From NCBI GenBank assembly GCA_013288345.1, contig JABDCA010000003.1, forward strand, positions 62,001-126,000: a stretch of DNA of 64,000 bases, given 5' to 3'. The translations under genes and the position numbers were made by a program. The notes under the pieces were generated by a model. It saw nothing but the letters and a program-made list of their open reading frames with translations, was not told the DNA's origin and made no database searches. How positions within the stretch are numbered: the stretch's first letter is position 1; every line of letters starts with the position of its first letter. This DNA is from Bacteroidota bacterium (lineage in GTDB: Bacteria; Bacteroidota; Bacteroidia; JABEUT01). Positions 1 to 64,000 of this stretch are shown here, one piece after another.

Positions 1-113
1 TTGCCTTTCTCTCATGTTATTTAAAAATAGATATGGAATAGGTGAATGCACTTAATAGTTAAAATAGGTAATTGAAATGTCTTTCCTGGTTTGGGAAAGA
101 TAAAAGATAGGGC

Positions 114-1820
114 TCAGCTTGCGTATTTTCTCTTGCGCATATAAGCAAGCACAATACCAAGCAGGGTTATAATGCCAATAGGTACACCCATGTTTATGAG
201 TTCCCATTGTGTTTTATACTTGCTTGCTTTTTCCCTGTCGAGCAGGCGGAGTTTGAGTTGTTTGGTACGTACGCTAAGCAGTGCGCTGTCGCCACAGAGG
301 TAGTTCATACAGTTTACAATAAAATCTTTGTTGCCGTAAATTTGCTGGGTTACTTTATAGGTATAGCCATCGTAACCTAAAGGGTAAGCTTGATTTTTGC
401 CACGCTCTACTTCATTTATTACCACATCGCCATCCGACACCACTATCATAGATGTGTTTACACTTACATCCTGGTATTTCAATAATTTTAATGTATCAGG
501 GCTCATGTTAAGGCGGTCCTTAAAGGCTGATGTAAACTTACCCTCGAGCAATACAGCAAGTGGCTGAAAGCCCTGGTCGAACTGTTTTTCGTCGGGTTGC
601 ATGCGGACAATATCGAAACTAATGCGGGCAGGGGCATTGAGCAATCGGGTTGCTTTTGATGTGGTAAGTAAAATAGTTTTTTTAATGCCCGGTTGTTGTA
701 TAGTATCTAATGTGCTGGCATATTTAAACTCAACCAAATTAAGGTTGCGTACAATAGGGTTGTTGCCGGTGGCAGAAACTAATGGCTCGTAGAACCATGG
801 GTAAAGTTTTATGCGTGCCTGCTGCCCGGGTAACGAACTGTTCAACGGTATTGCAGATGATTGCAGGTCGAGCACTAAATTGCTGTTGAGCCTTACACCG
901 TAGCGGAACAATTGATCGTCGATGTTCAGTTCGGTTTTAAAGGCTATTGTAACACCGTTGCGCGAAAGGCTGTCCATAGGTGCATACATGGGGTCTATAA
1001 GCCAAAGTACTTTTCCGCCACGCATAATAAACTGGTCAATAATGTAGGCATCCTTATCGTCGATTGCCTGCATAGGCTTAGCAATGATAAGCGCTTTGCA
1101 TAATTGCAAACCGTTTAGCTGATGGTTAATAGGTAGCAGGCGCACATCGTAATATTCCGACAAAGCATTAATGGCACCGGCAAGGTGCAGTGAATCGGGT
1201 TCGCCCTGGCCCTGCAAAAAAGCAACGATAGGGCGCATTTTCAAATCTATTTTATGGAATGCATTGTCAATATTATACTCCAGCGCCTCAATCGAATTGT
1301 TCAATTGGGTTTCGGGGTCGGCATCCATTTGTGTTTGCAATATGTTAATAGGCATATCGCGCCCGGCATAGTTGAGCATAGCACCCGGCCATATAATCTG
1401 TTCTGCTGTGCCCGAACTTGCTTTTACCTGAAGGTTAAAAGGTACCAGTCCGTTTTCATACAATTGGTGGAACACATCTTTGTTATCGCCGAGCGTAGTA
1501 GGATCTATAAACTGGTATTGCACATTACCACCCGAATAAGCGTTGAACTCATCGAGCATCTCTTTCATCTCATCGCGCAGGCGCACGAAGCCGGCGGGCA
1601 ATTTGCCATTGAGATAGACCTTGAAAAAGGCGAGCGTTTTAATATTTTTGGCTATCGCCTTCGATTCAGGCGAAAGGGTATAGCGTTTTTCAGAGGTAAG
1701 GTCGAAACGTTTGAATAAGAACGAGCCCACATAGTTGCACAGTATAATAAGCACTATACTAAGCGCCAGGCGGGTTAAGTCGCGCTGCTTGTTCTTTCTA
1801 TGTGCGCCTTTCTCTACCAT
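114..1820 (-). CDS. gldG: Gliding motility-associated ABC transporter substrate-binding protein GldG
   Basis: 568-aa ORF; N-terminal TM followed by 'FDLTSEKRYTLSPESKAIAKNI', typical of GldG; C-terminal TM; overlaps the upstream gldF ORF. Confidence 0.92.
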   Translation of the reverse strand: MVEKGAHRKNKQRDLTRLALSIVLIILCNYVGSFLFKRFDLTSEKRYTLSPESKAIAKNIKTLAFFKVYLNGKLPAGFVRLRDEMKEMLDEFNAYSGGNVQYQFIDPTTLGDNKDVFHQLYENGLVPFNLQVKASSGTAEQIIWPGAMLNYAGRDMPINILQTQMDADPETQLNNSIEALEYNIDNAFHKIDLKMRPIVAFLQGQGEPDSLHLAGAINALSEYYDVRLLPINHQLNGLQLCKALIIAKPMQAIDDKDAYIIDQFIMRGGKVLWLIDPMYAPMDSLSRNGVTIAFKTELNIDDQLFRYGVRLNSNLVLDLQSSAIPLNSSLPGQQARIKLYPWFYEPLVSATGNNPIVRNLNLVEFKYASTLDTIQQPGIKKTILLTTSKATRLLNAPARISFDIVRMQPDEKQFDQGFQPLAVLLEGKFTSAFKDRLNMSPDTLKLLKYQDVSVNTSMIVVSDGDVVINEVERGKNQAYPLGYDGYTYKVTQQIYGNKDFIVNCMNYLCGDSALLSVRTKQLKLRLLDREKASKYKTQWELINMGVPIGIITLLGIVLAYMRKRKYAS

Positions 1821-2554
1821 TTTCTGCTTTCAATTGATACCCTGCTCATAAGTAAGAACACGACTGATACACTAACAAAATAGATTACATCGCGGGTATC
1901 TATCACCCCACGGCTCATAGATGAATAGTGAGCACTTATACCCAGTTGAGATACGAAATTGCCAACTATGCCCGACGATAGTGAACTGCCTAAATAACCA
2001 AAGCCTGTATAACAGAAAAAGCAAAGTATAACCGCTACAATAAACGATATAACCTGATTGCCTGTAATAGCCGATGCAAATACACCTATAGATACAAAAC
2101 CACCTGCCAGGAACAATAGCCCGAGGTATGAACCCCATGTTCGGCCTGCATCTAAGTTACCGGGTGGGTAGCCCAGTTTATAAACCGAATAGTAGTAAAC
2201 AAGAGTAGGTAATAATGCCAACACTACCAACAACACACAGGCAAAGAATTTGGCTGCAACAATCTGCATATCAGTAATGGGGCGGGTAAGGAGCAGTTCC
2301 ATAGTGCCCGAGCGTTTTTCTTCGGCAAACGAACGCATAGTTACTGCCGGTATTAAAAACAAAAACAACCAGGGAGCAAGCACAAACAGAGGGTCAATGC
2401 CTGCATAGCCACCTTCCAGAATGTTGGAGTCCATAAAATCTAATGGCAGCACCCACATTATAAGCCCAATACTAACAAGGAACACACCTATTACAATGTA
2501 TCCTATAAGGGAGCTAAGGAAAACGGATATTTCTTTTTTTAGAAGCGCGTACAT
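1814..2554 (-). CDS. gldF: Gliding motility-associated ABC transporter permease GldF
   Basis: 246-aa polytopic ABC-2 permease ('MRSFAEEKRSGTMELLLTRPI'); overlaps gldG by 7 nt. Confidence 0.92.
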   Translation of the reverse strand: MYALLKKEISVFLSSLIGYIVIGVFLVSIGLIMWVLPLDFMDSNILEGGYAGIDPLFVLAPWLFLFLIPAVTMRSFAEEKRSGTMELLLTRPITDMQIVAAKFFACVLLVVLALLPTLVYYYSVYKLGYPPGNLDAGRTWGSYLGLLFLAGGFVSIGVFASAITGNQVISFIVAVILCFFCYTGFGYLGSSLSSGIVGNFVSQLGISAHYSSMSRGVIDTRDVIYFVSVSVVFLLMSRVSIESRKW

Positions 2555-2586
2555 AAGCGAGACAAAAGTAAGAAATTACCGCAGCC

Positions 2587-2739
2587 CGTCATTGCGAGGC
2601 ACGAAGCAATCTTACCATCTAATACAATTCCGGGCGTTCCCCTCCTATCATCGGGTCGGGCCTGTCTGCCGACAGGCAGGCTATCCGCTGCAAGTCCTCG
2701 CTACGCTGTGGGCTTTCCGCTACTATCCCTAACGCGAAC
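2587..2739. repeat. Dispersed intergenic repeats: 'CGTCATTGCGAGGCACGAAGCAATCT' (2587-2612) followed by 'GGGCGTTCCCCTC..GGGTCGGGC..CCGCTGCAAGTCCTCGCT..CCCTAACGCGAAC' (2632-2739)
   Basis: First unit recurs at 11578; second unit recurs at 25321-25400, with an end fragment at about 34377-34400. Confidence 0.8.
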
Positions 2740-3268
2740 TACTGTTACTTCGTTATAGCTCATTCCATTATTAATATTCAATTAAATTCGCGAGAACTTC
2801 GTTGCTGATATTTTTTATTGGACTTCGCCCCGAAATTCCTTCCCCTCGCCAGACCTCCGGAATGCACGCTGTCGTTTACATCCAGGTGGTAAAAGTTCAA
2901 TTGTAAATAAAAAATGTCTTTTCGGAGCATAATTTAATTGTTTTCAGTTTGTATTTTCGTTCTATTAAATGTTTCAGACAAGCATGAATAAAAAATACCT
3001 GTCGTTTATACTCGACCTTTTTTGGGTTTTGGCTTATCTGTTAATAACAAGTGCAACATGGCTAATTGCAGCCCCGCCAAAAGACCACTTGGAAAACCTG
3101 TGACGGGCTTAAGGCCTTATTAAATAACGTAAAATTGCAATGAAAATGTCTTTTCGGGCTGTTATTTTAAGAATGATATTGCTACCTTCGCGCCGTTTTG
3201 AAAGTTAAAGATCAATCAATCAGCCTATTAACTCCAATTATAATAAAGCAAACCTCAAACCCAACCCG

Positions 3269-6200
3269 ATGAAAAAACAATTACTAAAAAGTATCACTTC
3301 TGTAGCTCTTGCATTGATGTCTTTTAGCATTGCAACCAAGGCACAAAATTCTATTAACTTTTCAGGAACATCTGGCAATGAGGCTGCAGCCAATTACAGC
3401 TTCGATATTAACAATGGCTTTACTGTTGAGTATGAAATGTATTTAGATAACATTGTAAATTATAACGCCGGAGTTACATCTACAAATACTTATCTTCCTA
3501 GTCCTCTCGATACATATGTTGACCAAAGCGGAAACATGTCCGTATTACTGGGTAATCCGGGTGCCTGGGGCAGCGTAAGTATACCTAATTTTGTATCAGG
3601 GCAATGGTACAATATAGCTATTTCCTATAACGCCAATACCGATTCAGCTTTCGTTTATATTAATGGGGTGCTGGAAGGGACAATGAATGGCATTTCTTTA
3701 GGCAACCAGGGCACTATATTGATAGGAAATCGCGATGATGGAGCTACCTATGCCAATGCCGGATTCGATAGGGTATTGATATGGTCAGGCGGAGCAAGGT
3801 CAGCAGCACAGGTTAATGCCGACCAGTACACCTGCTTTACAGGTAGCGAAACTAACCTGGATGTATATTATACAATGAGCGAAGGTTCCGGTACTACTCT
3901 TAATAACACAGGCGGAGCCGGACCTGCAGCAAATGCGACTATAACAGGCCCGGTTAGTTGGATAGGAGGATCTGACTCATGCGATATTACCGTTACTGCC
4001 ATTGACCGTTATTATTCACCAAGTGGCAAACATGTGTGGACAACTAATGGTTACCATTTAGATACAATGGCCTGCGGTACAATTGTATATGTAAACCTTA
4101 CCTTAACACACCGCATGTATGTTAACCTAAACGCAACAGGTACACCTGATGGTATGAGCTGGGCTTCAGCTTACACCAATTTTGCCGATGCGGTGGACTC
4201 AAGCATGGCAGGCGATACTATTTTAGTAGCGCAGGGCACGTACCAACCTGCCAGTGGCCTATCTTTTACTATGAAAGACGGTGTAAAGATATACGGCGGT
4301 TTTGTTGGTACCGAAAGCGGGCTTTCGCAACGTAATTTACCCGGCGGTTATGCAACCGTACTAAAGGGTAACGGCGCTGCAGTAATTGATAACACAAGTA
4401 ATAACCTTACTAATGCTGCTGTATTGGATGGTTTTACTATTACAAGCGGCACTCGTGGAATGGATAACGTTAGTTCTTCTCCTATCCTTTCTAATTTAGT
4501 ATTTACTAATAATAATAATTCTACTTACGGCAGTGGGATGGCTAACGGAACCTCTTCAGCACCTATACTTACCAATGTTTTGTTTTATGGTAATACTTCG
4601 GACGATGGTGGTGGAATGTTTAACAACAGCTCATCGCCAATCCTTACCAATGTAGTATTTAGTAATAATACTGCATCAAGTTCGGGTGGAGCTATTTCTA
4701 ATACTCACTCATCTTCCACAATCACCAATGTAACTTTTTCGAATAACAATGCTGGTACTGGTGGGGCGATATATAATGATTCTCCGATAGCAACAACTAT
4801 AACTAATGCTATATTTTGGGGTAATACAGATGGAAGCGGATTTCCTGATTATGCTAGTCATGTCGGTGCTCCTGCTGTTATAACATACTGCTATACCCAA
4901 ACCTCCATTGCAGGTACCGGTAACATAATTGGCGCTTCGGACCCATTTGTAAATGATGCTTCTACGGGAGCAGTAAAAGGTGCTGATAGTACCTGGATGA
5001 CTGCTGATGACGGATTGCATTTAGTAACCGGTTCTACAGCTATTGGCGCAGGTAAAGTTAGCGCTGTGCCTGTAGGCATAACTACCGATATTACAGGAAA
5101 AACTGCAATTATACAAAGTGGTTTGGTAAATATGGGCGCTTATGCAAACACATGCCAAACAGAATCTTTCATTTCAGCTAATGGATGTGTCAGCTACAAT
5201 TCGCCAAGCGGAAATTATACCTGGACTGTTTCGGGTAACTATATTGATACCATACCTAACCATGCAACCTGCGATAGTGTTATACACATAAACCTTAACA
5301 TTATTGGCCCTGTCTCTTATGTTGATACATTTGCTACGGTATGCGGTCAATTAAAATGGTATGGAAGAACGTATACTGAAAGCGGTAGGAGTTACGATAC
5401 CATAAAGAGTAAATTACTGGGTTGCGATAGTATTATTAATAATTTATTCCTTTTTGTTAATCCACATACCGAAAGCGCTATTAATATTGGCACGTATGCA
5501 AGCAGTTATATGTTTAAAGGCACAAGCGAAACTGTCAGCGGCCATTATACTTTTGATACTACCAGTGCTGCAGGTTGCGATAGCACAGTTAATTTGTACT
5601 TGACCTTCTATGCTGCGCCCACTGTTACCACCAGCAGTTCGTGCATACCGGCTAATTTAACCTTAAGTGCCAGCCCATTACCTGTTCTTGTACAATGGCA
5701 AAAAAACAATATAACTGTTGCTGTTGATACCGCTAAGTGGGATACAGGCACTATAGTGGCACAAGACAGACTTGATAACGTGTTTGCTATTACACGAGAT
5801 TCTGCCGGAAACATCTATGTGTCAAACACTAACGAAGTTATAAAATATCCGAAAGGCGCTACATCTGCTACTCCGGGTGTTACAGTTGCTCAAAATGGTA
5901 TTAGTGGTATTGAAGATATTAAGGTGGATATAGCCGGTAATCTTTTTGTTGAAGATCAATATTTAAACAAGGTATTGGAATACCCTGTTGGTTCTGACTC
6001 TACAACAGCTCCAATAACAGTGGCTTCGGGCTTCCGCTATCCGGACTTTTTATTTGTAGATAATGCCGATAATGTTTATGTTTCAGATGATAATGATGAC
6101 GTTGTACGTTACTACCCTGCGGGAGACAGTAATGGTGTTGTAGTTGCACAAACGGGATTGAGCGGGGCCGGTGGTATATATGTTGATAATTCAGGCAACC

Positions 6201-7444
6201 TGTTTGTAAGCGACTATGACCAGAACGAGGTACTGGAATACCCTAAGGGCTCTAATAGCTCTACCGATGGTTCTGTTGTAGCGCAAGATGGATTAAGCAA
6301 TGCTGATGGCCTTGTTGCTATTTGGGTTGATGGTAACGGCTATTTATATGTAGATGCTCCTTTTAGAAACGGTGGTGCTAGTGATAGTTCTTTTATGTAT
6401 GTATATCCTCCGGGTTCAACTGCAACAACTCATCCTATTGATAGTATATATTTACCGGGTATAGTTGGTGGTTATTATTTTACTACCGACGCCAGCGGTA
6501 ATTTTTATGCTACAAGCAATAGTAATGGCTATGTTAAAAAGTTCAGCAACATTATTAAACTAACCGACAGTGTTAAAACTGCCGGTAGTTATAATGCTAT
6601 GGTTAATTCTTTCTCGGGCTATGGTACTACTACAAATGCAATTTTTATGGGTGCACCTAGTAGCAGTAATACCACTACAACAGCCTGTGACTTCTATGTA
6701 TCACCAAGTGGTCACCATACCTGGAGTACCAATGGCACCTTTATGGATACCATAAAGAACAAAGTAGGTTGCGATAGCTTAATGACCATTAACCTTACCA
6801 TTAACCACAGTACCGCAGGAGATACTACCGCTACTGCCTGTGATAAATTAACCTGGTATGGCACACAGTATACCAATACCGGCACTCCTACATATACAGT
6901 AAAAAACAAAGTAGGTTGTGATAGTGTTATTACACTGCACTTAACCATTAACACAAGCCCTACCATTAATATTACAGGTAGAGACAGTATACCTGCCGGT
7001 GGAAAAGATACGTTGGTGGCAAGTGGTGCAACCACTTATAGCTGGACGGGTGGAGGTACAAAGGATACGTTAATTGTTACACCTGGTGGGAATACTACCT
7101 ACACTGTTATGGGTACCAGCAATGGCTGTACAAGCACTGTAACCTTTATTGTGAAGATAGAAATACTAACAGGTATGCAGGTAATAACCAATGGTGGCGA
7201 TGTTAACCTGTATCCTAACCCTGCTAATACTTATGTAACCCTAAGCTTTAGCAATAAAGTAAGTACAAATGCAACCCTAAGCATAGTAACCGAAGCAGGG
7301 CAGGTGTTAAGTACTAACAGTATATCTATAAGCAATGGCAAAACCATGCCGATAGATATAACCAACCTTGCAGAAGGTATTTACTTTGTACGAATTAATA
7401 CCGCAGGCCAAACACAAGTGGTTAGGTTTGTAAGGAGCAAATAA
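3269..7444 (+). CDS. Large secreted multidomain protein: LamG-like, beta-helix, NHL-like propeller, T9SS type A sorting domain
   Basis: Signal peptide; LamG-like N-term; repeated 'SGNLFVSDYDQNEVLEYPKGS' NHL-like units; C-term 'VNLYPNPANTYVTLSF...EGIYFVRINTAGQTQVVRFVRSK'. Confidence 0.88.
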   Translation: MKKQLLKSITSVALALMSFSIATKAQNSINFSGTSGNEAAANYSFDINNGFTVEYEMYLDNIVNYNAGVTSTNTYLPSPLDTYVDQSGNMSVLLGNPGAWGSVSIPNFVSGQWYNIAISYNANTDSAFVYINGVLEGTMNGISLGNQGTILIGNRDDGATYANAGFDRVLIWSGGARSAAQVNADQYTCFTGSETNLDVYYTMSEGSGTTLNNTGGAGPAANATITGPVSWIGGSDSCDITVTAIDRYYSPSGKHVWTTNGYHLDTMACGTIVYVNLTLTHRMYVNLNATGTPDGMSWASAYTNFADAVDSSMAGDTILVAQGTYQPASGLSFTMKDGVKIYGGFVGTESGLSQRNLPGGYATVLKGNGAAVIDNTSNNLTNAAVLDGFTITSGTRGMDNVSSSPILSNLVFTNNNNSTYGSGMANGTSSAPILTNVLFYGNTSDDGGGMFNNSSSPILTNVVFSNNTASSSGGAISNTHSSSTITNVTFSNNNAGTGGAIYNDSPIATTITNAIFWGNTDGSGFPDYASHVGAPAVITYCYTQTSIAGTGNIIGASDPFVNDASTGAVKGADSTWMTADDGLHLVTGSTAIGAGKVSAVPVGITTDITGKTAIIQSGLVNMGAYANTCQTESFISANGCVSYNSPSGNYTWTVSGNYIDTIPNHATCDSVIHINLNIIGPVSYVDTFATVCGQLKWYGRTYTESGRSYDTIKSKLLGCDSIINNLFLFVNPHTESAINIGTYASSYMFKGTSETVSGHYTFDTTSAAGCDSTVNLYLTFYAAPTVTTSSSCIPANLTLSASPLPVLVQWQKNNITVAVDTAKWDTGTIVAQDRLDNVFAITRDSAGNIYVSNTNEVIKYPKGATSATPGVTVAQNGISGIEDIKVDIAGNLFVEDQYLNKVLEYPVGSDSTTAPITVASGFRYPDFLFVDNADNVYVSDDNDDVVRYYPAGDSNGVVVAQTGLSGAGGIYVDNSGNLFVSDYDQNEVLEYPKGSNSSTDGSVVAQDGLSNADGLVAIWVDGNGYLYVDAPFRNGGASDSSFMYVYPPGSTATTHPIDSIYLPGIVGGYYFTTDASGNFYATSNSNGYVKKFSNIIKLTDSVKTAGSYNAMVNSFSGYGTTTNAIFMGAPSSSNTTTTACDFYVSPSGHHTWSTNGTFMDTIKNKVGCDSLMTINLTINHSTAGDTTATACDKLTWYGTQYTNTGTPTYTVKNKVGCDSVITLHLTINTSPTINITGRDSIPAGGKDTLVASGATTYSWTGGGTKDTLIVTPGGNTTYTVMGTSNGCTSTVTFIVKIEILTGMQVITNGGDVNLYPNPANTYVTLSFSNKVSTNATLSIVTEAGQVLSTNSISISNGKTMPIDITNLAEGIYFVRINTAGQTQVVRFVRSK

Positions 7445-7463
7445 GGTTTTCTAAATCTTTTAT

Positions 7464-7496
7464 AAAAAAGCCCTGTAGCAATACGGGGCTTTTTTA
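7464..7496 (+). terminator. Rho-independent terminator
   Basis: AAAAAAGCCCTGTAGCAATACGGGGCTTTTTT hairpin, 20 nt after the stop codon. Confidence 0.85.
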
Positions 7497-7682
7497 TCGA
7501 TATACCCCAATAATAAAACAAGCTCTGTTTTTAGTGGATTTAGCAGGGGCCGTTTGTCCGCAAATTCCCGCCGTTCGCTAAGCCAATTCCCCCATTGGCT
7601 AAATACCCTCTTTATATATAGTGTTTTATGGCTCTATTTGTGGGGAAATAAGGGAAATGAGCGCAATTAAAACATATTCAAT

Positions 7683-9308
7683 ATGAAAAAACAAATTGCA
7701 TTACTACAATGGCTGATAATTGCTATGGGCATAAGTGTGGTGGTAAAGGGCCAGCCGGCATATACCCTTAAGTTAAACTACGATACCCTGAGCGGAAATA
7801 ATGTAAGCGCATTATTTACTCCGGATGGCACATTAAATTTTACACCTGCCGGAAATGATGCATATCGTGTGCCTAAAACAGGTGCAGCATGTTCCATTTT
7901 TTGTGGCTCATTATGGATTGGTGGTATTGATGCTGGTAAGCAACTGCATACCGCCGCCGAAACCTATTACCAAAACGGTACCGATTTTTGGCCCGGGCCT
8001 ATAATGGATAGCCTGAATTATTGTGGTCATCAGGATACTATATGGGACAGAGTGTACAGGGTTGACAGATCGACAATAGATAGTTTTAAGAATGGTTTGT
8101 TTGGCAGCAATATTCCAAGATCGATACTCGGCTGGCCCGGTAGAGGTGATACATCACTTGGTGAAATGCCTCAACTTGCACCTTATGTAGATATTTCTAA
8201 AAGTGGCTTTTATAATCCTGTTAATGGCGATTACCCTTTAATTAGAGGAGATGAAGCCGCCTATATGATTTACACTGATGCACGCATTTCAAAACATACA
8301 GAATCGAGAGGTTTGAAGTTTGGCATTGAGGTGCATTTAATGGCATACCAGTTCAATAGTACAGATGCGGCAGTAAATGAGGCTACCTTTTTGCATTACG
8401 ATATTTATAATCGTTCCCAAAATACCTATGATAGTGTTTATGTTGGCAATTTTATAGATATGGATATTGGTAACGGAGGAGATGATTATGTGGGCTGCGA
8501 TACTGTAAATAACTACTGGTATACATATAACGGTGAAGCTGTTGATGCAGCAAGCTCAACAGGCTACGATTCTCTTCCGCCTGCGCAGGCTTTGTTATAC
8601 CTGTGCGACACCATGAAGCACTTTCAATATTATTACAACAATTTTTCGACGCATGGTAACCCTCTTTACCCGCAGAACTATTATGATTATTTAAAAAGTA
8701 TCTGGCCCGATTCAATACATGCTAAATATTACGATACCACTTCTGTAAATACAAATTTTGCATACTCTGGCAATCCGGTAACAGGGCTAGGCTGGTCAGA
8801 GGTTAGCGCTAAAAAACCAATGGGCGATATGCGTGGCTTAAGCAGCGTTGGGCCATTTACATTTGCACCCGGTGGATGTAAAAGTATTGATGTGGCGCTT
8901 GTGTTTGCTCAGAACATGGTGCCGGGCCCAACGGCTAATTTGCAGAGCGTTGCATTGTTAGCCAACAATATAACCGATGTAAAGAATTTTTACAATACAC
9001 AAACTTATGGCTGCGATTCGGGCTTACTGGCATTAAATGAAATAAAACAAAATGTACCTGCAGTAATTGTTTACCCCAACCCAAGCAGCAACGGTAGATA
9101 TACTGTTGGAATTAAAAATTACGAATTAGGAATTACGAATGTTGAAGTGTATAACATACTTGGCGAGACAGTGCATTCTGAATTGTCTACTATCCATTCT
9201 CAATTGTCAATTGATATTAGTAACGAACCCAACGGGCTTTACTTTTATAGAATAACCGATAAGAACGGAGAACAAGTAAGCAGTGGTAAAATGATAATTC
9301 AGAAATAA
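7683..9308 (+). CDS. Secreted T9SS type A sorting-domain protein
   Basis: Signal peptide; C-term 'VIVYPNPSSNGRYTVGIKNYELGITNVEVYNILGETV...NGLYFYRITDKNGEQVSSGKMIIQK'. Confidence 0.85.
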   Translation: MKKQIALLQWLIIAMGISVVVKGQPAYTLKLNYDTLSGNNVSALFTPDGTLNFTPAGNDAYRVPKTGAACSIFCGSLWIGGIDAGKQLHTAAETYYQNGTDFWPGPIMDSLNYCGHQDTIWDRVYRVDRSTIDSFKNGLFGSNIPRSILGWPGRGDTSLGEMPQLAPYVDISKSGFYNPVNGDYPLIRGDEAAYMIYTDARISKHTESRGLKFGIEVHLMAYQFNSTDAAVNEATFLHYDIYNRSQNTYDSVYVGNFIDMDIGNGGDDYVGCDTVNNYWYTYNGEAVDAASSTGYDSLPPAQALLYLCDTMKHFQYYYNNFSTHGNPLYPQNYYDYLKSIWPDSIHAKYYDTTSVNTNFAYSGNPVTGLGWSEVSAKKPMGDMRGLSSVGPFTFAPGGCKSIDVALVFAQNMVPGPTANLQSVALLANNITDVKNFYNTQTYGCDSGLLALNEIKQNVPAVIVYPNPSSNGRYTVGIKNYELGITNVEVYNILGETVHSELSTIHSQLSIDISNEPNGLYFYRITDKNGEQVSSGKMIIQK

Positions 9309-9323
9309 ATTAAAAATGAATAT

Positions 9324-9400
9324 GCCACTAAAGCACAAAAACACAAAGGAACTGCACACGAATTATTTTGTGGGCTTTTGTGACTTGGTGTTTTTGTGGC
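9324..9400. repeat. Dispersed foldback repeat (GCCACTAAAGCACAAAAACAC ... GTGTTTTTGTGGC)
   Basis: Imperfect palindrome; related reverse-oriented copy at 42713-42780. Confidence 0.75.
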
Positions 9401-9472
9401 TAGAGATATTTTGGAATGGTTTATTATAGAACTTTATAATTGTATATTTACATCAACACATTGTTACTTTTT

Positions 9473-11521
9473 ATGAAAAGAGTACTTCTGTATTTTTTAC
9501 TTTTCACTTTTACCTTTTCGCTTTTCACTGCCACTGCGCAGCAAAAAGTTGCTGATTCATTAAAAGCCCGCCTTGCAACCGATAAGCTCGATACCAACCG
9601 TGTAAACGATTGGGTTGAGTTGGCAGTTTGTTATGCCGATGCCAACAGGCCCGATACGGTTATGAAACTTGCTATGCAGGCGCAGGTACTTGCACAGCAG
9701 ATAGATTATACCAAAGGCCAGATGAAAGCCTATAGCATGATGGGATATATGTACCAGGTGCAGAGCAATTTCGATAAGGCTATTGAGAATTTCGCCAATG
9801 GTTTAAAAGTGGCAGAGCGTGTTAACGACAAAGCATACATAGCCAAGTTCAATGGCAAAATAGGTACTGTTTATTCCGATAAAGGCGATTTTGCCAAAGC
9901 GCTTGAGTATTATTTAGTTGACTTGAAGGCAGTGCAGGATATGGGCAACAAAAAAGCCATTGCCCTTGTTACCGGCGATATTGGCAATGCTTACGAGTTA
10001 CAGGGTGATTATGTAAAAGCGCTCGAATATAATTTTAAGGCCCTGCAAATGGATATTGATAACGGTGACAAGAGCAGCGTATCGGTTGTTAATGGCAATA
10101 TTGGTAATATTTATGTAGATGAGAAGAACTACAAATCGGCGTTGGAGTATTACTTCAAAGCGCTGAAGGTAGATTCGGAGATGAATAACAAAAACAGCAT
10201 TGCAGTAAATATTGGCAACATTGGTAACATATATGGCATATTGGGCGATAATGATAAGTCGCTTGCTTATGCACTTAAGGCCCTTAGTATCGACGAAGAA
10301 ATAAACAACAAAGAGGGTGTTGCTATAAATACAGGCAATATTGGTAATATGTATTCTGCCCGCAAGGAATACGATAAGGCAAAGCCCTATTTATTTAAAG
10401 CATTGGCTGCATATTCCGAACTGGGCAGCAAGCAGGGCATTGCAGCCACAAAGGATAATATAGGTGGTTTGTATTTAGACCAAAAGAACTATGCCGATGC
10501 TGAAAAATACTTTTTACAATCGGTTGCATTGGCCGATAGCCTGAACTACTTACCATGCTCCGAAGAAGATTACCAGGATTTGAGCAAGCTGTATTCGGCC
10601 ACAGGTAAATGGCAACAGGCATACGAGGCATCGGCAAAATACAATGCTATAAAAGATAGTATGTTCAGCCAGGATAAAAGCCAGGAGATAGGCCACCTGG
10701 AAGCCAAGGCAGAGTATGAACAAAAGCTTGCTGTGCAAAAAGCCAACGAGGTAAATGATGCCACAATTGCTGAAGAGCACAGCAAAAAGCAACAGGTAAT
10801 GATGTTGCTTATATCGGCAGTGGCGCTTATTGTGTCGCTCATTGCTATATTGATATTCCGCTCGCTAAAAAATGTGCAGAAAGAAAAACAACTGGCCGAG
10901 CAGCAAAAATCGCTGATGGAGTTAAGGGCATTACGGGCGCAGATGAATCCTCACTTTATTTTTAATGCCATCAGCTCTATTCAGCATTTTACCTTGCAGA
11001 ACAATAGTGAGGATGCACAGAAGTACCTCTCGAAGTTTTCGAAGCTTATACGCGGTGTGTTAGAAAACTCTAAATACGAAAGTATAAAGCTATCGGAGGA
11101 ATTGCAGATGCTGGAGCTATATATAGAATTGGAACAGCTCAGGTTTTCATCGAAATTCAGCTACGAACTGGTGATTGATAAAAATGTAGATGTAAATGGT
11201 GTATCTATTGCTCCCCTTATTATACAACCTTTTGTTGAGAACGCTATATGGCACGGACTAATGCACCTTGAAAATAAAATTGGCAAGCTTACCATTACCA
11301 TTCAAAAGCAAGGTGATAAGTTAAAGTGCATCATCGACGATAACGGCATAGGCCGCAAACGTGCTATGGAAATACGCAATGCCAAAATGCACCGCTCTAT
11401 GGGTTTATCTATTACACAAGAACGTATGCATGCCGGAGATATGACAGTCAATTTTATTGATAAGGAAAATGCAGATGGAACGGCTGCGGGAACGACTGTA
11501 GAAATAACATTAACCAATTGA
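9473..11521 (+). CDS. TPR-containing sensor histidine kinase (LytS/HisKA_7-type)
   Basis: ORF track starts at 9440; MKRVLLYF (9473) starts the signal peptide. TPR array, TM, then 'LRALRAQMNPHFIFNAISSIQHF' and 'IIQPFVENAIWHGL' motifs. Confidence 0.9.
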   Translation: MKRVLLYFLLFTFTFSLFTATAQQKVADSLKARLATDKLDTNRVNDWVELAVCYADANRPDTVMKLAMQAQVLAQQIDYTKGQMKAYSMMGYMYQVQSNFDKAIENFANGLKVAERVNDKAYIAKFNGKIGTVYSDKGDFAKALEYYLVDLKAVQDMGNKKAIALVTGDIGNAYELQGDYVKALEYNFKALQMDIDNGDKSSVSVVNGNIGNIYVDEKNYKSALEYYFKALKVDSEMNNKNSIAVNIGNIGNIYGILGDNDKSLAYALKALSIDEEINNKEGVAINTGNIGNMYSARKEYDKAKPYLFKALAAYSELGSKQGIAATKDNIGGLYLDQKNYADAEKYFLQSVALADSLNYLPCSEEDYQDLSKLYSATGKWQQAYEASAKYNAIKDSMFSQDKSQEIGHLEAKAEYEQKLAVQKANEVNDATIAEEHSKKQQVMMLLISAVALIVSLIAILIFRSLKNVQKEKQLAEQQKSLMELRALRAQMNPHFIFNAISSIQHFTLQNNSEDAQKYLSKFSKLIRGVLENSKYESIKLSEELQMLELYIELEQLRFSSKFSYELVIDKNVDVNGVSIAPLIIQPFVENAIWHGLMHLENKIGKLTITIQKQGDKLKCIIDDNGIGRKRAMEIRNAKMHRSMGLSITQERMHAGDMTVNFIDKENADGTAAGTTVEITLTN

Positions 11522-11577
11522 CAATTAAAAATGGACAGTGGACAATGAAAGCTAACTACAAAAAATGCTTATATGTT

Positions 11578-11655
11578 CGTCATTGCGAGGAACGAAGCAA
11601 TCTCAGTATTTGCTTTGAGACTGCCACGCCCGCAAAGCCGGAGCTCGCAGTGACG
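11578..11655. repeat. Foldback intergenic repeat CGTCATTGCGAGGAACGAAGCAATCT ... CTCGCAGTGACG
   Basis: Terminal arms CGTCATTGCGAG / CTCGCAGTGACG complementary except one G.T; first arm shared with 2587-2612. Confidence 0.8.
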
Positions 11656-11687
11656 TATGTGTCTTTGTAAGAGGTAGAGTGGCGGCA

Positions 11688-11796
11688 CGTGAGGTGAAGA
11701 GAAACAATGATAGAAAATTGACACATAGATGCAAAGAATTATTCGTGACGTACTCATTTATTATGGAACTCATGAGGGCTTCGCCGTTGTGCCAAA
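11688..11796. repeat. ~110-bp dispersed repeat, copy 1
   Basis: CGTGAGGTG...ACACATAGATGCA..GATTATTC-like...GAACTCATG..GGCTTCGCCG.TGTGCCAAA, clearly similar to 34459-34565. Confidence 0.75.
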
Positions 11797-11883
11797 GCCA
11801 GGTGAAATGGAATATGTTTCGACAAGCGCAACACGACTGTTAATTGAAAAGCGAAATAAACATCAAATAAAACCAACCACAAA

Positions 11884-12627
11884 ATGAAAGCCATAATAAT
11901 AGACGACGAAGCATCAGGGGCGGGCTCGCTGAACATATTACTCAACAAATATTGTCCGACAGTAAACGTGGTGGGTGTCGCCAACTCTGCCGACCAGGCC
12001 GAGAAGATGATAAACACATTATCGCCGGATGTGATTTTTCTAGATGTGGAGATGCCCCATGCCGATGGGTTCCAATTGTTGAGCCGATTTAAAAAGATAA
12101 GCTTTGATGTGATGTTTACCACTGCCTACAACGAATACGCCCTTAGGGCCATTAAACACAATGCCCTCGATTACCTGCTGAAACCGATTGATAAAGATGA
12201 ACTTATTGCAGCGGTAAAAAAGTGTGAGGCCAAAAAAGCAAGCGGCCAGGTCGATTACATAAAGGTTGAGAATTTAATATCGTCGTTGGCACAGGCGCAA
12301 AAACTGCAAAAGCTACCCGTACCTACACTGGAAGAGATACTTTATATAGATATCGATAACATCATTCGCTTCGAGGCCGATTCGAACTATACGATGATAT
12401 ACCTGAAAGTTGGCAAAAGAATTACCTCATCAAAGACCCTGAAAGAATATGAACTGATGCTGATGGGGCAACCCTTCTTCAGGGTGCATAAAACCCATTG
12501 CATAAACCTAACCGAAATAACCAAATACATTAAAGGCGATGGTGGCTTTGTGGTTATGACCGATGGCGCAACCATAGAGGTATCGAGGCAGAAGAAAGCG
12601 GAGTTGCTGGCGTTAATGGCATTGTAA
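11884..12627 (+). CDS. LytTR-family two-component response regulator
   Basis: Receiver domain ('VIFLDVEMPHADGFQLL','FTTAYNEYALRAI') and C-term LytTR ('RVHKTHCINLTEITKYIKGDGGFVVMTDG'); follows the histidine kinase. Confidence 0.93.
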   Translation: MKAIIIDDEASGAGSLNILLNKYCPTVNVVGVANSADQAEKMINTLSPDVIFLDVEMPHADGFQLLSRFKKISFDVMFTTAYNEYALRAIKHNALDYLLKPIDKDELIAAVKKCEAKKASGQVDYIKVENLISSLAQAQKLQKLPVPTLEEILYIDIDNIIRFEADSNYTMIYLKVGKRITSSKTLKEYELMLMGQPFFRVHKTHCINLTEITKYIKGDGGFVVMTDGATIEVSRQKKAELLALMAL

Positions 12628-12844
12628 CTAATTTGATAATTTGGTGATTTGAAAATTTGATGATTGAAAACAGGGTGACTCCGTCATTGCGACCGCGTGC
12701 CGCCTTAGCTTTAGAGGTGGAGCAGGAACGAAACAATGAAAAATAAAAGGGTGCATGTAAGTCGTTAGCCTTCAGCTACAAAGGCTAAGCGCTTGCAATT
12801 TTATGTTTTGTGTTGTATATTTGATCTTATAAAATCCACATTGA

Positions 12845-14301
12845 ATGAAAAAAAGATTACTTCTACTTATTACAACAATCTTACTTGGTGCTGAAAGCAA
12901 TGCACAATTAACTGACATTTGGGATAGTGTTGGCAAGGGAGTTAACGGGAATGGTTATTGTGTAAAAGCATTGGCTCTAAATGATACGAATGGAAGTATA
13001 ATTTATGCTGGTGGTTCGTTTTTTACTGCCGGGGGCAAGGTTTCAAATAATATTGCAAAATGGACAGGTAGTGGATGTCAAACCTGTGGTAATAATAACG
13101 GAATATGGTCGCCTATTGCAAAGGGTGTAAATAAAGAAGTTACAGCTTTAACGATGTATAAGCATAAATTGGTTGCCGGAGGAGCATTTGATTCCGCGGG
13201 AGGAATTGGAGCCAATTATATTGCCAGTTATGATACTGTCCATTCATGGGATTCGTTAAGTAGTGGATTAAACGGGCAAGTATATGCGCTTGCTGCATAC
13301 GATAGTGTTTTGTATGTGGGAGGAAGCTTTACTAACGCTGGCGGTAAAACAGTAAATAAAATTGCTGAATGGATTATAAATGGATGGCAGCCTATTGCAG
13401 GGTTCGATAGTGGTACTGTCTATTGCCTTGCTATGTATAAGGATACACTTTATGCCGGTGGTTCCTTTACTTCTTCAGGCGGCAACCCTGTTAATTATAT
13501 TGCCAAGTGGAATGGAGTGGTATGGTTGCCGGTTGGTGGTGGAATGAATAATACAGTTTATACTCTTACTGTTTTTCAAAATTCATTGTATGCAGGCGGG
13601 GCTTTTACAAATGCCGGAGGTGTAAGTGCAAATTATGTGGCACAGTGGGGAGGTAGTAGTTGGTTTTCTTTAGGCTCAGGTACTAATGATACAGTAAGAA
13701 CAATGGTGAATTCGGGATTTACTTATGGAGTTATAGAAAAACAAAATGCCGGAAATTTTGCCCAGACAGCATTAGTAGTTGGAGGCAGTTTTACAATGGC
13801 AGGGATTAAGTCAGCACCATATATTGCACTCTATTTTCCTAATGGCGCTGGCGGTCAGTATAACCCCGGATGGAATACTATTGCAGGGCTTACAAAGCCT
13901 GTATATGCTATAACAAGTAATCAGGCAAATAATTATGTTGGTGGCTTGTTTGATTCTATAACATCAGGTTATTGGACTAATGCAGGGCAGGTAAATTACA
14001 TTGCACAGTTTACATTTATGGTGGGTGGTAGTATTAATGAATTATATAATAATAGCAATGTCAGTGTTTTCCTAATCCTTCGAATGGTTTAATAACCTTT
14101 CAATTGAAAGGTGAACAACTGAAAGCAAATAATGTAGAAGTATATAACATGTTAGGCGAAAAAGTGTATTCTCAATTAGCAATAGATAGTGGGCAATGGA
14201 CAATTGATTTGGGTAACCAACCTGCCGGTATATATCTTTATCGAATTATTGATAGTAAAGGTGCAGCCATTGCAACCGGTAAGCTGACGGTTGAAAAATA
14301 A
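12845..14301 (+). pseudogene. Frameshifted T9SS type A sorting-domain protein with 'YAGGSFTNAGG' repeats (ORFs 12845-14092 + 14104-14301)
   Basis: Frame +1 after the TTTT run at 14067-14070 reads ..VFPNPSNGLITFQLKGEQLKANNVEVYNMLGEKV..., restoring the missing T9SS domain. Confidence 0.85.
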
Positions 14302-14415
14302 TTAACAATTAGGAATCAACCGGACCTTTTAACGGTTGATAATCAGTTAATGAATAATTCCTAATTCCTAATTCTCCGATTCCTAATTGAGTAATTTTGT
14401 ATTCAAAATTACTCT

Positions 14416-15654
14416 GTGCCAAGAGACCCAATAGCTTCACTGCGTTTACCCGATTTCAGGCTTTTTATAACCGGGCGCTTGTTTATGACCCTTGCCCTGC
14501 AAATGCAAAGCGTTATAGTGGGCTGGCAGATATACCAGTTTACCAAAAACCCTTTTTGGCTGGGTATGATAGGCTTGACAGAAGCCATACCCGCAATAGG
14601 CATTGCGCTTATTGGAGGCCATGTTGCCGATATAATTCCCCGTAAAAAAATAATAATGATAACCGGCACACTGCTTGCTATGTGTGCTGCCATATTGTGC
14701 GCGTTTACCTTGCGCGATAGTTATGTGTTACGTACGATAGGTATTTGGCCGGTTTATGTTGTTGTGTTTATTGGCGGAGTATTACGAGCTTTTATTGGCC
14801 CGGCTAACTTCGCTTTTGTTTCGCAAATAGTACCCAGGGATATTTATCCAAATGCCTCTACATGGAACAGTTCGGCATGGCAGGCAGGCGCCATTGGCGG
14901 CCCGCTGCTAATTGCATTTATTTATAAGCCATTGGGTATTACCATGACCTACGCTATAGATGCAGCCTTGCTCATAATTGCGCTTATAACTATATTTTTA
15001 ATACCGGGCAGGCCCTTACCACCCAAGGTAGAGAAGGAGTCTTTGTTCGAGAGTCTGTCGAAGGGAGTATATTTTGTTTTCCGCAATGAAATTATTTTGG
15101 GCGCACTTTCACTCGACCTGTTTGCAGTGTTCTTTGGCGGAGCTGTATCAGTGTTACCCATGTTCGCTGATATTATGAATGTGGGAGTAGAAGGATTAAG
15201 CATATTGCGTGCTGCGCCATCGGTAGGGGCTGTGCTTATGCTGGGTATAATGATATGGCGCCCTTTGCTGAACAAAGCAGGGCGTAACCTGCTTATTGCG
15301 GTAGGTGGGTTTGGCCTGTGCATGATTTTGTTCCCGCTGGCTTGCTATGTAAACTTCTGGCTTGCATTTGTATTGCTGCTGCTTAGTGGTGGTTTCGATA
15401 GTGTAAGTGTAGTGGTGCGTGGTACCATACTTCAGCTTATGACTCCCGATGAAATGCGTGGGCGTGTATCGGCGGTCAATAATATATTCATAGGCTCATC
15501 CAACGAAATAGGGGAGTTTGAATCGGGCCTTGCAGCCAGGTTTATGCGCCTGGTGCCTTCGGTGATATTTGGCGGTAGCATGACCCTTATAGTAGTTGCA
15601 ATTACAGCAATAAAAGCTAAAAAATTAAGAAGGCTAGAACTTGATAACAAGTAA
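14416..15654 (+). CDS. MFS transporter
   Basis: 412 aa, about 12 TM; 'PRKKIIMITGTLLAMCAAILCA', 'SVVVRGTILQLMTPDEMRGRVSAVNNIFIGSSNEIGEFESGLAARF'. Confidence 0.9.
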   Translation: MPRDPIASLRLPDFRLFITGRLFMTLALQMQSVIVGWQIYQFTKNPFWLGMIGLTEAIPAIGIALIGGHVADIIPRKKIIMITGTLLAMCAAILCAFTLRDSYVLRTIGIWPVYVVVFIGGVLRAFIGPANFAFVSQIVPRDIYPNASTWNSSAWQAGAIGGPLLIAFIYKPLGITMTYAIDAALLIIALITIFLIPGRPLPPKVEKESLFESLSKGVYFVFRNEIILGALSLDLFAVFFGGAVSVLPMFADIMNVGVEGLSILRAAPSVGAVLMLGIMIWRPLLNKAGRNLLIAVGGFGLCMILFPLACYVNFWLAFVLLLLSGGFDSVSVVVRGTILQLMTPDEMRGRVSAVNNIFIGSSNEIGEFESGLAARFMRLVPSVIFGGSMTLIVVAITAIKAKKLRRLELDNK

Positions 15655-15714
15655 TTAATTTGAAGATTTGATAATTTAGTGATTTGATAATGGCGAACAA
15701 TAAATTTACCACCA

Positions 15715-16650
15715 ATGAATAAACTTAAAATACCAAAGCTATACCAGGGAGTAATAGTTTCCAACTTATTTGCGATGCTAGTAATAGGCATAAATAAGTA
15801 CATAGATGTAAATTATATTTTCTACAAAAGCCCTGGAGCAGATGAGTTTTTGATCCTATCCAATTTTATTTTAATACCTATAGTTATGGGTATTATATGT
15901 TCACGGTTTTGGCGCGACCTGGAAATGAAAAATGCTATTTATATAGGCAATTCTGTTTTAACAGGCTTTATAGCGATCATATTCAGCTATATATTTTTAA
16001 ATGAAGGAAGTATATGCCTCATCATTGTTTCTCCATTGGTGTTTGGTTTTATAGTAACCGGCGTATTTATTGGCAAGGCCATGTTCCGGAAAAAGAATAA
16101 CACCCTTAACGTGAGCGTAATATTGCTTATTGCGATTTTGTATACAGTAGATACACTCACTGGCCGGCCGTATGATGAACAGGTAACCGATACAATGCTT
16201 ATACATGCCAGCCCTGCCGAGGTATGGAAGCATGTTGCCGCATTCGACCCGATTACCGAACCGAACCATTACTTTTTGTTTAAACTGGGTATGCCCAGCC
16301 CCATGCAAAGCACAGTAGATGGCTATTACGAAGGTGCACACCGTAAATGTATTTTTAGTAATGGTTATGTTTTTGATGAAACTATGACCACCTTTAAGCC
16401 CGGTGAAAACCTGACCTTCGATATTACCAACCAACCCCGCGACCCGGAGATAATGGGGCACATAGATATTTTGCGTGGCCAGTTTCTGCTGCACGATAAT
16501 GGTGACGGCACCACCACGCTTACCGGTAATAGCTGGTACAGGTTGTATGTGGCCCCTGCATGGTATTATAATTTGTGGGCGCAGAGCATTACCAGCAATG
16601 TGCACATCAGGGCCATGCAACACATTAAGCAATTGAGCGAAGCCAAATAA
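15715..16650 (+). CDS. Membrane protein with C-terminal SRPBCC/polyketide-cyclase-like domain
   Basis: N-term TM segments; 'HASPAEVWKHVAAFDPI...YYEGAHRKCIFSNGYVFDETMTTFKPGENLTFDI...GTTTLTGNSWYRLYVAPAWYYNLW'. Confidence 0.65.
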   Translation: MNKLKIPKLYQGVIVSNLFAMLVIGINKYIDVNYIFYKSPGADEFLILSNFILIPIVMGIICSRFWRDLEMKNAIYIGNSVLTGFIAIIFSYIFLNEGSICLIIVSPLVFGFIVTGVFIGKAMFRKKNNTLNVSVILLIAILYTVDTLTGRPYDEQVTDTMLIHASPAEVWKHVAAFDPITEPNHYFLFKLGMPSPMQSTVDGYYEGAHRKCIFSNGYVFDETMTTFKPGENLTFDITNQPRDPEIMGHIDILRGQFLLHDNGDGTTTLTGNSWYRLYVAPAWYYNLWAQSITSNVHIRAMQHIKQLSEAK

Positions 16651-16651
16651 C

Positions 16652-17065
16652 ATGTTTCGCTTTGCGGTAAAATATTTAAGCTTTTTAAAACATGTTCCGC
16701 TGCTGCCACAGGTATTTGAAAGCTGGCTGAAGATGGGCACAATGGTTGTGGCTCCGCAAGTGCTTACCGTAATGGATGATATTGAAAACGAAGTATGCCA
16801 ATGGGAAGGCATAACAGTTACCAATCATAAATATGGTGGAATACAGTTCAACAAGCATGGCCATGAAATTGGCCACATACATGGCAACGGTATGATGGAC
16901 ATACCTTTCAATAGAAAACTAAAACTTCAGCTAATAGAACAAGGCAGGGTAGAAGACCACCACACCCTTAAAGATACAGGCTGGAGCAGCTTTGAAATAA
17001 ATACGCTGGCAGACAAGGACAGGGCTATAGGGTTGCTGAGGGAGGCGTATGAGTTGCGTGGTTAA
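16652..17065 (+). CDS. Luciferase-family (DUF5519-like) protein
   Basis: 'GGIQFNKHGHEIGHIHGNGMMDIPFNRKLKLQLIEQGRVEDHHTLKDTGWSSFEI'; start 1 nt after the preceding stop. Confidence 0.7.
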   Translation: MFRFAVKYLSFLKHVPLLPQVFESWLKMGTMVVAPQVLTVMDDIENEVCQWEGITVTNHKYGGIQFNKHGHEIGHIHGNGMMDIPFNRKLKLQLIEQGRVEDHHTLKDTGWSSFEINTLADKDRAIGLLREAYELRG

Positions 17066-17085
17066 TTATTTTGTAAATTTGATAA

Positions 17086-17937
17086 ATGCTGAAACCACTT
17101 CTTATAGTTCTCTGCTTTGTATGCTATAGCGTAGGACAGGCGCAAATAAGCTTGGCGCAAACTTACTGGCATGAGTCGAAAAAACAGGATCATTCCATTC
17201 AGCTGGACATGAAGGCAGATTCAACGTTTGAGCAGGATGATAGGTCGAACGATTTAGGGAGAAAACATTTTTATGGTTATTGGAGGGTAAGGAAAAATGA
17301 GATTGTACTTACTTACTATAATAAGATAGGCCCCTTTGCAGATTCAGTTAATAAACGGATTCTTTTATATAAAAAGGATGATTCCTCCGATTATTATAAA
17401 TTATATGAGAAGCAGTCATTGTTGCAAAGTGTTAATTATTCTTTAAATCATAAGGCAAAGCAAAAGCGATACTATAAGAGAATTCAATTAGATATGGCTA
17501 ATGCTAATGTTGGATTTAGTGATGGTGGTATTTATTATGTTAAAGATTCATCTCCACCTTGGCAAGCAAAAGTAATTGTAGATGGGTATTTAAGAATAAT
17601 GGCAAAGATTTATGGCACTGATACTGTACATGTTTGGGCTGTGGATACAATTACTGATACTCAAGCGTCTTTGAGAAAGTATATAGAGGAACACATTAAT
17701 TACCCTGAGGTAGAGAAAGAGGCTCAAATTACAGGTCATGTCTATGCTTCTTTTATAGTTGAGAAAGATGGTTCAGTAACAAACGTTAAGATTCTTCATG
17801 CTGTTGCAGGTGGGCTTGGCTTAGGTAAAGAAGTGTTACGAGTATTGTCTGTAATCCCGAAAGTGCCGCCGCACATGCATAAAGGAAAACCGGTGAAGGT
17901 AATGTACTGCGTTGTTATGCGCTTTATGCTGACTTAG
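17086..17937 (+). CDS. Secreted protein with C-terminal TonB domain
   Basis: 'YIEEHINYPEVEKEAQITGHVYASFIVEKDGSVTNVKILHAVAGGLG'; cleavable-looking signal peptide. Confidence 0.8.
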   Translation: MLKPLLIVLCFVCYSVGQAQISLAQTYWHESKKQDHSIQLDMKADSTFEQDDRSNDLGRKHFYGYWRVRKNEIVLTYYNKIGPFADSVNKRILLYKKDDSSDYYKLYEKQSLLQSVNYSLNHKAKQKRYYKRIQLDMANANVGFSDGGIYYVKDSSPPWQAKVIVDGYLRIMAKIYGTDTVHVWAVDTITDTQASLRKYIEEHINYPEVEKEAQITGHVYASFIVEKDGSVTNVKILHAVAGGLGLGKEVLRVLSVIPKVPPHMHKGKPVKVMYCVVMRFMLT

Positions 17938-18611
17938 CTAATTATCTTCTTCCCTGCCACAAAGTCTTTCAGGTAGAAAGGCTCGTAATAGGCAACATCG
18001 CTAAAAGTTTTAGTTGCAAACATTTCTTCAGCCATTTTGCACATATTGAGTGACGAAGCATAAATATCGTCGAGCCAGATCTTGGTGGTATCGCCGGCAA
18101 ATAATTCTTTCATCTTCGGCATGCCATCTCCAAAAAAAGCTATGCTTTTGTATTCTGAAAAAGAAGTTGCATCTAATATCTCAGCATGCACTGGTATAAT
18201 TTCTTTACCTGTATTATCAAATAAGGCAGTGTAGACTTCCAACCTCCGGGCATCAATCATTGGGCAATAGAGTACATCCTCGCGTTTTAGCTTTTGTGCT
18301 GCTCCGTATGCCATGGCTTTTAAAGTGGGTACTGCAATAAGTGGCTTGTTTAATGCGTAGCATAATCCTTTTGCTGTGGCTGTTCCAATGCGCAAGCCTG
18401 TATAAGAACCGGGCCCTGTACCCACAGCAATAGCATCTAATGTTGATAAGGAGACGGAAGCTTTCTCCATTAACTCCTTTATGAAAACAGTAATTTTTTC
18501 GGCGTGTACTTGTCCGTCGTTAGCTTCTTTTGATGCAATAATCACACCATCTTTTGCAAGTGCTACAGAGCAAGCAGAAGTTGCAGTTTCTATATTTAAT
18601 ATTAAGTTCAT
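17934..18611 (-). CDS. tsaB: tRNA threonylcarbamoyladenosine biosynthesis protein TsaB
   Basis: 'LILNIETATSACSVALAKDGVII...AIAVGTGPGSYTGLRIGTATAKGLCYAL'; start moved from 18641 to MNLILNIE because the extra N-term is 9-nt repeat DNA. Confidence 0.9.
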   Translation of the reverse strand: MNLILNIETATSACSVALAKDGVIIASKEANDGQVHAEKITVFIKELMEKASVSLSTLDAIAVGTGPGSYTGLRIGTATAKGLCYALNKPLIAVPTLKAMAYGAAQKLKREDVLYCPMIDARRLEVYTALFDNTGKEIIPVHAEILDATSFSEYKSIAFFGDGMPKMKELFAGDTTKIWLDDIYASSLNMCKMAEEMFATKTFSDVAYYEPFYLKDFVAGKKIIS

Positions 18612-18681
18612 AAAGTTCATCAAGTTTTTAAAGTTCTTCAAGTAAAAAGTCTGTAAAGTTCATAAAGCTATTTGCCTTTAT

Positions 18682-18716
18682 AACTTTTAACTTTTCGCTT
18701 TTAACTTTTCACTTAT
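18682..18716. repeat. 7-nt periodic repeat (AACTTTT AACTTTT CGCTTTT AACTTTT CACTTAT)
   Basis: Five exact 7-nt steps; overlaps the stop codon of the 18713-20080 CDS. Confidence 0.85.
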
Positions 18717-20080
18717 TTACTGTCTGCAGTAAACACATCCAGCTTGTCGGTTTTCTGAACCATCATGCCGTCTTTTAATGCGCTCGATACAGCAGAGTAG
18801 GGGGCGTTAACTATTTCATCGCCTTCTTTAAGGCCACTCTTTACTTCAATGTTGTTCGCATCTTGTATGCCTGTGGTAACAGTTACTTGTTTTACTTTTC
18901 CGGCATTGTATATAAATACACACTCTATAATAGTGTCTTTTTTATCGGCGTTGTCGTCTTTCTTACTTGCCTTTTTATTGGCATCCTTACCATCGTCTTT
19001 TTTGTCTGCCATCATCATTTTTATAGTGTCCTTAGGGTTGCGTGTAGTAACTGCTTCTATAGGAACAGACAGGACATGGGTGGCAAATTTTACCTCTATA
19101 TCGGCCGTTGCGCTCATACCCGGTTTAAACGGAGAGTCGTTGGTACCGGCAGGCATAAGGTCGGTGTAAGAACTTGGTAGTATATGTATTTTAACAAGGA
19201 AGTTGGTAACCTGGTCAACCGACGATGTACCGTTTGCCGATACACTTGCTGAGTTCGATACTTCGCTAACAATAGATTTGAACTTACGGTTAAGGAATGC
19301 ATCAACCGATATATACGCTGTATCGCCAATTTTTACGTTTACAATATCGTTCTCGTTTACGTTCACATCCGCTTCCATGTTCGAAAGATCGGCAACGCTC
19401 ATCATTACTGTACCGGCCATGGTTGCAGTACCTACTACGCGCTCACCTAACTTTACAGTCAAACCAACAACTACACCATCAATAGGCGATAGTATTATGG
19501 TTTTGGTAAGGTTGTCCTGCGCTTCTTTCATGGTTGCTTCGGCACTCTTCGAATTGAACTGTGCCGCATCAATATTATCCTGTGCTGCTTTTAAGTTGGC
19601 TTCAGCAGTTTGGTATGCAGCGTTCGATGCATCGAGGTCGCTTTGGGCAATAGCGCCTTGTGCAAATAGTTTTTTGTTACGGTTGTAAATAGTGTTCTGG
19701 TTATCGAACTGTGCTTGTGAGCTTGCTAGCTGAGCCTGTGCATTGGTAATAGCCGATTTACTGCTGTTAAATGCTGCTTCAGCCTGGTCGAAAGCAGAAC
19801 GGTACACATCGGGGAATATTTTTGCAAGCAGGTCGCCCTTCTTTACACGCTGGCCTTCGTGCACAGGTAGTTCTACTATTTCGCCCGATACGTCGGGGCT
19901 AATTTTAACAATGGTGGTAGGCTGTATGTTTCCGTCAGATGAAACAGACTCGGTAATATTGCGCGAAGTTACTTTATCTGTTGTTACCTTAATAGATGAT
20001 CCGCTGGAGCATGACTTAAGCATAAGCACCAGGCACAATGCAACACAACCGGTAACTATGTACAATACAATTTTTTTCAT
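18713..20080 (-). CDS. Efflux RND transporter periplasmic adaptor subunit (HlyD/MacA-like)
   Basis: N-term TM/lipobox 'LVLMLKSCSSG', biotinyl-lipoyl-like 'VSGEIVELPVHEGQRVKKGDLLAKI', coiled coil, beta-barrel. Confidence 0.9.
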   Translation of the reverse strand: MKKIVLYIVTGCVALCLVLMLKSCSSGSSIKVTTDKVTSRNITESVSSDGNIQPTTIVKISPDVSGEIVELPVHEGQRVKKGDLLAKIFPDVYRSAFDQAEAAFNSSKSAITNAQAQLASSQAQFDNQNTIYNRNKKLFAQGAIAQSDLDASNAAYQTAEANLKAAQDNIDAAQFNSKSAEATMKEAQDNLTKTIILSPIDGVVVGLTVKLGERVVGTATMAGTVMMSVADLSNMEADVNVNENDIVNVKIGDTAYISVDAFLNRKFKSIVSEVSNSASVSANGTSSVDQVTNFLVKIHILPSSYTDLMPAGTNDSPFKPGMSATADIEVKFATHVLSVPIEAVTTRNPKDTIKMMMADKKDDGKDANKKASKKDDNADKKDTIIECVFIYNAGKVKQVTVTTGIQDANNIEVKSGLKEGDEIVNAPYSAVSSALKDGMMVQKTDKLDVFTADSK

Positions 20081-20082
20081 GG

Positions 20083-21525
20083 TTATAGTTTCAAAGGTTT
20101 GCCTTCGTAATAATCAAGGACTTTAATTTTAAATATGTAATTGTATTTTGCCTGTAACAAGTCCGACTTGGCTTTGTTCAGGTTGGTTTGTGCAGTATTG
20201 TAATCGAGTGCTGTCGACATGCCCACATCGAATTTTGTTTTGGTGTAGTTGTATGCTTCGCTGAGCGATGCAACCGATTTCTCAGTGGCGTGGTACTTTC
20301 TTAATGCGCCCAGTGCATCGGCATAGGCCTGCTGTATGTTTTTACGAAGTGTTAGTTCGCTGTTTTCGTAATTGTAATAATTGTTAAGTGCATTCAGTTT
20401 AGCATTACGGTAAGCCACATTGGCCTGCAAGCCATTCAGTATAGGTATGTTCAGCCTGAAACCAAACGATTTGTTGAAGTTATTGTTCAACTGATCGGCC
20501 CATTTTACCGCAGGCCCCTCGGTTATTGTAGGCTCCTTAGCTACTAATGGCGAGGCACCTACATAACCTAATGTATCAAGGTTATAAGCTGTGCTCGAAG
20601 TTTTATCGGACCCTGAATAACCTGTGCCAACGGTTGCGTTAAAGGTAAGCTTGGGGTATAATGCACCTGCTGCTGCCTGCTTGGCATCTTCTGCGCTTTT
20701 CCATTTTAATTCTGCGCTGTGTATATCGGGCATGCTAACCAAAGCTTTAAAATATACCTGTTCAGGGCCATCAATAGCGGGGTTTGCGGGTATGGTAATT
20801 TCGGGTACTGCTATTTTAAATAGTTGCAGTGAATCAATATCTAATAACTGAGCAAGGCCCAACATTGCTAAATCTAATTGGGTTTGTGCGTTCACCTGGT
20901 TTACATCGTCGTTGGCTTCCTGTGCCTGCACATCTAATAAGTTACTGCGCGAAAGGCTGCCGGCGGTAACCAGTTGCTGGGTACGTTCTACCTGTTGCAA
21001 GGTTACTTCGTGCTGGTTTTTAGCTTCGATTAATAGTTCCTGGTCGAGCAATACCTGCAGGTAGCCCGATGCTATATTGAGTGCAATATTGTTTTTGTTT
21101 ACCTCTACATCGTATTTACTGGCTTCGTAACTGGCCTGGTTTTGCTTTAACTGGTTTACGCTTTGCTCTCCTCCAAAAAGGGTGAACGAACTGCTCAGGT
21201 AAAAATCTTGCGACAGAACCTGGCTGGTAGCAAAGGTGTTGGTAAACGGATCAATGGTACGGCCATAGTTCCATGTGTTCGATGCCATACCGTTAATGGT
21301 TGGCAATATATTGCCCTTGCTGCCGGTAACGTTGTTCTTGGCTATTTCGCTACTTACCTGTGCCTGTTTTACAGTAAGGTTATGCTGCCATGCGTAGCTG
21401 ATGCAATAGTCTAAGGGCCATGGTTGGCCGAGAGCCAGATTGGTATCTTTCTGGGCATTTACAATGCCACATGCAAGCAGTGCCACTGCTAACAGTTTGT
21501 TTTTTTTATGGAGAGTTTTAAGCAC
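20083..21525 (-). CDS. TolC-family outer membrane efflux protein
   Basis: TolC-like architecture; start set to GTG at 21525 (VLKTLHKKNKLLAVALLACGIVNAQ) because TAtaTTTG (21544-21551, minus) lies inside the longer ATG ORF (21678). Confidence 0.85.
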   Translation of the reverse strand: MLKTLHKKNKLLAVALLACGIVNAQKDTNLALGQPWPLDYCISYAWQHNLTVKQAQVSSEIAKNNVTGSKGNILPTINGMASNTWNYGRTIDPFTNTFATSQVLSQDFYLSSSFTLFGGEQSVNQLKQNQASYEASKYDVEVNKNNIALNIASGYLQVLLDQELLIEAKNQHEVTLQQVERTQQLVTAGSLSRSNLLDVQAQEANDDVNQVNAQTQLDLAMLGLAQLLDIDSLQLFKIAVPEITIPANPAIDGPEQVYFKALVSMPDIHSAELKWKSAEDAKQAAAGALYPKLTFNATVGTGYSGSDKTSSTAYNLDTLGYVGASPLVAKEPTITEGPAVKWADQLNNNFNKSFGFRLNIPILNGLQANVAYRNAKLNALNNYYNYENSELTLRKNIQQAYADALGALRKYHATEKSVASLSEAYNYTKTKFDVGMSTALDYNTAQTNLNKAKSDLLQAKYNYIFKIKVLDYYEGKPLKL

Positions 21526-21660
21526 GTTTTTTTGAAAGGCTGACAAATATAGCAAATAACTGAATTTGTGGGTAAAACAGGATTGAACGATGATGACACG
21601 GATTGAGCAGATTAGCACGGATAAATTAAAATGAATGGCCTGCTGCCTTATATTTGAACT

Positions 21661-23421
21661 ATGAAAAAAGATGCCCATTGGTTTTGGTATGCAATAGGTA
21701 TTGTTGCTATAACCCTAGTCTGCTTTCTTCCTTCAATAACTAACCAATTTACCAATTGGGATGACCCTTTTTACGTTACCAACAATAGTTTAATCAAAAG
21801 CCTATCCTTTCAATCGATAAAGGCGCTATTTACGAGTTATGTAGCCGATAATTACCATCCGCTTACCATGCTAAGCCTTGCAATAAATTATAAGTTCTCG
21901 GGCCTTAACCCTGAAGGGTACCACATTACAAACTTGCTGTTGCACCTATGTAATACCCTGTTGGTAATGGTATTTATTAAAAGGCTATCGGGCGATATGC
22001 GAATTGCTGCTATAACCGCCTTGCTTTTTGCTGTTCACCCTATGCATGTAGAGTCGGTTGCATGGGTATCGGAACGAAAAGATGTGTTGTATGCCTTTTT
22101 CTATTTACTGGCTTTATGCACTTATGTAAAGTATGCAGAAGCGCCTAAAGTGAAGTTATACGTCACCGTGTTTGTCTTTTTCCTGTTATCACTTCTCTCG
22201 AAAGGTATGGCTGTTACATTGCCATTGGTATTACTGGCAATAGATTATTACCGGGGTAAAAAGCCCTTTGCCAAAGCTATTCTCGAGAAAACTCCTTTTT
22301 TAATACTGTCGGTTGTGTTTGGCATTGTGGCCATATATGCCCAGCATAGCACGCAGGCAATAGAGGTTTCAACTACAGGTTCTTACTTCGACAGAATTTT
22401 GTTTGGCTGCTATGCAATGCTCACTTATTTATGGAAATCTATATTCCCTTTCAGCCTGTCATGCTTTTACGATTACCCAATTAAGCACAATGGGTACTAT
22501 CCTGCGGTCTTTTACCTGGCGCCTTTAATTATTGTGGCATTGGCTTACCTGGTATACAAACCTGCCCGAAAGAATAAAGACATTGTATTTGCCTTGCTGT
22601 TCTTTGTCTTTACAATTGTGGTAGTACTGCAATTGATTCCGGTTGGTAAAGCAATTGTAGCGGATAGGTACACGTATATACCTTATATAGGCTTGTTCTT
22701 TTTGCTGGGTAAGTGGATAGTTTCAATGGTAGATAGTAAAAGCAATAATCGCATTGTGCTCCCTGCGTTTGCAGTTATAGTTTTAGTTTTTGGCTGGTTT
22801 ACATACCAGCAATGTAAGGTATGGAAGGATAGCCTTACCTTATGGTCGGGTGCAATTAAAAATGCACCATCGGCAGTGGCCTATTGCAACAGGGGCCAAT
22901 ATTATATGGATGCAAACAACAACGATGATGCCCTAAATGATTTTACCCGATCGATTGAATTAAGGGATTATGCGGCTGCGTATCTTAACCGGAGCTCTGT
23001 GTATTTAAAAACAGGGCTTATTGATAAAGCATTAGATGACTGCAACAAGATGATAAGCTTATGGCCCGATAATGCCTTTGCCTATAATACCCAAAGCGAG
23101 TGCCTTACCCAAAAGAAAGATTATACAGCATCGGTTGAATCGGCTGATAAAGCTATTCAGCTAAAGCCCGATTACGATATTGCCTATTATACCAAAGGCA
23201 ATGCATTGAGTTTTTTAGAGAAATACGATGAAGCCATTGATGCGTATAACAAAGCAATAGCCTTAAACCCTCAGCTTAAGGAAGCCTATAACAACAGGTC
23301 AGCCATGTATTATGTTAAAAAAGAATATACTTTGGCTTTGGCCGATGCCCAAAAAGCACAGGAGCTTGGTTTTGCTGTAAATGCCAATTATATGGAAACT
23401 TTAAAAAATAGTGTGCAATAA
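21661..23421 (+). CDS. Polytopic membrane protein with C-terminal TPRs (Tmtc-like)
   Basis: 'QFTNWDDPFYVTNN', 'HPMHVESVAWVSERKDVLYAFFYL', C-terminal TPRs. Confidence 0.8.
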   Translation: MKKDAHWFWYAIGIVAITLVCFLPSITNQFTNWDDPFYVTNNSLIKSLSFQSIKALFTSYVADNYHPLTMLSLAINYKFSGLNPEGYHITNLLLHLCNTLLVMVFIKRLSGDMRIAAITALLFAVHPMHVESVAWVSERKDVLYAFFYLLALCTYVKYAEAPKVKLYVTVFVFFLLSLLSKGMAVTLPLVLLAIDYYRGKKPFAKAILEKTPFLILSVVFGIVAIYAQHSTQAIEVSTTGSYFDRILFGCYAMLTYLWKSIFPFSLSCFYDYPIKHNGYYPAVFYLAPLIIVALAYLVYKPARKNKDIVFALLFFVFTIVVVLQLIPVGKAIVADRYTYIPYIGLFFLLGKWIVSMVDSKSNNRIVLPAFAVIVLVFGWFTYQQCKVWKDSLTLWSGAIKNAPSAVAYCNRGQYYMDANNNDDALNDFTRSIELRDYAAAYLNRSSVYLKTGLIDKALDDCNKMISLWPDNAFAYNTQSECLTQKKDYTASVESADKAIQLKPDYDIAYYTKGNALSFLEKYDEAIDAYNKAIALNPQLKEAYNNRSAMYYVKKEYTLALADAQKAQELGFAVNANYMETLKNSVQ

Positions 23422-23455
23422 TTCCTGAAAGCTTTTACTTAACCTCAACCTTGTT

Positions 23456-24154
23456 TTACAATATCTCTATCTTAATCCCTGCCGTTTCTATATGCGTAGT
23501 AATTTCGAAGGCCTGTATGGTGTAAAAAGGCTCTAAAGCCAACCATGTATGGCGGCCGATAGATAAATCGAACCTTATGCCGGCATAACCCAGATCGACC
23601 ACAGGGTTTACAAGTACAAAGGAACCATACTGTCCGACAATTGTGCCAAACGAAATACCGAGCCCTGCACTAAGTCTGAACTTGGGTGTTTTTACAATGC
23701 GGTAATATAGCCTGAAAGGTATGTCGAGGGTTACTTCTTGTATAGAGTAACTGGCAGTATCGGAGGGCCAGTAGATGCCGGGTTTTTGGTATGTATTACC
23801 TGTGCAGCCAAACTTACCTACTTCAAAGCCGAGCGAAAAGAACAGGTTGCTTTTATATTCTTTCGAAACAAAATCGAAGCCAAACGTAAATGCTGTGCCA
23901 GGCTTAACGCTGTAGCCTGTGTAAATGCGATCCGAGCGATATTGTTTTATCATACCGCTCATTTCGGTATTGAACCCTGCCGCTACCGATGCCATAATGG
24001 CTAAGTGGGCCGAATCGACATGCGATATAGTATCGCGTTTGTGGTGAACGGTATCGTAGTCAACTCCGTAAAAAGCCATGCTTCTGCCGCCATCTTGTGC
24101 ATAGGCACCAAATGAAGTAACAAAAAGGAATAAGAGTAGTATGTTTCTTTTCAT
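23456..24154 (-). CDS. Putative outer-membrane beta-barrel protein
   Basis: Signal peptide 'MKRNILLLFLFVTSFGAYA'; alternating beta pattern, aromatic C-term region. Confidence 0.55.
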   Translation of the reverse strand: MKRNILLLFLFVTSFGAYAQDGGRSMAFYGVDYDTVHHKRDTISHVDSAHLAIMASVAAGFNTEMSGMIKQYRSDRIYTGYSVKPGTAFTFGFDFVSKEYKSNLFFSLGFEVGKFGCTGNTYQKPGIYWPSDTASYSIQEVTLDIPFRLYYRIVKTPKFRLSAGLGISFGTIVGQYGSFVLVNPVVDLGYAGIRFDLSIGRHTWLALEPFYTIQAFEITTHIETAGIKIEIL

Positions 24155-24208
24155 AAACTAAATCTTTGTAAAGATACTTTATATCTTAAATTTGAGTTAA
24201 ATATTACC

Positions 24209-24823
24209 ATGAATTTTAAAGTTTCGCTCGTAACTTCCTTAATTACTTTTATAGGTATATGTACCTTGTTGGTTTTGTATGTTGCCATTGGCGAGAACGT
24301 TACTGTAATAGGCATTGAGATTTGGGTTATAGTATTAGCTGCCATTGTAAACCTTATTCTCCTTATAGTACTGGTGTTTCAGTTAGTTAAGGTAAAAGAG
24401 CAACGAAAGCGTACCCTTAAAACAATAGGTATAATACTTATTAATATACCTGCAGCAATGTTGTGTATGCTATTAATGAATATGTGGGATAAAACCATAA
24501 GGCTAACCATAAGTAATGAAAAGAAAACAACCATTACAGCTATCGAAATTAAAAGCACAAAACAACGAGACATAAGTGAGCTAAAACCCGGTGCCACCAA
24601 AACAATATGGATATATAATCCCGATACATGTAACGTAAGTATTAAGTATACCGAAAATGGCAAAGTGTTCTCTGAGGAAATAAGGCACAGGGTAGAGTGG
24701 GGCGGAAACGCCAACTACAGCATAGGCGATACATTAATGCAAATGAATGACGGCGAAGGCTGTTATGTTAAGCCTTTATTAAAAATTATACCTTTGACAA
24801 AAGAAAATTTAACCCTAAAATAA
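24209..24823 (+). CDS. Hypothetical membrane protein
   Basis: Three hydrophobic N-terminal segments then a soluble domain; good coding bias. Confidence 0.65.
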   Translation: MNFKVSLVTSLITFIGICTLLVLYVAIGENVTVIGIEIWVIVLAAIVNLILLIVLVFQLVKVKEQRKRTLKTIGIILINIPAAMLCMLLMNMWDKTIRLTISNEKKTTITAIEIKSTKQRDISELKPGATKTIWIYNPDTCNVSIKYTENGKVFSEEIRHRVEWGGNANYSIGDTLMQMNDGEGCYVKPLLKIIPLTKENLTLK

Positions 24824-24832
24824 ATCCCCAAT

Positions 24833-25243
24833 ATGAAACGTAACGCAACAGCAAAATGGAATGGCTCAGTTAAAGAAGGTAAAGGAACCATTACCACACA
24901 AAGCACCACATTAAATAACACCCAATATTCTTTCAGCAGCCGGTTCGAATCGGGCGTGGGCACTAACCCCGAAGAACTTATAGCAGCAGCACATGCAGGT
25001 TGCTTTACCATGAAATTGAGTGCTGTATTAGGCGAATCGAAGTTTACCCCGACATCTATCGAAACTACTTGTACCGTGAATCTGGAGAACGGAGCTATTG
25101 CCGGTTCGCACTTAGTAGTTAAGGCTACTGTGCCGGGTATTACTGCCGATGCTTTTATAGCCTGTGCCGAAAATGCAAAAGCCAATTGCCCTATATCCAA
25201 GGCTTTGAATACCAATATTTCTATGGAAGCTTCTTTGGTGTAG
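24833..25243 (+). CDS. OsmC-family peroxiredoxin
   Basis: 'GTNPEELIAAAHAGCFTMKLSAVLGE...CAENAKANCPISKALNTNISMEASLV' with both OsmC cysteines. Confidence 0.93.
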   Translation: MKRNATAKWNGSVKEGKGTITTQSTTLNNTQYSFSSRFESGVGTNPEELIAAAHAGCFTMKLSAVLGESKFTPTSIETTCTVNLENGAIAGSHLVVKATVPGITADAFIACAENAKANCPISKALNTNISMEASLV

Positions 25244-25262
25244 TTTGCCATTCCACCTATCT

Positions 25263-25300
25263 AAGCTTGTCTGTTTTATAAACGGGCAAGCTTTTCTTTT
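25263..25300 (+). terminator. Rho-independent terminator after the osmC-like gene
   Basis: AAGCTTGTCTGTTTTATAAACGGGCAAGCTT hairpin (with G.T pairs) then TTCTTTTT. Confidence 0.75.
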
Positions 25301-25320
25301 TATATTCATAATTAAGTTTT

Positions 25321-25400
25321 GGGCGTTCCCCTCGTGCCTCGGGTCGGGCTTTCCGCTTCAAGTCCTCGCTCTGCTGCGGGCTATCCGCTGTAATAACCGC
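25321..25400. repeat. Dispersed 'GGGCGTTCCCCTCG..GGGTCGGGC..TTCCGCTTCAAGTCCTCGCT' repeat
   Basis: Similar to 2632-2739; sits just outside the left end of the integrative element. Confidence 0.75.
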
Positions 25401-25586
25401 ATACCTCTGAAAGCACCATGAATATTGATAACGGAAAGAGTTAGTCGCAAAAATTAGTCTCAAACTGTGCTTAGGGAAAGAATACAATTCAACCCCCAAA
25501 AGCCTGTAAATAAAGTAATGCATAAGAATAACAGTGCGCTCCATACAATAAAGGTATAGAAAATATATGTGCGCACAAGTTTCGAG

Positions 25587-25808
25587 TTATTCACAATCAC
25601 TTAGAATAGGGGTCATAAGCCGATACGTCTCTATTCTTCTTTTGGAGTCTTCAAGGTCTGTTGTTAAACACCTGTTTTTCTTTTTTAATCGATAAATCTC
25701 TTTACGCAAGGCCGTAATAATGGGCTGATATTTTGCCTTAGGGCTAATAAATTCCTTTTTCATAATAGCTTGAATTAAACTTAGTGGATACGGTCTTTCT
25801 TTTTCCAA
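25587..25808 (-). CDS. Hypothetical small protein
   Basis: 73-aa charged ORF overlapping the upstream ORF by 28 nt. Confidence 0.45.
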   Translation of the reverse strand: MEKERPYPLSLIQAIMKKEFISPKAKYQPIITALRKEIYRLKKKNRCLTTDLEDSKRRIETYRLMTPILSDCE

Positions 25809-26143
25809 GGCTCAAAATGAAACCCATTTCTAAAAGTATGATCAATGCATCCGCACCTGAATAAGAGCGTATGGCCTTTTTTATCCCCATCTTCAAGAAG
25901 CTGGGGAGCTATTTTATTCAATGTATTGATAGAACCTTTCCAATACCCCTTATATTCAAGATAGCTTTTAAGCTCCTTAACGCCTTTTAGGAGTTCCGTA
26001 AACTTGGGTTCGGTTTTTATTGCATCTAATTCCTTTTTAGCTTTTACATAGCCGGAACAAAATGCATTCTCTCTTTCGGAATTAATTATTTCCAACAATT
26101 CCTGAACCCCGATTGTAGTAATTTGAATAGCCATTTGCATCAT
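25781..26143 (-). CDS. Hypothetical protein
   Basis: 120-aa ORF with plausible helical composition. Confidence 0.55.
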   Translation of the reverse strand: MMQMAIQITTIGVQELLEIINSERENAFCSGYVKAKKELDAIKTEPKFTELLKGVKELKSYLEYKGYWKGSINTLNKIAPQLLEDGDKKGHTLLFRCGCIDHTFRNGFHFEPWKKKDRIH

Positions 26144-26512
26144 ATTTGATGATACAAAATTACATCCGAATTCAAGGAGTTTTATGTAACGCTATTTTTT
26201 AGGTATTTTTCTAAAAACCACAAAAACCATAAAAATCATTATTCAAACTAATGATTACCAAGTATTACTAGCTATTATGAGCAAACGTGTGTCAGGGTAA
26301 AAACTGAATGTTTTTTTATTTCGTAAAGGAATTTGCCCGTAAATTGCTGATTTTCTTTCTGTAACACCTTGCTTTGACTCAATAGAAAGTGTTGCAGGTT
26401 GCAACAGGATGGAGATTGTTAATACCAAATCTCCATCCCTTGAAAAATAATTGATTTTTTTCCTGAATTTGCACAAAAAAAATGTATTCATGCCTCTTGC
26501 CTCCCAGAAAAA

Positions 26513-26540
26513 ATGCCCTTAAAAGCTATTTTAAGGGCAT
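26513..26540. terminator. Perfect 12-bp stem hairpin (ATGCCCTTAAAA gcta TTTTAAGGGCAT)
   Basis: Exact inverted repeat with 4-nt loop; role as terminator inferred. Confidence 0.6.
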
Positions 26541-26815
26541 CCTGATGATTCGAAGTGATTCAACAGCCAAATGCGCAATAGTGATATTTAGATGCGCAGA
26601 AAATTAGCTAATGTGTTTTTTGAATATGTTATTTTGACCCTAAAAAAACCACTTAAAACCGGCCTTTTTTTATCTTGAGATTTAGCTATGCATTACCTAA
26701 TTCAACCTATATGGTAGAAATGTACGACCCAAAGTTTAACCGTAAGAAAACATTTGGTTGAGCCAAGTTTAATTTGTAGCTTTACTTTTATAACTAATTA
26801 AAAACTTAAAAAATT

Positions 26816-27046
26816 ATGGCTCAAATATGGGAAACACCTGAATTTAATAGAATGACTCTGGCAGAACAAATTGATTGGTTAAAACGTCAAATTGAAATTT
26901 TACAAGGTCAGGTTAATAGCAGAGACAGGACTATTGCAAATGGTTCTGACAGCCTATCAAATTGTAATGGGAGACTTTTAAAATGTAATCAGGAGTACAA
27001 AAAGTTAGAAAAGGAAATTGAAGATTTAAAAAAAGGAAAATCATAA
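26816..27046 (+). CDS. Small coiled-coil protein
   Basis: 76 aa; 'LAEQIDWLKRQIEILQGQVNSRDRTI...CNQEYKKLEKEIEDLKKGKS'. Confidence 0.6.
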   Translation: MAQIWETPEFNRMTLAEQIDWLKRQIEILQGQVNSRDRTIANGSDSLSNCNGRLLKCNQEYKKLEKEIEDLKKGKS

Positions 27047-27075
27047 ATTTCTAATTTTATAAAAAACAAAACACT

Positions 27076-27204
27076 ATGGAAAAGAAACCAATGCCTGAGC
27101 CAACAAGACCCACAATTCCAAATACACCGCCAAGACCTCCGGTTATAACTGAGCCGTCAAGGCCAGTAATTAAACCAAAACCAGACCCAAGACCAGTAAT
27201 TTAA
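27076..27204 (+). CDS. 42-aa proline-rich small protein MEKKPMPEPTRPTIPNTPPRPPVITEPSRPVIKPKPDPRPVI
   Basis: Read directly from sequence; ATG to TAA; 15 of 42 residues are proline; below the ORF-track cutoff; between two co-oriented ORFs. Confidence 0.6.
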   Translation: MEKKPMPEPTRPTIPNTPPRPPVITEPSRPVIKPKPDPRPVI

Positions 27205-27217
27205 AATAAAAAACTAT

Positions 27218-27469
27218 ATGGGAAAATATATGCCAAATGATCCAAGACAAGTAATAATAGATGGGTTTAGTAAAGTGCCTCGTTTGCAAAAGGAACTTGA
27301 ACATGCCTATGAACGCCATCACGGAACAAATTCTCTGGATAAAGGTACGAAAGAGGTGAGAGACAAATATTTGAATACTGCTTTACAGAACCCTAATGAT
27401 AAAGAAGTGAAAAATATCCTTGATGCCCTTCACTATATATGCACAAATTTAGACAGGGGAATGATTTAG
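27218..27469 (+). CDS. Hypothetical small protein
   Basis: 83 aa; 13 nt after the proline-rich ORF; 'MGKYMPNDPRQVIIDGFSKVPRLQKELEHAYERHHG'. Confidence 0.6.
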   Translation: MGKYMPNDPRQVIIDGFSKVPRLQKELEHAYERHHGTNSLDKGTKEVRDKYLNTALQNPNDKEVKNILDALHYICTNLDRGMI

Positions 27470-27537
27470 TTGATATTCGTCAAGCCATTATATTACAAAC
27501 AAGCAAGTTACTAAATAAGTTCGGTGCTTGAAATAGT

Positions 27538-27545
27538 TATATTTG
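27538..27545 (+). promoter_or_regulatory. Bacteroidota -7 element TATATTTG
   Basis: Matches TAnnTTTG, directly upstream of the GTG at 27550. Confidence 0.5.
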
Positions 27546-27549
27546 TTAG

Positions 27550-28413
27550 GTGAAAAATATACTACCATTCATCTTGTTATTTGTCTTTGGAAGCACCTAT
27601 AGTCAAGATACTGTAACAATCAGAAACGAATCTTTACAAAGTTTAGAACTAGAATTATACTTTAATCATTCTGGTATCGACACATATTTAGGGTCAGGAA
27701 GTGGATTTGTTATAAAATCTAAAACAAGGTATTATCTAGTTACTAATTATCATGTTATAACTGGTGGAAAGACAATTGATGGTTTTTGGGAGATAGGATC
27801 CAGCAAAATACTTCCCAACAAAATAAAAATCCACTATTTATCAAATACTACGCCAGGAGATTCTATTATTAAGTATGAATCTTTGTATGATAAAAAATTC
27901 AAGCAACTTTGGATTCAGGATTCTGTGTTGGTGGATGGTAAAAATAAACTAATCGATGTCGTTGAATTGCCGCTGAATGATACGAGCAGGGCTTCTATTA
28001 ATCCTATAAACTACCACATTGATGTCAATAAGTATGTAATACTACAACCAACTGACATACTTTTTATTATTGGATATCCATTTTCATTAAATCTTCACTT
28101 GACTTCTCATGGGTTACCTATATGGGAGTCGGGTATAATTTCATCAGAACCCAATTTACCGGATGATTTAAATATTTGGGTTAATGCCACTACATTTCCA
28201 GGAATGTCCGGTTCGCCAGCTTATTTTATTTCAAATGGCACATACTGGGACTCTAAAAAACGTGGCTATTTAACAGCTTCTATTTTTGTTGGTGTATTTT
28301 CCGCAGTCCAGCAAGTTAATACAAATGGCAATAACACTCAAAAAGAATATGACATATATAGTATTATTTGGAAAGCAACTTATCTTAGAGGTATATTTGA
28401 TAAACTTAACTAG
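27550..28413 (+). CDS. Secreted trypsin-like (S1/HtrA-like) serine protease
   Basis: Signal peptide; 'GSGFVIKSKTRYYLVTNYHVITGG' (His), 'NATTFPGMSGSPAYFIS' (catalytic Ser GxSGSP). Confidence 0.8.
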   Translation: MKNILPFILLFVFGSTYSQDTVTIRNESLQSLELELYFNHSGIDTYLGSGSGFVIKSKTRYYLVTNYHVITGGKTIDGFWEIGSSKILPNKIKIHYLSNTTPGDSIIKYESLYDKKFKQLWIQDSVLVDGKNKLIDVVELPLNDTSRASINPINYHIDVNKYVILQPTDILFIIGYPFSLNLHLTSHGLPIWESGIISSEPNLPDDLNIWVNATTFPGMSGSPAYFISNGTYWDSKKRGYLTASIFVGVFSAVQQVNTNGNNTQKEYDIYSIIWKATYLRGIFDKLN

Positions 28414-28598
28414 ACTACTTTAGTCTCGTGTCCAAAGTAGATACTAAGGGCAAGACTTAACATGTTTCAACAAGCTAGTCGCCAATTCTAATAATCATTC
28501 CTCAGATTATTTGTAAATTTTCATGAAGTACAAACAGGGAATTATTCAACTGGATTAAGTGGCAAAAAATTTTAAACAATTCAAGGATTTATCAAGTA

Positions 28599-28826
28599 AT
28601 GGGTATAATTCCTCAAAACGAAGTACAAAGTGCCTTATTTGATAATACTGACCATCCAAAGCAAAATAAGGTAATGGCTGCAATGGATAGAATAAACAAA
28701 TTAATGGGTAAGGATAAAGTACGAGTAGCAGCCCAGGGATTTGACCGTAAATGGAAATTAAGACAAGAAAAGCTTTCTCCATGCTATACAACAAGGTGGA
28801 ATGAACTATTAATAGTAAAGGTTTAA
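28599..28826 (+). CDS. Hypothetical small protein
   Basis: 75-aa ORF; weak. Confidence 0.35.
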   Translation: MGIIPQNEVQSALFDNTDHPKQNKVMAAMDRINKLMGKDKVRVAAQGFDRKWKLRQEKLSPCYTTRWNELLIVKV

Positions 28827-28860
28827 TTCAATTACCCCAATATCACATCTTCCTTTAAAA

Positions 28861-29643
28861 CTAAATTTTTTGGGTCTTTATGCTACTGATTTTATCGACA
28901 GGGATAATTTGTGTTTGCTGTAATTCAGTATTGAAAAGGTAGACAAAGCTTTGCGACTTGCCTAAGAAATAAATTTTAGGTGATGTTGTTATTACATCGT
29001 TTTCCAAATAAATCGTAGTTAGCGATTTAGCGGAATTTTCCTTTGTGTATCTTATTTCATACCAAGATAAACTAACTGTAAATAATACAAACATTAAAAT
29101 AGGGAGTATTGGCATTGTGTTTTTTTCAGACCCCTTCATATAAAGTACTATACATAAAAATAAAAACTGTGTTATTGCGAAAATTGCAAAATATAACAAC
29201 CACATTTTATTGAAAAAGATAAATAATATTGAAAAAATAGCCACTACAAAAAAACTACCCAATAGTAGCCAGCCTTTTTGGTGAGTAAATGTATGTCCTA
29301 CAGCATCTGATATGGATTCCAAGACTGGTTCGGTTGCTTTAACTTCATTGGCTGTCGGTATAGCCTGATGTGGAGCGGAAGGACTGGAAATCTTTTTTCT
29401 TTGGTTCTTTTCTAGTAATGCAAAAACTATTGCAAAAACAACTTGATGGCATACAAAAATAAGACAACATAATATAATTATATTTAGGTCATTAAAAAAT
29501 GACAAAAGAATTTCAGAGAAATTCAAATAATCAATAATATGAATTCCCCAATATCCATAATAAATGGATAATTTGAGTAATCCATTAAAGATTAGAAATG
29601 CTGTAATAAGTGGTGATAGTTCTACTATTTTTTTTAGTGTCAT
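28861..29643 (-). CDS. Hypothetical polytopic membrane protein
   Basis: 260 aa, about five hydrophobic segments. Confidence 0.65.
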   Translation of the reverse strand: MTLKKIVELSPLITAFLIFNGLLKLSIYYGYWGIHIIDYLNFSEILLSFFNDLNIIILCCLIFVCHQVVFAIVFALLEKNQRKKISSPSAPHQAIPTANEVKATEPVLESISDAVGHTFTHQKGWLLLGSFFVVAIFSILFIFFNKMWLLYFAIFAITQFLFLCIVLYMKGSEKNTMPILPILMFVLFTVSLSWYEIRYTKENSAKSLTTIYLENDVITTSPKIYFLGKSQSFVYLFNTELQQTQIIPVDKISSIKTQKI

Positions 29644-30118
29644 AAAACAAAGTTAATCAAACTTATACAGACCTATACCCACATCTAACATTACTCCGAT
29701 TATCCACAAAGTTAAAGTCAGGGCAAACAGCCGAACCTGTCAACCGGCTTTTGCGGCATAAATTATTGCAATTCCTCCCTTGTTATTCCTTTGCTGAACC
29801 GGAACAGGCAAAAATTGACTGCTTTTCAATAGCAACATTTGCCTGATTCGGAAATACTTCAGCGCCGGAACGTATTTAAAATATACTACTCATTCATCAT
29901 ATACTGGATCTTTCAGTACCAGTCCTCTCTTCATTTCATAGAATATTTTAAATCCGCCCAAAAGGCAGGGGTAACAATGGATTTTCTCGCCATAAGTTAT
30001 TCCACAATCCGGTTTCCCGGATAACAGCCATGAAATCCGGTGACAGAACCGCCCTGCCTTTGTTGTTTGCGGATAACCGTAGTACTGCATACACGCAGTT
30101 TGCATAAACCAAAAACCT

Positions 30119-30541
30119 ATGAAACAGTTCACGTTAAAAACCTACAGTAGCTCGACTGCAAATGAGCAAAACTGCTTTTACATCCTTAATAAAGGGCTAA
30201 ATAGTGGTCAACCACATCCTAAGCCATTCTGCAATAGTTTCACCTTCATTGCAGATAATGAAGTAGAAAGAGATATTTTCTACTGGATAACCTTTGCAGC
30301 CTGGCAGGGTAGGCTTTTCTATCCGTACCATAAAGGCTCTGTTATTCCTTTTATAACTATAATGGACACCACTGAGGTAATAAAGAATGCAAGCAAGAAT
30401 TGCATAGCAAATCCTGAAAGAATTACCAATTTAGTTCAGACCTTTGGCTCATTGAACAATCTTGAAATGAAATATGAGAACCTAACTAAACTTACTAAGC
30501 TGGCAAAACGTGCCGCCGCTTTAAATTTCATTAAAGCCTAG
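30119..30541 (+). CDS. Hypothetical protein, possibly DUF6943-like
   Basis: 140 aa; 'MKQFTLKTYSSSTANEQNCFYILNKGLNSGQPHPKPFCNSFTFI'. Confidence 0.55.
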   Translation: MKQFTLKTYSSSTANEQNCFYILNKGLNSGQPHPKPFCNSFTFIADNEVERDIFYWITFAAWQGRLFYPYHKGSVIPFITIMDTTEVIKNASKNCIANPERITNLVQTFGSLNNLEMKYENLTKLTKLAKRAAALNFIKA

Positions 30542-30545
30542 TTAG

Positions 30546-30575
30546 AAAAGGCCTCGTAGAAATACGGGGCTTTTA
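30546..30575 (+). terminator. Rho-independent terminator
   Basis: AAAAGGCCTCGTAGAAATACGGGGCTTTTA just after the stop at 30541. Confidence 0.75.
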
Positions 30576-30592
30576 TACTTACAGTAAACTTT

Positions 30593-31501
30593 CTATTCCC
30601 TACTTATTTTCTTGCCGATTAAATTTAACAGGCTTACAGCAAGTGCAAAAGCTACTTGTGCATCCTCCTTCTGTGCCTCAGGTAAAGGCTTAAGTTTATT
30701 ATTTCTGTCTTTCTCATGTATATACTTAGAGAAAAAATTAAAGAGTTTTTGAATTGCAGAAAGAAAATCATTGATTCCTTCGTCATTGTGTTTGTCTTTT
30801 TTAAATGCTTTTCTTAATCCTGCTTCAAATGTTTTATGCCCTGCTTTCCCGTCTCCAATTTTTAGGCCCTCATAAAATTGTCTTGCTGCAAGCATTACAT
30901 CATCCCATTCACCTTCTCTTATTGCATCTTCCATTTCAGTCAATCTCATGTACAATCTGTCATATAATTTTACCCAGGCAGGTTTAACATTATGCTTATT
31001 CGGAATTTGTACCTCCAGTAAAAGAAAATTTCCAATACCCAATGCAGGTGCATAATCCCTTAACCAAACTTCTTGGTTTATAACGATACGCTCACTTTCT
31101 CTTCTTATGATTGTTTGAATTGTCTTATCTGAAGGAAGATATTGATGTTTTACTATGAAATCAAATAGAAAACGAACAGCTTTTTGATGATCTTTCTCTC
31201 TCAATGTATTAATATGGTCAATAGCTAAAGGAGTAAGAATGCTCGTTAATTTTACATCATATTCTCCTTTAAAATTATTTCCTTCATTAAGCGGCTCCTG
31301 GGGTTTAATCGTAAACGTGTGGTTATAGCCTACCTCGTATTCACTCATGTAGGCACAGGTTTTTCCATCAGCAGTATTTATTTTACCTGAAATAGAAATT
31401 GGCATTTCAAACCATGCATAATGTTGAATGCGAATGGTCACTTCCAATGTAGGAACTAACGTCTTGGTGCTTACCTTAATATCATTAACCTTTACTTCCA
31501 T
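30593..31501 (-). CDS. Hypothetical cargo protein with helical C-terminal region
   Basis: Start MEVKVNDIKVS near 31501 preferred over the ORF-track start 31588; C-term 'FNFFSKYIHEKDRNNKLKPLPEAQKEDAQVAFALAVSLLNLIGKKI'. Confidence 0.6.
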   Translation of the reverse strand: MEVKVNDIKVSTKTLVPTLEVTIRIQHYAWFEMPISISGKINTADGKTCAYMSEYEVGYNHTFTIKPQEPLNEGNNFKGEYDVKLTSILTPLAIDHINTLREKDHQKAVRFLFDFIVKHQYLPSDKTIQTIIRRESERIVINQEVWLRDYAPALGIGNFLLLEVQIPNKHNVKPAWVKLYDRLYMRLTEMEDAIREGEWDDVMLAARQFYEGLKIGDGKAGHKTFEAGLRKAFKKDKHNDEGINDFLSAIQKLFNFFSKYIHEKDRNNKLKPLPEAQKEDAQVAFALAVSLLNLIGKKISRE

Positions 31502-31643
31502 AGATAATAGCCTCACTTGCAAAACTAAAAATAAGAAAATTTGAAATATATGGCTATTTTTGATTTTATAACCAATATATGAAAGCATTTAGGATAAAGT
31601 AGAAATATCAACATATCAGCGTTAGCTTCTCTTGTAATCGAAA

Positions 31644-31732
31644 ACTTGGACATTTTCAATACAGACAGTGATAAGCATAACGTTCACGCAAAGCGTGGGC
31701 GTTATCTTATTTGTCTGTAGGTGCGTCCAAGT
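31644..31732. other. Extended nested inverted repeat (structured intergenic hairpin)
   Basis: ACTTGGAC(31644)/GTCCAAGT(31725) outer arms, ACAGAC/GTCTGT, ATAAG/CTTAT, ATAACG..CACGC aaa GCGTG..CGTTAT centre at about 31691. Confidence 0.7.
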
Positions 31733-31802
31733 ACCTCGGTTACGGTAGGGTAAATGTCCCACGCTGTTTTTTTATATTAACTCCACTTCGGGATATTTTG
31801 GA

Positions 31803-32559
31803 AATAACATCAAAATACATCATGGCTAAATTTTTAGAAACAACAGGTATTTCTTACCATCTTCAGCAACTTATTAATAAAGCAAATGAAAAATTAGTTT
31901 TAATAAGCCCATACTTAAAAATAAATGAGCATATAAAGCAATCTCTTGAAGACAAAAACAGGTTGAAAATTGACATCAGGGTTGTTTACGGAAAAAATGA
32001 ACTGCAGCCCGAAGAAAATAATTGGCTAAAATCAATGACAAGTATTCGTTCAAGTTTTTGTAAGGATTTACACGCCAAATGTTACCTGAATGAAAATGAA
32101 GCCATTATCACTTCTATGAATTTGTATGAGTTTTCACAAGTACATAATAATGAGATGGGTATTTACATTGAAAAAAGTAATGACCCTGTATTATATCAAG
32201 ACATTTATAATGAAGCACACAGGTTAATTAGAATTAGTGATGAAATAATTGTTTCTGTTGAAAAAGCACCAGTTAAAGACAATAAAACCAACATAACTAA
32301 ACAGGCAGTAAAAGTTGAATCTAAAAATGGCAAGCAAACAGGCTATTGTATAAGAACCGGAGTAGAAATTCCATTCAATATTGAAAAGCCAATGAGTTAT
32401 GAGGCATTCAAATCTTGGAATAAACATGCTGATAAAGACTATCCTGAGAAATTTTGCCATTTTTCCGGTGAACCATCAAACGGAGAAAATAGCGTAAACA
32501 AGCCGATACTTCATAAGTACTGGAAGAAAGCCAAAGAAATTCATGGAATAGGACTATAA
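31803..32559 (+). CDS. Phospholipase D-like domain nuclease with C-terminal zinc-knuckle-like motif
   Basis: 'DLHAKCYLNENEAIITSMNLYEFS' (HxK..N HKD-like); C-term 'GYCIRTGVEIPF...KFCHFSGEPS'; start at MAKFLETTG preferred since 31711 lies in the hairpin. Confidence 0.75.
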
Positions 32560-32859
32560 ACGGGGTCGTGTAACATTTAAGTTTTTGTATTTAGGGTTTA
32601 TTTCCATTGCTTGAAATACCTCGCCCCTTTTAAAGAAAACTCGACTATTAATCCTATGATATGGCAACTTACCCAGCTTCATCCATTGGGTAACCGTTAC
32701 CATTGAAATCGAAAAAAGCTTTGCTATATCTTTACGTTTTAGCAAAGTATCATCTTCTTGTTTTGGCTTTGGGGCTTTAGATAAAGCATTTGTAATACAT
32801 TCCTCTATAAGTTGCTTTAGTTCATCTACATAAAGTGTAACAATTAGTCTGTTTTCCAT
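32554..32859 (-). CDS. Helix-turn-helix / excisionase-like DNA-binding protein
   Basis: 'LLKRKDIAKLFSISMVTVTQWMKLGKLPYHRINSRVFFKRGEV'. Confidence 0.85.
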   Translation of the reverse strand: MENRLIVTLYVDELKQLIEECITNALSKAPKPKQEDDTLLKRKDIAKLFSISMVTVTQWMKLGKLPYHRINSRVFFKRGEVFQAMEINPKYKNLNVTRPRL

Positions 32860-32953
32860 TTGAAAAGGTATTGGTTAAATAATTCTTCAAAATTCGTAAT
32901 TTGTTATTGCGTTTAATTGAACGAGTAGTGGGTACAGTAGCTGCTTTAAATAA

Positions 32954-32983
32954 AAGGCCTGTAAGCTAATGCTTACAGGCCCT
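32954..32983 (-). terminator. Rho-independent terminator downstream of integrase
   Basis: GGCCTGTAAGC taat GCTTACAGGCC, minus-strand tail TTTTATTT. Confidence 0.8.
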
Positions 32984-33005
32984 TAAATCATTACTAAGGG
33001 TAACG

Positions 33006-34161
33006 TTACGATGCTATCGAATATAAAAAACTGTCCGTAATAACTCTCATGGCGTTTAACCCCTTTTTTATATCCTTTTCATCTATTCCAATATAACGTA
33101 AGGTAATATCTGTGCTTGTATGCCCCAATATCTTACTAATAGTATAAAGAGGTACCTCTTTGTTGTAAAGTATAGTTGCACAACTCCGCCTCATGGTATG
33201 AGTACCAACATGCTTTTCAATCCCTGCTATTTTACACCATTTATTCAAATGACTTCTTACAGTATCATCATTTCCTATTGAGGTGAAAATCTTTCCTTTA
33301 CGCTCTTTACCATTACCTATCCAATCGATTAACCCTTTAGTTATGAATGAAGGTAATACTTTATCTGTCTTTTCTTGCTGTAATACTATCTTATATACTT
33401 CACCTTCTAATACTATTTGTTCCCAAGTCATATCTCTTATATCGCCCCAACGTTGCCCGCAAGCAAACTGTAACATTAAAGCTTTGCAGGTTTCAGGAGC
33501 ATTAGGATATGGAGTCCCTTGTAGCCTCTTTATCTCTTCCTCAGTAAAAGTAATCGGGGCTTTAACTGACCTACCGATTGGTGGTATTTCATAAAACGAA
33601 TATGCCAGGCTAGATATTAGGCCTTTCCTTTGTGCCCTGTTAGCATACCTCATTACACAACTCATATGCAGGTTGGCTGTGGTCTTTCCTATAGTCTTAC
33701 TGACTTTCTTGCTATTATGGTTAGGAGCCTTATTTAGTAACCACTCTCTAAACGAAATCAAGAAGGCTTCACTTATCTTGTTAAACGATAAGTCATTACA
33801 ACCTGCAAACTCGTGAAGCTTACTTAATGCCACATTAGGGTTTCGGCGGCTTCTCACATTATCTATCCTACTAATTTGCTCTTTAAAAAAGTCCGTAAAG
33901 CTTAGGGCACTTGTTTTAGGGGCATGGAATATATACCCCGTACATTTACCAAGCGCATGTGTTTTAGTTAGAATATCTAAAGCCTCATTGCCCGTTAAAA
34001 AGAGGTTCAAAAATTCAAGGTGCCGTTTTTGCGTTGATTTTTCATAGGCTTCAATATACAATGATTCAGGATTATTTCCATTTTTTCGGCTTTTAAGCGC
34101 AATACTGCCAAATTCATTTTTATGGCGGTATATTTCTGAGTTTACTATCTTATTTTTCATA
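33006..34161 (-). CDS. Site-specific tyrosine recombinase/integrase
   Basis: 'FACGQRWGDIRDMTW', 'HTMRRSCATILYNKEVPLYTISKILGHTSTDITLRYIGI'; start at MKNKIVNSEIY near 34161 preferred over 34220. Confidence 0.93.
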
Positions 34162-34400
34162 TGAAATATTGTTAATAAATATTTGATAATACAAAGGTCG
34201 TTGCTATAGAGTGGTGTCAAGAGTTAGTCGCAAGAATAAGCAAAAACCTGTAAAAAGATAGAAATAAGAAAAAGTGATAATAGGTCGGTTAATATGGCTG
34301 CAATGCAGAACTGTAAAGGCTCAGGAACGAATCGACAAGAAAACTTATTGCGTATTGTTTCCGAATAGGCATTCTCCGCTGCAATCCCTAACGCGAGAAC

Positions 34401-34440
34401 CAATTACAAATTAGGAATTACAAATTAGGAATTAAAAATG
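34401..34440. repeat. 7-nt periodic repeat CAATTAC AAATTAG GAATTAC AAATTAG GAATTAA
   Basis: Exact 7-nt steps. Confidence 0.85.
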
Positions 34441-34458
34441 GAGATAATGTCTCCAAAA

Positions 34459-34565
34459 CGTGAGGTGGAAAGATGCACCATAGGAATGAACACATAGATG
34501 CACAGGATTATTCATAACTCGTTTATTTGCTATTGAACTCATGCTGGCTACGCCGATGTGCCAAA
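34459..34565. repeat. ~110-bp dispersed repeat, copy 2
   Basis: Similar to 11688-11796. Confidence 0.75.
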
Positions 34566-34597
34566 TGAACGGAATACTGTATTAAATGGTTAAAGGA

Positions 34598-36556
34598 TTA
34601 CTTCGAGATGAGTAATTTCTTGAAAATGCTCTCACCCTTATCGGAGGTGATTTGCACAAAGTAGAAACCGGTAGAGAGAGAAGAAGTATTGATGCTGTTA
34701 CCCGAGAAGTGAGCATCTTCATAAAGCACACGGCCATCTTCACCAATTATGCGAATGGTAGCGTTGTGTAATTCGGCAGAAAAATAAACCTCGTTCTTGG
34801 CAGGGTTAGGATACAAAGTAATATCTGTCTTTGGCTCCTCCATGTTATTTACAGATGCCGGCCCGGTAGGCGAACCCAGCAGCGGGCGTACCATCATACT
34901 ACCCGGATAGGTGCTTGTGCTCCAGGTGCGCAAAAGGTCTACACTATAAAATATTTGCTTTTGGTGGTTGTCGTTAAACTCAAAGCCCACGTTCATCGAA
35001 TCGCCTTGTATAAGTTCCCAGCCTACATATATTTTTCCTGCGCCTATGGCTTGCGGTTTCTTAAACTTGTAGGTAGTAAATAATAGGTTGTTGCCATCGT
35101 TGGCATAAATAGGGTTGCGTAACGAATCATCTACATATATGGTGTCGCCCGGTGCGCCACCCTTATCGTTCCATAGTATCAGCTTAAAGGTATAGCTGTG
35201 TGCATTTATAAAAACATAGTCGAAATATATTTGCATACCAAAAATGGTATCGGCATTGTTTAAGTCAAATTGGTATGCAGTAAACGAAGGCACATTCGGA
35301 ATTGGATTAACATAGTATGCGTATTCAGGTATACCGTTATCGTAGGCATAGTAGTTATTGAATATCGCATCGTAACGCAAGGTGTCGTTCCAAAAGTCGA
35401 AATCGGCTGTACGTTGCAGTATATGAGTAATGTTATAGGTAGCAGGGGCGCTTAGCGTTGCCGGAAAACTACCGGTTGCCAGTGCCGGGTCCGCTTGCAA
35501 AGGGCTATTATCATAACCTATATCAACGTATGGGTCAACGTTAACGGCACCGCTTGAATAGGCGAAAGTTCCGTTGATGTTATAGTTGTAGGTTACGTTA
35601 ATAATATTAGATGAGTTAGGCGGATTAATAGCGCTCGAATTATTGTTCCTTATAAATATGGGCATACCTGTACTTCGCAAATCGCTTTGTTTGTATTGCT
35701 CCCAGGGCTCTGCCTGGTAATTGGTAAGTATTTGCGGTGCATTGTAAACAAACGATATTTCGCCCTGCACTGTATCCTGGTAGTTGCGGCCTGCTGCTAG
35801 GTAAACTTCATCAATACTCCAGTGGTCGGCGCCGGCACACGATGCATAAGCCATGAACCTGAACTGGAAACCATCGCGCATAAAGCTGGTATCGGCAAGG
35901 CTGTTAAAAGGTATCATTACCAAATGGAACACGGTGTCGGTATCGGCAACAGGCTGGTAACCCAGTCGCCACCATACGGTGTGCCATGCTGTATCTCCGT
36001 TGGCATGAAACTGCAATTTTAAGGTGTCCGAACTTATCGGAGTATAGTTCAATACGCTCCTGCCTTTGGCATCGGTACCAAAATAAGTGCCTGCCTGGTA
36101 ATAAAAACTCAGGTAAATAGAATCGCCTAAGCCATAGTGTTGGCCTATAAATCCTCTCCTCCAGGTTATTGGTTTCGAGGTTAAAAAATCGCCTGTATCG
36201 GACTTATAAGGCGATATACCCGGGTGGTAAGGCATACCCAAAGAGTTAAGCCCATCGAAGGTAGCTACGCCCAACGTACGCGGGCAAACGGGCATATCGA
36301 AGTTTACAAATACGTTATTATCTATCCACAGGCTTGTATCGGGGTATGGGCCGGGTTTCGAAAAGCCATCTAAAAAGGGTATGGTATCCATACTAAAGGC
36401 CTGGGCACGCTTATTGCTTTTGTTTTGCTGTTGCAAGGCTGCGGCATTAGCTACAATAGGGTTACGGTGCAGGGGCACAATATGGTCGTGGTGGTCTTGC
36501 GCTGCAAGGCCCAATGATGCAAAAAGAAAAAATGCTACGTATGCTGTTTTGTACAT
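34598..36556 (-). CDS. Secreted T9SS type A sorting-domain protein
   Basis: 'DITLYPNPAKNEVYFSAELHNATIRIIGEDGRVLYEDAHFSGNSINTSSLSTGFYFVQITSDKGESIFKKLLISK'. Confidence 0.88.
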   Translation of the reverse strand: MYKTAYVAFFLFASLGLAAQDHHDHIVPLHRNPIVANAAALQQQNKSNKRAQAFSMDTIPFLDGFSKPGPYPDTSLWIDNNVFVNFDMPVCPRTLGVATFDGLNSLGMPYHPGISPYKSDTGDFLTSKPITWRRGFIGQHYGLGDSIYLSFYYQAGTYFGTDAKGRSVLNYTPISSDTLKLQFHANGDTAWHTVWWRLGYQPVADTDTVFHLVMIPFNSLADTSFMRDGFQFRFMAYASCAGADHWSIDEVYLAAGRNYQDTVQGEISFVYNAPQILTNYQAEPWEQYKQSDLRSTGMPIFIRNNNSSAINPPNSSNIINVTYNYNINGTFAYSSGAVNVDPYVDIGYDNSPLQADPALATGSFPATLSAPATYNITHILQRTADFDFWNDTLRYDAIFNNYYAYDNGIPEYAYYVNPIPNVPSFTAYQFDLNNADTIFGMQIYFDYVFINAHSYTFKLILWNDKGGAPGDTIYVDDSLRNPIYANDGNNLLFTTYKFKKPQAIGAGKIYVGWELIQGDSMNVGFEFNDNHQKQIFYSVDLLRTWSTSTYPGSMMVRPLLGSPTGPASVNNMEEPKTDITLYPNPAKNEVYFSAELHNATIRIIGEDGRVLYEDAHFSGNSINTSSLSTGFYFVQITSDKGESIFKKLLISK

Positions 36557-36694
36557 ATACTATATGTATGCTGCGAAGATAACGGAAAAAATGGCGTATT
36601 ATTTTGTGAAGAGAATAAAAACAAAGCCCCTACTGTTTTCACCAATTCCCTAAAAAACCTATTTTTATAATCCAATTATTAAATATCGGGTAAC

Positions 36695-37150
36695 ATGAAA
36701 ACAGTAAAAACATTAATTCTTTTAGTAGCATTCGGGCTGTTTACAAGCCATGCTATAGGTGGTAGCTATGCAATGGGTGGCGATCCGCTTGAACAATGGG
36801 AACATAATAACCCCGATGCTTCGAAAGCGCTGGGTGAATGGGTTAGAGGCCATAAAGAAGCTGCTAAATATATATTTCAGTGGGATGCCGATCATCCTGA
36901 GCGTTCGCAGGAACTGGTTAACTGGGCGGTAGCTAACAAATCAGAGCATTTAGGTAAGTTTCACCGTCAGCATAAGGACTGGCCTGAACTGGATGAAATA
37001 GAAAGACACCACAAACCGGCAATGGAAGACTTTTTGAAATGGTGCCGCGACTATTCTGATGCTGCACGTGCTTTAATGGAACACCCGGGCGGATTAAGCT
37101 GGGCCAGCGAACACCTGTGGAAGGAATCGAAACGTATGGAGAAAGAGTAA
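36695..37150 (+). CDS. Hypothetical secreted protein
   Basis: Signal peptide; Trp/His-rich 'WEHNNPDASKALGEWVRGHKEAAKYIFQWDADHPERSQELVNW' repeats. Confidence 0.65.
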   Translation: MKTVKTLILLVAFGLFTSHAIGGSYAMGGDPLEQWEHNNPDASKALGEWVRGHKEAAKYIFQWDADHPERSQELVNWAVANKSEHLGKFHRQHKDWPELDEIERHHKPAMEDFLKWCRDYSDAARALMEHPGGLSWASEHLWKESKRMEKE

Positions 37151-37161
37151 ACGGAATATGT

Positions 37162-37209
37162 TTCGACAAGCTCAACACGACTACTATATGTCAGTCTGAG
37201 CTTGTCGAA
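37162..37209. repeat. TTCGACAAGCTC ... GAGCTTGTCGAA dispersed foldback repeat
   Basis: 12-bp perfect arms; related units at 11817, 42823-42884 and 48620. Confidence 0.85.
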
Positions 37210-37275
37210 GACTTTTCATATTAAAGAACAGGTATAGGCCATGCTTATACCTGTTTTTTCATGCCTTATTTTTAA

Positions 37276-38286
37276 TTGTCGCGCATTACAAATGTATTTA
37301 CTAAATTTGGGCTATCTAAATCATATAGACTGAAACTATCACTACCATTCGTTTTAATTTTATTGTTGTTCGGTTGTGGTGCACCCCATACCAGACAGGT
37401 AGATAGTACTATACCTAACCCTGCTCCGTACGTAACCCCGGCGGGTGATAAAATCATTTTTCTGGATGACTATTATACCGGCTACCTGAAAGCTGTACGC
37501 CTGAATTTTAAAAAGAACGATAGCCTGCTCGATGCAAGAGCATTTGCCCCTATACACAAGCGCTATTTTTTAAAAAGTGGTAACTCGGTCGATAGGAACC
37601 CCAATACTTCGTTTACCATACACGATACCACCGGCCTGGATGATATTATTGCGGGCATAGAAACCAATAAAGCACAAATAGAAAGGTTGATCACTTCTGA
37701 GTTAGCCGACTGCAGGGGATATTTGAAGAACGATAGCCTTACCTTTTACATAAGCCCATCGAGCCAGGATATGAAGAAAATATTAAAAGGCTTAGGTGGA
37801 GTTAGCAGTTGGGCCATAAGTAAAAAGAATATTATTATCATGATCGATCCTCGCATTAGCACCTGGAGCGAAATGTTGCAGTATAATATAGCCCACGATT
37901 ATAGCCATACCTTTTGTTGGGATAAAATGAACCTGGGTGCCCTGCTGGCCATGAACCTGCTCGACCGTGTTGTGGCCGAAGGCAAAGCCGATGCTTTTGC
38001 TCATTTGCTTTACCCCGATGTAAAATGCCCATGGGATACTGCCCTCTCAGCAGAAGAAACACAATACCAGTGGAGCCGCATAAAAATGGAAATGCGCAGC
38101 GAAGAATATTACCAGATACAGGGCATTATGTTTGGCTCAGATAATTACCCGGCATGGACAGGCTATAACGTAGGTTATGAAATTGTGCAATCGGCTTTAA
38201 AGAACAACCCTGCCCTTACTCCCGAGCAATGGACCAACCAAAGCCCGGCATGGATACTGGATGCAAGCGACTATAAAGCTAAATAG
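37276..38286 (+). CDS. Lipoprotein, DUF2268-like putative zinc protease
   Basis: Lipobox 'LLLFGCG'; 'YNIAHDYSHTFCWDKMNLGALLAMNLLDRVVAEGKADAFAHLLYP' (HDxxH). Start uncertain (TTG used). Confidence 0.65.
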   Translation: MSRITNVFTKFGLSKSYRLKLSLPFVLILLLFGCGAPHTRQVDSTIPNPAPYVTPAGDKIIFLDDYYTGYLKAVRLNFKKNDSLLDARAFAPIHKRYFLKSGNSVDRNPNTSFTIHDTTGLDDIIAGIETNKAQIERLITSELADCRGYLKNDSLTFYISPSSQDMKKILKGLGGVSSWAISKKNIIIMIDPRISTWSEMLQYNIAHDYSHTFCWDKMNLGALLAMNLLDRVVAEGKADAFAHLLYPDVKCPWDTALSAEETQYQWSRIKMEMRSEEYYQIQGIMFGSDNYPAWTGYNVGYEIVQSALKNNPALTPEQWTNQSPAWILDASDYKAK

Positions 38287-38308
38287 CAGAACATTTTAAC
38301 CACTACAT

Positions 38309-39041
38309 ATGAAATACAAAATACTTTTAATGGCGAGCTTGGTGCTGAGCTTGTTTGTGCGTGCACAAACTGATAGCAGTGTTTCGAAAATTCATTTTAT
38401 TCTGAAAACTAACCCAACTCTTGCAGCTACCAGCGGTGATATAGGTGAGCTTGGTGCAAGCCTGGAGCTTAATATTGGTAAAAGATTTGGTGCTTTTGTT
38501 GGGTATGGTTACAATACTACTACACCTGTTAATAATCCCCCCATATGGCGTTACCCGCCTGGTTTTGCATTGAATTCTTCAAATGGAAATACTATACGAG
38601 CCGGAATTTATTACTTCTTTGGAGGCAGGAAGTTTCTTTCTGCACAGATGTTTTACCGTACCTGGCAACCTACAACCGTTTTTGAGTATGTTGACTTTAA
38701 TGTTACAACAGATTATGCAACAAACAAATTTGGTAATTCTATATCATCTGATGAATCTGCCTCTGCTGCATTTACGGTAAATAACAACTCGGTAACTACA
38801 ACGGCCTTTGATATTCTTTTTGGTAACCAGATTATAAGTAACCCCAATGAGGGTAAACTTCATCTTTTTTTTGGAATGGTTTGTAGGTATAGGTGTTAGA
38901 GCTAACACAATAAATAATGAAGAATTTGGCACTTTTAGTAGTGGCTCGAATTATATGCCCGATACACCTCACCTATATTCGAGTACTTCGACTTCTGCAT
39001 TCGATTTTAAACTTGGAATACAAATAGGGTTAATGTATTAG
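38309..39041 (+). pseudogene. Frameshifted outer-membrane protein-like gene (ORFs 38309-38899 + 38847-39041)
   Basis: 8-T run at 38865-38872; removing one T gives ..KLHLFLEWFVGIGVRANTINNEEFGTF.. continuous to 39041. Confidence 0.8.
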
Positions 39042-39052
39042 ACACTCAAAAT

Positions 39053-40276
39053 ATGAATAATAAAACTCTACTGATTATAGCTTTATTTGCCTGCCTTTTT
39101 GCAAATGCCCAAACCGAACGAAAAATTTATTACAACAGCGACGAAAAGGTTGTCTATAATAAAGACAGCGCCACTTTTTACCGCATGGTAAAGCTCGATG
39201 CTAAAAATAAGGCACTCGATACCATCCGCGACTATTACATGACTGGCGAGCTTAAATGCAAAACCGACGGAGCCCTTTATCTTGATACTGTAAATAATGA
39301 TAGCTCAAAATTCACTGGGTCTTCAAGGGGCTATTATAAATCAGGTAAAAGGAAAGCATTGGATGTAAGAGATAGTAAGAGCGTTTGCTTAACATCAGAG
39401 GGCTGGTATGAAGATGGTAAGCCACGATATGTAATTCCGTATGTTGCAGGGAAGAGAGAAGGAGATGGCAAATGGGTTTATGAGACCGGAGCCGTATTAT
39501 CAGTTAAGCATTATACCAACGATAAAGAAACAGGCGTTTCGATATCCTATTTCGAAAATGGCAAGCCTTATTCTGAAGTAACATACGCTGATGGTAAAAA
39601 AAATGGCCCGGCAAAAAACTATTTTGAAACAGGCGAGCTAAATAATGAATCGGCTTACGTGAATGATACCATTACGGGAACAACTAAGTATTACTATAAA
39701 AATGGTAAGCTACAGTCAGAACTTCCGCATAGCCATGGTAAGATAAATGGCCTTTATAAAGCATACTATGAAAGCGGAGAACTTAGGTTAAGCTACGATT
39801 ATGTTAATGGGCTTGTAGATGGCTATGTAACACTATACTGCGAGAATAAAAACTTAGAGAGGAAAGATAAGTACGAGAAAAATAAGTTTGTAAGCGGTAA
39901 CTGTTACGATATGAATGGTAAAGAGGTTAAGCACGACGAATATTTTTTAGAATCTCCATCTGACCAAGTATATACCGTTGTGCAGAAAATGCCAACCTTC
40001 CCCGGTAACCTTAATGAATATTTAAGCCAGCATATAAAATATCCTAAAAAAGAACAGAAGAATAATGTTACGGGTACTGTTTACGTAAACTTTGTAATAG
40101 AGAAAGATGGCAGTGTTAGCAACGTAAAAATATTGAAAGGCGTACCCGGTGGTCAAGGCTTGGATATGGAAGCTTTTCGTGTTGTTTCATCTTTGCCTAA
40201 GTGGGCACCCGGTATGCAGAATGGACAGGCCGTAAGGGTATCGTTTAATATACCAATTAGGTTTACACTCATATAG
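39053..40276 (+). CDS. Secreted protein with YwqK/MORN-like repeats and C-terminal TonB domain
   Basis: 'YFENGKPYSEVTYADGKKNGPAKNYFETGEL' repeats; 'HIKYPKKEQKNNVTGTVYVNFVIEKDGSVSNVKILKGVPGGQGLD'. Confidence 0.85.
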   Translation: MNNKTLLIIALFACLFANAQTERKIYYNSDEKVVYNKDSATFYRMVKLDAKNKALDTIRDYYMTGELKCKTDGALYLDTVNNDSSKFTGSSRGYYKSGKRKALDVRDSKSVCLTSEGWYEDGKPRYVIPYVAGKREGDGKWVYETGAVLSVKHYTNDKETGVSISYFENGKPYSEVTYADGKKNGPAKNYFETGELNNESAYVNDTITGTTKYYYKNGKLQSELPHSHGKINGLYKAYYESGELRLSYDYVNGLVDGYVTLYCENKNLERKDKYEKNKFVSGNCYDMNGKEVKHDEYFLESPSDQVYTVVQKMPTFPGNLNEYLSQHIKYPKKEQKNNVTGTVYVNFVIEKDGSVSNVKILKGVPGGQGLDMEAFRVVSSLPKWAPGMQNGQAVRVSFNIPIRFTLI

Positions 40277-40329
40277 TCTATTTTGAAAATGCTTACAATA
40301 GCTTAAATTGCATCCTTCAATTTGGCCTT

Positions 40330-41856
40330 ATGAGGTTACGTATACTTTTTGTTATTGCCATATTTACAAGCACTCCTGCTGTTTATGCCCAAACGGCTAA
40401 AAAAATATTTTACGATAAAAACTGGAGGGTTACCAAAATAAAGGATAGCGCTGCCTATTACCGGGTAGCTACATTCGATAATAATGGTAAGCCTGAAGGC
40501 GAAGTAAAGGACTATTATATTACAGGAGAATTGCAAGCGAAAATAGACGGAGCGCTTATTATTGATTCGGTTGATGACAGCAGATCGAAGTTTATAAAAT
40601 GCAATGAGAACTATTATAAGTCTGGCAAAAAAAGTGCGCTTACCGTAAACGATAATATGGGGAACAACTTATCATCGATGGGTTGGTACGAAACCGGGGA
40701 GTTGTGGTTTAAGGCATCGTATAAAAACGGCAAGCGACACGGAATTGAAAAATATACTTTCCCTGATGGAACCCGTAAAGCTGAGATAGCTTATGCAAAT
40801 GGCAAGCGGAACGGCACATCGAAATGGTATTACGAAGATGGCGAGTTGAAAGAAGAAGCCACTTTTGTAAATGATTCTATTAATGGGTCCGACAAAGTGT
40901 ATTATGATGGTGGTAATGTAAAATCATCAATACCATTTGTCAATGGTAAGCGCGAAGGCCAGGCCAAATGGTATTACTATGATGGCCTCGTGCAGGAAGA
41001 AGCAAAATTTGCCAATAATAAAATAATAGGCTCTGATGTATATTATTTCGAAAACGGACAGATACTGGGTGAGATACCTTATGTAAACGGGGAGAAAAGT
41101 GGTATGGCTAAAGGCTATTATGTTGATGGCACCCCAAGAACACTAACACCATACCTGCACGATAAACTTAACGGAACCCAGAAAGATTATTTCGACAATG
41201 GCTTGCCAAGGAACGAAGCCACCTATGTGGACGATTCGCTTACAGGAACCACCAGGAACTATTATAATAATGGGAAGTTAATGAAGGAGATACCTTATGT
41301 GAATTATAAAATTGAGGGCACTGTTAAAACCTATACCGATCAGGGTAAGCTATCGGCTGCTGTCGATTATACTAAAGGTAAACTGAATGGCAACTTTATT
41401 ATGTATTGGGGCAATATGCAGGTAAAGCGAAATGATAAGTACGAGAAAGGCGAATTTAAGCAAGGCACTATTTACGATTCGAATGGGGTAGAGTTGCAGC
41501 CTTACGTTAAATTGAACTTAGATATTACGGCAACCCAAAACGACGAGGTATATACTATTGTGGAGCAAATGCCAACGTTCAGTGGCGATGTAGATGCATG
41601 GATTGGTGAACATATACAATACCCCGAAACAGAGAGGCAGCATCAAATATCTGGCACAGTGTATGTTACCTTTATTATAGAAAAAGATGGCCAGGTTGAC
41701 CATGTTCGGGTGCTTAAAGGTATAGAAGGAGGCGATGGATTAGAAGACGAGGCGGTGCGCGTTATTTTGTCAATGCCCAAATGGACACCCGGTATGCAGG
41801 GCGGTAAGGCGGTACGGGTTGCCTATAATTTACCTATACGGTTTTTGCTGCGGTAA
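40330..41856 (+). CDS. Paralogous YwqK/MORN-like repeat + TonB-domain protein
   Basis: Same architecture as 39053-40276 with more repeats. Confidence 0.85.
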   Translation: MRLRILFVIAIFTSTPAVYAQTAKKIFYDKNWRVTKIKDSAAYYRVATFDNNGKPEGEVKDYYITGELQAKIDGALIIDSVDDSRSKFIKCNENYYKSGKKSALTVNDNMGNNLSSMGWYETGELWFKASYKNGKRHGIEKYTFPDGTRKAEIAYANGKRNGTSKWYYEDGELKEEATFVNDSINGSDKVYYDGGNVKSSIPFVNGKREGQAKWYYYDGLVQEEAKFANNKIIGSDVYYFENGQILGEIPYVNGEKSGMAKGYYVDGTPRTLTPYLHDKLNGTQKDYFDNGLPRNEATYVDDSLTGTTRNYYNNGKLMKEIPYVNYKIEGTVKTYTDQGKLSAAVDYTKGKLNGNFIMYWGNMQVKRNDKYEKGEFKQGTIYDSNGVELQPYVKLNLDITATQNDEVYTIVEQMPTFSGDVDAWIGEHIQYPETERQHQISGTVYVTFIIEKDGQVDHVRVLKGIEGGDGLEDEAVRVILSMPKWTPGMQGGKAVRVAYNLPIRFLLR

Positions 41857-41872
41857 AAACGGACATTGCCAT

Positions 41873-42106
41873 CTACCAGTGGAAGCAGCCAACAATATCA
41901 AACCAAAACTGAAGCACTAAGCCAACACCGACAAGAGCAAGTCCAAAATTGGTAAGCCTTTTATTTCGTTTGTATTTTTCTTCACTCATTTGGGCCATAT
42001 ATCCCTTTTTGAGCTTTGGTGATAGCCCGAATATATAAATGATAATACCTCCAATAATGTTCAGGATGCCTCCAATAATTGTAACTGCTTCGTGTAAGCT
42101 GAGCAT
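41873..42106 (-). CDS. Hypothetical small membrane protein
   Basis: 77 aa, two TM segments; 1 nt from the upstream PASTA gene. Confidence 0.6.
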   Translation of the reverse strand: MLSLHEAVTIIGGILNIIGGIIIYIFGLSPKLKKGYMAQMSEEKYKRNKRLTNFGLALVGVGLVLQFWFDIVGCFHW

Positions 42107-42107
42107 G

Positions 42108-42671
42108 TTATTCCTGTTCGTTCACGCTCTTGCCAATAACCAGGTCGAGGCGGGAGCCTACAGGTAGTTTATCGCCCGGGGCCATTAGCTTACCTTTGAA
42201 ACGGACTTCCAGAACGCAGTCTACGCATATATCAGTCTTCTTGCTAATTCCGCCAATTTTAAAGCCCTGGCGTTCTAATACAATCTTTGCGCTTGCAAAC
42301 GATGCATCAATTACACTCAACGGTATTTCTACAAGTGGCGGTACTGTTGATGTAATGTAGAGGTATATATTCCTACCGCTTTTTACGTGAGCCCCAACAT
42401 AAGGTATCTGGTTAATAACGGTGCGGGGTGGTAGTTTTTCGTCGTATGATGAGTCAATGATGACATATTTCAGGCCTTTTTCCTGAAGCAGGCCTTCTAC
42501 ATCGGTCAGCGATTTTTTGCTCAGGTCGGGCAATACAATAAACTCGCCATGGTTGGTGTACCACGATAAAAATTTACCTGCGCCGCCAAATAAAAGCCCC
42601 AGTACCACCAATGCTATAGCCAGGTTTATAAAGAATACTCTGCTTTTTATGAATTCCTTGAATTCTCCCAT
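42108..42671 (-). CDS. PASTA domain-containing membrane protein
   Basis: TM then 'FIVLPDLSKKSLTDVEGLLQEKGLKYVIIDSSYDEKLPPRTVINQIPYVGAHVKSGRNIYLYITS'. Confidence 0.85.
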   Translation of the reverse strand: MGEFKEFIKSRVFFINLAIALVVLGLLFGGAGKFLSWYTNHGEFIVLPDLSKKSLTDVEGLLQEKGLKYVIIDSSYDEKLPPRTVINQIPYVGAHVKSGRNIYLYITSTVPPLVEIPLSVIDASFASAKIVLERQGFKIGGISKKTDICVDCVLEVRFKGKLMAPGDKLPVGSRLDLVIGKSVNEQE

Positions 42672-42712
42672 AATTAACAATATCTCTCAAAAATAGTCTT
42701 TTGCCACAAAAG

Positions 42713-42780
42713 CACTAAAGCACAAAATCCCACCAAATTATTTGTGTGCAGTTTCTTGGTGTTTTTGTGACTTGGTGGCA
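42713..42780. repeat. Dispersed foldback repeat related to 9324-9400, inverted
   Basis: GCCACAAAAGCACTAAAGCACAAAA ... GTGACTTGGTGGC. Confidence 0.75.
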
Positions 42781-42822
42781 AATTTAATTTCAATATTTTA
42801 TTTACCTGTTGACTTTTTGTTC

Positions 42823-42884
42823 GTCAGCCTGAGCCTGTCGAAGGCTTTTTTACTCGGACTATGTTTCGACAAGCTCAACATGAC
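42823..42884. repeat. GTCAGCCTGAGCCTGTCGAA ... TTCGACAAGCTCAACATGAC foldback repeat
   Basis: Imperfect inverted arms; same family as 37162-37209. Confidence 0.8.
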
Positions 42885-45602
42885 TATTTTTTTCTGTTGA
42901 CTAATGACTTACGACTATCGACTAAATTAAAACTATATTTTAAAATGGCATCAATAAAACCAAAAGGCGTATACCCGTTAATTGCCGTCTGGTGAAAGAT
43001 GCAGGTGGCCGGAGTCATGCCCGGTAACGAATTCACTTCTATAAATACTACTTCTACCTTTCCGTTCTTATAAACACGCACAAAAGCATCTATACGGGCA
43101 TAGCCTTCAATGTTCAGGAGTAAGGCAGCCTTCTTTAACTCTGCTTTTACTTTATCTGATATGGCTTGCCTTTGCTTTGGGTTAACCGCATAACGTGCGG
43201 GGGTAATGTTCTGGCCTTCTCCGGCTAAAAACTTTTCTTCTAATGATAACACAGCACCTTCTGATAAGGCTTCCGAGGCTTCAAATATTTCGTATTCTTT
43301 TTTATTGCCTTTGTGGTGGGTAAGCAAGCCGCCGGTTATTTCTAACAAGTGCTGCGCGCCTTTTTTGCTTATCATCTCCTCAGCCAAAAAAGCATTCTTC
43401 TGCGGAAACTCCTCGTTGGCTTTTATTTTTTAATATCTCTGCTGCCTTTACATCTTTCTTTTCTTCACTACGGAATATCAGCTTTACAAAAGCTTCGAAC
43501 TCTTGCAGGGTATCTATCTTACGCACTGCCGAACTGCAGCCATCGTCAATAGGTTTAGCAATAAAAGGTACGCCCAGTTTGTTCTCCAGTTTCTTAAATA
43601 GTGCCTTGGTATCTTTTTTGCACTCCTCGTGGGTAATTACAATATCATCGGGTACAAGCAGGCCGTTGTGGCGGAGGATGTTGTTGGTCTCGTACTTGTT
43701 TATGGTAATAGCAGACGTAACTGCCGATGAGCCATTGAATGGTAGTCCTACCTTGCCCAGTTCTATCTGTACCTGTCCGTCTTCACCGGGGCGGCCATGC
43801 AGCGCAATAAACACACCGTCTACTTCCTTGGCTAACTGTGTATAGGTAAGTTTGCTTGGCGGAGTAAGGCTGTTGCCGGTCGAATATTTTTCGGTAATGC
43901 TCTCGCAGTTCTGCTGTATCTTTTTTATGTAAGGGTGTATCTTGTAATTTTCTATCTTCTCCTTTATATCGTCGGCATTATCCTTTAGCAGTATGTTAAT
44001 AGGTATCTGGTACAGCGAATAATTTTGTGCATTGCCGGCAAGGAACACGGGTATGGGCTCATACTGGCTCGATGATGCCAGCTTCTCGTAAATGTTCCGG
44101 CCACTCTCAACTGATATATGTCTTTCGGATGAATAGCCACCGAGTATTACGGCAATCTTCTTTTTATGTGCGCCCTTGTTCTTGTCTTCGCTAATTAATG
44201 TATCTACACGGTGCAGCAATTCATTGTAACGCGGATTGTTCATACTGGCAACAACACGCTCTTGCAATGATGCACGAATAATATAAGTAAGGAACCGTGA
44301 AGGGTTCAGGCCAATCTCTGCAGCCTGGTGGAAAAAGAACGACGATGGCAACATACCCGAAGTAGTGTTCGGGTCGTTTAAAAATATCTGGTTCTCGGCA
44401 GTTATAAAGCCATCAATACGGGCATATACGTTAAAGTGCATACTACCGAACAGTTCGCAACAGGCATCGGCAATTTGTTTTATGCGTTCTTCAGGCAGGT
44501 CAATTGGGGTAATTTTCCTCGACAGGCCCGGTAAATACTTCGAACGGTAATCGAACAGCTCTTGTCCTTTGCGTATTTCGGTAGGTGGGAGCGCTATAGG
44601 TTTGCCATGCTCATCTTGTATTACAATGCACGAAAACTCCTTGCCACGCAAAAAGGTTTCTATCATCACTTCGCTTTCTCCATCAAAGGCTTCCAGTATC
44701 GCATCCTCCTTCGATTTGCTGAACTGTGCCTTTAGTTTTTTCAGTAATTCTTCGGGGTGAATAACAATACTGTTTTGCTTACCATGCTTTAACGACAGCG
44801 GAAAGCCAATGCCCTCGCGTATATCGCCAATATGGCGCACATAATCCACTTGCTGTTCCTTGCTCATGTTGGTCCATGTGCTGTGTGTAAGCTTGGTCAG
44901 GAAGAAAGCTTTTAATATGGCGTTTTCAAACGAAGCATAATCTGTTTGCATTAACACTGTTGCACCAATCGATGAACCCTGGTTGGCAGGCTTAATAACA
45001 CAAGGCAAGCCGACGGTCTGTTTAACTTCTTCGTATAGTTTCTTTAAGGTAGATGGTTCAAAGCCCTGTTCGCGGTTTACAATAATAAATGCGGGTACTG
45101 CAAGGCCTGCTTCATACATCCACTTGCGCTGTATGGCCTTGTTCATACCCAGGGCCGATGAAAATATGCCCGAACCCGAGTAGGGTATCTTAACATAATC
45201 TAACAGGCCCTGTATGCTGCCATCTTCTCCGCCGGCGCCATGCAGGCACAAAAAGGCAAAGTCGATGTGGTTTTTAAGTTCTTCTGCTTTTACAGGCTTG
45301 CCCAGTTTTTCAAGCATTTTATACGCCAGTTTTCCGTCAGTGTCTTTCAACGATTCGGCATAAACCTGGTAATGGTGTGGGGTAGGTGGCAAATATTCTA
45401 CAGGCGGATAAAAATCGCGTATGCTGCCTTTGTATATATACTTCCAGTCGAGGATAACGAAATTGCCGAAGCTGTCAACGAATATGGGTACGGGCTCGAA
45501 CAGGGCCTTGTTCAGGTTATCGTAAACGGTTCTGCCACCAGCAAACGACACCTCGCGCTCTCTCGAATACCCTCCAAAAACTATGCCTACTCGTAACTTC
45601 AT
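42884..45602 (-). pseudogene. Tandem (double) D-alanine--D-alanine ligase, frame-interrupted (ORFs 43380-45602 and 42884-43387)
   Basis: Two ATP-grasp Ddl units ('VGIVFGGYSREREVSF' and 'IAVILGGYSSERHISV'); adding one A in the A-runs opposite 43421-43431 joins the frames: ..KANEEFPQKNAFLAEEMISKKGAQHLLEI. Confidence 0.85.
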
Positions 45603-45605
45603 ACT

Positions 45606-46118
45606 TTATTGTCCCTTTATTTTAAAACCAATTCGTTTACGCTTCTTCTGACTAACTTCTTCCTGATCTTTTTGAAGTAAGTAAGTTATAGCGGCATCAA
45701 TATCCGAAAACTTCTGATTGTATTTTCGCTCCATCTTTTTTAGCTTTTCTGTCAGGTCTTTATGTGTAAGCGCATAGTTCCGTATGAAGACAAACGCACG
45801 CATAATGGTAATATTGATTTCTATAGCTTTATCTGAATTTAGAATACCGCTTAACATGGCAACGCCTTGTTCTGTAAAGGCATAGGGCATATATCTAAGT
45901 CCCCCTCGGTTTGAGATCACAATTTGTGACCTCAAAGCATCGAATTCTATTTTTGTAAGCTCAAACATAAAGTCGTCAGGGAAGCGTTTTATGTTACGTT
46001 TAACCGACTGTTTTAATATACGGGTTTCAGTGTTGTATAGTTCAGCCAAATCAAAGTCGAGCATCACTTTATGCCCTCTTATTTCGTAAATCTTGTTTTT
46101 AATAAGCTGTAACTTCAT
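45606..46118 (-). CDS. ORF6N domain-containing protein
   Basis: 'IYEIRGHKVMLDFDLAELYNTETRILKQSVKRNIKRFPDDFMFELT...MPYAFTEQGVAMLSGIL'. Confidence 0.9.
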   Translation of the reverse strand: MKLQLIKNKIYEIRGHKVMLDFDLAELYNTETRILKQSVKRNIKRFPDDFMFELTKIEFDALRSQIVISNRGGLRYMPYAFTEQGVAMLSGILNSDKAIEINITIMRAFVFIRNYALTHKDLTEKLKKMERKYNQKFSDIDAAITYLLQKDQEEVSQKKRKRIGFKIKGQ

Positions 46119-46301
46119 TTTTTTATGATCTTTAAATACAATGGAACACTGATGACGCTGATTGAGCAGATTTTCACTGATTTAATCCGTTGTAACTGTG
46201 TTATCTGTGTTCTATTTTAATAAGCTGCAAAGATAGGTAAAGGCTATGTGATTTTTTGTGCCCCAACCATGAGTTATTAACGAGAAATGGACAATAAAAG
46301 T

Positions 46302-46398
46302 ATAGTCGTAAGTCGATAGTCATTAGTCATAAGTAAATACATTTAGTACTGCTGCATTTCCTATGGCTGTCGACTTATGACTATCGACTTACGACTAT
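46302..46398. repeat. 7-nt periodic inverted repeat (AGTCGTA AGTCGAT AGTCATT ... CGACTTA TGACTAT CGACTTA CGACTAT)
   Basis: 20-bp perfect arms ATAGTCGTAAGTCGATAGTC (46302-46321) / GACTATCGACTTACGACTAT (46379-46398). Confidence 0.85.
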
Positions 46399-46402
46399 TT
46401 TG

Positions 46403-46410
46403 TATCTTTG
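46403..46410 (+). promoter_or_regulatory. -7 element TATCTTTG of rnpB
   Basis: TAnnTTTG about 6 nt upstream of the RNA 5' end. Confidence 0.65.
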
Positions 46411-46415
46411 CCCCA

Positions 46416-46797
46416 AAGCAGGCCGTTCTATCGTCGCGTCCCGCAGCAGTGCGGGACGGGAAGGAAAGTCCGGACAACATAGAGCAACCCGCCCCCAGAA
46501 TACGAGGGACGCCGGTAGTAAATACCGGTGATGGATAGTGTCGCAGAAAACAAACCGCCTTAGCGTTTACCGCAAAAGGTAAGGGTGAAAACGCGAGGTA
46601 AGAGCTCACGATTTTTGCTGGCAACAGCAAAATTGATAAACCCCGGGTGTTGCAAAGCCAAATATGCCGTGGCTTGAGGGCGGCTCGCCCAACACGGTGG
46701 GTAGGCTGCACGAGCATGGGTAGCAATGCCCTGCCTAGATAAATGATAGGAACTCCCGCAAGGGATGACAGAATCCGGCTTACAGGCCTGCTTTTTT
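46416..46797 (+). ncRNA. rnpB: RNase P RNA component (class A)
   Basis: 'GAGGAAAGTCCGGACA'-like GAAGGAAAGTCCGGACAACATAGAGCA, 'GGGTGAAAACGCGAGGTAAGAGCTCAC', 'GATAGGAACTCCCGCAAGGGATGACAGAATCCGGCTTACAGGCCTGCTT'; 5' AAGCAGGCC pairs with 3' GGCCTGCTT. Confidence 0.96.
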
Positions 46798-46822
46798 ATT
46801 ACCCTTTTTAGTTTAGTGTTTA

Positions 46823-46888
46823 CCCCAACCCCTAAAGGGGCTTTAATGCATTGGCGTTCTTTGGCCCCCTCTATGGGGCTGGGGGCTG
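46823..46888. repeat. CCCCAACCCCTAAAGGGGCTTTAAT..TTCTTTGGCCCCCT..GGGGGCTG repeat, copy 1
   Basis: Near-identical unit at 48522-48587. Confidence 0.85.
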
Positions 46889-46911
46889 TATTAATGCGTC
46901 CTTGTTTTTTT

Positions 46912-47057
46912 AATTGCCGTCTGCTTTAGCTGACGGAAAAAAATGTATCCACGATGTGGCTTTAGCCTAAAACTGTTTTTGTTTGGTTGATTTGGTTTTG
47001 TGCTAAAGCCCAACTTACTTTGTATTACATAACCGTCAGCTAAAGCAGACGGCAATT
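46912..47057. repeat. 146-bp inverted-repeat (MITE-like) element with 25-bp perfect termini
   Basis: AATTGCCGTCTGCTTTAGCTGACGG (46912-46936) / CCGTCAGCTAAAGCAGACGGCAATT (47033-47057). Confidence 0.9.
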
Positions 47058-47078
47058 GAACTCTCGGGATTGAGCGGG

Positions 47079-47687
47079 TTAGTCCTCCTCGCCACTACTT
47101 ACTTCTATGGCTATAATTTTGTTTTTGCCATTAATGGTAAAGTCTAATGTGCGGTAGGAATCTTTCAGGTATGCTTCTATAAGGGTGGAATCACTTGTAT
47201 CGCCACCTATTTTGTGTTGGGCCACATATGATTGGGGCAAAACAGATTTCAACACATTTACATTGTCGCCGATCTTAATGCTCTTGCCATTTACCGAAAA
47301 ACGAACGCTATTATCTTTTATGCTGAAATATTGGAAGCTGTTATTGCAATAAATAAAGAGGGAAGCCTTTAAATGGTAATCGGTATCAATGCAATTATCT
47401 TCATCGCTGTGGTAAGCAAAAACAGAATCGGCCTGTTTTAAAAACTTCTCCATTCTTTGTTTGGTAGTAACTACAATAGGGTAACCGGCAACCAATATGT
47501 TATCATCTTTTACCGAATCATACTGCATTGTTGCAAGTGAATCTGTTTGCTGGCTTGTGCTTTTTATCAGCTTAGTAAGTGCCGATTTGGTTGTATCGCT
47601 TTTAGTAGTTGATCCAGCAGGTGTTTCACTATTCCGGCAGGAGAAGAGTAGGAGAGCAAATAAAATTGTTAGTGCTGTGGGTTTCAT
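47079..47687 (-). CDS. Hypothetical lipoprotein
   Basis: Lipobox 'LLLFSCRN'; similar architecture to 47880-48461. Confidence 0.7.
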   Translation of the reverse strand: MKPTALTILFALLLFSCRNSETPAGSTTKSDTTKSALTKLIKSTSQQTDSLATMQYDSVKDDNILVAGYPIVVTTKQRMEKFLKQADSVFAYHSDEDNCIDTDYHLKASLFIYCNNSFQYFSIKDNSVRFSVNGKSIKIGDNVNVLKSVLPQSYVAQHKIGGDTSDSTLIEAYLKDSYRTLDFTINGKNKIIAIEVSSGEED

Positions 47688-47712
47688 AATTCAAAGATAA
47701 TCATTAGAGATT

Positions 47713-47865
47713 AAACCCCAGAGGGGTGAAATGTTTGTAGATATTACAAACATTGCGGAACAATGCCCGCCGACTACCTTGATTGCGTATAGTTAATTGG
47801 TGCTCGGCGGGGTAGGTATGGTGGGTGACCGTTTTGCTATAAACATTTCACCTCGCTGGGGTTAT
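47713..47865. repeat. ~150-bp inverted-repeat element (AACCCCAGAGGGGTGAAATGTTTGTAG ... CTATAAACATTTCACCTCGCTGGGGTT)
   Basis: Long imperfect complementary termini. Confidence 0.85.
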
Positions 47866-47879
47866 AAAGGTTCTGTAGT

Positions 47880-48461
47880 TTAGGCATCAAGCACGGTCAT
47901 AATTTCTATACCAATAATAGTGCCTTGTGGGTTCAGCAGAAAATGCAGTTCGATATTGGCATGCCTTACCAATACATATACAATGCTGTTATGTTGTTTT
48001 GCGACAGTAGAAGAATCTCTTTCTGCGAATGGCTTTGGGAACATTGCTTTTAGCAGGCTCTGATCGTCGCCTACTTTTATGCCATGCCCGGCAATACTAA
48101 ATGTAAGGATGTTGTCGCGCATAATTAAATTCGCGAACACACTATCATGGTAACGTATAACGGTTCCCTTCAGGTTGTATTCGGTATAGTTGTAGCCAAA
48201 TTCAGTTATTGTTCCGTGCGTAACAGAATCAGCAGTTTTTAACAAATGTTGCAAATCGCGCACTGGTGTATTTATAATAGGTTTGTTTTGTACCCATATA
48301 TCTTTCGCTTCAACTGTATCGTACTGCACAACAGGTGGCGGTTTTGCTACTGAATCAGTTTTAGGCTTCGAAGTTTCTGTTGATGTTTCGGCAGGGGTGT
48401 TTGCATTTTTGCAAGAGAAGATAAGTGTTGCCGATAGCAATATAAATGCAAGTGTTTTCAT
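47880..48461 (-). CDS. Hypothetical lipoprotein, paralog of 47079-47687
   Basis: Lipobox 'TLIFSCKN'; shared pattern 'VQYDTVEAKDIWVQNKPIINTPVRDLQHLLKTADSV'. Confidence 0.7.
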   Translation of the reverse strand: MKTLAFILLSATLIFSCKNANTPAETSTETSKPKTDSVAKPPPVVQYDTVEAKDIWVQNKPIINTPVRDLQHLLKTADSVTHGTITEFGYNYTEYNLKGTVIRYHDSVFANLIMRDNILTFSIAGHGIKVGDDQSLLKAMFPKPFAERDSSTVAKQHNSIVYVLVRHANIELHFLLNPQGTIIGIEIMTVLDA

Positions 48462-48521
48462 AACTCAAATATAATAATTAGGGAATAAGCTCAAGTGGAG
48501 CGGCTGGTTGTTTTGTGCTTG

Positions 48522-48587
48522 CCCCAACCCCTAAAGGGGCTTTAATACACAAACGTTCTTTGGCCCCCTATAGGGGGTTGGGGGCTG
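48522..48587. repeat. CCCCAACCCCTAAAGGGGCTTTAAT.. repeat, copy 2
   Basis: See 46823-46888. Confidence 0.85.
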
Positions 48588-48655
48588 ATGGAGTAGGTCT
48601 GTTTTTTTTATTGGAAGATGTTTCGACAAACTCAACACGACGCTAATAATATAGG

Positions 48656-49342
48656 CTACTCTACTTCCTTTAGCTTTTTAATATCCGAACTAATAAACTC
48701 ACCACCCGAGTTGAACACAATTTTGTAAATGTTTAGTTTGTCCTTGCGAATGCCTACCTGGTATGTTTTTACATTCGCCGAATCAATATTACTGCGCAAT
48801 GGCCAGCTCTCTTTAGCCAGGAAGTTACCGAACCTGGCTTTTAAATATACTTTCGATGGAACAGGCAGGGAATCGTAAGGGAGAAGGATCATAGTATTTA
48901 TACGTGTTGCCAGCGAATCGTACGTAACAATATACTCGTACATATTATTGTAAAAGCTTACGGTGTATTTATAAGGGCGGCTGTAATACTCATCGCTCCA
49001 CTGTACAATTTTTGCGCCATAGTGTTGTTTGGTAAATTTGGCTTGCACTACTTTGGGTACCGAATCAATATGTCTTGCCTGCAGGTCGCTAAGGTTACCA
49101 TGTGCATCTACAAATACACGGCCTGTCCAACCGGCGCCTTCATTAAAAAAAGCAATGTATTCTGCTTCATCGTGCGGATGCTTAACAACATACCACTCGT
49201 TCTTTTTCGAAAACTCTGCATGCTCGCTGTTAAATCCTTTCCGCACTACCAATGGCACACTAGCCGAATCGACTTGCGATTGTGCTTTTACATAAGTAAT
49301 TGCTGACAGAAAAATAAATAAAACGAGTAAATGGTGCCTCAT
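48656..49342 (-). CDS. Hypothetical secreted protein (possibly PepSY-like repeats)
   Basis: Signal peptide; 'VPLVVRKGFNSEHAEFSKKNEWYVV...YIAFFNEGAGWTGRVFVDAHGNL'. Confidence 0.55.
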   Translation of the reverse strand: MRHHLLVLFIFLSAITYVKAQSQVDSASVPLVVRKGFNSEHAEFSKKNEWYVVKHPHDEAEYIAFFNEGAGWTGRVFVDAHGNLSDLQARHIDSVPKVVQAKFTKQHYGAKIVQWSDEYYSRPYKYTVSFYNNMYEYIVTYDSLATRINTMILLPYDSLPVPSKVYLKARFGNFLAKESWPLRSNIDSANVKTYQVGIRKDKLNIYKIVFNSGGEFISSDIKKLKEVE

Positions 49343-49415
49343 AAATACATTTGTATTAATGAGGGTAAAAATATGTGAATATTTGAAATAGAAAAATGAT
49401 ATAAATCAATACTGA

Positions 49416-50456
49416 TTAATTCTTAACTAATTTCAGTGTGTAAGCACTTCCTGTTTCAATTTCTTTAATAGTTACAAAATAAATCCCATCATTCAGGCTC
49501 GATGTGTTAAGTGTAAACTGTTTTTGGTTTTCTTCTGCCGAGAACATCAGTTGCCCAACCATATTATATACAGTTATTTGTTTATCGTTTTCACTTGTAC
49601 CGTTAATATATATAATGCTTTCAGCCGGATTAGGATACATCATATATCCACCGGTAGCAGTTAGTTCATTAATGCCCATAGTGCAACTGCTATCTATCGT
49701 TACATTCAATTGTACTTCCTCTTTGTCAACTAAAATTTTATGTGTTGTACCAACGTATGTTGTGAATACTATGGAGAAATTATATAGCCCTACACGCGAT
49801 GGGCTGCACCAGTTTAATTCACCCGTAATGGAATCGACAGTAACACCGTGGGGTATAAAGTATCCGGGTAAAGAATCGAACCCTAGTGCATAAGCAACAC
49901 TATCTCCGGTGGATGCAGTTGCGCCAAGATTAAAGCTATAGCATTGGCCTAAACAGCCGTAAGTACAAACAGGTGGATTAGTAATTACAGGCATTGAAAA
50001 GTTACCTGCTGCCGGATTTACATACAGTGTGTTAGATATGATCATAGCCATTGCTCCGGAATTAATCATGTTAACTATACCGTTTATATAACCACCGCCA
50101 AAAAACCATATAGTATATGCACCTGGCCCCGAAAAAGTGTGCTGGCCTATGTAAATATTTGCTTTCAGGCATGGGCATAGCGAATCGCCACCAGGATAAG
50201 TATTAGGAGGGTATATATTCCCATTAGAACGGTAAAGAATTCCTGAAGTATTGTCTCCATAATATATCCGCAATGTATCACTGTCAAACTTATCGCACCT
50301 GCCCGAATTTTCAGGATCGCCAAAGGAATAATCAGTTGCTGTAACCTGGTAAGTGTTACCGCTTATATGTTGTATGCTTATGTAGCCCGCAAACTCGTAT
50401 GCCTGAGAAAGCAATGGAACAGAAATAAGAAATAAAACAAATAGTAATTTTTTCAA
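49416..50456 (-). CDS. Secreted T9SS type A sorting-domain protein
   Basis: 'GGYMMYPNPAESIIYINGTSENDKQITVYNMVGQLMFSAEENQKQFTLNTSSLNDGIYFVTIKEIETGSAYTLKLVKN'. Confidence 0.88.
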   Translation of the reverse strand: MKKLLFVLFLISVPLLSQAYEFAGYISIQHISGNTYQVTATDYSFGDPENSGRCDKFDSDTLRIYYGDNTSGILYRSNGNIYPPNTYPGGDSLCPCLKANIYIGQHTFSGPGAYTIWFFGGGYINGIVNMINSGAMAMIISNTLYVNPAAGNFSMPVITNPPVCTYGCLGQCYSFNLGATASTGDSVAYALGFDSLPGYFIPHGVTVDSITGELNWCSPSRVGLYNFSIVFTTYVGTTHKILVDKEEVQLNVTIDSSCTMGINELTATGGYMMYPNPAESIIYINGTSENDKQITVYNMVGQLMFSAEENQKQFTLNTSSLNDGIYFVTIKEIETGSAYTLKLVKN

Positions 50457-50603
50457 AGTGGTGTTATTTCTTTTATGTTTGATTCTTTAAACCTGCATAA
50501 GTTTAATGCGCTATTGAGTATTATACAACTAAAATACAAAATGAAGCAATAGAATAATAATGGTAAGCCTAAGCATTTACCATTTACTATTTCAAATTCA
50601 AAA

Positions 50604-51635
50604 TTACATTTTAGGAACCTGGCTCTTCACAACCAATGTGTCTGCCAGTTCATCGTGCAGGGCCTGTGCCTTAGGTGTAAAGCCTGCCATAATATAACCA
50701 ATGAAAAATGTAAGGTTCGATACCAGTTTGCCTGCATACCTGCCTGCTGCTCTCCAAAAGCTGAGCCTTTGCCCGAGCATATCCGATACGCGGATACCAA
50801 TAGCTATTTTACCGGGAGTGGCCTGAAAGCGCGATGATTCGAATGAAGCGTAGTAAAAGAAGGTGATTAGTGAACTTGCAATAATTACAAGTATAAAACG
50901 TATTACAGCATCTACCGGCGGAATAATAAGTGGCTGGTGATTGACATACTGCTTCATGAATTCGTTTACCGGATTTTTACCATCAACAAGTACAAAAATG
51001 CTGAGTGGGGTAAGCAGCATTTGCAACATCAGCCAATCGAGGACGAAAGCTGCAAGCCTGCGCCAGAAACCTGCATATTCTACACCTTGTATATGCGGAA
51101 TTTCGTAACTGGTTTTAAGTACATAGCTGTTGGTTATTTTATCGTGCAGGGTCTGGTGCTTTTCGGTTACCAGTGCCATTAAATAACCAATGTAAATTAC
51201 TGCGGTCGATACGATCTTAAGCAGGTTGCGCGATAGTGCGCGTAAAAAAGTCATGCGGTTGCCGTTCTCGTCAACCACCTTAAGGTTGGCCGACATTTTA
51301 CCAGGTGTAGCCTGAAACTTCGACGATTCCCAGATGCTGTAATAGAGTGTGTAGAACACAAAATTGGCAGCAGCCATTATTATGATGTCCTGAAAAAAGT
51401 GGCCAAACAAAATAGTAAGCCCCATAGAACTGTCGCCCATTTGAAAGCCTGCATCATGTGCTGTTTTGGCTACCTGCATAAGGTCCCAAAAGCCCGACTT
51501 TTTTAAGTACAGGGCAAACAAAGGCAATAGTAATATTGAAATAATGGAATTGTCAATAATGTATGCCGCTAACCTTCTCCATATAGTAGCGTATGAATGC
51601 TGCGCCTCAGGGGCTATAGCGTGGACTTCTTCCAT
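50604..51635 (-). CDS. Membrane protein with two RDD domains
   Basis: Two copies of 'WRRLAAYIID/WRRLAAFVLDW...SSKFQATPGKMSANLKV/SSRFQATPGKIAIGIRV'. Confidence 0.9.
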   Translation of the reverse strand: MEEVHAIAPEAQHSYATIWRRLAAYIIDNSIISILLLPLFALYLKKSGFWDLMQVAKTAHDAGFQMGDSSMGLTILFGHFFQDIIIMAAANFVFYTLYYSIWESSKFQATPGKMSANLKVVDENGNRMTFLRALSRNLLKIVSTAVIYIGYLMALVTEKHQTLHDKITNSYVLKTSYEIPHIQGVEYAGFWRRLAAFVLDWLMLQMLLTPLSIFVLVDGKNPVNEFMKQYVNHQPLIIPPVDAVIRFILVIIASSLITFFYYASFESSRFQATPGKIAIGIRVSDMLGQRLSFWRAAGRYAGKLVSNLTFFIGYIMAGFTPKAQALHDELADTLVVKSQVPKM

Positions 51636-51673
51636 GTAAAAAACGAATTTATAATGGTAAAGATAGTAATACT

Positions 51674-51831
51674 TAATTACGAATTAAAAATTACGAATTA
51701 CGAATGCCATACAGCGTGTTTTTTTGATACAGTCTAAGTACAATTTGTTTATTGTTTAGATTCTGTGAGGCCTCTTGGTTTTTTATTGAGAATATTATAA
51801 TTCGTAATTCGTAATTTTTAATTCGTAATTA
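51674..51831. repeat. 32-bp perfect inverted repeat of 7-nt units flanking ~94 bp
   Basis: TAATTACGAATTAAAAATTACGAATTACGAAT (51674-51705) / ATTCGTAATTCGTAATTTTTAATTCGTAATTA (51800-51831). Confidence 0.9.
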
Positions 51832-51868
51832 CTTATTCATGTATATTTACCCCATATAATCTCTCTCC

Positions 51869-53500
51869 ATGAAAAAAGTAATCTTGTTAGCATCAGTTAT
51901 CACTGCTGCATCTGTTAATGCGCAAACTACCATCGACCTTACTCCGCCTGTAAAGGCAGTAACGGTTTATTTAAAAGGTGCAGTTGCCACCCACGAGGTA
52001 CAGGCAACATTGCCCGAAGGTAAATCAACAGTTGTGTTCCATGGCCTGCCATCGAACATCGATAAGGGTACCATACAATTAGCATCTACCGGAGATATTA
52101 CCATACTGTCGGTTACTTCGTACGAAGATTACCTGAGCGAGAGCAGGAAGAGTGCAAAAAATAAAAAATGGACCGATTCACTGAACGTGCTGAACGACGA
52201 AATGGAAAAGATAAAGAACGAGGAGTCAATAATTCAGGCCGGCAAAACCCTGTTAGATAATAACCGCATTACATCGGGTGCAAATACAGGCACAACTGCC
52301 GCAACCGTAAAGGCTATGTACGATTATTATGTGCACGAGGTTACCCATATTCAAGATTCGCTGATGAGGCTGAATAAAAAAGAAAGGTATATACAAAACA
52401 AACTAAACAAGATACACAGCGAAATGTATGAGTGGAAGACCCAGACCGATACCCTTGCCAGTGATGTAGAAGCTATTGTAACATCAGGCCGCTCACAAAA
52501 TCTCGAATTCCGTTTGTCGTACCTTACCTACGAAGCAGGCTGGGCTCCTGAGTACGACCTGCGTGCTAAAGATATTAAGCATACCTGCCAGCTTACTTAC
52601 AAAGCAAATGTATACCAGCATACTGGTGATGATTGGAACAATATCGACCTTACCCTTTCTACATCGAACCCTGAGGTAAGCCAAACAGCGCCTTTTCTTA
52701 ATCCAAACTATTTAAGTTTCCAGACTTCATATAATTACAAATCATCGTATGGAGGATCTCCTGCGCCAACGGCACAAAGGGCTATGGTAATGAATGAGAT
52801 GAAAGGAGATGAGGAGAAGTTAGAAATTGCTTCAAATGGTAATGGAGGATTTAGTTCTAACTCAGTTGGTACCACCACTAACGAAAGCCAACTGGCTGTT
52901 GAGTTTCATATTGATGTGCCTTATACGTTGCCTACCGATGGCAAGGCCCACATGGTTGATATTAAAAAACTGGATATTCCTGCTTTATACCGCAACCAAA
53001 CCACACCTAAGCTTAAGCAAGATGCCTACCTTATGGCTGATGTAATACACTCGCAAGACCTTGACCTGATGCCTGCCGAGGTAAATATTTACTATGCCGG
53101 TGCGTATGTGGGTAAGTCATACATCAACACCCAAAGCACTACCGATACCATAAGCTTTTCGCTGGGTATTGATAAAAAGATAATAGTAAAACGGGAGCGT
53201 GTAAAAGAACTGTGCTCGACTAAATGGATAGGTACCAACAAAACACAAACCTTTACCTATTCAATAACCATGCACAACACCCATCCCGATTCATTGAAGA
53301 TAGAGGTGTTCGACCAGGTTCCTGTAACTACCGATAAGGATATTGTAATTGAAGTGCAGGATAAAGGCGGAGCAACACAAAACCCCGATACCGGCAAGCT
53401 TACCTGGAAAATTTCATTGAATCCGGGCGAAACAAGGAAACTTACTTTCTCTTATTCCGTAAAATACCCTAAGGACAAGATTGTAGAAAACTTAAACTAG
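51869..53500 (+). CDS. DUF4139 / mucoidy inhibitor MuiA-family protein
   Basis: 'PPVKAVTVYLKGAVATHEVQATLPEGKSTVVFHGLPSNIDKGTIQL...EFRLSYLTYEAGWAPEYDLRAKDI'. Confidence 0.9.
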   Translation: MKKVILLASVITAASVNAQTTIDLTPPVKAVTVYLKGAVATHEVQATLPEGKSTVVFHGLPSNIDKGTIQLASTGDITILSVTSYEDYLSESRKSAKNKKWTDSLNVLNDEMEKIKNEESIIQAGKTLLDNNRITSGANTGTTAATVKAMYDYYVHEVTHIQDSLMRLNKKERYIQNKLNKIHSEMYEWKTQTDTLASDVEAIVTSGRSQNLEFRLSYLTYEAGWAPEYDLRAKDIKHTCQLTYKANVYQHTGDDWNNIDLTLSTSNPEVSQTAPFLNPNYLSFQTSYNYKSSYGGSPAPTAQRAMVMNEMKGDEEKLEIASNGNGGFSSNSVGTTTNESQLAVEFHIDVPYTLPTDGKAHMVDIKKLDIPALYRNQTTPKLKQDAYLMADVIHSQDLDLMPAEVNIYYAGAYVGKSYINTQSTTDTISFSLGIDKKIIVKRERVKELCSTKWIGTNKTQTFTYSITMHNTHPDSLKIEVFDQVPVTTDKDIVIEVQDKGGATQNPDTGKLTWKISLNPGETRKLTFSYSVKYPKDKIVENLN

Positions 53501-54022
53501 AATATTGAATATCGAACAAGGAATGTCGAATATCGAAGGGAGGACAGAATAACAATATCGAATATTGAACAAGGAATGTCGAATGCCGAAATAAATAACC
53601 TAAGCAAACGTAAGTTTGATTTGGAAGAAAGATTAATTGATTTTTCTGTTCTTATTATAGAAATTTCCGAAGGTTTACATGGTTCTCCTGCCGGAAAGCA
53701 TATTTCGGGCCAAATTGTCAGATCGGGCACATCACCGGCATTGCATTATGGCGAGGCTCAAAGTGCAGAATCGAGGGCCGATTTCGTTCATAAACTAAAA
53801 GTGTTATTGAAAGAATTGAGAGAAACCTTAGTTGGCCTAAAAATTATTAAAAGGGTTCCGTTGGCAAATAAAATGGAAATAATAGATAAGGGCATTGTTG
53901 AGTGTAATGAATTAATTGCGATTTTTAACAAAAGTGTTGAAACAGCAAGAAATAATAATGACGTAAAAAAATAAGTCGCAGGTATTTAACTTCAGTATTC
54001 GATATTCCTTGTTCGATATTCA
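53501..54022. repeat. Inverted 7-nt periodic repeats flanking a four-helix-bundle gene
   Basis: GAATATCGAACAAGGAAT (53507-53524) / ATTCCTTGTTCGATATTC (54004-54021); second left block 53561-53588. Confidence 0.85.
53576..53974 (+). CDS. Four-helix-bundle protein (23S rRNA intervening-sequence/S23 family)
   Basis: 'FDLEERLIDFSVLIIEISEGLHGSPAGKHISGQIVRSGTSPALHYGEAQSAESRADFVHKLKVLLKELRETLVGLKII'. Confidence 0.9.
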   Translation: MSNAEINNLSKRKFDLEERLIDFSVLIIEISEGLHGSPAGKHISGQIVRSGTSPALHYGEAQSAESRADFVHKLKVLLKELRETLVGLKIIKRVPLANKMEIIDKGIVECNELIAIFNKSVETARNNNDVKK

Positions 54023-54037
54023 TTATTTCAGATAGAT

Positions 54038-56314
54038 ATGATTTTTAAAAAGCACCAACGACTCAGACGCGCCTTTTACTTTTTTCCTTTGCAATTGTTC
54101 TTTATGACAATTAAGGAAAACCTCGTCTTTATATTCGTATGGATGCTGTTCTTCGGGTTTATTACACAATCGGTAGCAGGCAAGTATGGTGTACCTTATC
54201 TTTTTTTATATCCCGAATATTTTAATAGAGTGGGCTTCAGCTCTTACTTTTTGGTCGGCTTTTCCTGTGGCGGTTTCATCATGTCATATAATGTATCCAG
54301 TTATATTATCAATAGCTGGCGCTTTCCGTTTTTGGCAACATTAGAAAGACCGTTCTTTACATTTATACTGAATAACTGCCTTATTCCGCTTGCCTTTATA
54401 ATAACCTTTATTTGCTGCGAAGTGCATAACCGCGCTTACGATGCGGCCCTTTCGCAAAGCTTGCCCCACCACATGTTTGGCTTTTTGCTGGGCGTTACAT
54501 GCTTCTTGCTAATCACTATTGCCTATTTCTACCTGTTCGATAAAAACATATTTAAAGTATTTGGCATAGGCCCTAAAAAGGTGTCGAGGGTATCGCTGAA
54601 AAAAGAAAAGGTAAGGCTCGGTTTTGGCATGCAGTGGGAAACCGCATCGCACCATGCCGATGTATATGCCGACCGCACCTGGCATATTGAAACCTACCTG
54701 GGTGGCAATATGAGCATAAGGCTGGCACGTGGCTACGAGCACTACGATCATAAAATGCTCGAACGCATTTTCAGGCGTAACCACCAAACGGGCGCAATTT
54801 TTGAAGTTGTGGCTATTTTAAGCCTGTTGGTGTTGGGTGTGTTTCGCGATAACCCTTTGCTTATGGTACCTGCTGCAGCCAGTGTGTTTCTGTTGTTTAC
54901 CATTTTTACCATGCTTGTTAGCGCCATACACAATTGGTTGCGTGGCTGGACAACTATGGGCGTAATAGGGCTGCTTGTATTGATCAATTACTTTTCTTCT
55001 ACCCACTGGCAGTGGTTTGCAGCTAAGGCCTATGGCATGAATTATAAAACTGCTCCGGCTCCGTATTCATTCGAAACATTTAAACTGCTTGGCGAAGATC
55101 ACCAACTGGTGCAGCACGATAAGAGCCACATGATTGGAATATTGGATCTGTGGAAACTGAAGAATTCGGAAAAGGCCAACGGGTATAAACCACCCATTGT
55201 ATTTATAAATACCAGCGGTGGCGGTTTGCGTTCGGCCATGTGGACCTTTTATACCCTGCGTTATTTAGACAGCGTATTCAATGGCAAATTCTTTAACCGT
55301 GCCGAACTTATTACAGGCTCATCGGGTGGTATGGTAGGTGCAGCGTACTATCGTGAACTTTATTTAGAAAGGCAGAAGAACCAGCCGATTGACCTGAACA
55401 ACCCCAAGTATCTCGAAAAGATAGGAGAGGATATACTCAACCCTATTGCATTTACCATTGCCACTAACGACTTGGCTTTTCGCTTACAACGGTTTAACGA
55501 CGGAAAATATAGCTATACCAAGGATAGGGGTTATGCCTTTGAAGAAAAGCTGGATGAGAATACCGATAACGTGCTTAACAAGCGCCTGCGCGATTATCGC
55601 TTGCCCGAGGAACAGGCCATGATACCCATGATGTTCATTACCCCGACCATTGTTAACGATGGCCGCAAGCTTATTATATCGCCACAAGGGGTTTCGTTTA
55701 TGACAAGCTTTGATGTGGACAGCAACTTTAAGTACAGCCCTATGACACAGTCGGTGGAGTTTACCCGCCTGTTTGTAAACCAGGACGCACAAAACCTGTG
55801 GTTTACCAGCGCCCTGCGTATGAGCGCCACATTCCCTTACATTACTCCTATAACAGCCCTGCCCAGCGAACCTGCTATAGAAGCTATGGATGCAGGCCTT
55901 ATAGATAACTTCGGGCTTGAGGAAACCGTAAAATATTCATATACCTTCAGGAAGTGGCTCAGCGAAAATGCCGACCGCATTATTATTATACAAATACGCG
56001 ATCAGTATAAGCAACCTGCTATTAAAGATAATTCGCCGCACAACCTGGTAGAGAGCTTTACCTTCCCTGTAAACCGTTTTTACAGCAACCTGTTCCCGGT
56101 TGAAAACTATAAGGAAGACCGGTTGATGGAATACATGAGCCGCTGGTATAAAGGTAAGGTGAACGTGGTATGCTTTCAGATAGATAATACTGGTACCGAT
56201 GATATATCGCTTAGCTGGCATCTTACCGACAAAGAAAAGATACAGGTAAAGGGCTCTATGAACCAGCCCGACAATTCTAAAGCCATTGAAGAGCTGAAAA
56301 CGCTTTTAAAGTAA
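54038..56314 (+). CDS. Patatin-like phospholipase family membrane protein
   Basis: 'VFINTSGGGLRSAMWTFYTLRYL', 'ELITGSSGGMVGAAYYREL', 'EAMDAGLIDNFGLEETVKY'. Confidence 0.88.
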   Translation: MIFKKHQRLRRAFYFFPLQLFFMTIKENLVFIFVWMLFFGFITQSVAGKYGVPYLFLYPEYFNRVGFSSYFLVGFSCGGFIMSYNVSSYIINSWRFPFLATLERPFFTFILNNCLIPLAFIITFICCEVHNRAYDAALSQSLPHHMFGFLLGVTCFLLITIAYFYLFDKNIFKVFGIGPKKVSRVSLKKEKVRLGFGMQWETASHHADVYADRTWHIETYLGGNMSIRLARGYEHYDHKMLERIFRRNHQTGAIFEVVAILSLLVLGVFRDNPLLMVPAAASVFLLFTIFTMLVSAIHNWLRGWTTMGVIGLLVLINYFSSTHWQWFAAKAYGMNYKTAPAPYSFETFKLLGEDHQLVQHDKSHMIGILDLWKLKNSEKANGYKPPIVFINTSGGGLRSAMWTFYTLRYLDSVFNGKFFNRAELITGSSGGMVGAAYYRELYLERQKNQPIDLNNPKYLEKIGEDILNPIAFTIATNDLAFRLQRFNDGKYSYTKDRGYAFEEKLDENTDNVLNKRLRDYRLPEEQAMIPMMFITPTIVNDGRKLIISPQGVSFMTSFDVDSNFKYSPMTQSVEFTRLFVNQDAQNLWFTSALRMSATFPYITPITALPSEPAIEAMDAGLIDNFGLEETVKYSYTFRKWLSENADRIIIIQIRDQYKQPAIKDNSPHNLVESFTFPVNRFYSNLFPVENYKEDRLMEYMSRWYKGKVNVVCFQIDNTGTDDISLSWHLTDKEKIQVKGSMNQPDNSKAIEELKTLLK

Positions 56315-56413
56315 GGGCCTTTAAATAAGCCGTATTGGGTTGTATTTCATTACCCGATATGAGTAATAGCCAAATTGTATAAAATTTCGTACTTTTAAGG
56401 CTTATTTCACGAA

Positions 56414-56950
56414 ATGATATTGGGGGAACGAAATAAAATACCGATTGGTGCGGCCATAGTAATAGTAACTATAGGTATGCTATTCTCATCGTGTGCCAAG
56501 AGCGGGGTAGAGCAACCTACGGGCCTGTCATCTTATAACATGAGCGCTTATAACAACAACCAACTGCTTACCTTTAATGCAAGCGCTATTAACCATGGCG
56601 ATACCATACTGGATATTATAGGCAACTGGCCCACAAACATTGGCAAAACATATGTGTTAGATATTTTTCATATTAAAATATATGTAAAGCTTAAATACCT
56701 GGTGGGTACATATAACCTGGGTACCAAGCCCGATGCCGTTTATGGCGCTTATCCTACGGGCTCAAATCCTATAAAGTTCGATTTTTACTATTACACCGAT
56801 CGTGCCGATACAGGCACTTTGCGCATTACATCCTTCGATTCAGCAACTACTTCTATTTCGGGTACCTTCGATTTTAACGGAGCCAACTCAGCTACTGGCG
56901 GTAACATATATATAACCAACGGTTCCTTTACCAATGTTAAAATAAATTAG
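56414..56950 (+). CDS. Hypothetical lipoprotein (DUF6252-like)
   Basis: Lipobox 'GMLFSSCAKSG'; beta-rich. Confidence 0.55.
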   Translation: MILGERNKIPIGAAIVIVTIGMLFSSCAKSGVEQPTGLSSYNMSAYNNNQLLTFNASAINHGDTILDIIGNWPTNIGKTYVLDIFHIKIYVKLKYLVGTYNLGTKPDAVYGAYPTGSNPIKFDFYYYTDRADTGTLRITSFDSATTSISGTFDFNGANSATGGNIYITNGSFTNVKIN

Positions 56951-57062
56951 CAGTAAGCCAATAGTGCAAAAATCATTAGTCGTATAGCGTATTTTTATGC
57001 ATTAATTGTTTGGCAATTATATAGTTTATTTATATTTATAATTCAAATTTAAACGCTTAACC

Positions 57063-59675
57063 ATGATCAAAAAATTACATCTTTTTATTGCAATTATTAT
57101 TGCAGGCTCATTAACCGCTCAAACATCAATACCCAATAGTGGTTTTGAAAAATGGAACTATACCAGTTGGTTAGATCCGCAATATTATATCACATCGAAT
57201 GTGAATAATATAACAAAAGGCTTACCGGTAAATGTAACGCAATCGTCCAGCTCGTATCATGCAAAAATTGCCGTACAAATGACAACAGTTGCCACAGGCA
57301 GTGATACATCGGCCGGTTACTTTTTTGATGGCCAGCCTACCAATAGCGGGTTTCAGGGTGGTATTCCGTACAGCCAAAAACCTACAGGCTTGCGGTTTTA
57401 CTATAAATATACCCGCACAGCTACCGACACAGGCGTGGTGCTTTGCATATTTAAATTAGGGGGTACTACCATAGGCGGGAAGGAAATAAAATTAGATACA
57501 GCGAAAAATTATAAGTTGAGCTACACCACATTTAGCTTGCCTATAGCACCCGATAGCATTATGTTTGGCGGCCTTTCATCTATTGGCGCTATTCAAAACA
57601 CCGATAAACAAATACCCGGCAGTACATTAATTATAGATAGTGTTACGTTTACCGGCGTTACCAGTCAACCGGCCATGCTTAACGGCGATTTAGAAAGCTG
57701 GGTAGGTGATACACTAAAAGCGCCGCAGGGCTGGTATATACAAAATAATAGTAGCAGTGTGCTCAGTAACCAAACTACCGATGCCTATACAGGTAACTAT
57801 GCACTTATAATAAGTTCTGTTCTTCAAAATTACCAAGGTGCCGATTCTACCTTTACGGCTGAGGCTACAACAGGTATAGAGTCAAACAACGGCTTGCAGG
57901 GCGGATACCCATTTACACATAAAGTAGATACCATTGAGTTTTATTATAAGTATGCCCCTGCCAACCCTAACGACAGTGCCATTATGCAAGTGGGGCTGAA
58001 AAATAGCGGCGTATTTATTTTGTATCGCGATACTATGTTAGCCGCATCAGCTTCATATAAACGTGTGCGGGTACCCTTCTCATCCAATAGTACTCCCGAT
58101 AGTGTTACGGTAACCTTCAACTCATCAAAAAAATGGAGAACAGGGCCATCCTACACAGGAGCAGTTTTAAAGGTAGATAATGTACGTTTCTTATCACAGG
58201 CAGTACCGCCTGTGGCTGCCTTTACCGGTGGCACCGTGGTATGCGTAGGTTCTACTATTAACTATGCAAGCACATCATTAAACGCACCAAGCACAGTAAG
58301 CTGGACCTTTGGCGGCGGTTCACCGGGCACTTCGGGTTTAGCAAGCCAATCGGTATTGTATTCTGTAGCGGGCCCATATACTACCAAACTGGTAGTAAGC
58401 AACAGTGCAGGCAGCGATAGCATTACAAGTACGGTAACTGTAGTTACAGCGCCTACTATAAAGTTCACAGGTAATACAGCTATATGTTCGGGTACCAATA
58501 CTATTATTACAGCTTCGGGTGGCAATACCTATTTGTGGAGCACCGGTTCTACCAACGATACCATTAATGTATCTCCGGCATCAACCAAAACCTATTCGGT
58601 TACAGCTACTGCCATTGGCGGATGTTCTGCCAGCAATAGCCAGGCGGTAACAGTTACCCAAACACCTCCTGCTCCTTCGGCAGGTAGCAACAGCCCTTTA
58701 TGTAGTGGCACAACACTTAATTTTAATGCTACCGCAGCAAATGCTACTTCTTATACCTGGACAGGGCCTAATGGCTTTAGTTCGGGTTCGCAAAATCCGT
58801 TTATAAGTAGTGCACAGGTTCTGGCTTCGGGTACTTACACTGTTACCGGAACTAATGGAGGTTGCACCGGCCCAATAGCAACAGAATCTGTAACTGTTAA
58901 TCAAACACCTGCTGCACCTTCGGCAGGTAGTAACGGCCCTATTTGCAGTGGTATAACACTTAACCTTAACTCTAACTCGGTGGGTGCTACCGGTTATACC
59001 TGGACAGGCCCTAATGGGTTTAGTTCGGGTTCGCAAAATCCGTTTGTGACAAATGCACAAGTTGTGGCTTCGGGTACTTACTCGGTTACGACATCATCGG
59101 CAGCAGGTTGTACCAGTACTTTAGGAACCGTTGCAGTAATAGTTAATCCAACACCTACTGTGTCTGCATCCTATAATCCCAATAACGATACTATCTGTAA
59201 TGGATCGAATGTAGTTATTACCGCTGCAGGCGGTGGTGCGGGTGCAACGTATACCTGGTCGCCTAATATTGGTTTAAGCGCCACAACAGGTGCAATGGTT
59301 ACTGCCAACCCAACCGGCGACCAAAAATATACAGTGGTTGCTACCACTACACTTAACTGTTCGAATACCTTAGATACTGCAGTGTATGTAAAAACATGCG
59401 TTACGGGTATTGAGTCTTTAAATCAATTGCAACAGGTGGTGGTTTATCCGAACCCAAGCAATGGTGTTTTCACCATTGAAGTGAAAAGTGAAGAGTTTAA
59501 AGTGAAAAATGTAGAGATTTACAATATACTTGGCGAACAGGTTTGTTCACCATTTACAATTCACCACTCACAATTCACCATTGATTTAAGCAGCAGGCCA
59601 GCAGGTATTTATTTTTACACAATTTATAATACAGCAGGCGAAGCCATTGACCGTGGTAAGCTTATCATTAAGTAA
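57063..59675 (+). CDS. Secreted PCMD-like/PKD/Ig-like T9SS type A sorting-domain protein
   Basis: Tandem 'PAAPSAGSNGPICSGITLNLN...YTWTGPNGFSSGSQNPF' Ig-like repeats; C-term 'VVVYPNPSNGVFTIEVKSEEFKVKNVEIYNILGE...AGIYFYTIYNTAGEAIDRGKLIIK'. Confidence 0.88.
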   Translation: MIKKLHLFIAIIIAGSLTAQTSIPNSGFEKWNYTSWLDPQYYITSNVNNITKGLPVNVTQSSSSYHAKIAVQMTTVATGSDTSAGYFFDGQPTNSGFQGGIPYSQKPTGLRFYYKYTRTATDTGVVLCIFKLGGTTIGGKEIKLDTAKNYKLSYTTFSLPIAPDSIMFGGLSSIGAIQNTDKQIPGSTLIIDSVTFTGVTSQPAMLNGDLESWVGDTLKAPQGWYIQNNSSSVLSNQTTDAYTGNYALIISSVLQNYQGADSTFTAEATTGIESNNGLQGGYPFTHKVDTIEFYYKYAPANPNDSAIMQVGLKNSGVFILYRDTMLAASASYKRVRVPFSSNSTPDSVTVTFNSSKKWRTGPSYTGAVLKVDNVRFLSQAVPPVAAFTGGTVVCVGSTINYASTSLNAPSTVSWTFGGGSPGTSGLASQSVLYSVAGPYTTKLVVSNSAGSDSITSTVTVVTAPTIKFTGNTAICSGTNTIITASGGNTYLWSTGSTNDTINVSPASTKTYSVTATAIGGCSASNSQAVTVTQTPPAPSAGSNSPLCSGTTLNFNATAANATSYTWTGPNGFSSGSQNPFISSAQVLASGTYTVTGTNGGCTGPIATESVTVNQTPAAPSAGSNGPICSGITLNLNSNSVGATGYTWTGPNGFSSGSQNPFVTNAQVVASGTYSVTTSSAAGCTSTLGTVAVIVNPTPTVSASYNPNNDTICNGSNVVITAAGGGAGATYTWSPNIGLSATTGAMVTANPTGDQKYTVVATTTLNCSNTLDTAVYVKTCVTGIESLNQLQQVVVYPNPSNGVFTIEVKSEEFKVKNVEIYNILGEQVCSPFTIHHSQFTIDLSSRPAGIYFYTIYNTAGEAIDRGKLIIK

Positions 59676-59694
59676 ACCGGTTTTGTTCTTTTGT

Positions 59695-59730
59695 AAAAAA
59701 GCCCTGAAGCATATGCTTCAGGGCTTTTTT
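59695..59730 (+). terminator. Rho-independent terminator
   Basis: AAAAAAGCCCTGAAGC atat GCTTCAGGGCTTTTTT, perfect 16-bp stem. Confidence 0.95.
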
Positions 59731-60193
59731 TATAATGAATGTCAGGTTGTTTAAAAGTAATGCACTATTTTATTACATGTAGTAAACTAATTGGTTATTT
59801 TTGTATTGATAGATATAAACGATAAGCGATGAACTATGAATTTAAAACATTGTGGACTCTGTGTGGCTGTTTACTTTGCGTTCTTTGCGGTAAAAAAAAC
59901 GTTATTACAGCGGAGTAAAAAAAAGTATATAGTACGACATGGAACGACAAAAAACGACATGAGTAAAACTCAAATCACGGTTGACAAAATGCAATTTTTT
60001 TCACAGCTCATTTTATTGAAAACCAATAGGTTGATGGTTGACAAAACCTCAAAAGTGTCAACCGTGTTCAGAGGTTTTAGAAATCAAAAAACGGGGACAC
60101 GAAAACACGAAGCGTGTGCATAAGTGTGCCATTTTTTATTCCCCGATTATTTAATATATATTTGCTATACAAAACCAATCTATAACACACATC

Positions 60194-61633
60194 ATGATCA
60201 AAAAAATACTAACCCTTGGTTTAGCAATATTTGCAGGCAGTACTTTATTTGCACAAACCGCAATACCCGGTGGCGATTTTGAAACATGGGATTCTACCTT
60301 TTGGCAGGAACCGGCTTTTTACAGCACATCTAATGGGGGCAATAATTTACCCATTGGCGCTCCGCCAAATGTTGTGCAAGCTGCTGCTTACCATGGTAAG
60401 TACGGTATTCAGTTAACTACCATAAAACAAGGCCCTGATACATCGTTTGCTTATTTTACCAATTCCACCGGTAACCCGGTGCAGGGGCAGGGCGGCATAC
60501 CATATAACCAAAAGGCTACCGGCGTTCGCTTTTATTATAAGTGCAGTACAATTGCAAATAAAGATACAGCAGGAGTAATGTTTGTGTTTAAAAAAGCGGG
60601 TAGTGTAATTGGTGTATACGAGTATAAATTAGTTGGCAATGTATCATCTTATACGCTTTACAGTAAAACATTCAGCCCTGCTTTGTCGGTAGCACCCGAT
60701 TCTGTAATTATTGCAGCCATATCATCTATTGGCGCATTACAAGGCACAAGTTGCTATCCGGGCAATTCGCTTACACTCGATAGTTTAACTTACACCGGCG
60801 TTGCCAGCCAACCTGCTATGCAAAACGGCGATTTTGAAAACTGGATACAGGATTCATTATATAACCCAGCCGGATGGATTGTAATAAGTACAGCTAACCC
60901 GCGTACTACTGATAAGTACACAGGCAAGTATGCTCTTGAGCTCAGATCAGGCGTATCGGTAAATAATGGAGGCCAGGTGCAACCTGGTTATGCCACTACC
61001 GGAAAAGAATTGCGTATAAACAATCACCACGATACCCTTGCAGGTGGTTATCCTTATGCAAAACAAATAGATTCACTTATATTTTATTATAAGTATGCCC
61101 CTGCCGCTCCCGGTGATACGGCAGAAGTAAACTTGCAGTTCAATAAAAATGCTAAAGTTATATATAACACCGGCACATATATTAGTAACCCTGAAGCTAC
61201 ATATACACGCATGTCGGTACCATTTAACGTAGGTTCTGTACCCGATAGCGTTATAATAGGCTTTGAATCATCAAGGCAGGATAATAACGGTAATGTAAAC
61301 GCTGCGTATAACGGAACAGTATTAAAAATAGACAGCCTGCACTTTGCCTCGCAACCTATTACTGTAGGCATTATGCCTATTATAGTTGCCGAGGGTATAA
61401 AGGTTTATCCGAACCCGAGCGACGGAAAATTTTCCGTTGCAATTACGAATTACGAATTAGGAATTACGAATGTGGAGGTATACAATATACTTGGCAAGCA
61501 GGTATGTTCGCAATTTACAATTAACCATTCACCATTTACCATTGATTTAAGTAGTATGCCTGCAGGTGTTTATAGTTTAAAAATAACTACAGGTAAAGGC
61601 GTTCAATACCAGAAGCTTATAAAAGCACAGTGA
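60194..61633 (+). CDS. Secreted T9SS type A sorting-domain protein, paralog of the 57063-59675 N-terminal domain
   Basis: 'AIPGGDFETWDSTFWQEPAFYSTSNGGNN...' similar to 'SIPNSGFEKWNYTSWLDPQYYITSN'; C-term 'IKVYPNPSDGKFSVAITNYELGITNVEVYNILGKQV'. Confidence 0.88.
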   Translation: MIKKILTLGLAIFAGSTLFAQTAIPGGDFETWDSTFWQEPAFYSTSNGGNNLPIGAPPNVVQAAAYHGKYGIQLTTIKQGPDTSFAYFTNSTGNPVQGQGGIPYNQKATGVRFYYKCSTIANKDTAGVMFVFKKAGSVIGVYEYKLVGNVSSYTLYSKTFSPALSVAPDSVIIAAISSIGALQGTSCYPGNSLTLDSLTYTGVASQPAMQNGDFENWIQDSLYNPAGWIVISTANPRTTDKYTGKYALELRSGVSVNNGGQVQPGYATTGKELRINNHHDTLAGGYPYAKQIDSLIFYYKYAPAAPGDTAEVNLQFNKNAKVIYNTGTYISNPEATYTRMSVPFNVGSVPDSVIIGFESSRQDNNGNVNAAYNGTVLKIDSLHFASQPITVGIMPIIVAEGIKVYPNPSDGKFSVAITNYELGITNVEVYNILGKQVCSQFTINHSPFTIDLSSMPAGVYSLKITTGKGVQYQKLIKAQ

Positions 61634-61651
61634 TTGATAAGAAACAGATGA

Positions 61652-61683
61652 CAAAAAGCCCTGCAGTTATGCGGGGCTTTTTA
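61652..61683 (+). terminator. Rho-independent terminator
   Basis: AAAAAGCCCTGCAGTTATGCGGGGCTTTTT. Confidence 0.85.
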
Positions 61684-61757
61684 ATGATAAACAATCAGGT
61701 AAATAATGTATATTTGAAATAATAACCACAATCCCTCAATAAATTAAAATAGCCATA

Positions 61758-64000
61758 ATGAAAAAGTACGCAAAATATTTATCGGTTTTATCTGTATTAC
61801 TGGCATTGGGTTGTAATACCGCAAATGCTCAGAATATAAATACTATGGCCGGCAATGGCACAAGTGGTTATAGTGGAGATGGGGCAGCAGCTACTGCTGC
61901 AACCCTTGGAGGCGAAACATTAGGTGTGGCAAAAGATGCAGTTGGCAATACTTATATAGCCGATTATTTTAATAACCGTGTGCGGATGGTTAATGCTGCC
62001 GGTATTATAAGCACAATAGCAGGTGGCGGCACAGGCGGAGACGGAGGGCCTGCAACTGCGGCAAGCTTAAACGAGCCCAGGTTTGTAACTGTGGATAAGG
62101 CAGGCAATATTTATATATCTGAAAGGGGTAGCAACCTTGTTCGCAAGGTGAATACACTGGGTATAATAAGCACAATAGCCGGTGGTGGTGCAGGTGGAGA
62201 TGGGGGGGCTGCAACGGCGGCATCGTTAAACGCACCATACGGAATAGCTGTAGATGCATCAGGTAATGTTCTAATTGCAGATCAGTTAAATAACAGCATA
62301 CGTAAAGTAGATACACTTGGCATTATAACCACCATTGCAGGTAATAGTGCATTCGGCTACATAGGAGACGGAGGGCCGGCAACTGCAGCAGAACTTACAG
62401 AGCCATTCGGCATAACCCTCGATGATTCAGGTAGCCTTTATATTGCCGATTGGGGTAATAAAGTTATTCGTAAAATAAATACATTGGGTATTATAAGCAC
62501 AGTGGCAAAAGGGTTTGACCAACCATTTGACGTGACGGTAGATAGTGCCGGTAATATGTTCATTGCCGATTACCTGGCTTCTTATATTTATAAAGCTGAC
62601 AAATTTGGTACTGTAACAATTTTTGCGGGCAAGGGCAGTTTTGGATTCAGCGGAGACAACGGGCCGGCTACTGCAGCACTAATAGGCGGGCCAACAGGTA
62701 TTGCGCGCGATGCTTCAGGTAATATTTACATGGGTGATGCAGGAAATTATCGTGTGCGCGAAATTTATACCCTGCATAAACCTGTGACCAATTTTACTAC
62801 TGCCGATTCGGTAGTTTGTTATGGAAATACAGTTCAATTTACAGATGAATCGTCAAATAAAATTACCAATAACCCCTCAAGCTGGAACTGGACGTTTACA
62901 GGCGGTACACCTGCATCATCTTCTGCACAAAACCCATCTGTGGTATATAATACCCCTGGTACATACAGTGTAAAACTTGTAACTTCTAATGCTGCAGGTT
63001 CCGATAGTCTTACAAAAACAACTTACATAACAGTACGCTCGGTGCAAGCTCCTGCATTGACTATTAGCAGTAATGTAAAAGGCGGACTAAAAGTATGTGC
63101 AGGTACTGCTGATACGCTTATAGCTAATGCCACAGGTACCGGTCCGTTTAGTTATAACTGGTCAACAGGCCAGACAAATGATACAGATCTGGTTTATCTG
63201 GCAAATACATATTCTGTAATAATTACCGATGGTAATGGTTGCAGGAATAATGCAACAGCAACATTGGTAGTTAATGCATTACCTAATGTGGGTATAACTA
63301 CAGGTACAAGTACAATATGCGTTGGTTCTAATACCACGCTTACAGGTACAGGCGCCAATACGTATGTATGGACAGGCGGGCCTGCTACTGCAAGCTATAA
63401 GGTTTCGCCGACAAGTACAACTACATACACGGTAACCGGAACAACTACAGTTACTTCATGCAGCAATACTGCTACACATGTTGTTACTGTAGATGTGGTG
63501 CCTATAGTAAAGGTAGTGGCATCATCCGATACGTTATGTTACAAAAATTCAAGTATACTTACATCAAGTGGTGCAGTTAGTTATACATGGGCCCCTTCAA
63601 CAGGCCTCAATACCATTTCAGGTACAAGTGTAACAGCATCTCCGGGTGCAGGCAGTATTACCTATACGGTTACAGGTACAAATTTATGTGGTAGCAATAA
63701 AGATTCGGTTACGCTGAAAGTAAACTCCTTACCATCAGTAATAATAAGTGGTAATTCCGGTTTTTTATGCGTAGGTGCAGATGTGCTCACAGCTATTCCT
63801 TCGGGTGCATTGCCGTTTAACTATAATTGGAGTAACGGCAGTACAGCAAATAGCATAAGTGTTACAAACCCCAATACCTATAGTGTAACCGTTAAAGATG
63901 CAAATGGTTGCGGCAATACGGCAAGTTTTAATGTGGCCACTGATATTGCACCTGCTACTCCTTCTATATGTATGGTAACGGTAGACAGCACATCTTCAAA
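61758..64000 (+). CDS. NHL-repeat/PKD-domain secreted protein (3'-truncated by window end)
   Basis: ATG at 61758 MKKYAKYLSVLSVLLALGCNTANAQNINTMAGNGTSGYSGDGAAATAATL...; repeated 'AGxGxxGxxGDGGPATAAxL' and 'GNIYISE/GSLYIADWGNKVIRKI'. Confidence 0.85.
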   Translation, partial: MKKYAKYLSVLSVLLALGCNTANAQNINTMAGNGTSGYSGDGAAATAATLGGETLGVAKDAVGNTYIADYFNNRVRMVNAAGIISTIAGGGTGGDGGPATAASLNEPRFVTVDKAGNIYISERGSNLVRKVNTLGIISTIAGGGAGGDGGAATAASLNAPYGIAVDASGNVLIADQLNNSIRKVDTLGIITTIAGNSAFGYIGDGGPATAAELTEPFGITLDDSGSLYIADWGNKVIRKINTLGIISTVAKGFDQPFDVTVDSAGNMFIADYLASYIYKADKFGTVTIFAGKGSFGFSGDNGPATAALIGGPTGIARDASGNIYMGDAGNYRVREIYTLHKPVTNFTTADSVVCYGNTVQFTDESSNKITNNPSSWNWTFTGGTPASSSAQNPSVVYNTPGTYSVKLVTSNAAGSDSLTKTTYITVRSVQAPALTISSNVKGGLKVCAGTADTLIANATGTGPFSYNWSTGQTNDTDLVYLANTYSVIITDGNGCRNNATATLVVNALPNVGITTGTSTICVGSNTTLTGTGANTYVWTGGPATASYKVSPTSTTTYTVTGTTTVTSCSNTATHVVTVDVVPIVKVVASSDTLCYKNSSILTSSGAVSYTWAPSTGLNTISGTSVTASPGAGSITYTVTGTNLCGSNKDSVTLKVNSLPSVIISGNSGFLCVGADVLTAIPSGALPFNYNWSNGSTANSISVTNPNTYSVTVKDANGCGNTASFNVATDIAPATPSICMVTVDSTSS

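Follow-up and report, generated by a model that had tools for sequence, protein, structure and literature searches.

Tandem arrays of seven-nucleotide units, dispersed through the genome of this Bacteroidota bacterium and located mainly between genes, have probably been copied into two permissive loops of the C-terminal sorting domain (CTD) of T9SS cargo proteins, where they have been kept when reading frame and fold survived. A probability of about two in three is given to this reading. The window means here the whole stretch of DNA that was analysed (64,000 nucleotides). It belongs to an assembly of 2.99 Mb, 87% complete, in which 120 CTD matches were found.

Heptamer arrays in the focal gene and in the window

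The gene that led to this work carries one array at each of two sites of its CTD:

57063..59675, + strand: T9SS cargo gene, 870 aa, with PKD and Ig-like domains and the CTD in last position (ORF, Pfam)
59442..59672, + strand: T9SS C-terminal sorting domain of this focal gene (= G000:C3:121442-121669; profile match and model)
59479..59511, + strand: site-1 heptamer array, GTGAAAA class, beta2-beta3 loop, peptide EVKSEEFKVKN
59546..59582, + strand: site-2 heptamer array, TTCACCA class, beta4-beta5 connection, peptide SPFTIHHSQFTI

Residues 794-869 of the protein match PF18962 (Por_Secre_tail; Pfam, E=6.5e-14) with a score of 57.5 bits, to be compared with a curated cut-off of 27. The AlphaFold2 model of the domain has a mean pLDDT of 81, and its best structural matches include the T9SS structures 8glk, 8gl6 and 8gl8 (TM 0.66/0.79 with 8glk_D). 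By this cut-off and by its modelled seven-strand fold, the domain is classified as a T9SS type A CTD, and export of the protein is predicted.

The units are GTGAAAA GTGAAGA GTTTAAA GTGAAAA at site 1 (59481-59508) and TTCACCA TTTACAA TTCACCA CTCACAA TTCACCA TTGATTT at site 2 (59546-59587), all in frame in the ORF 57063-59675. The initial annotation thus correctly recognized 7-nt repeats within CTD coding DNA but called them exact, while the units are degenerate: TRF matches reach 73% at period 7, and 86% at period 21 for site 1 and at period 14 for site 2. It also regarded them as beta-strands. In the model, this description suits the site-2 array, which would encode a strand (52-55), a turn and a second strand (59-62), but not the site-1 array, which spans the end of beta2 and the loop and runs into beta3. 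In a synonymous-codon control of the two focal arrays, p=0.007 was obtained for site 1 and p=0.047 for site 2, so that the focal gene is by itself modest evidence.

Other arrays are found in the window, both in genes and between them:

61441..61471, + strand: site-1 array AATTACGAATTACGAATTAGGAATTACGAAT, CTD of the next gene (60194-61633)
61511..61543, + strand: site-2 array, TTCACCA class, CTD of gene 60194-61633
9110..9140, + strand: site-1 array, AATTACG class, CTD of gene 7683-9308
9172..9213, + strand: site-2 array, ATTGTCA class, CTD of gene 7683-9308
9494..9529, + strand: TTTTCAC array in a TPR-histidine kinase gene (ATG at 9474), encoding the hydrophobic core of its apparent signal peptide
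51675..51705, + strand: intergenic AATTACG array, left arm of an inverted pair
51798..51837, - strand: intergenic AATTACG array, right arm of the same inverted pair
18676..18714, - strand: intergenic array, GTGAAAA/AGTTAAA class, the non-coding copy that had been reported near 18682

Over the whole window, 76 positions have at least 24 matches out of 35 at lag 7, as against none at lags 8 and 13 and nine at lag 9. Repeats of other periods are also present. A period-9 intergenic tandem repeat, AAGTTCATA (18604-18667), adjoins the heptamer array at 18676, and period-8/16 repeats, TAATTTGA, lie directly past two ORF ends (12629-12670 and 15656-15691). A further CTD (14056-14298) is encoded by an 81-aa open frame whose reading frame differs from that of ORF 12845-14092, the end of which it overlaps; a frameshift in the gene or in the assembly may be the cause. 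The window also encodes, at 46415-46798, a bacterial class A RNase P RNA (Rfam RF00010, 261 bits).

Genome-scale counts and the synonymous control

Arrays were surveyed in 1.116 Mb of genome stretches, a sample biased to CTD-bearing regions, which contains 85 lag-7 arrays with a score of at least 12: 54 intergenic, 15 in CTDs and 16 in other ORFs. At the same threshold, the neighbouring lags give 14 (lag 8), three (lag 11) and one (lag 13). Of the 16 arrays in other ORFs, most are terminal in their ORF or belong to short ORFs of doubtful status. Apparent signal-peptide cores, such as 9494-9529, are among the convincing cases. Apparent cores built of heptamers were also seen at C40:7189 and C33:1556. 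Array density per kb is 0.49 in CTDs, 0.010-0.016 in other CDS and 0.27-0.53 in intergenic DNA, the ranges reflecting the ORF cut-off. Arrays are therefore 31-49 fold commoner in CTDs than in other CDS (Fisher p about 1e-15 to 1e-17). They belong to several classes (AATTACG, GTGAAAA/AGTTAAA, TTCACCA/TTCACAA, TGGACAA and others), mainly intergenic in the genome, and their tracts in CTDs measure 23-60 nt.

The periodicity resides in the DNA rather than in the encoded peptides. When all 120 CTDs were recoded with the codon usage of the genome in 300 trials, a mean of 0.65 CTDs (maximum 3) reached a score of 12 or more, versus nine observed. In the same way, the sum of lag-7 scores over the 120 CTDs is 665, versus 524 +/- 15 after recoding, and the excess concerns lags 7 and 14 only. 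The lag-7 signal of CTD coding DNA is thus higher than the encoded peptides with synonymous codons would give. Furthermore, CTD DNA shares 164 11-mers with the intergenic arrays, versus 39 (maximum 64) for recoded CTDs.

These results bear on a selection acting at the peptide level, by which amphipathic heptapeptides would be favoured in the loops and the DNA periodicity would be secondary. Several array peptides do alternate polar and apolar residues, and site 2 is predicted to form a strand-turn-strand. The synonymous control (9 versus 0.65) contradicts it, however, and so do the use of identical rare codons and the occurrence of different peptides at the same site. This explanation is considered very improbable. 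A codon-degenerate pattern for NYEL-x-I-x-N-x-E, searched in 396 genomes, was found at five places, all in this genome; no codon-diverse set of NYEL-type loops was found. In these five genes, the codons over the array are identical (5/5), including the rare ACG (7% of Thr codons), while the chance for a single gene to use them is 3e-4.

Two variable loops and the probable copying of tracts into them

In six species of the genus, 39 CTD arrays with a score of at least 10 were detected, and all are confined to two stretches: 24 precede the VEIYN strand (site 1), and the remaining 15 lie after the LG turn and ahead of the GIY strand (site 2). None of the 39 lies at the N-terminus, in beta3-LG-beta4 (the conserved YNxLGE turn) or in the C-terminal strands. 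In the focal CTD model, the two stretches correspond to the beta2-beta3 and beta4-beta5 connections. The T9SS CTD (PF18962) is a seven-stranded Ig-like sandwich; published mutagenesis shows that L-beta3-beta4 and the C-terminus are essential, strand and loop lengths varying widely elsewhere (PMC11285876, PMC10994853 for the fold and the variable loops; PMC11285876 for the mutagenesis). Where type A CTDs contact the translocon, their surface shows little conservation save for one Lys (PMC10994853).

A net insertion of repeats into the loops was considered and rejected, as loop lengths with and without arrays hardly differ (17.8 versus 16.9 aa at site 1; 23.3 versus 24.4 aa at site 2). This near-constancy indicates that the tract replaces loop sequence, or that any gain is compensated.

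Repeats other than heptamers also reach these loops. The dispersed repeat CTTCGACAAGCTCAGGGTGAC lies at site 2 of C43:11844, its other five sampled copies being intergenic, and a variant of it occurs at C8:43030; CTGAACTTGTTTCAG-type palindromes occupy both CTD sites of one gene of genome G304. The presence of other dispersed repeats in the same two loops favours a permissive landing site over local replication slippage, according to which native codons (CAATTGACAATTGAT for QLTID, equivalent to two 7-nt units) would have been expanded in place under length selection, intergenic arrays being similar because the same slippage acts everywhere. Heptamer slippage has been put forward to account for 7-nt repeats in general (Mrazek et al., according to PMC4679880), and the constant register of site 2, which ends in IDLS, would agree with it. 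Moreover, part of the site-2 signal may be local, given the 7-nt periodicity already present in native CTD codons such as CAATTGACAATTGAT. As a general explanation, slippage is nevertheless rather unlikely, since loop length is not raised and since unrelated genes share 30-nt tracts that are identical down to the order of their unit variants. At L368, L391 and L406 (G304, G298), the same two loops contain the CTGAACTTGTTTCAG palindrome and GC-rich apparent hairpins.

The shared tracts are sharp-edged. One 30-nt tract is identical in four CTDs (150/150 compared bases) between flanking coding DNA that is 54% and 55% identical. A 31-mer including it is also found in another species (G305), at the same position of a CTD whose protein is otherwise without significant similarity to the array-bearing proteins of the present genome. 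Identical 30-mers between diverged flanks, together with the synonymous control and the shared 11-mers, uphold the nucleotide-level origin suggested by the initial annotation.

The full 30-mer, with its tract AATTACG-AATTACG-AATTAGG-AATTACG, was found in CTDs only, in two species, so that CTD-to-CTD copying without an intergenic donor fits as well. The arrays might then have arisen once or a few times in CTDs and spread by gene conversion among these numerous (about 120) paralogues, the intergenic arrays being irrelevant. Such conversion would however be expected to carry along the flanks, which are only 54% identical, and the arrays of both sites belong to several classes that are also present between genes. 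As the sole source of the arrays, it is unlikely.

Arrays are gained, lost and switched from one class to another. Among relatives whose cargo part is 58-65% identical, an AATTACG array occupies site 1 of one gene, where the others have ordinary sequence; for a second gene, one relative lacks the array and another carries a different heptamer class. In five congeneric genomes, arrays of several classes (score at least 10) were detected in 20/85 sampled CTDs, a biased fraction as some of these regions were picked at array hits. None was found in 29 CTDs of other families, nor did samples of 388 and 396 genomes show the AATTACG version in any CTD outside the genus. Since most CTDs carry no array and close orthologues manage without one, the proposal that the repeats were exapted into the secretion signal goes too far. 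Selfish DNA, the alternative origin named in the initial annotation, likewise stays hypothetical.

Between genes, 11 of the 54 arrays are accompanied within 250 nt by an inverted partner, against none in the control. The pair of the window (51665-51850) is near-perfect, with a stem of about 35 bp and a fold z of -9.4, and similar pairs elsewhere in the genome have spacers of about 26-350 nt. These pairs, and the complementary array classes carried by C3:131167 and G300:C37, would be compatible with CTD arrays acting as DNA or RNA hairpins, the complementary classes at the two sites folding together. This function was tested and is unsupported: fold z is only -0.89 for the focal gene, a permutation across eight two-array CTDs gives p=0.28, and a strong inverted partner was found for 0/15 CTD arrays. 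It is scarcely credible.

The preferred reading remains the copying of dispersed arrays into permissive loops. Short tracts of intergenic-type arrays would be copied repeatedly into the beta2-beta3 and beta4-beta5 loops, replacing loop sequence, possibly by short-tract conversion or template switching, with an intergenic array or another CTD as donor. As 7 = 1 mod 3, a pure 7-nt array yields the same cyclic heptapeptide whichever frame is read (NYELRIT for AATTACG), which leaves stop codons and net length as the main limits; usually only one of its strands is free of stops. Selection would eliminate tracts that bring in-frame stops or an unsuitable loop length and spare the essential beta3-beta4 turn, while near-neutral tolerance may explain the hotspot. 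Such an entry into loops would parallel that of Rickettsia palindromic elements (RPEs) into ORFs.

Known repeats and significance of the arrays

The cyanobacterial STRRs are among the closest known parallels to the heptamer arrays. As in STRR/TAACTGA-type repeats, the units are tandem and 7 nt long, the arrays are dispersed and mostly intergenic (54/85), and lag 7 exceeds the neighbouring lags. TAACTGA direct repeats are mostly intergenic and patchy in Cyanobacteria and Bacteroidetes; some lie inside ORFs, in the stop-free orientation, and encode the cyclic heptapeptide LSVISYQ (MacGregor 2015, PMC4679880). However, the units found here are AATTACG, GTGAAAA, TTCACCA, TGGACAA and others, so that these arrays are relatives in kind and not members of the TAACTGA family. 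Furthermore, TAACTGA copies in ORFs are mostly at protein ends, whereas the in-frame arrays seen here are concentrated in two loops inside a single domain family, where they replace sequence rather than extend it.

RPEs are dispersed repeats found in existing Rickettsia ORFs, with the frame intact, in solvent-exposed parts, including those of PheT (PMC3767692). Like them, the heptamer arrays occur both in frame in ORFs and between genes. But RPEs are palindromes of 100-150 bp that insert as whole units in many different genes, while the CTD tracts are heptameric, about 30-45 nt long, without a strong inverted partner and kept to the loops of one domain. The arrays thus work like RPEs, yet are no RPEs. 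No account of heptamer repeats linked to T9SS CTDs, or of repeat-derived CTD loops, was found in the open-access papers searched; what appears to be new is a defined domain hotspot reached independently by several repeat families.

Among the matches listed in GTDB genomes, AATTACG arrays occur in Cyanobacteria, Bacteroidota, Acidobacteria, Chloroflexi, Ignavibacteria and others. Several are in frame within ORFs of other bacteria that family searches assign to UvrC (L106), PheT (L113), SMC (L170), MurD (L219) and an Eco57I-type methylase (L152), the methylase gene containing several arrays. Their in-frame habit is therefore general. By contrast, none of the 155 positions among these listed matches is in a CTD, so that the CTD hotspot was seen only in this genus. 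It is tempting to extend the argument, as a tentative and rather doubtful proposal, to a recurrent DNA-copying process that would write heptamer arrays into genes of several phyla as a frame-independent source of peptides, and that would keep rewriting two T9SS loops here, possibly tuning cargo export. Readability in any frame on a stop-free strand, because 7 = 1 mod 3, may explain the above-expected survival of 7-nt arrays in genes.

It should be kept in mind that repeat-derived peptides can inflate the similarity among unrelated T9SS cargo proteins. With about 200 sampled CTDs from six species, roughly 15% of them with a detectable array, and with array-free orthologues for comparison, the genus offers a replicated natural experiment, and the two CTD loops constitute a natural record of non-coding repeats becoming protein sequence.
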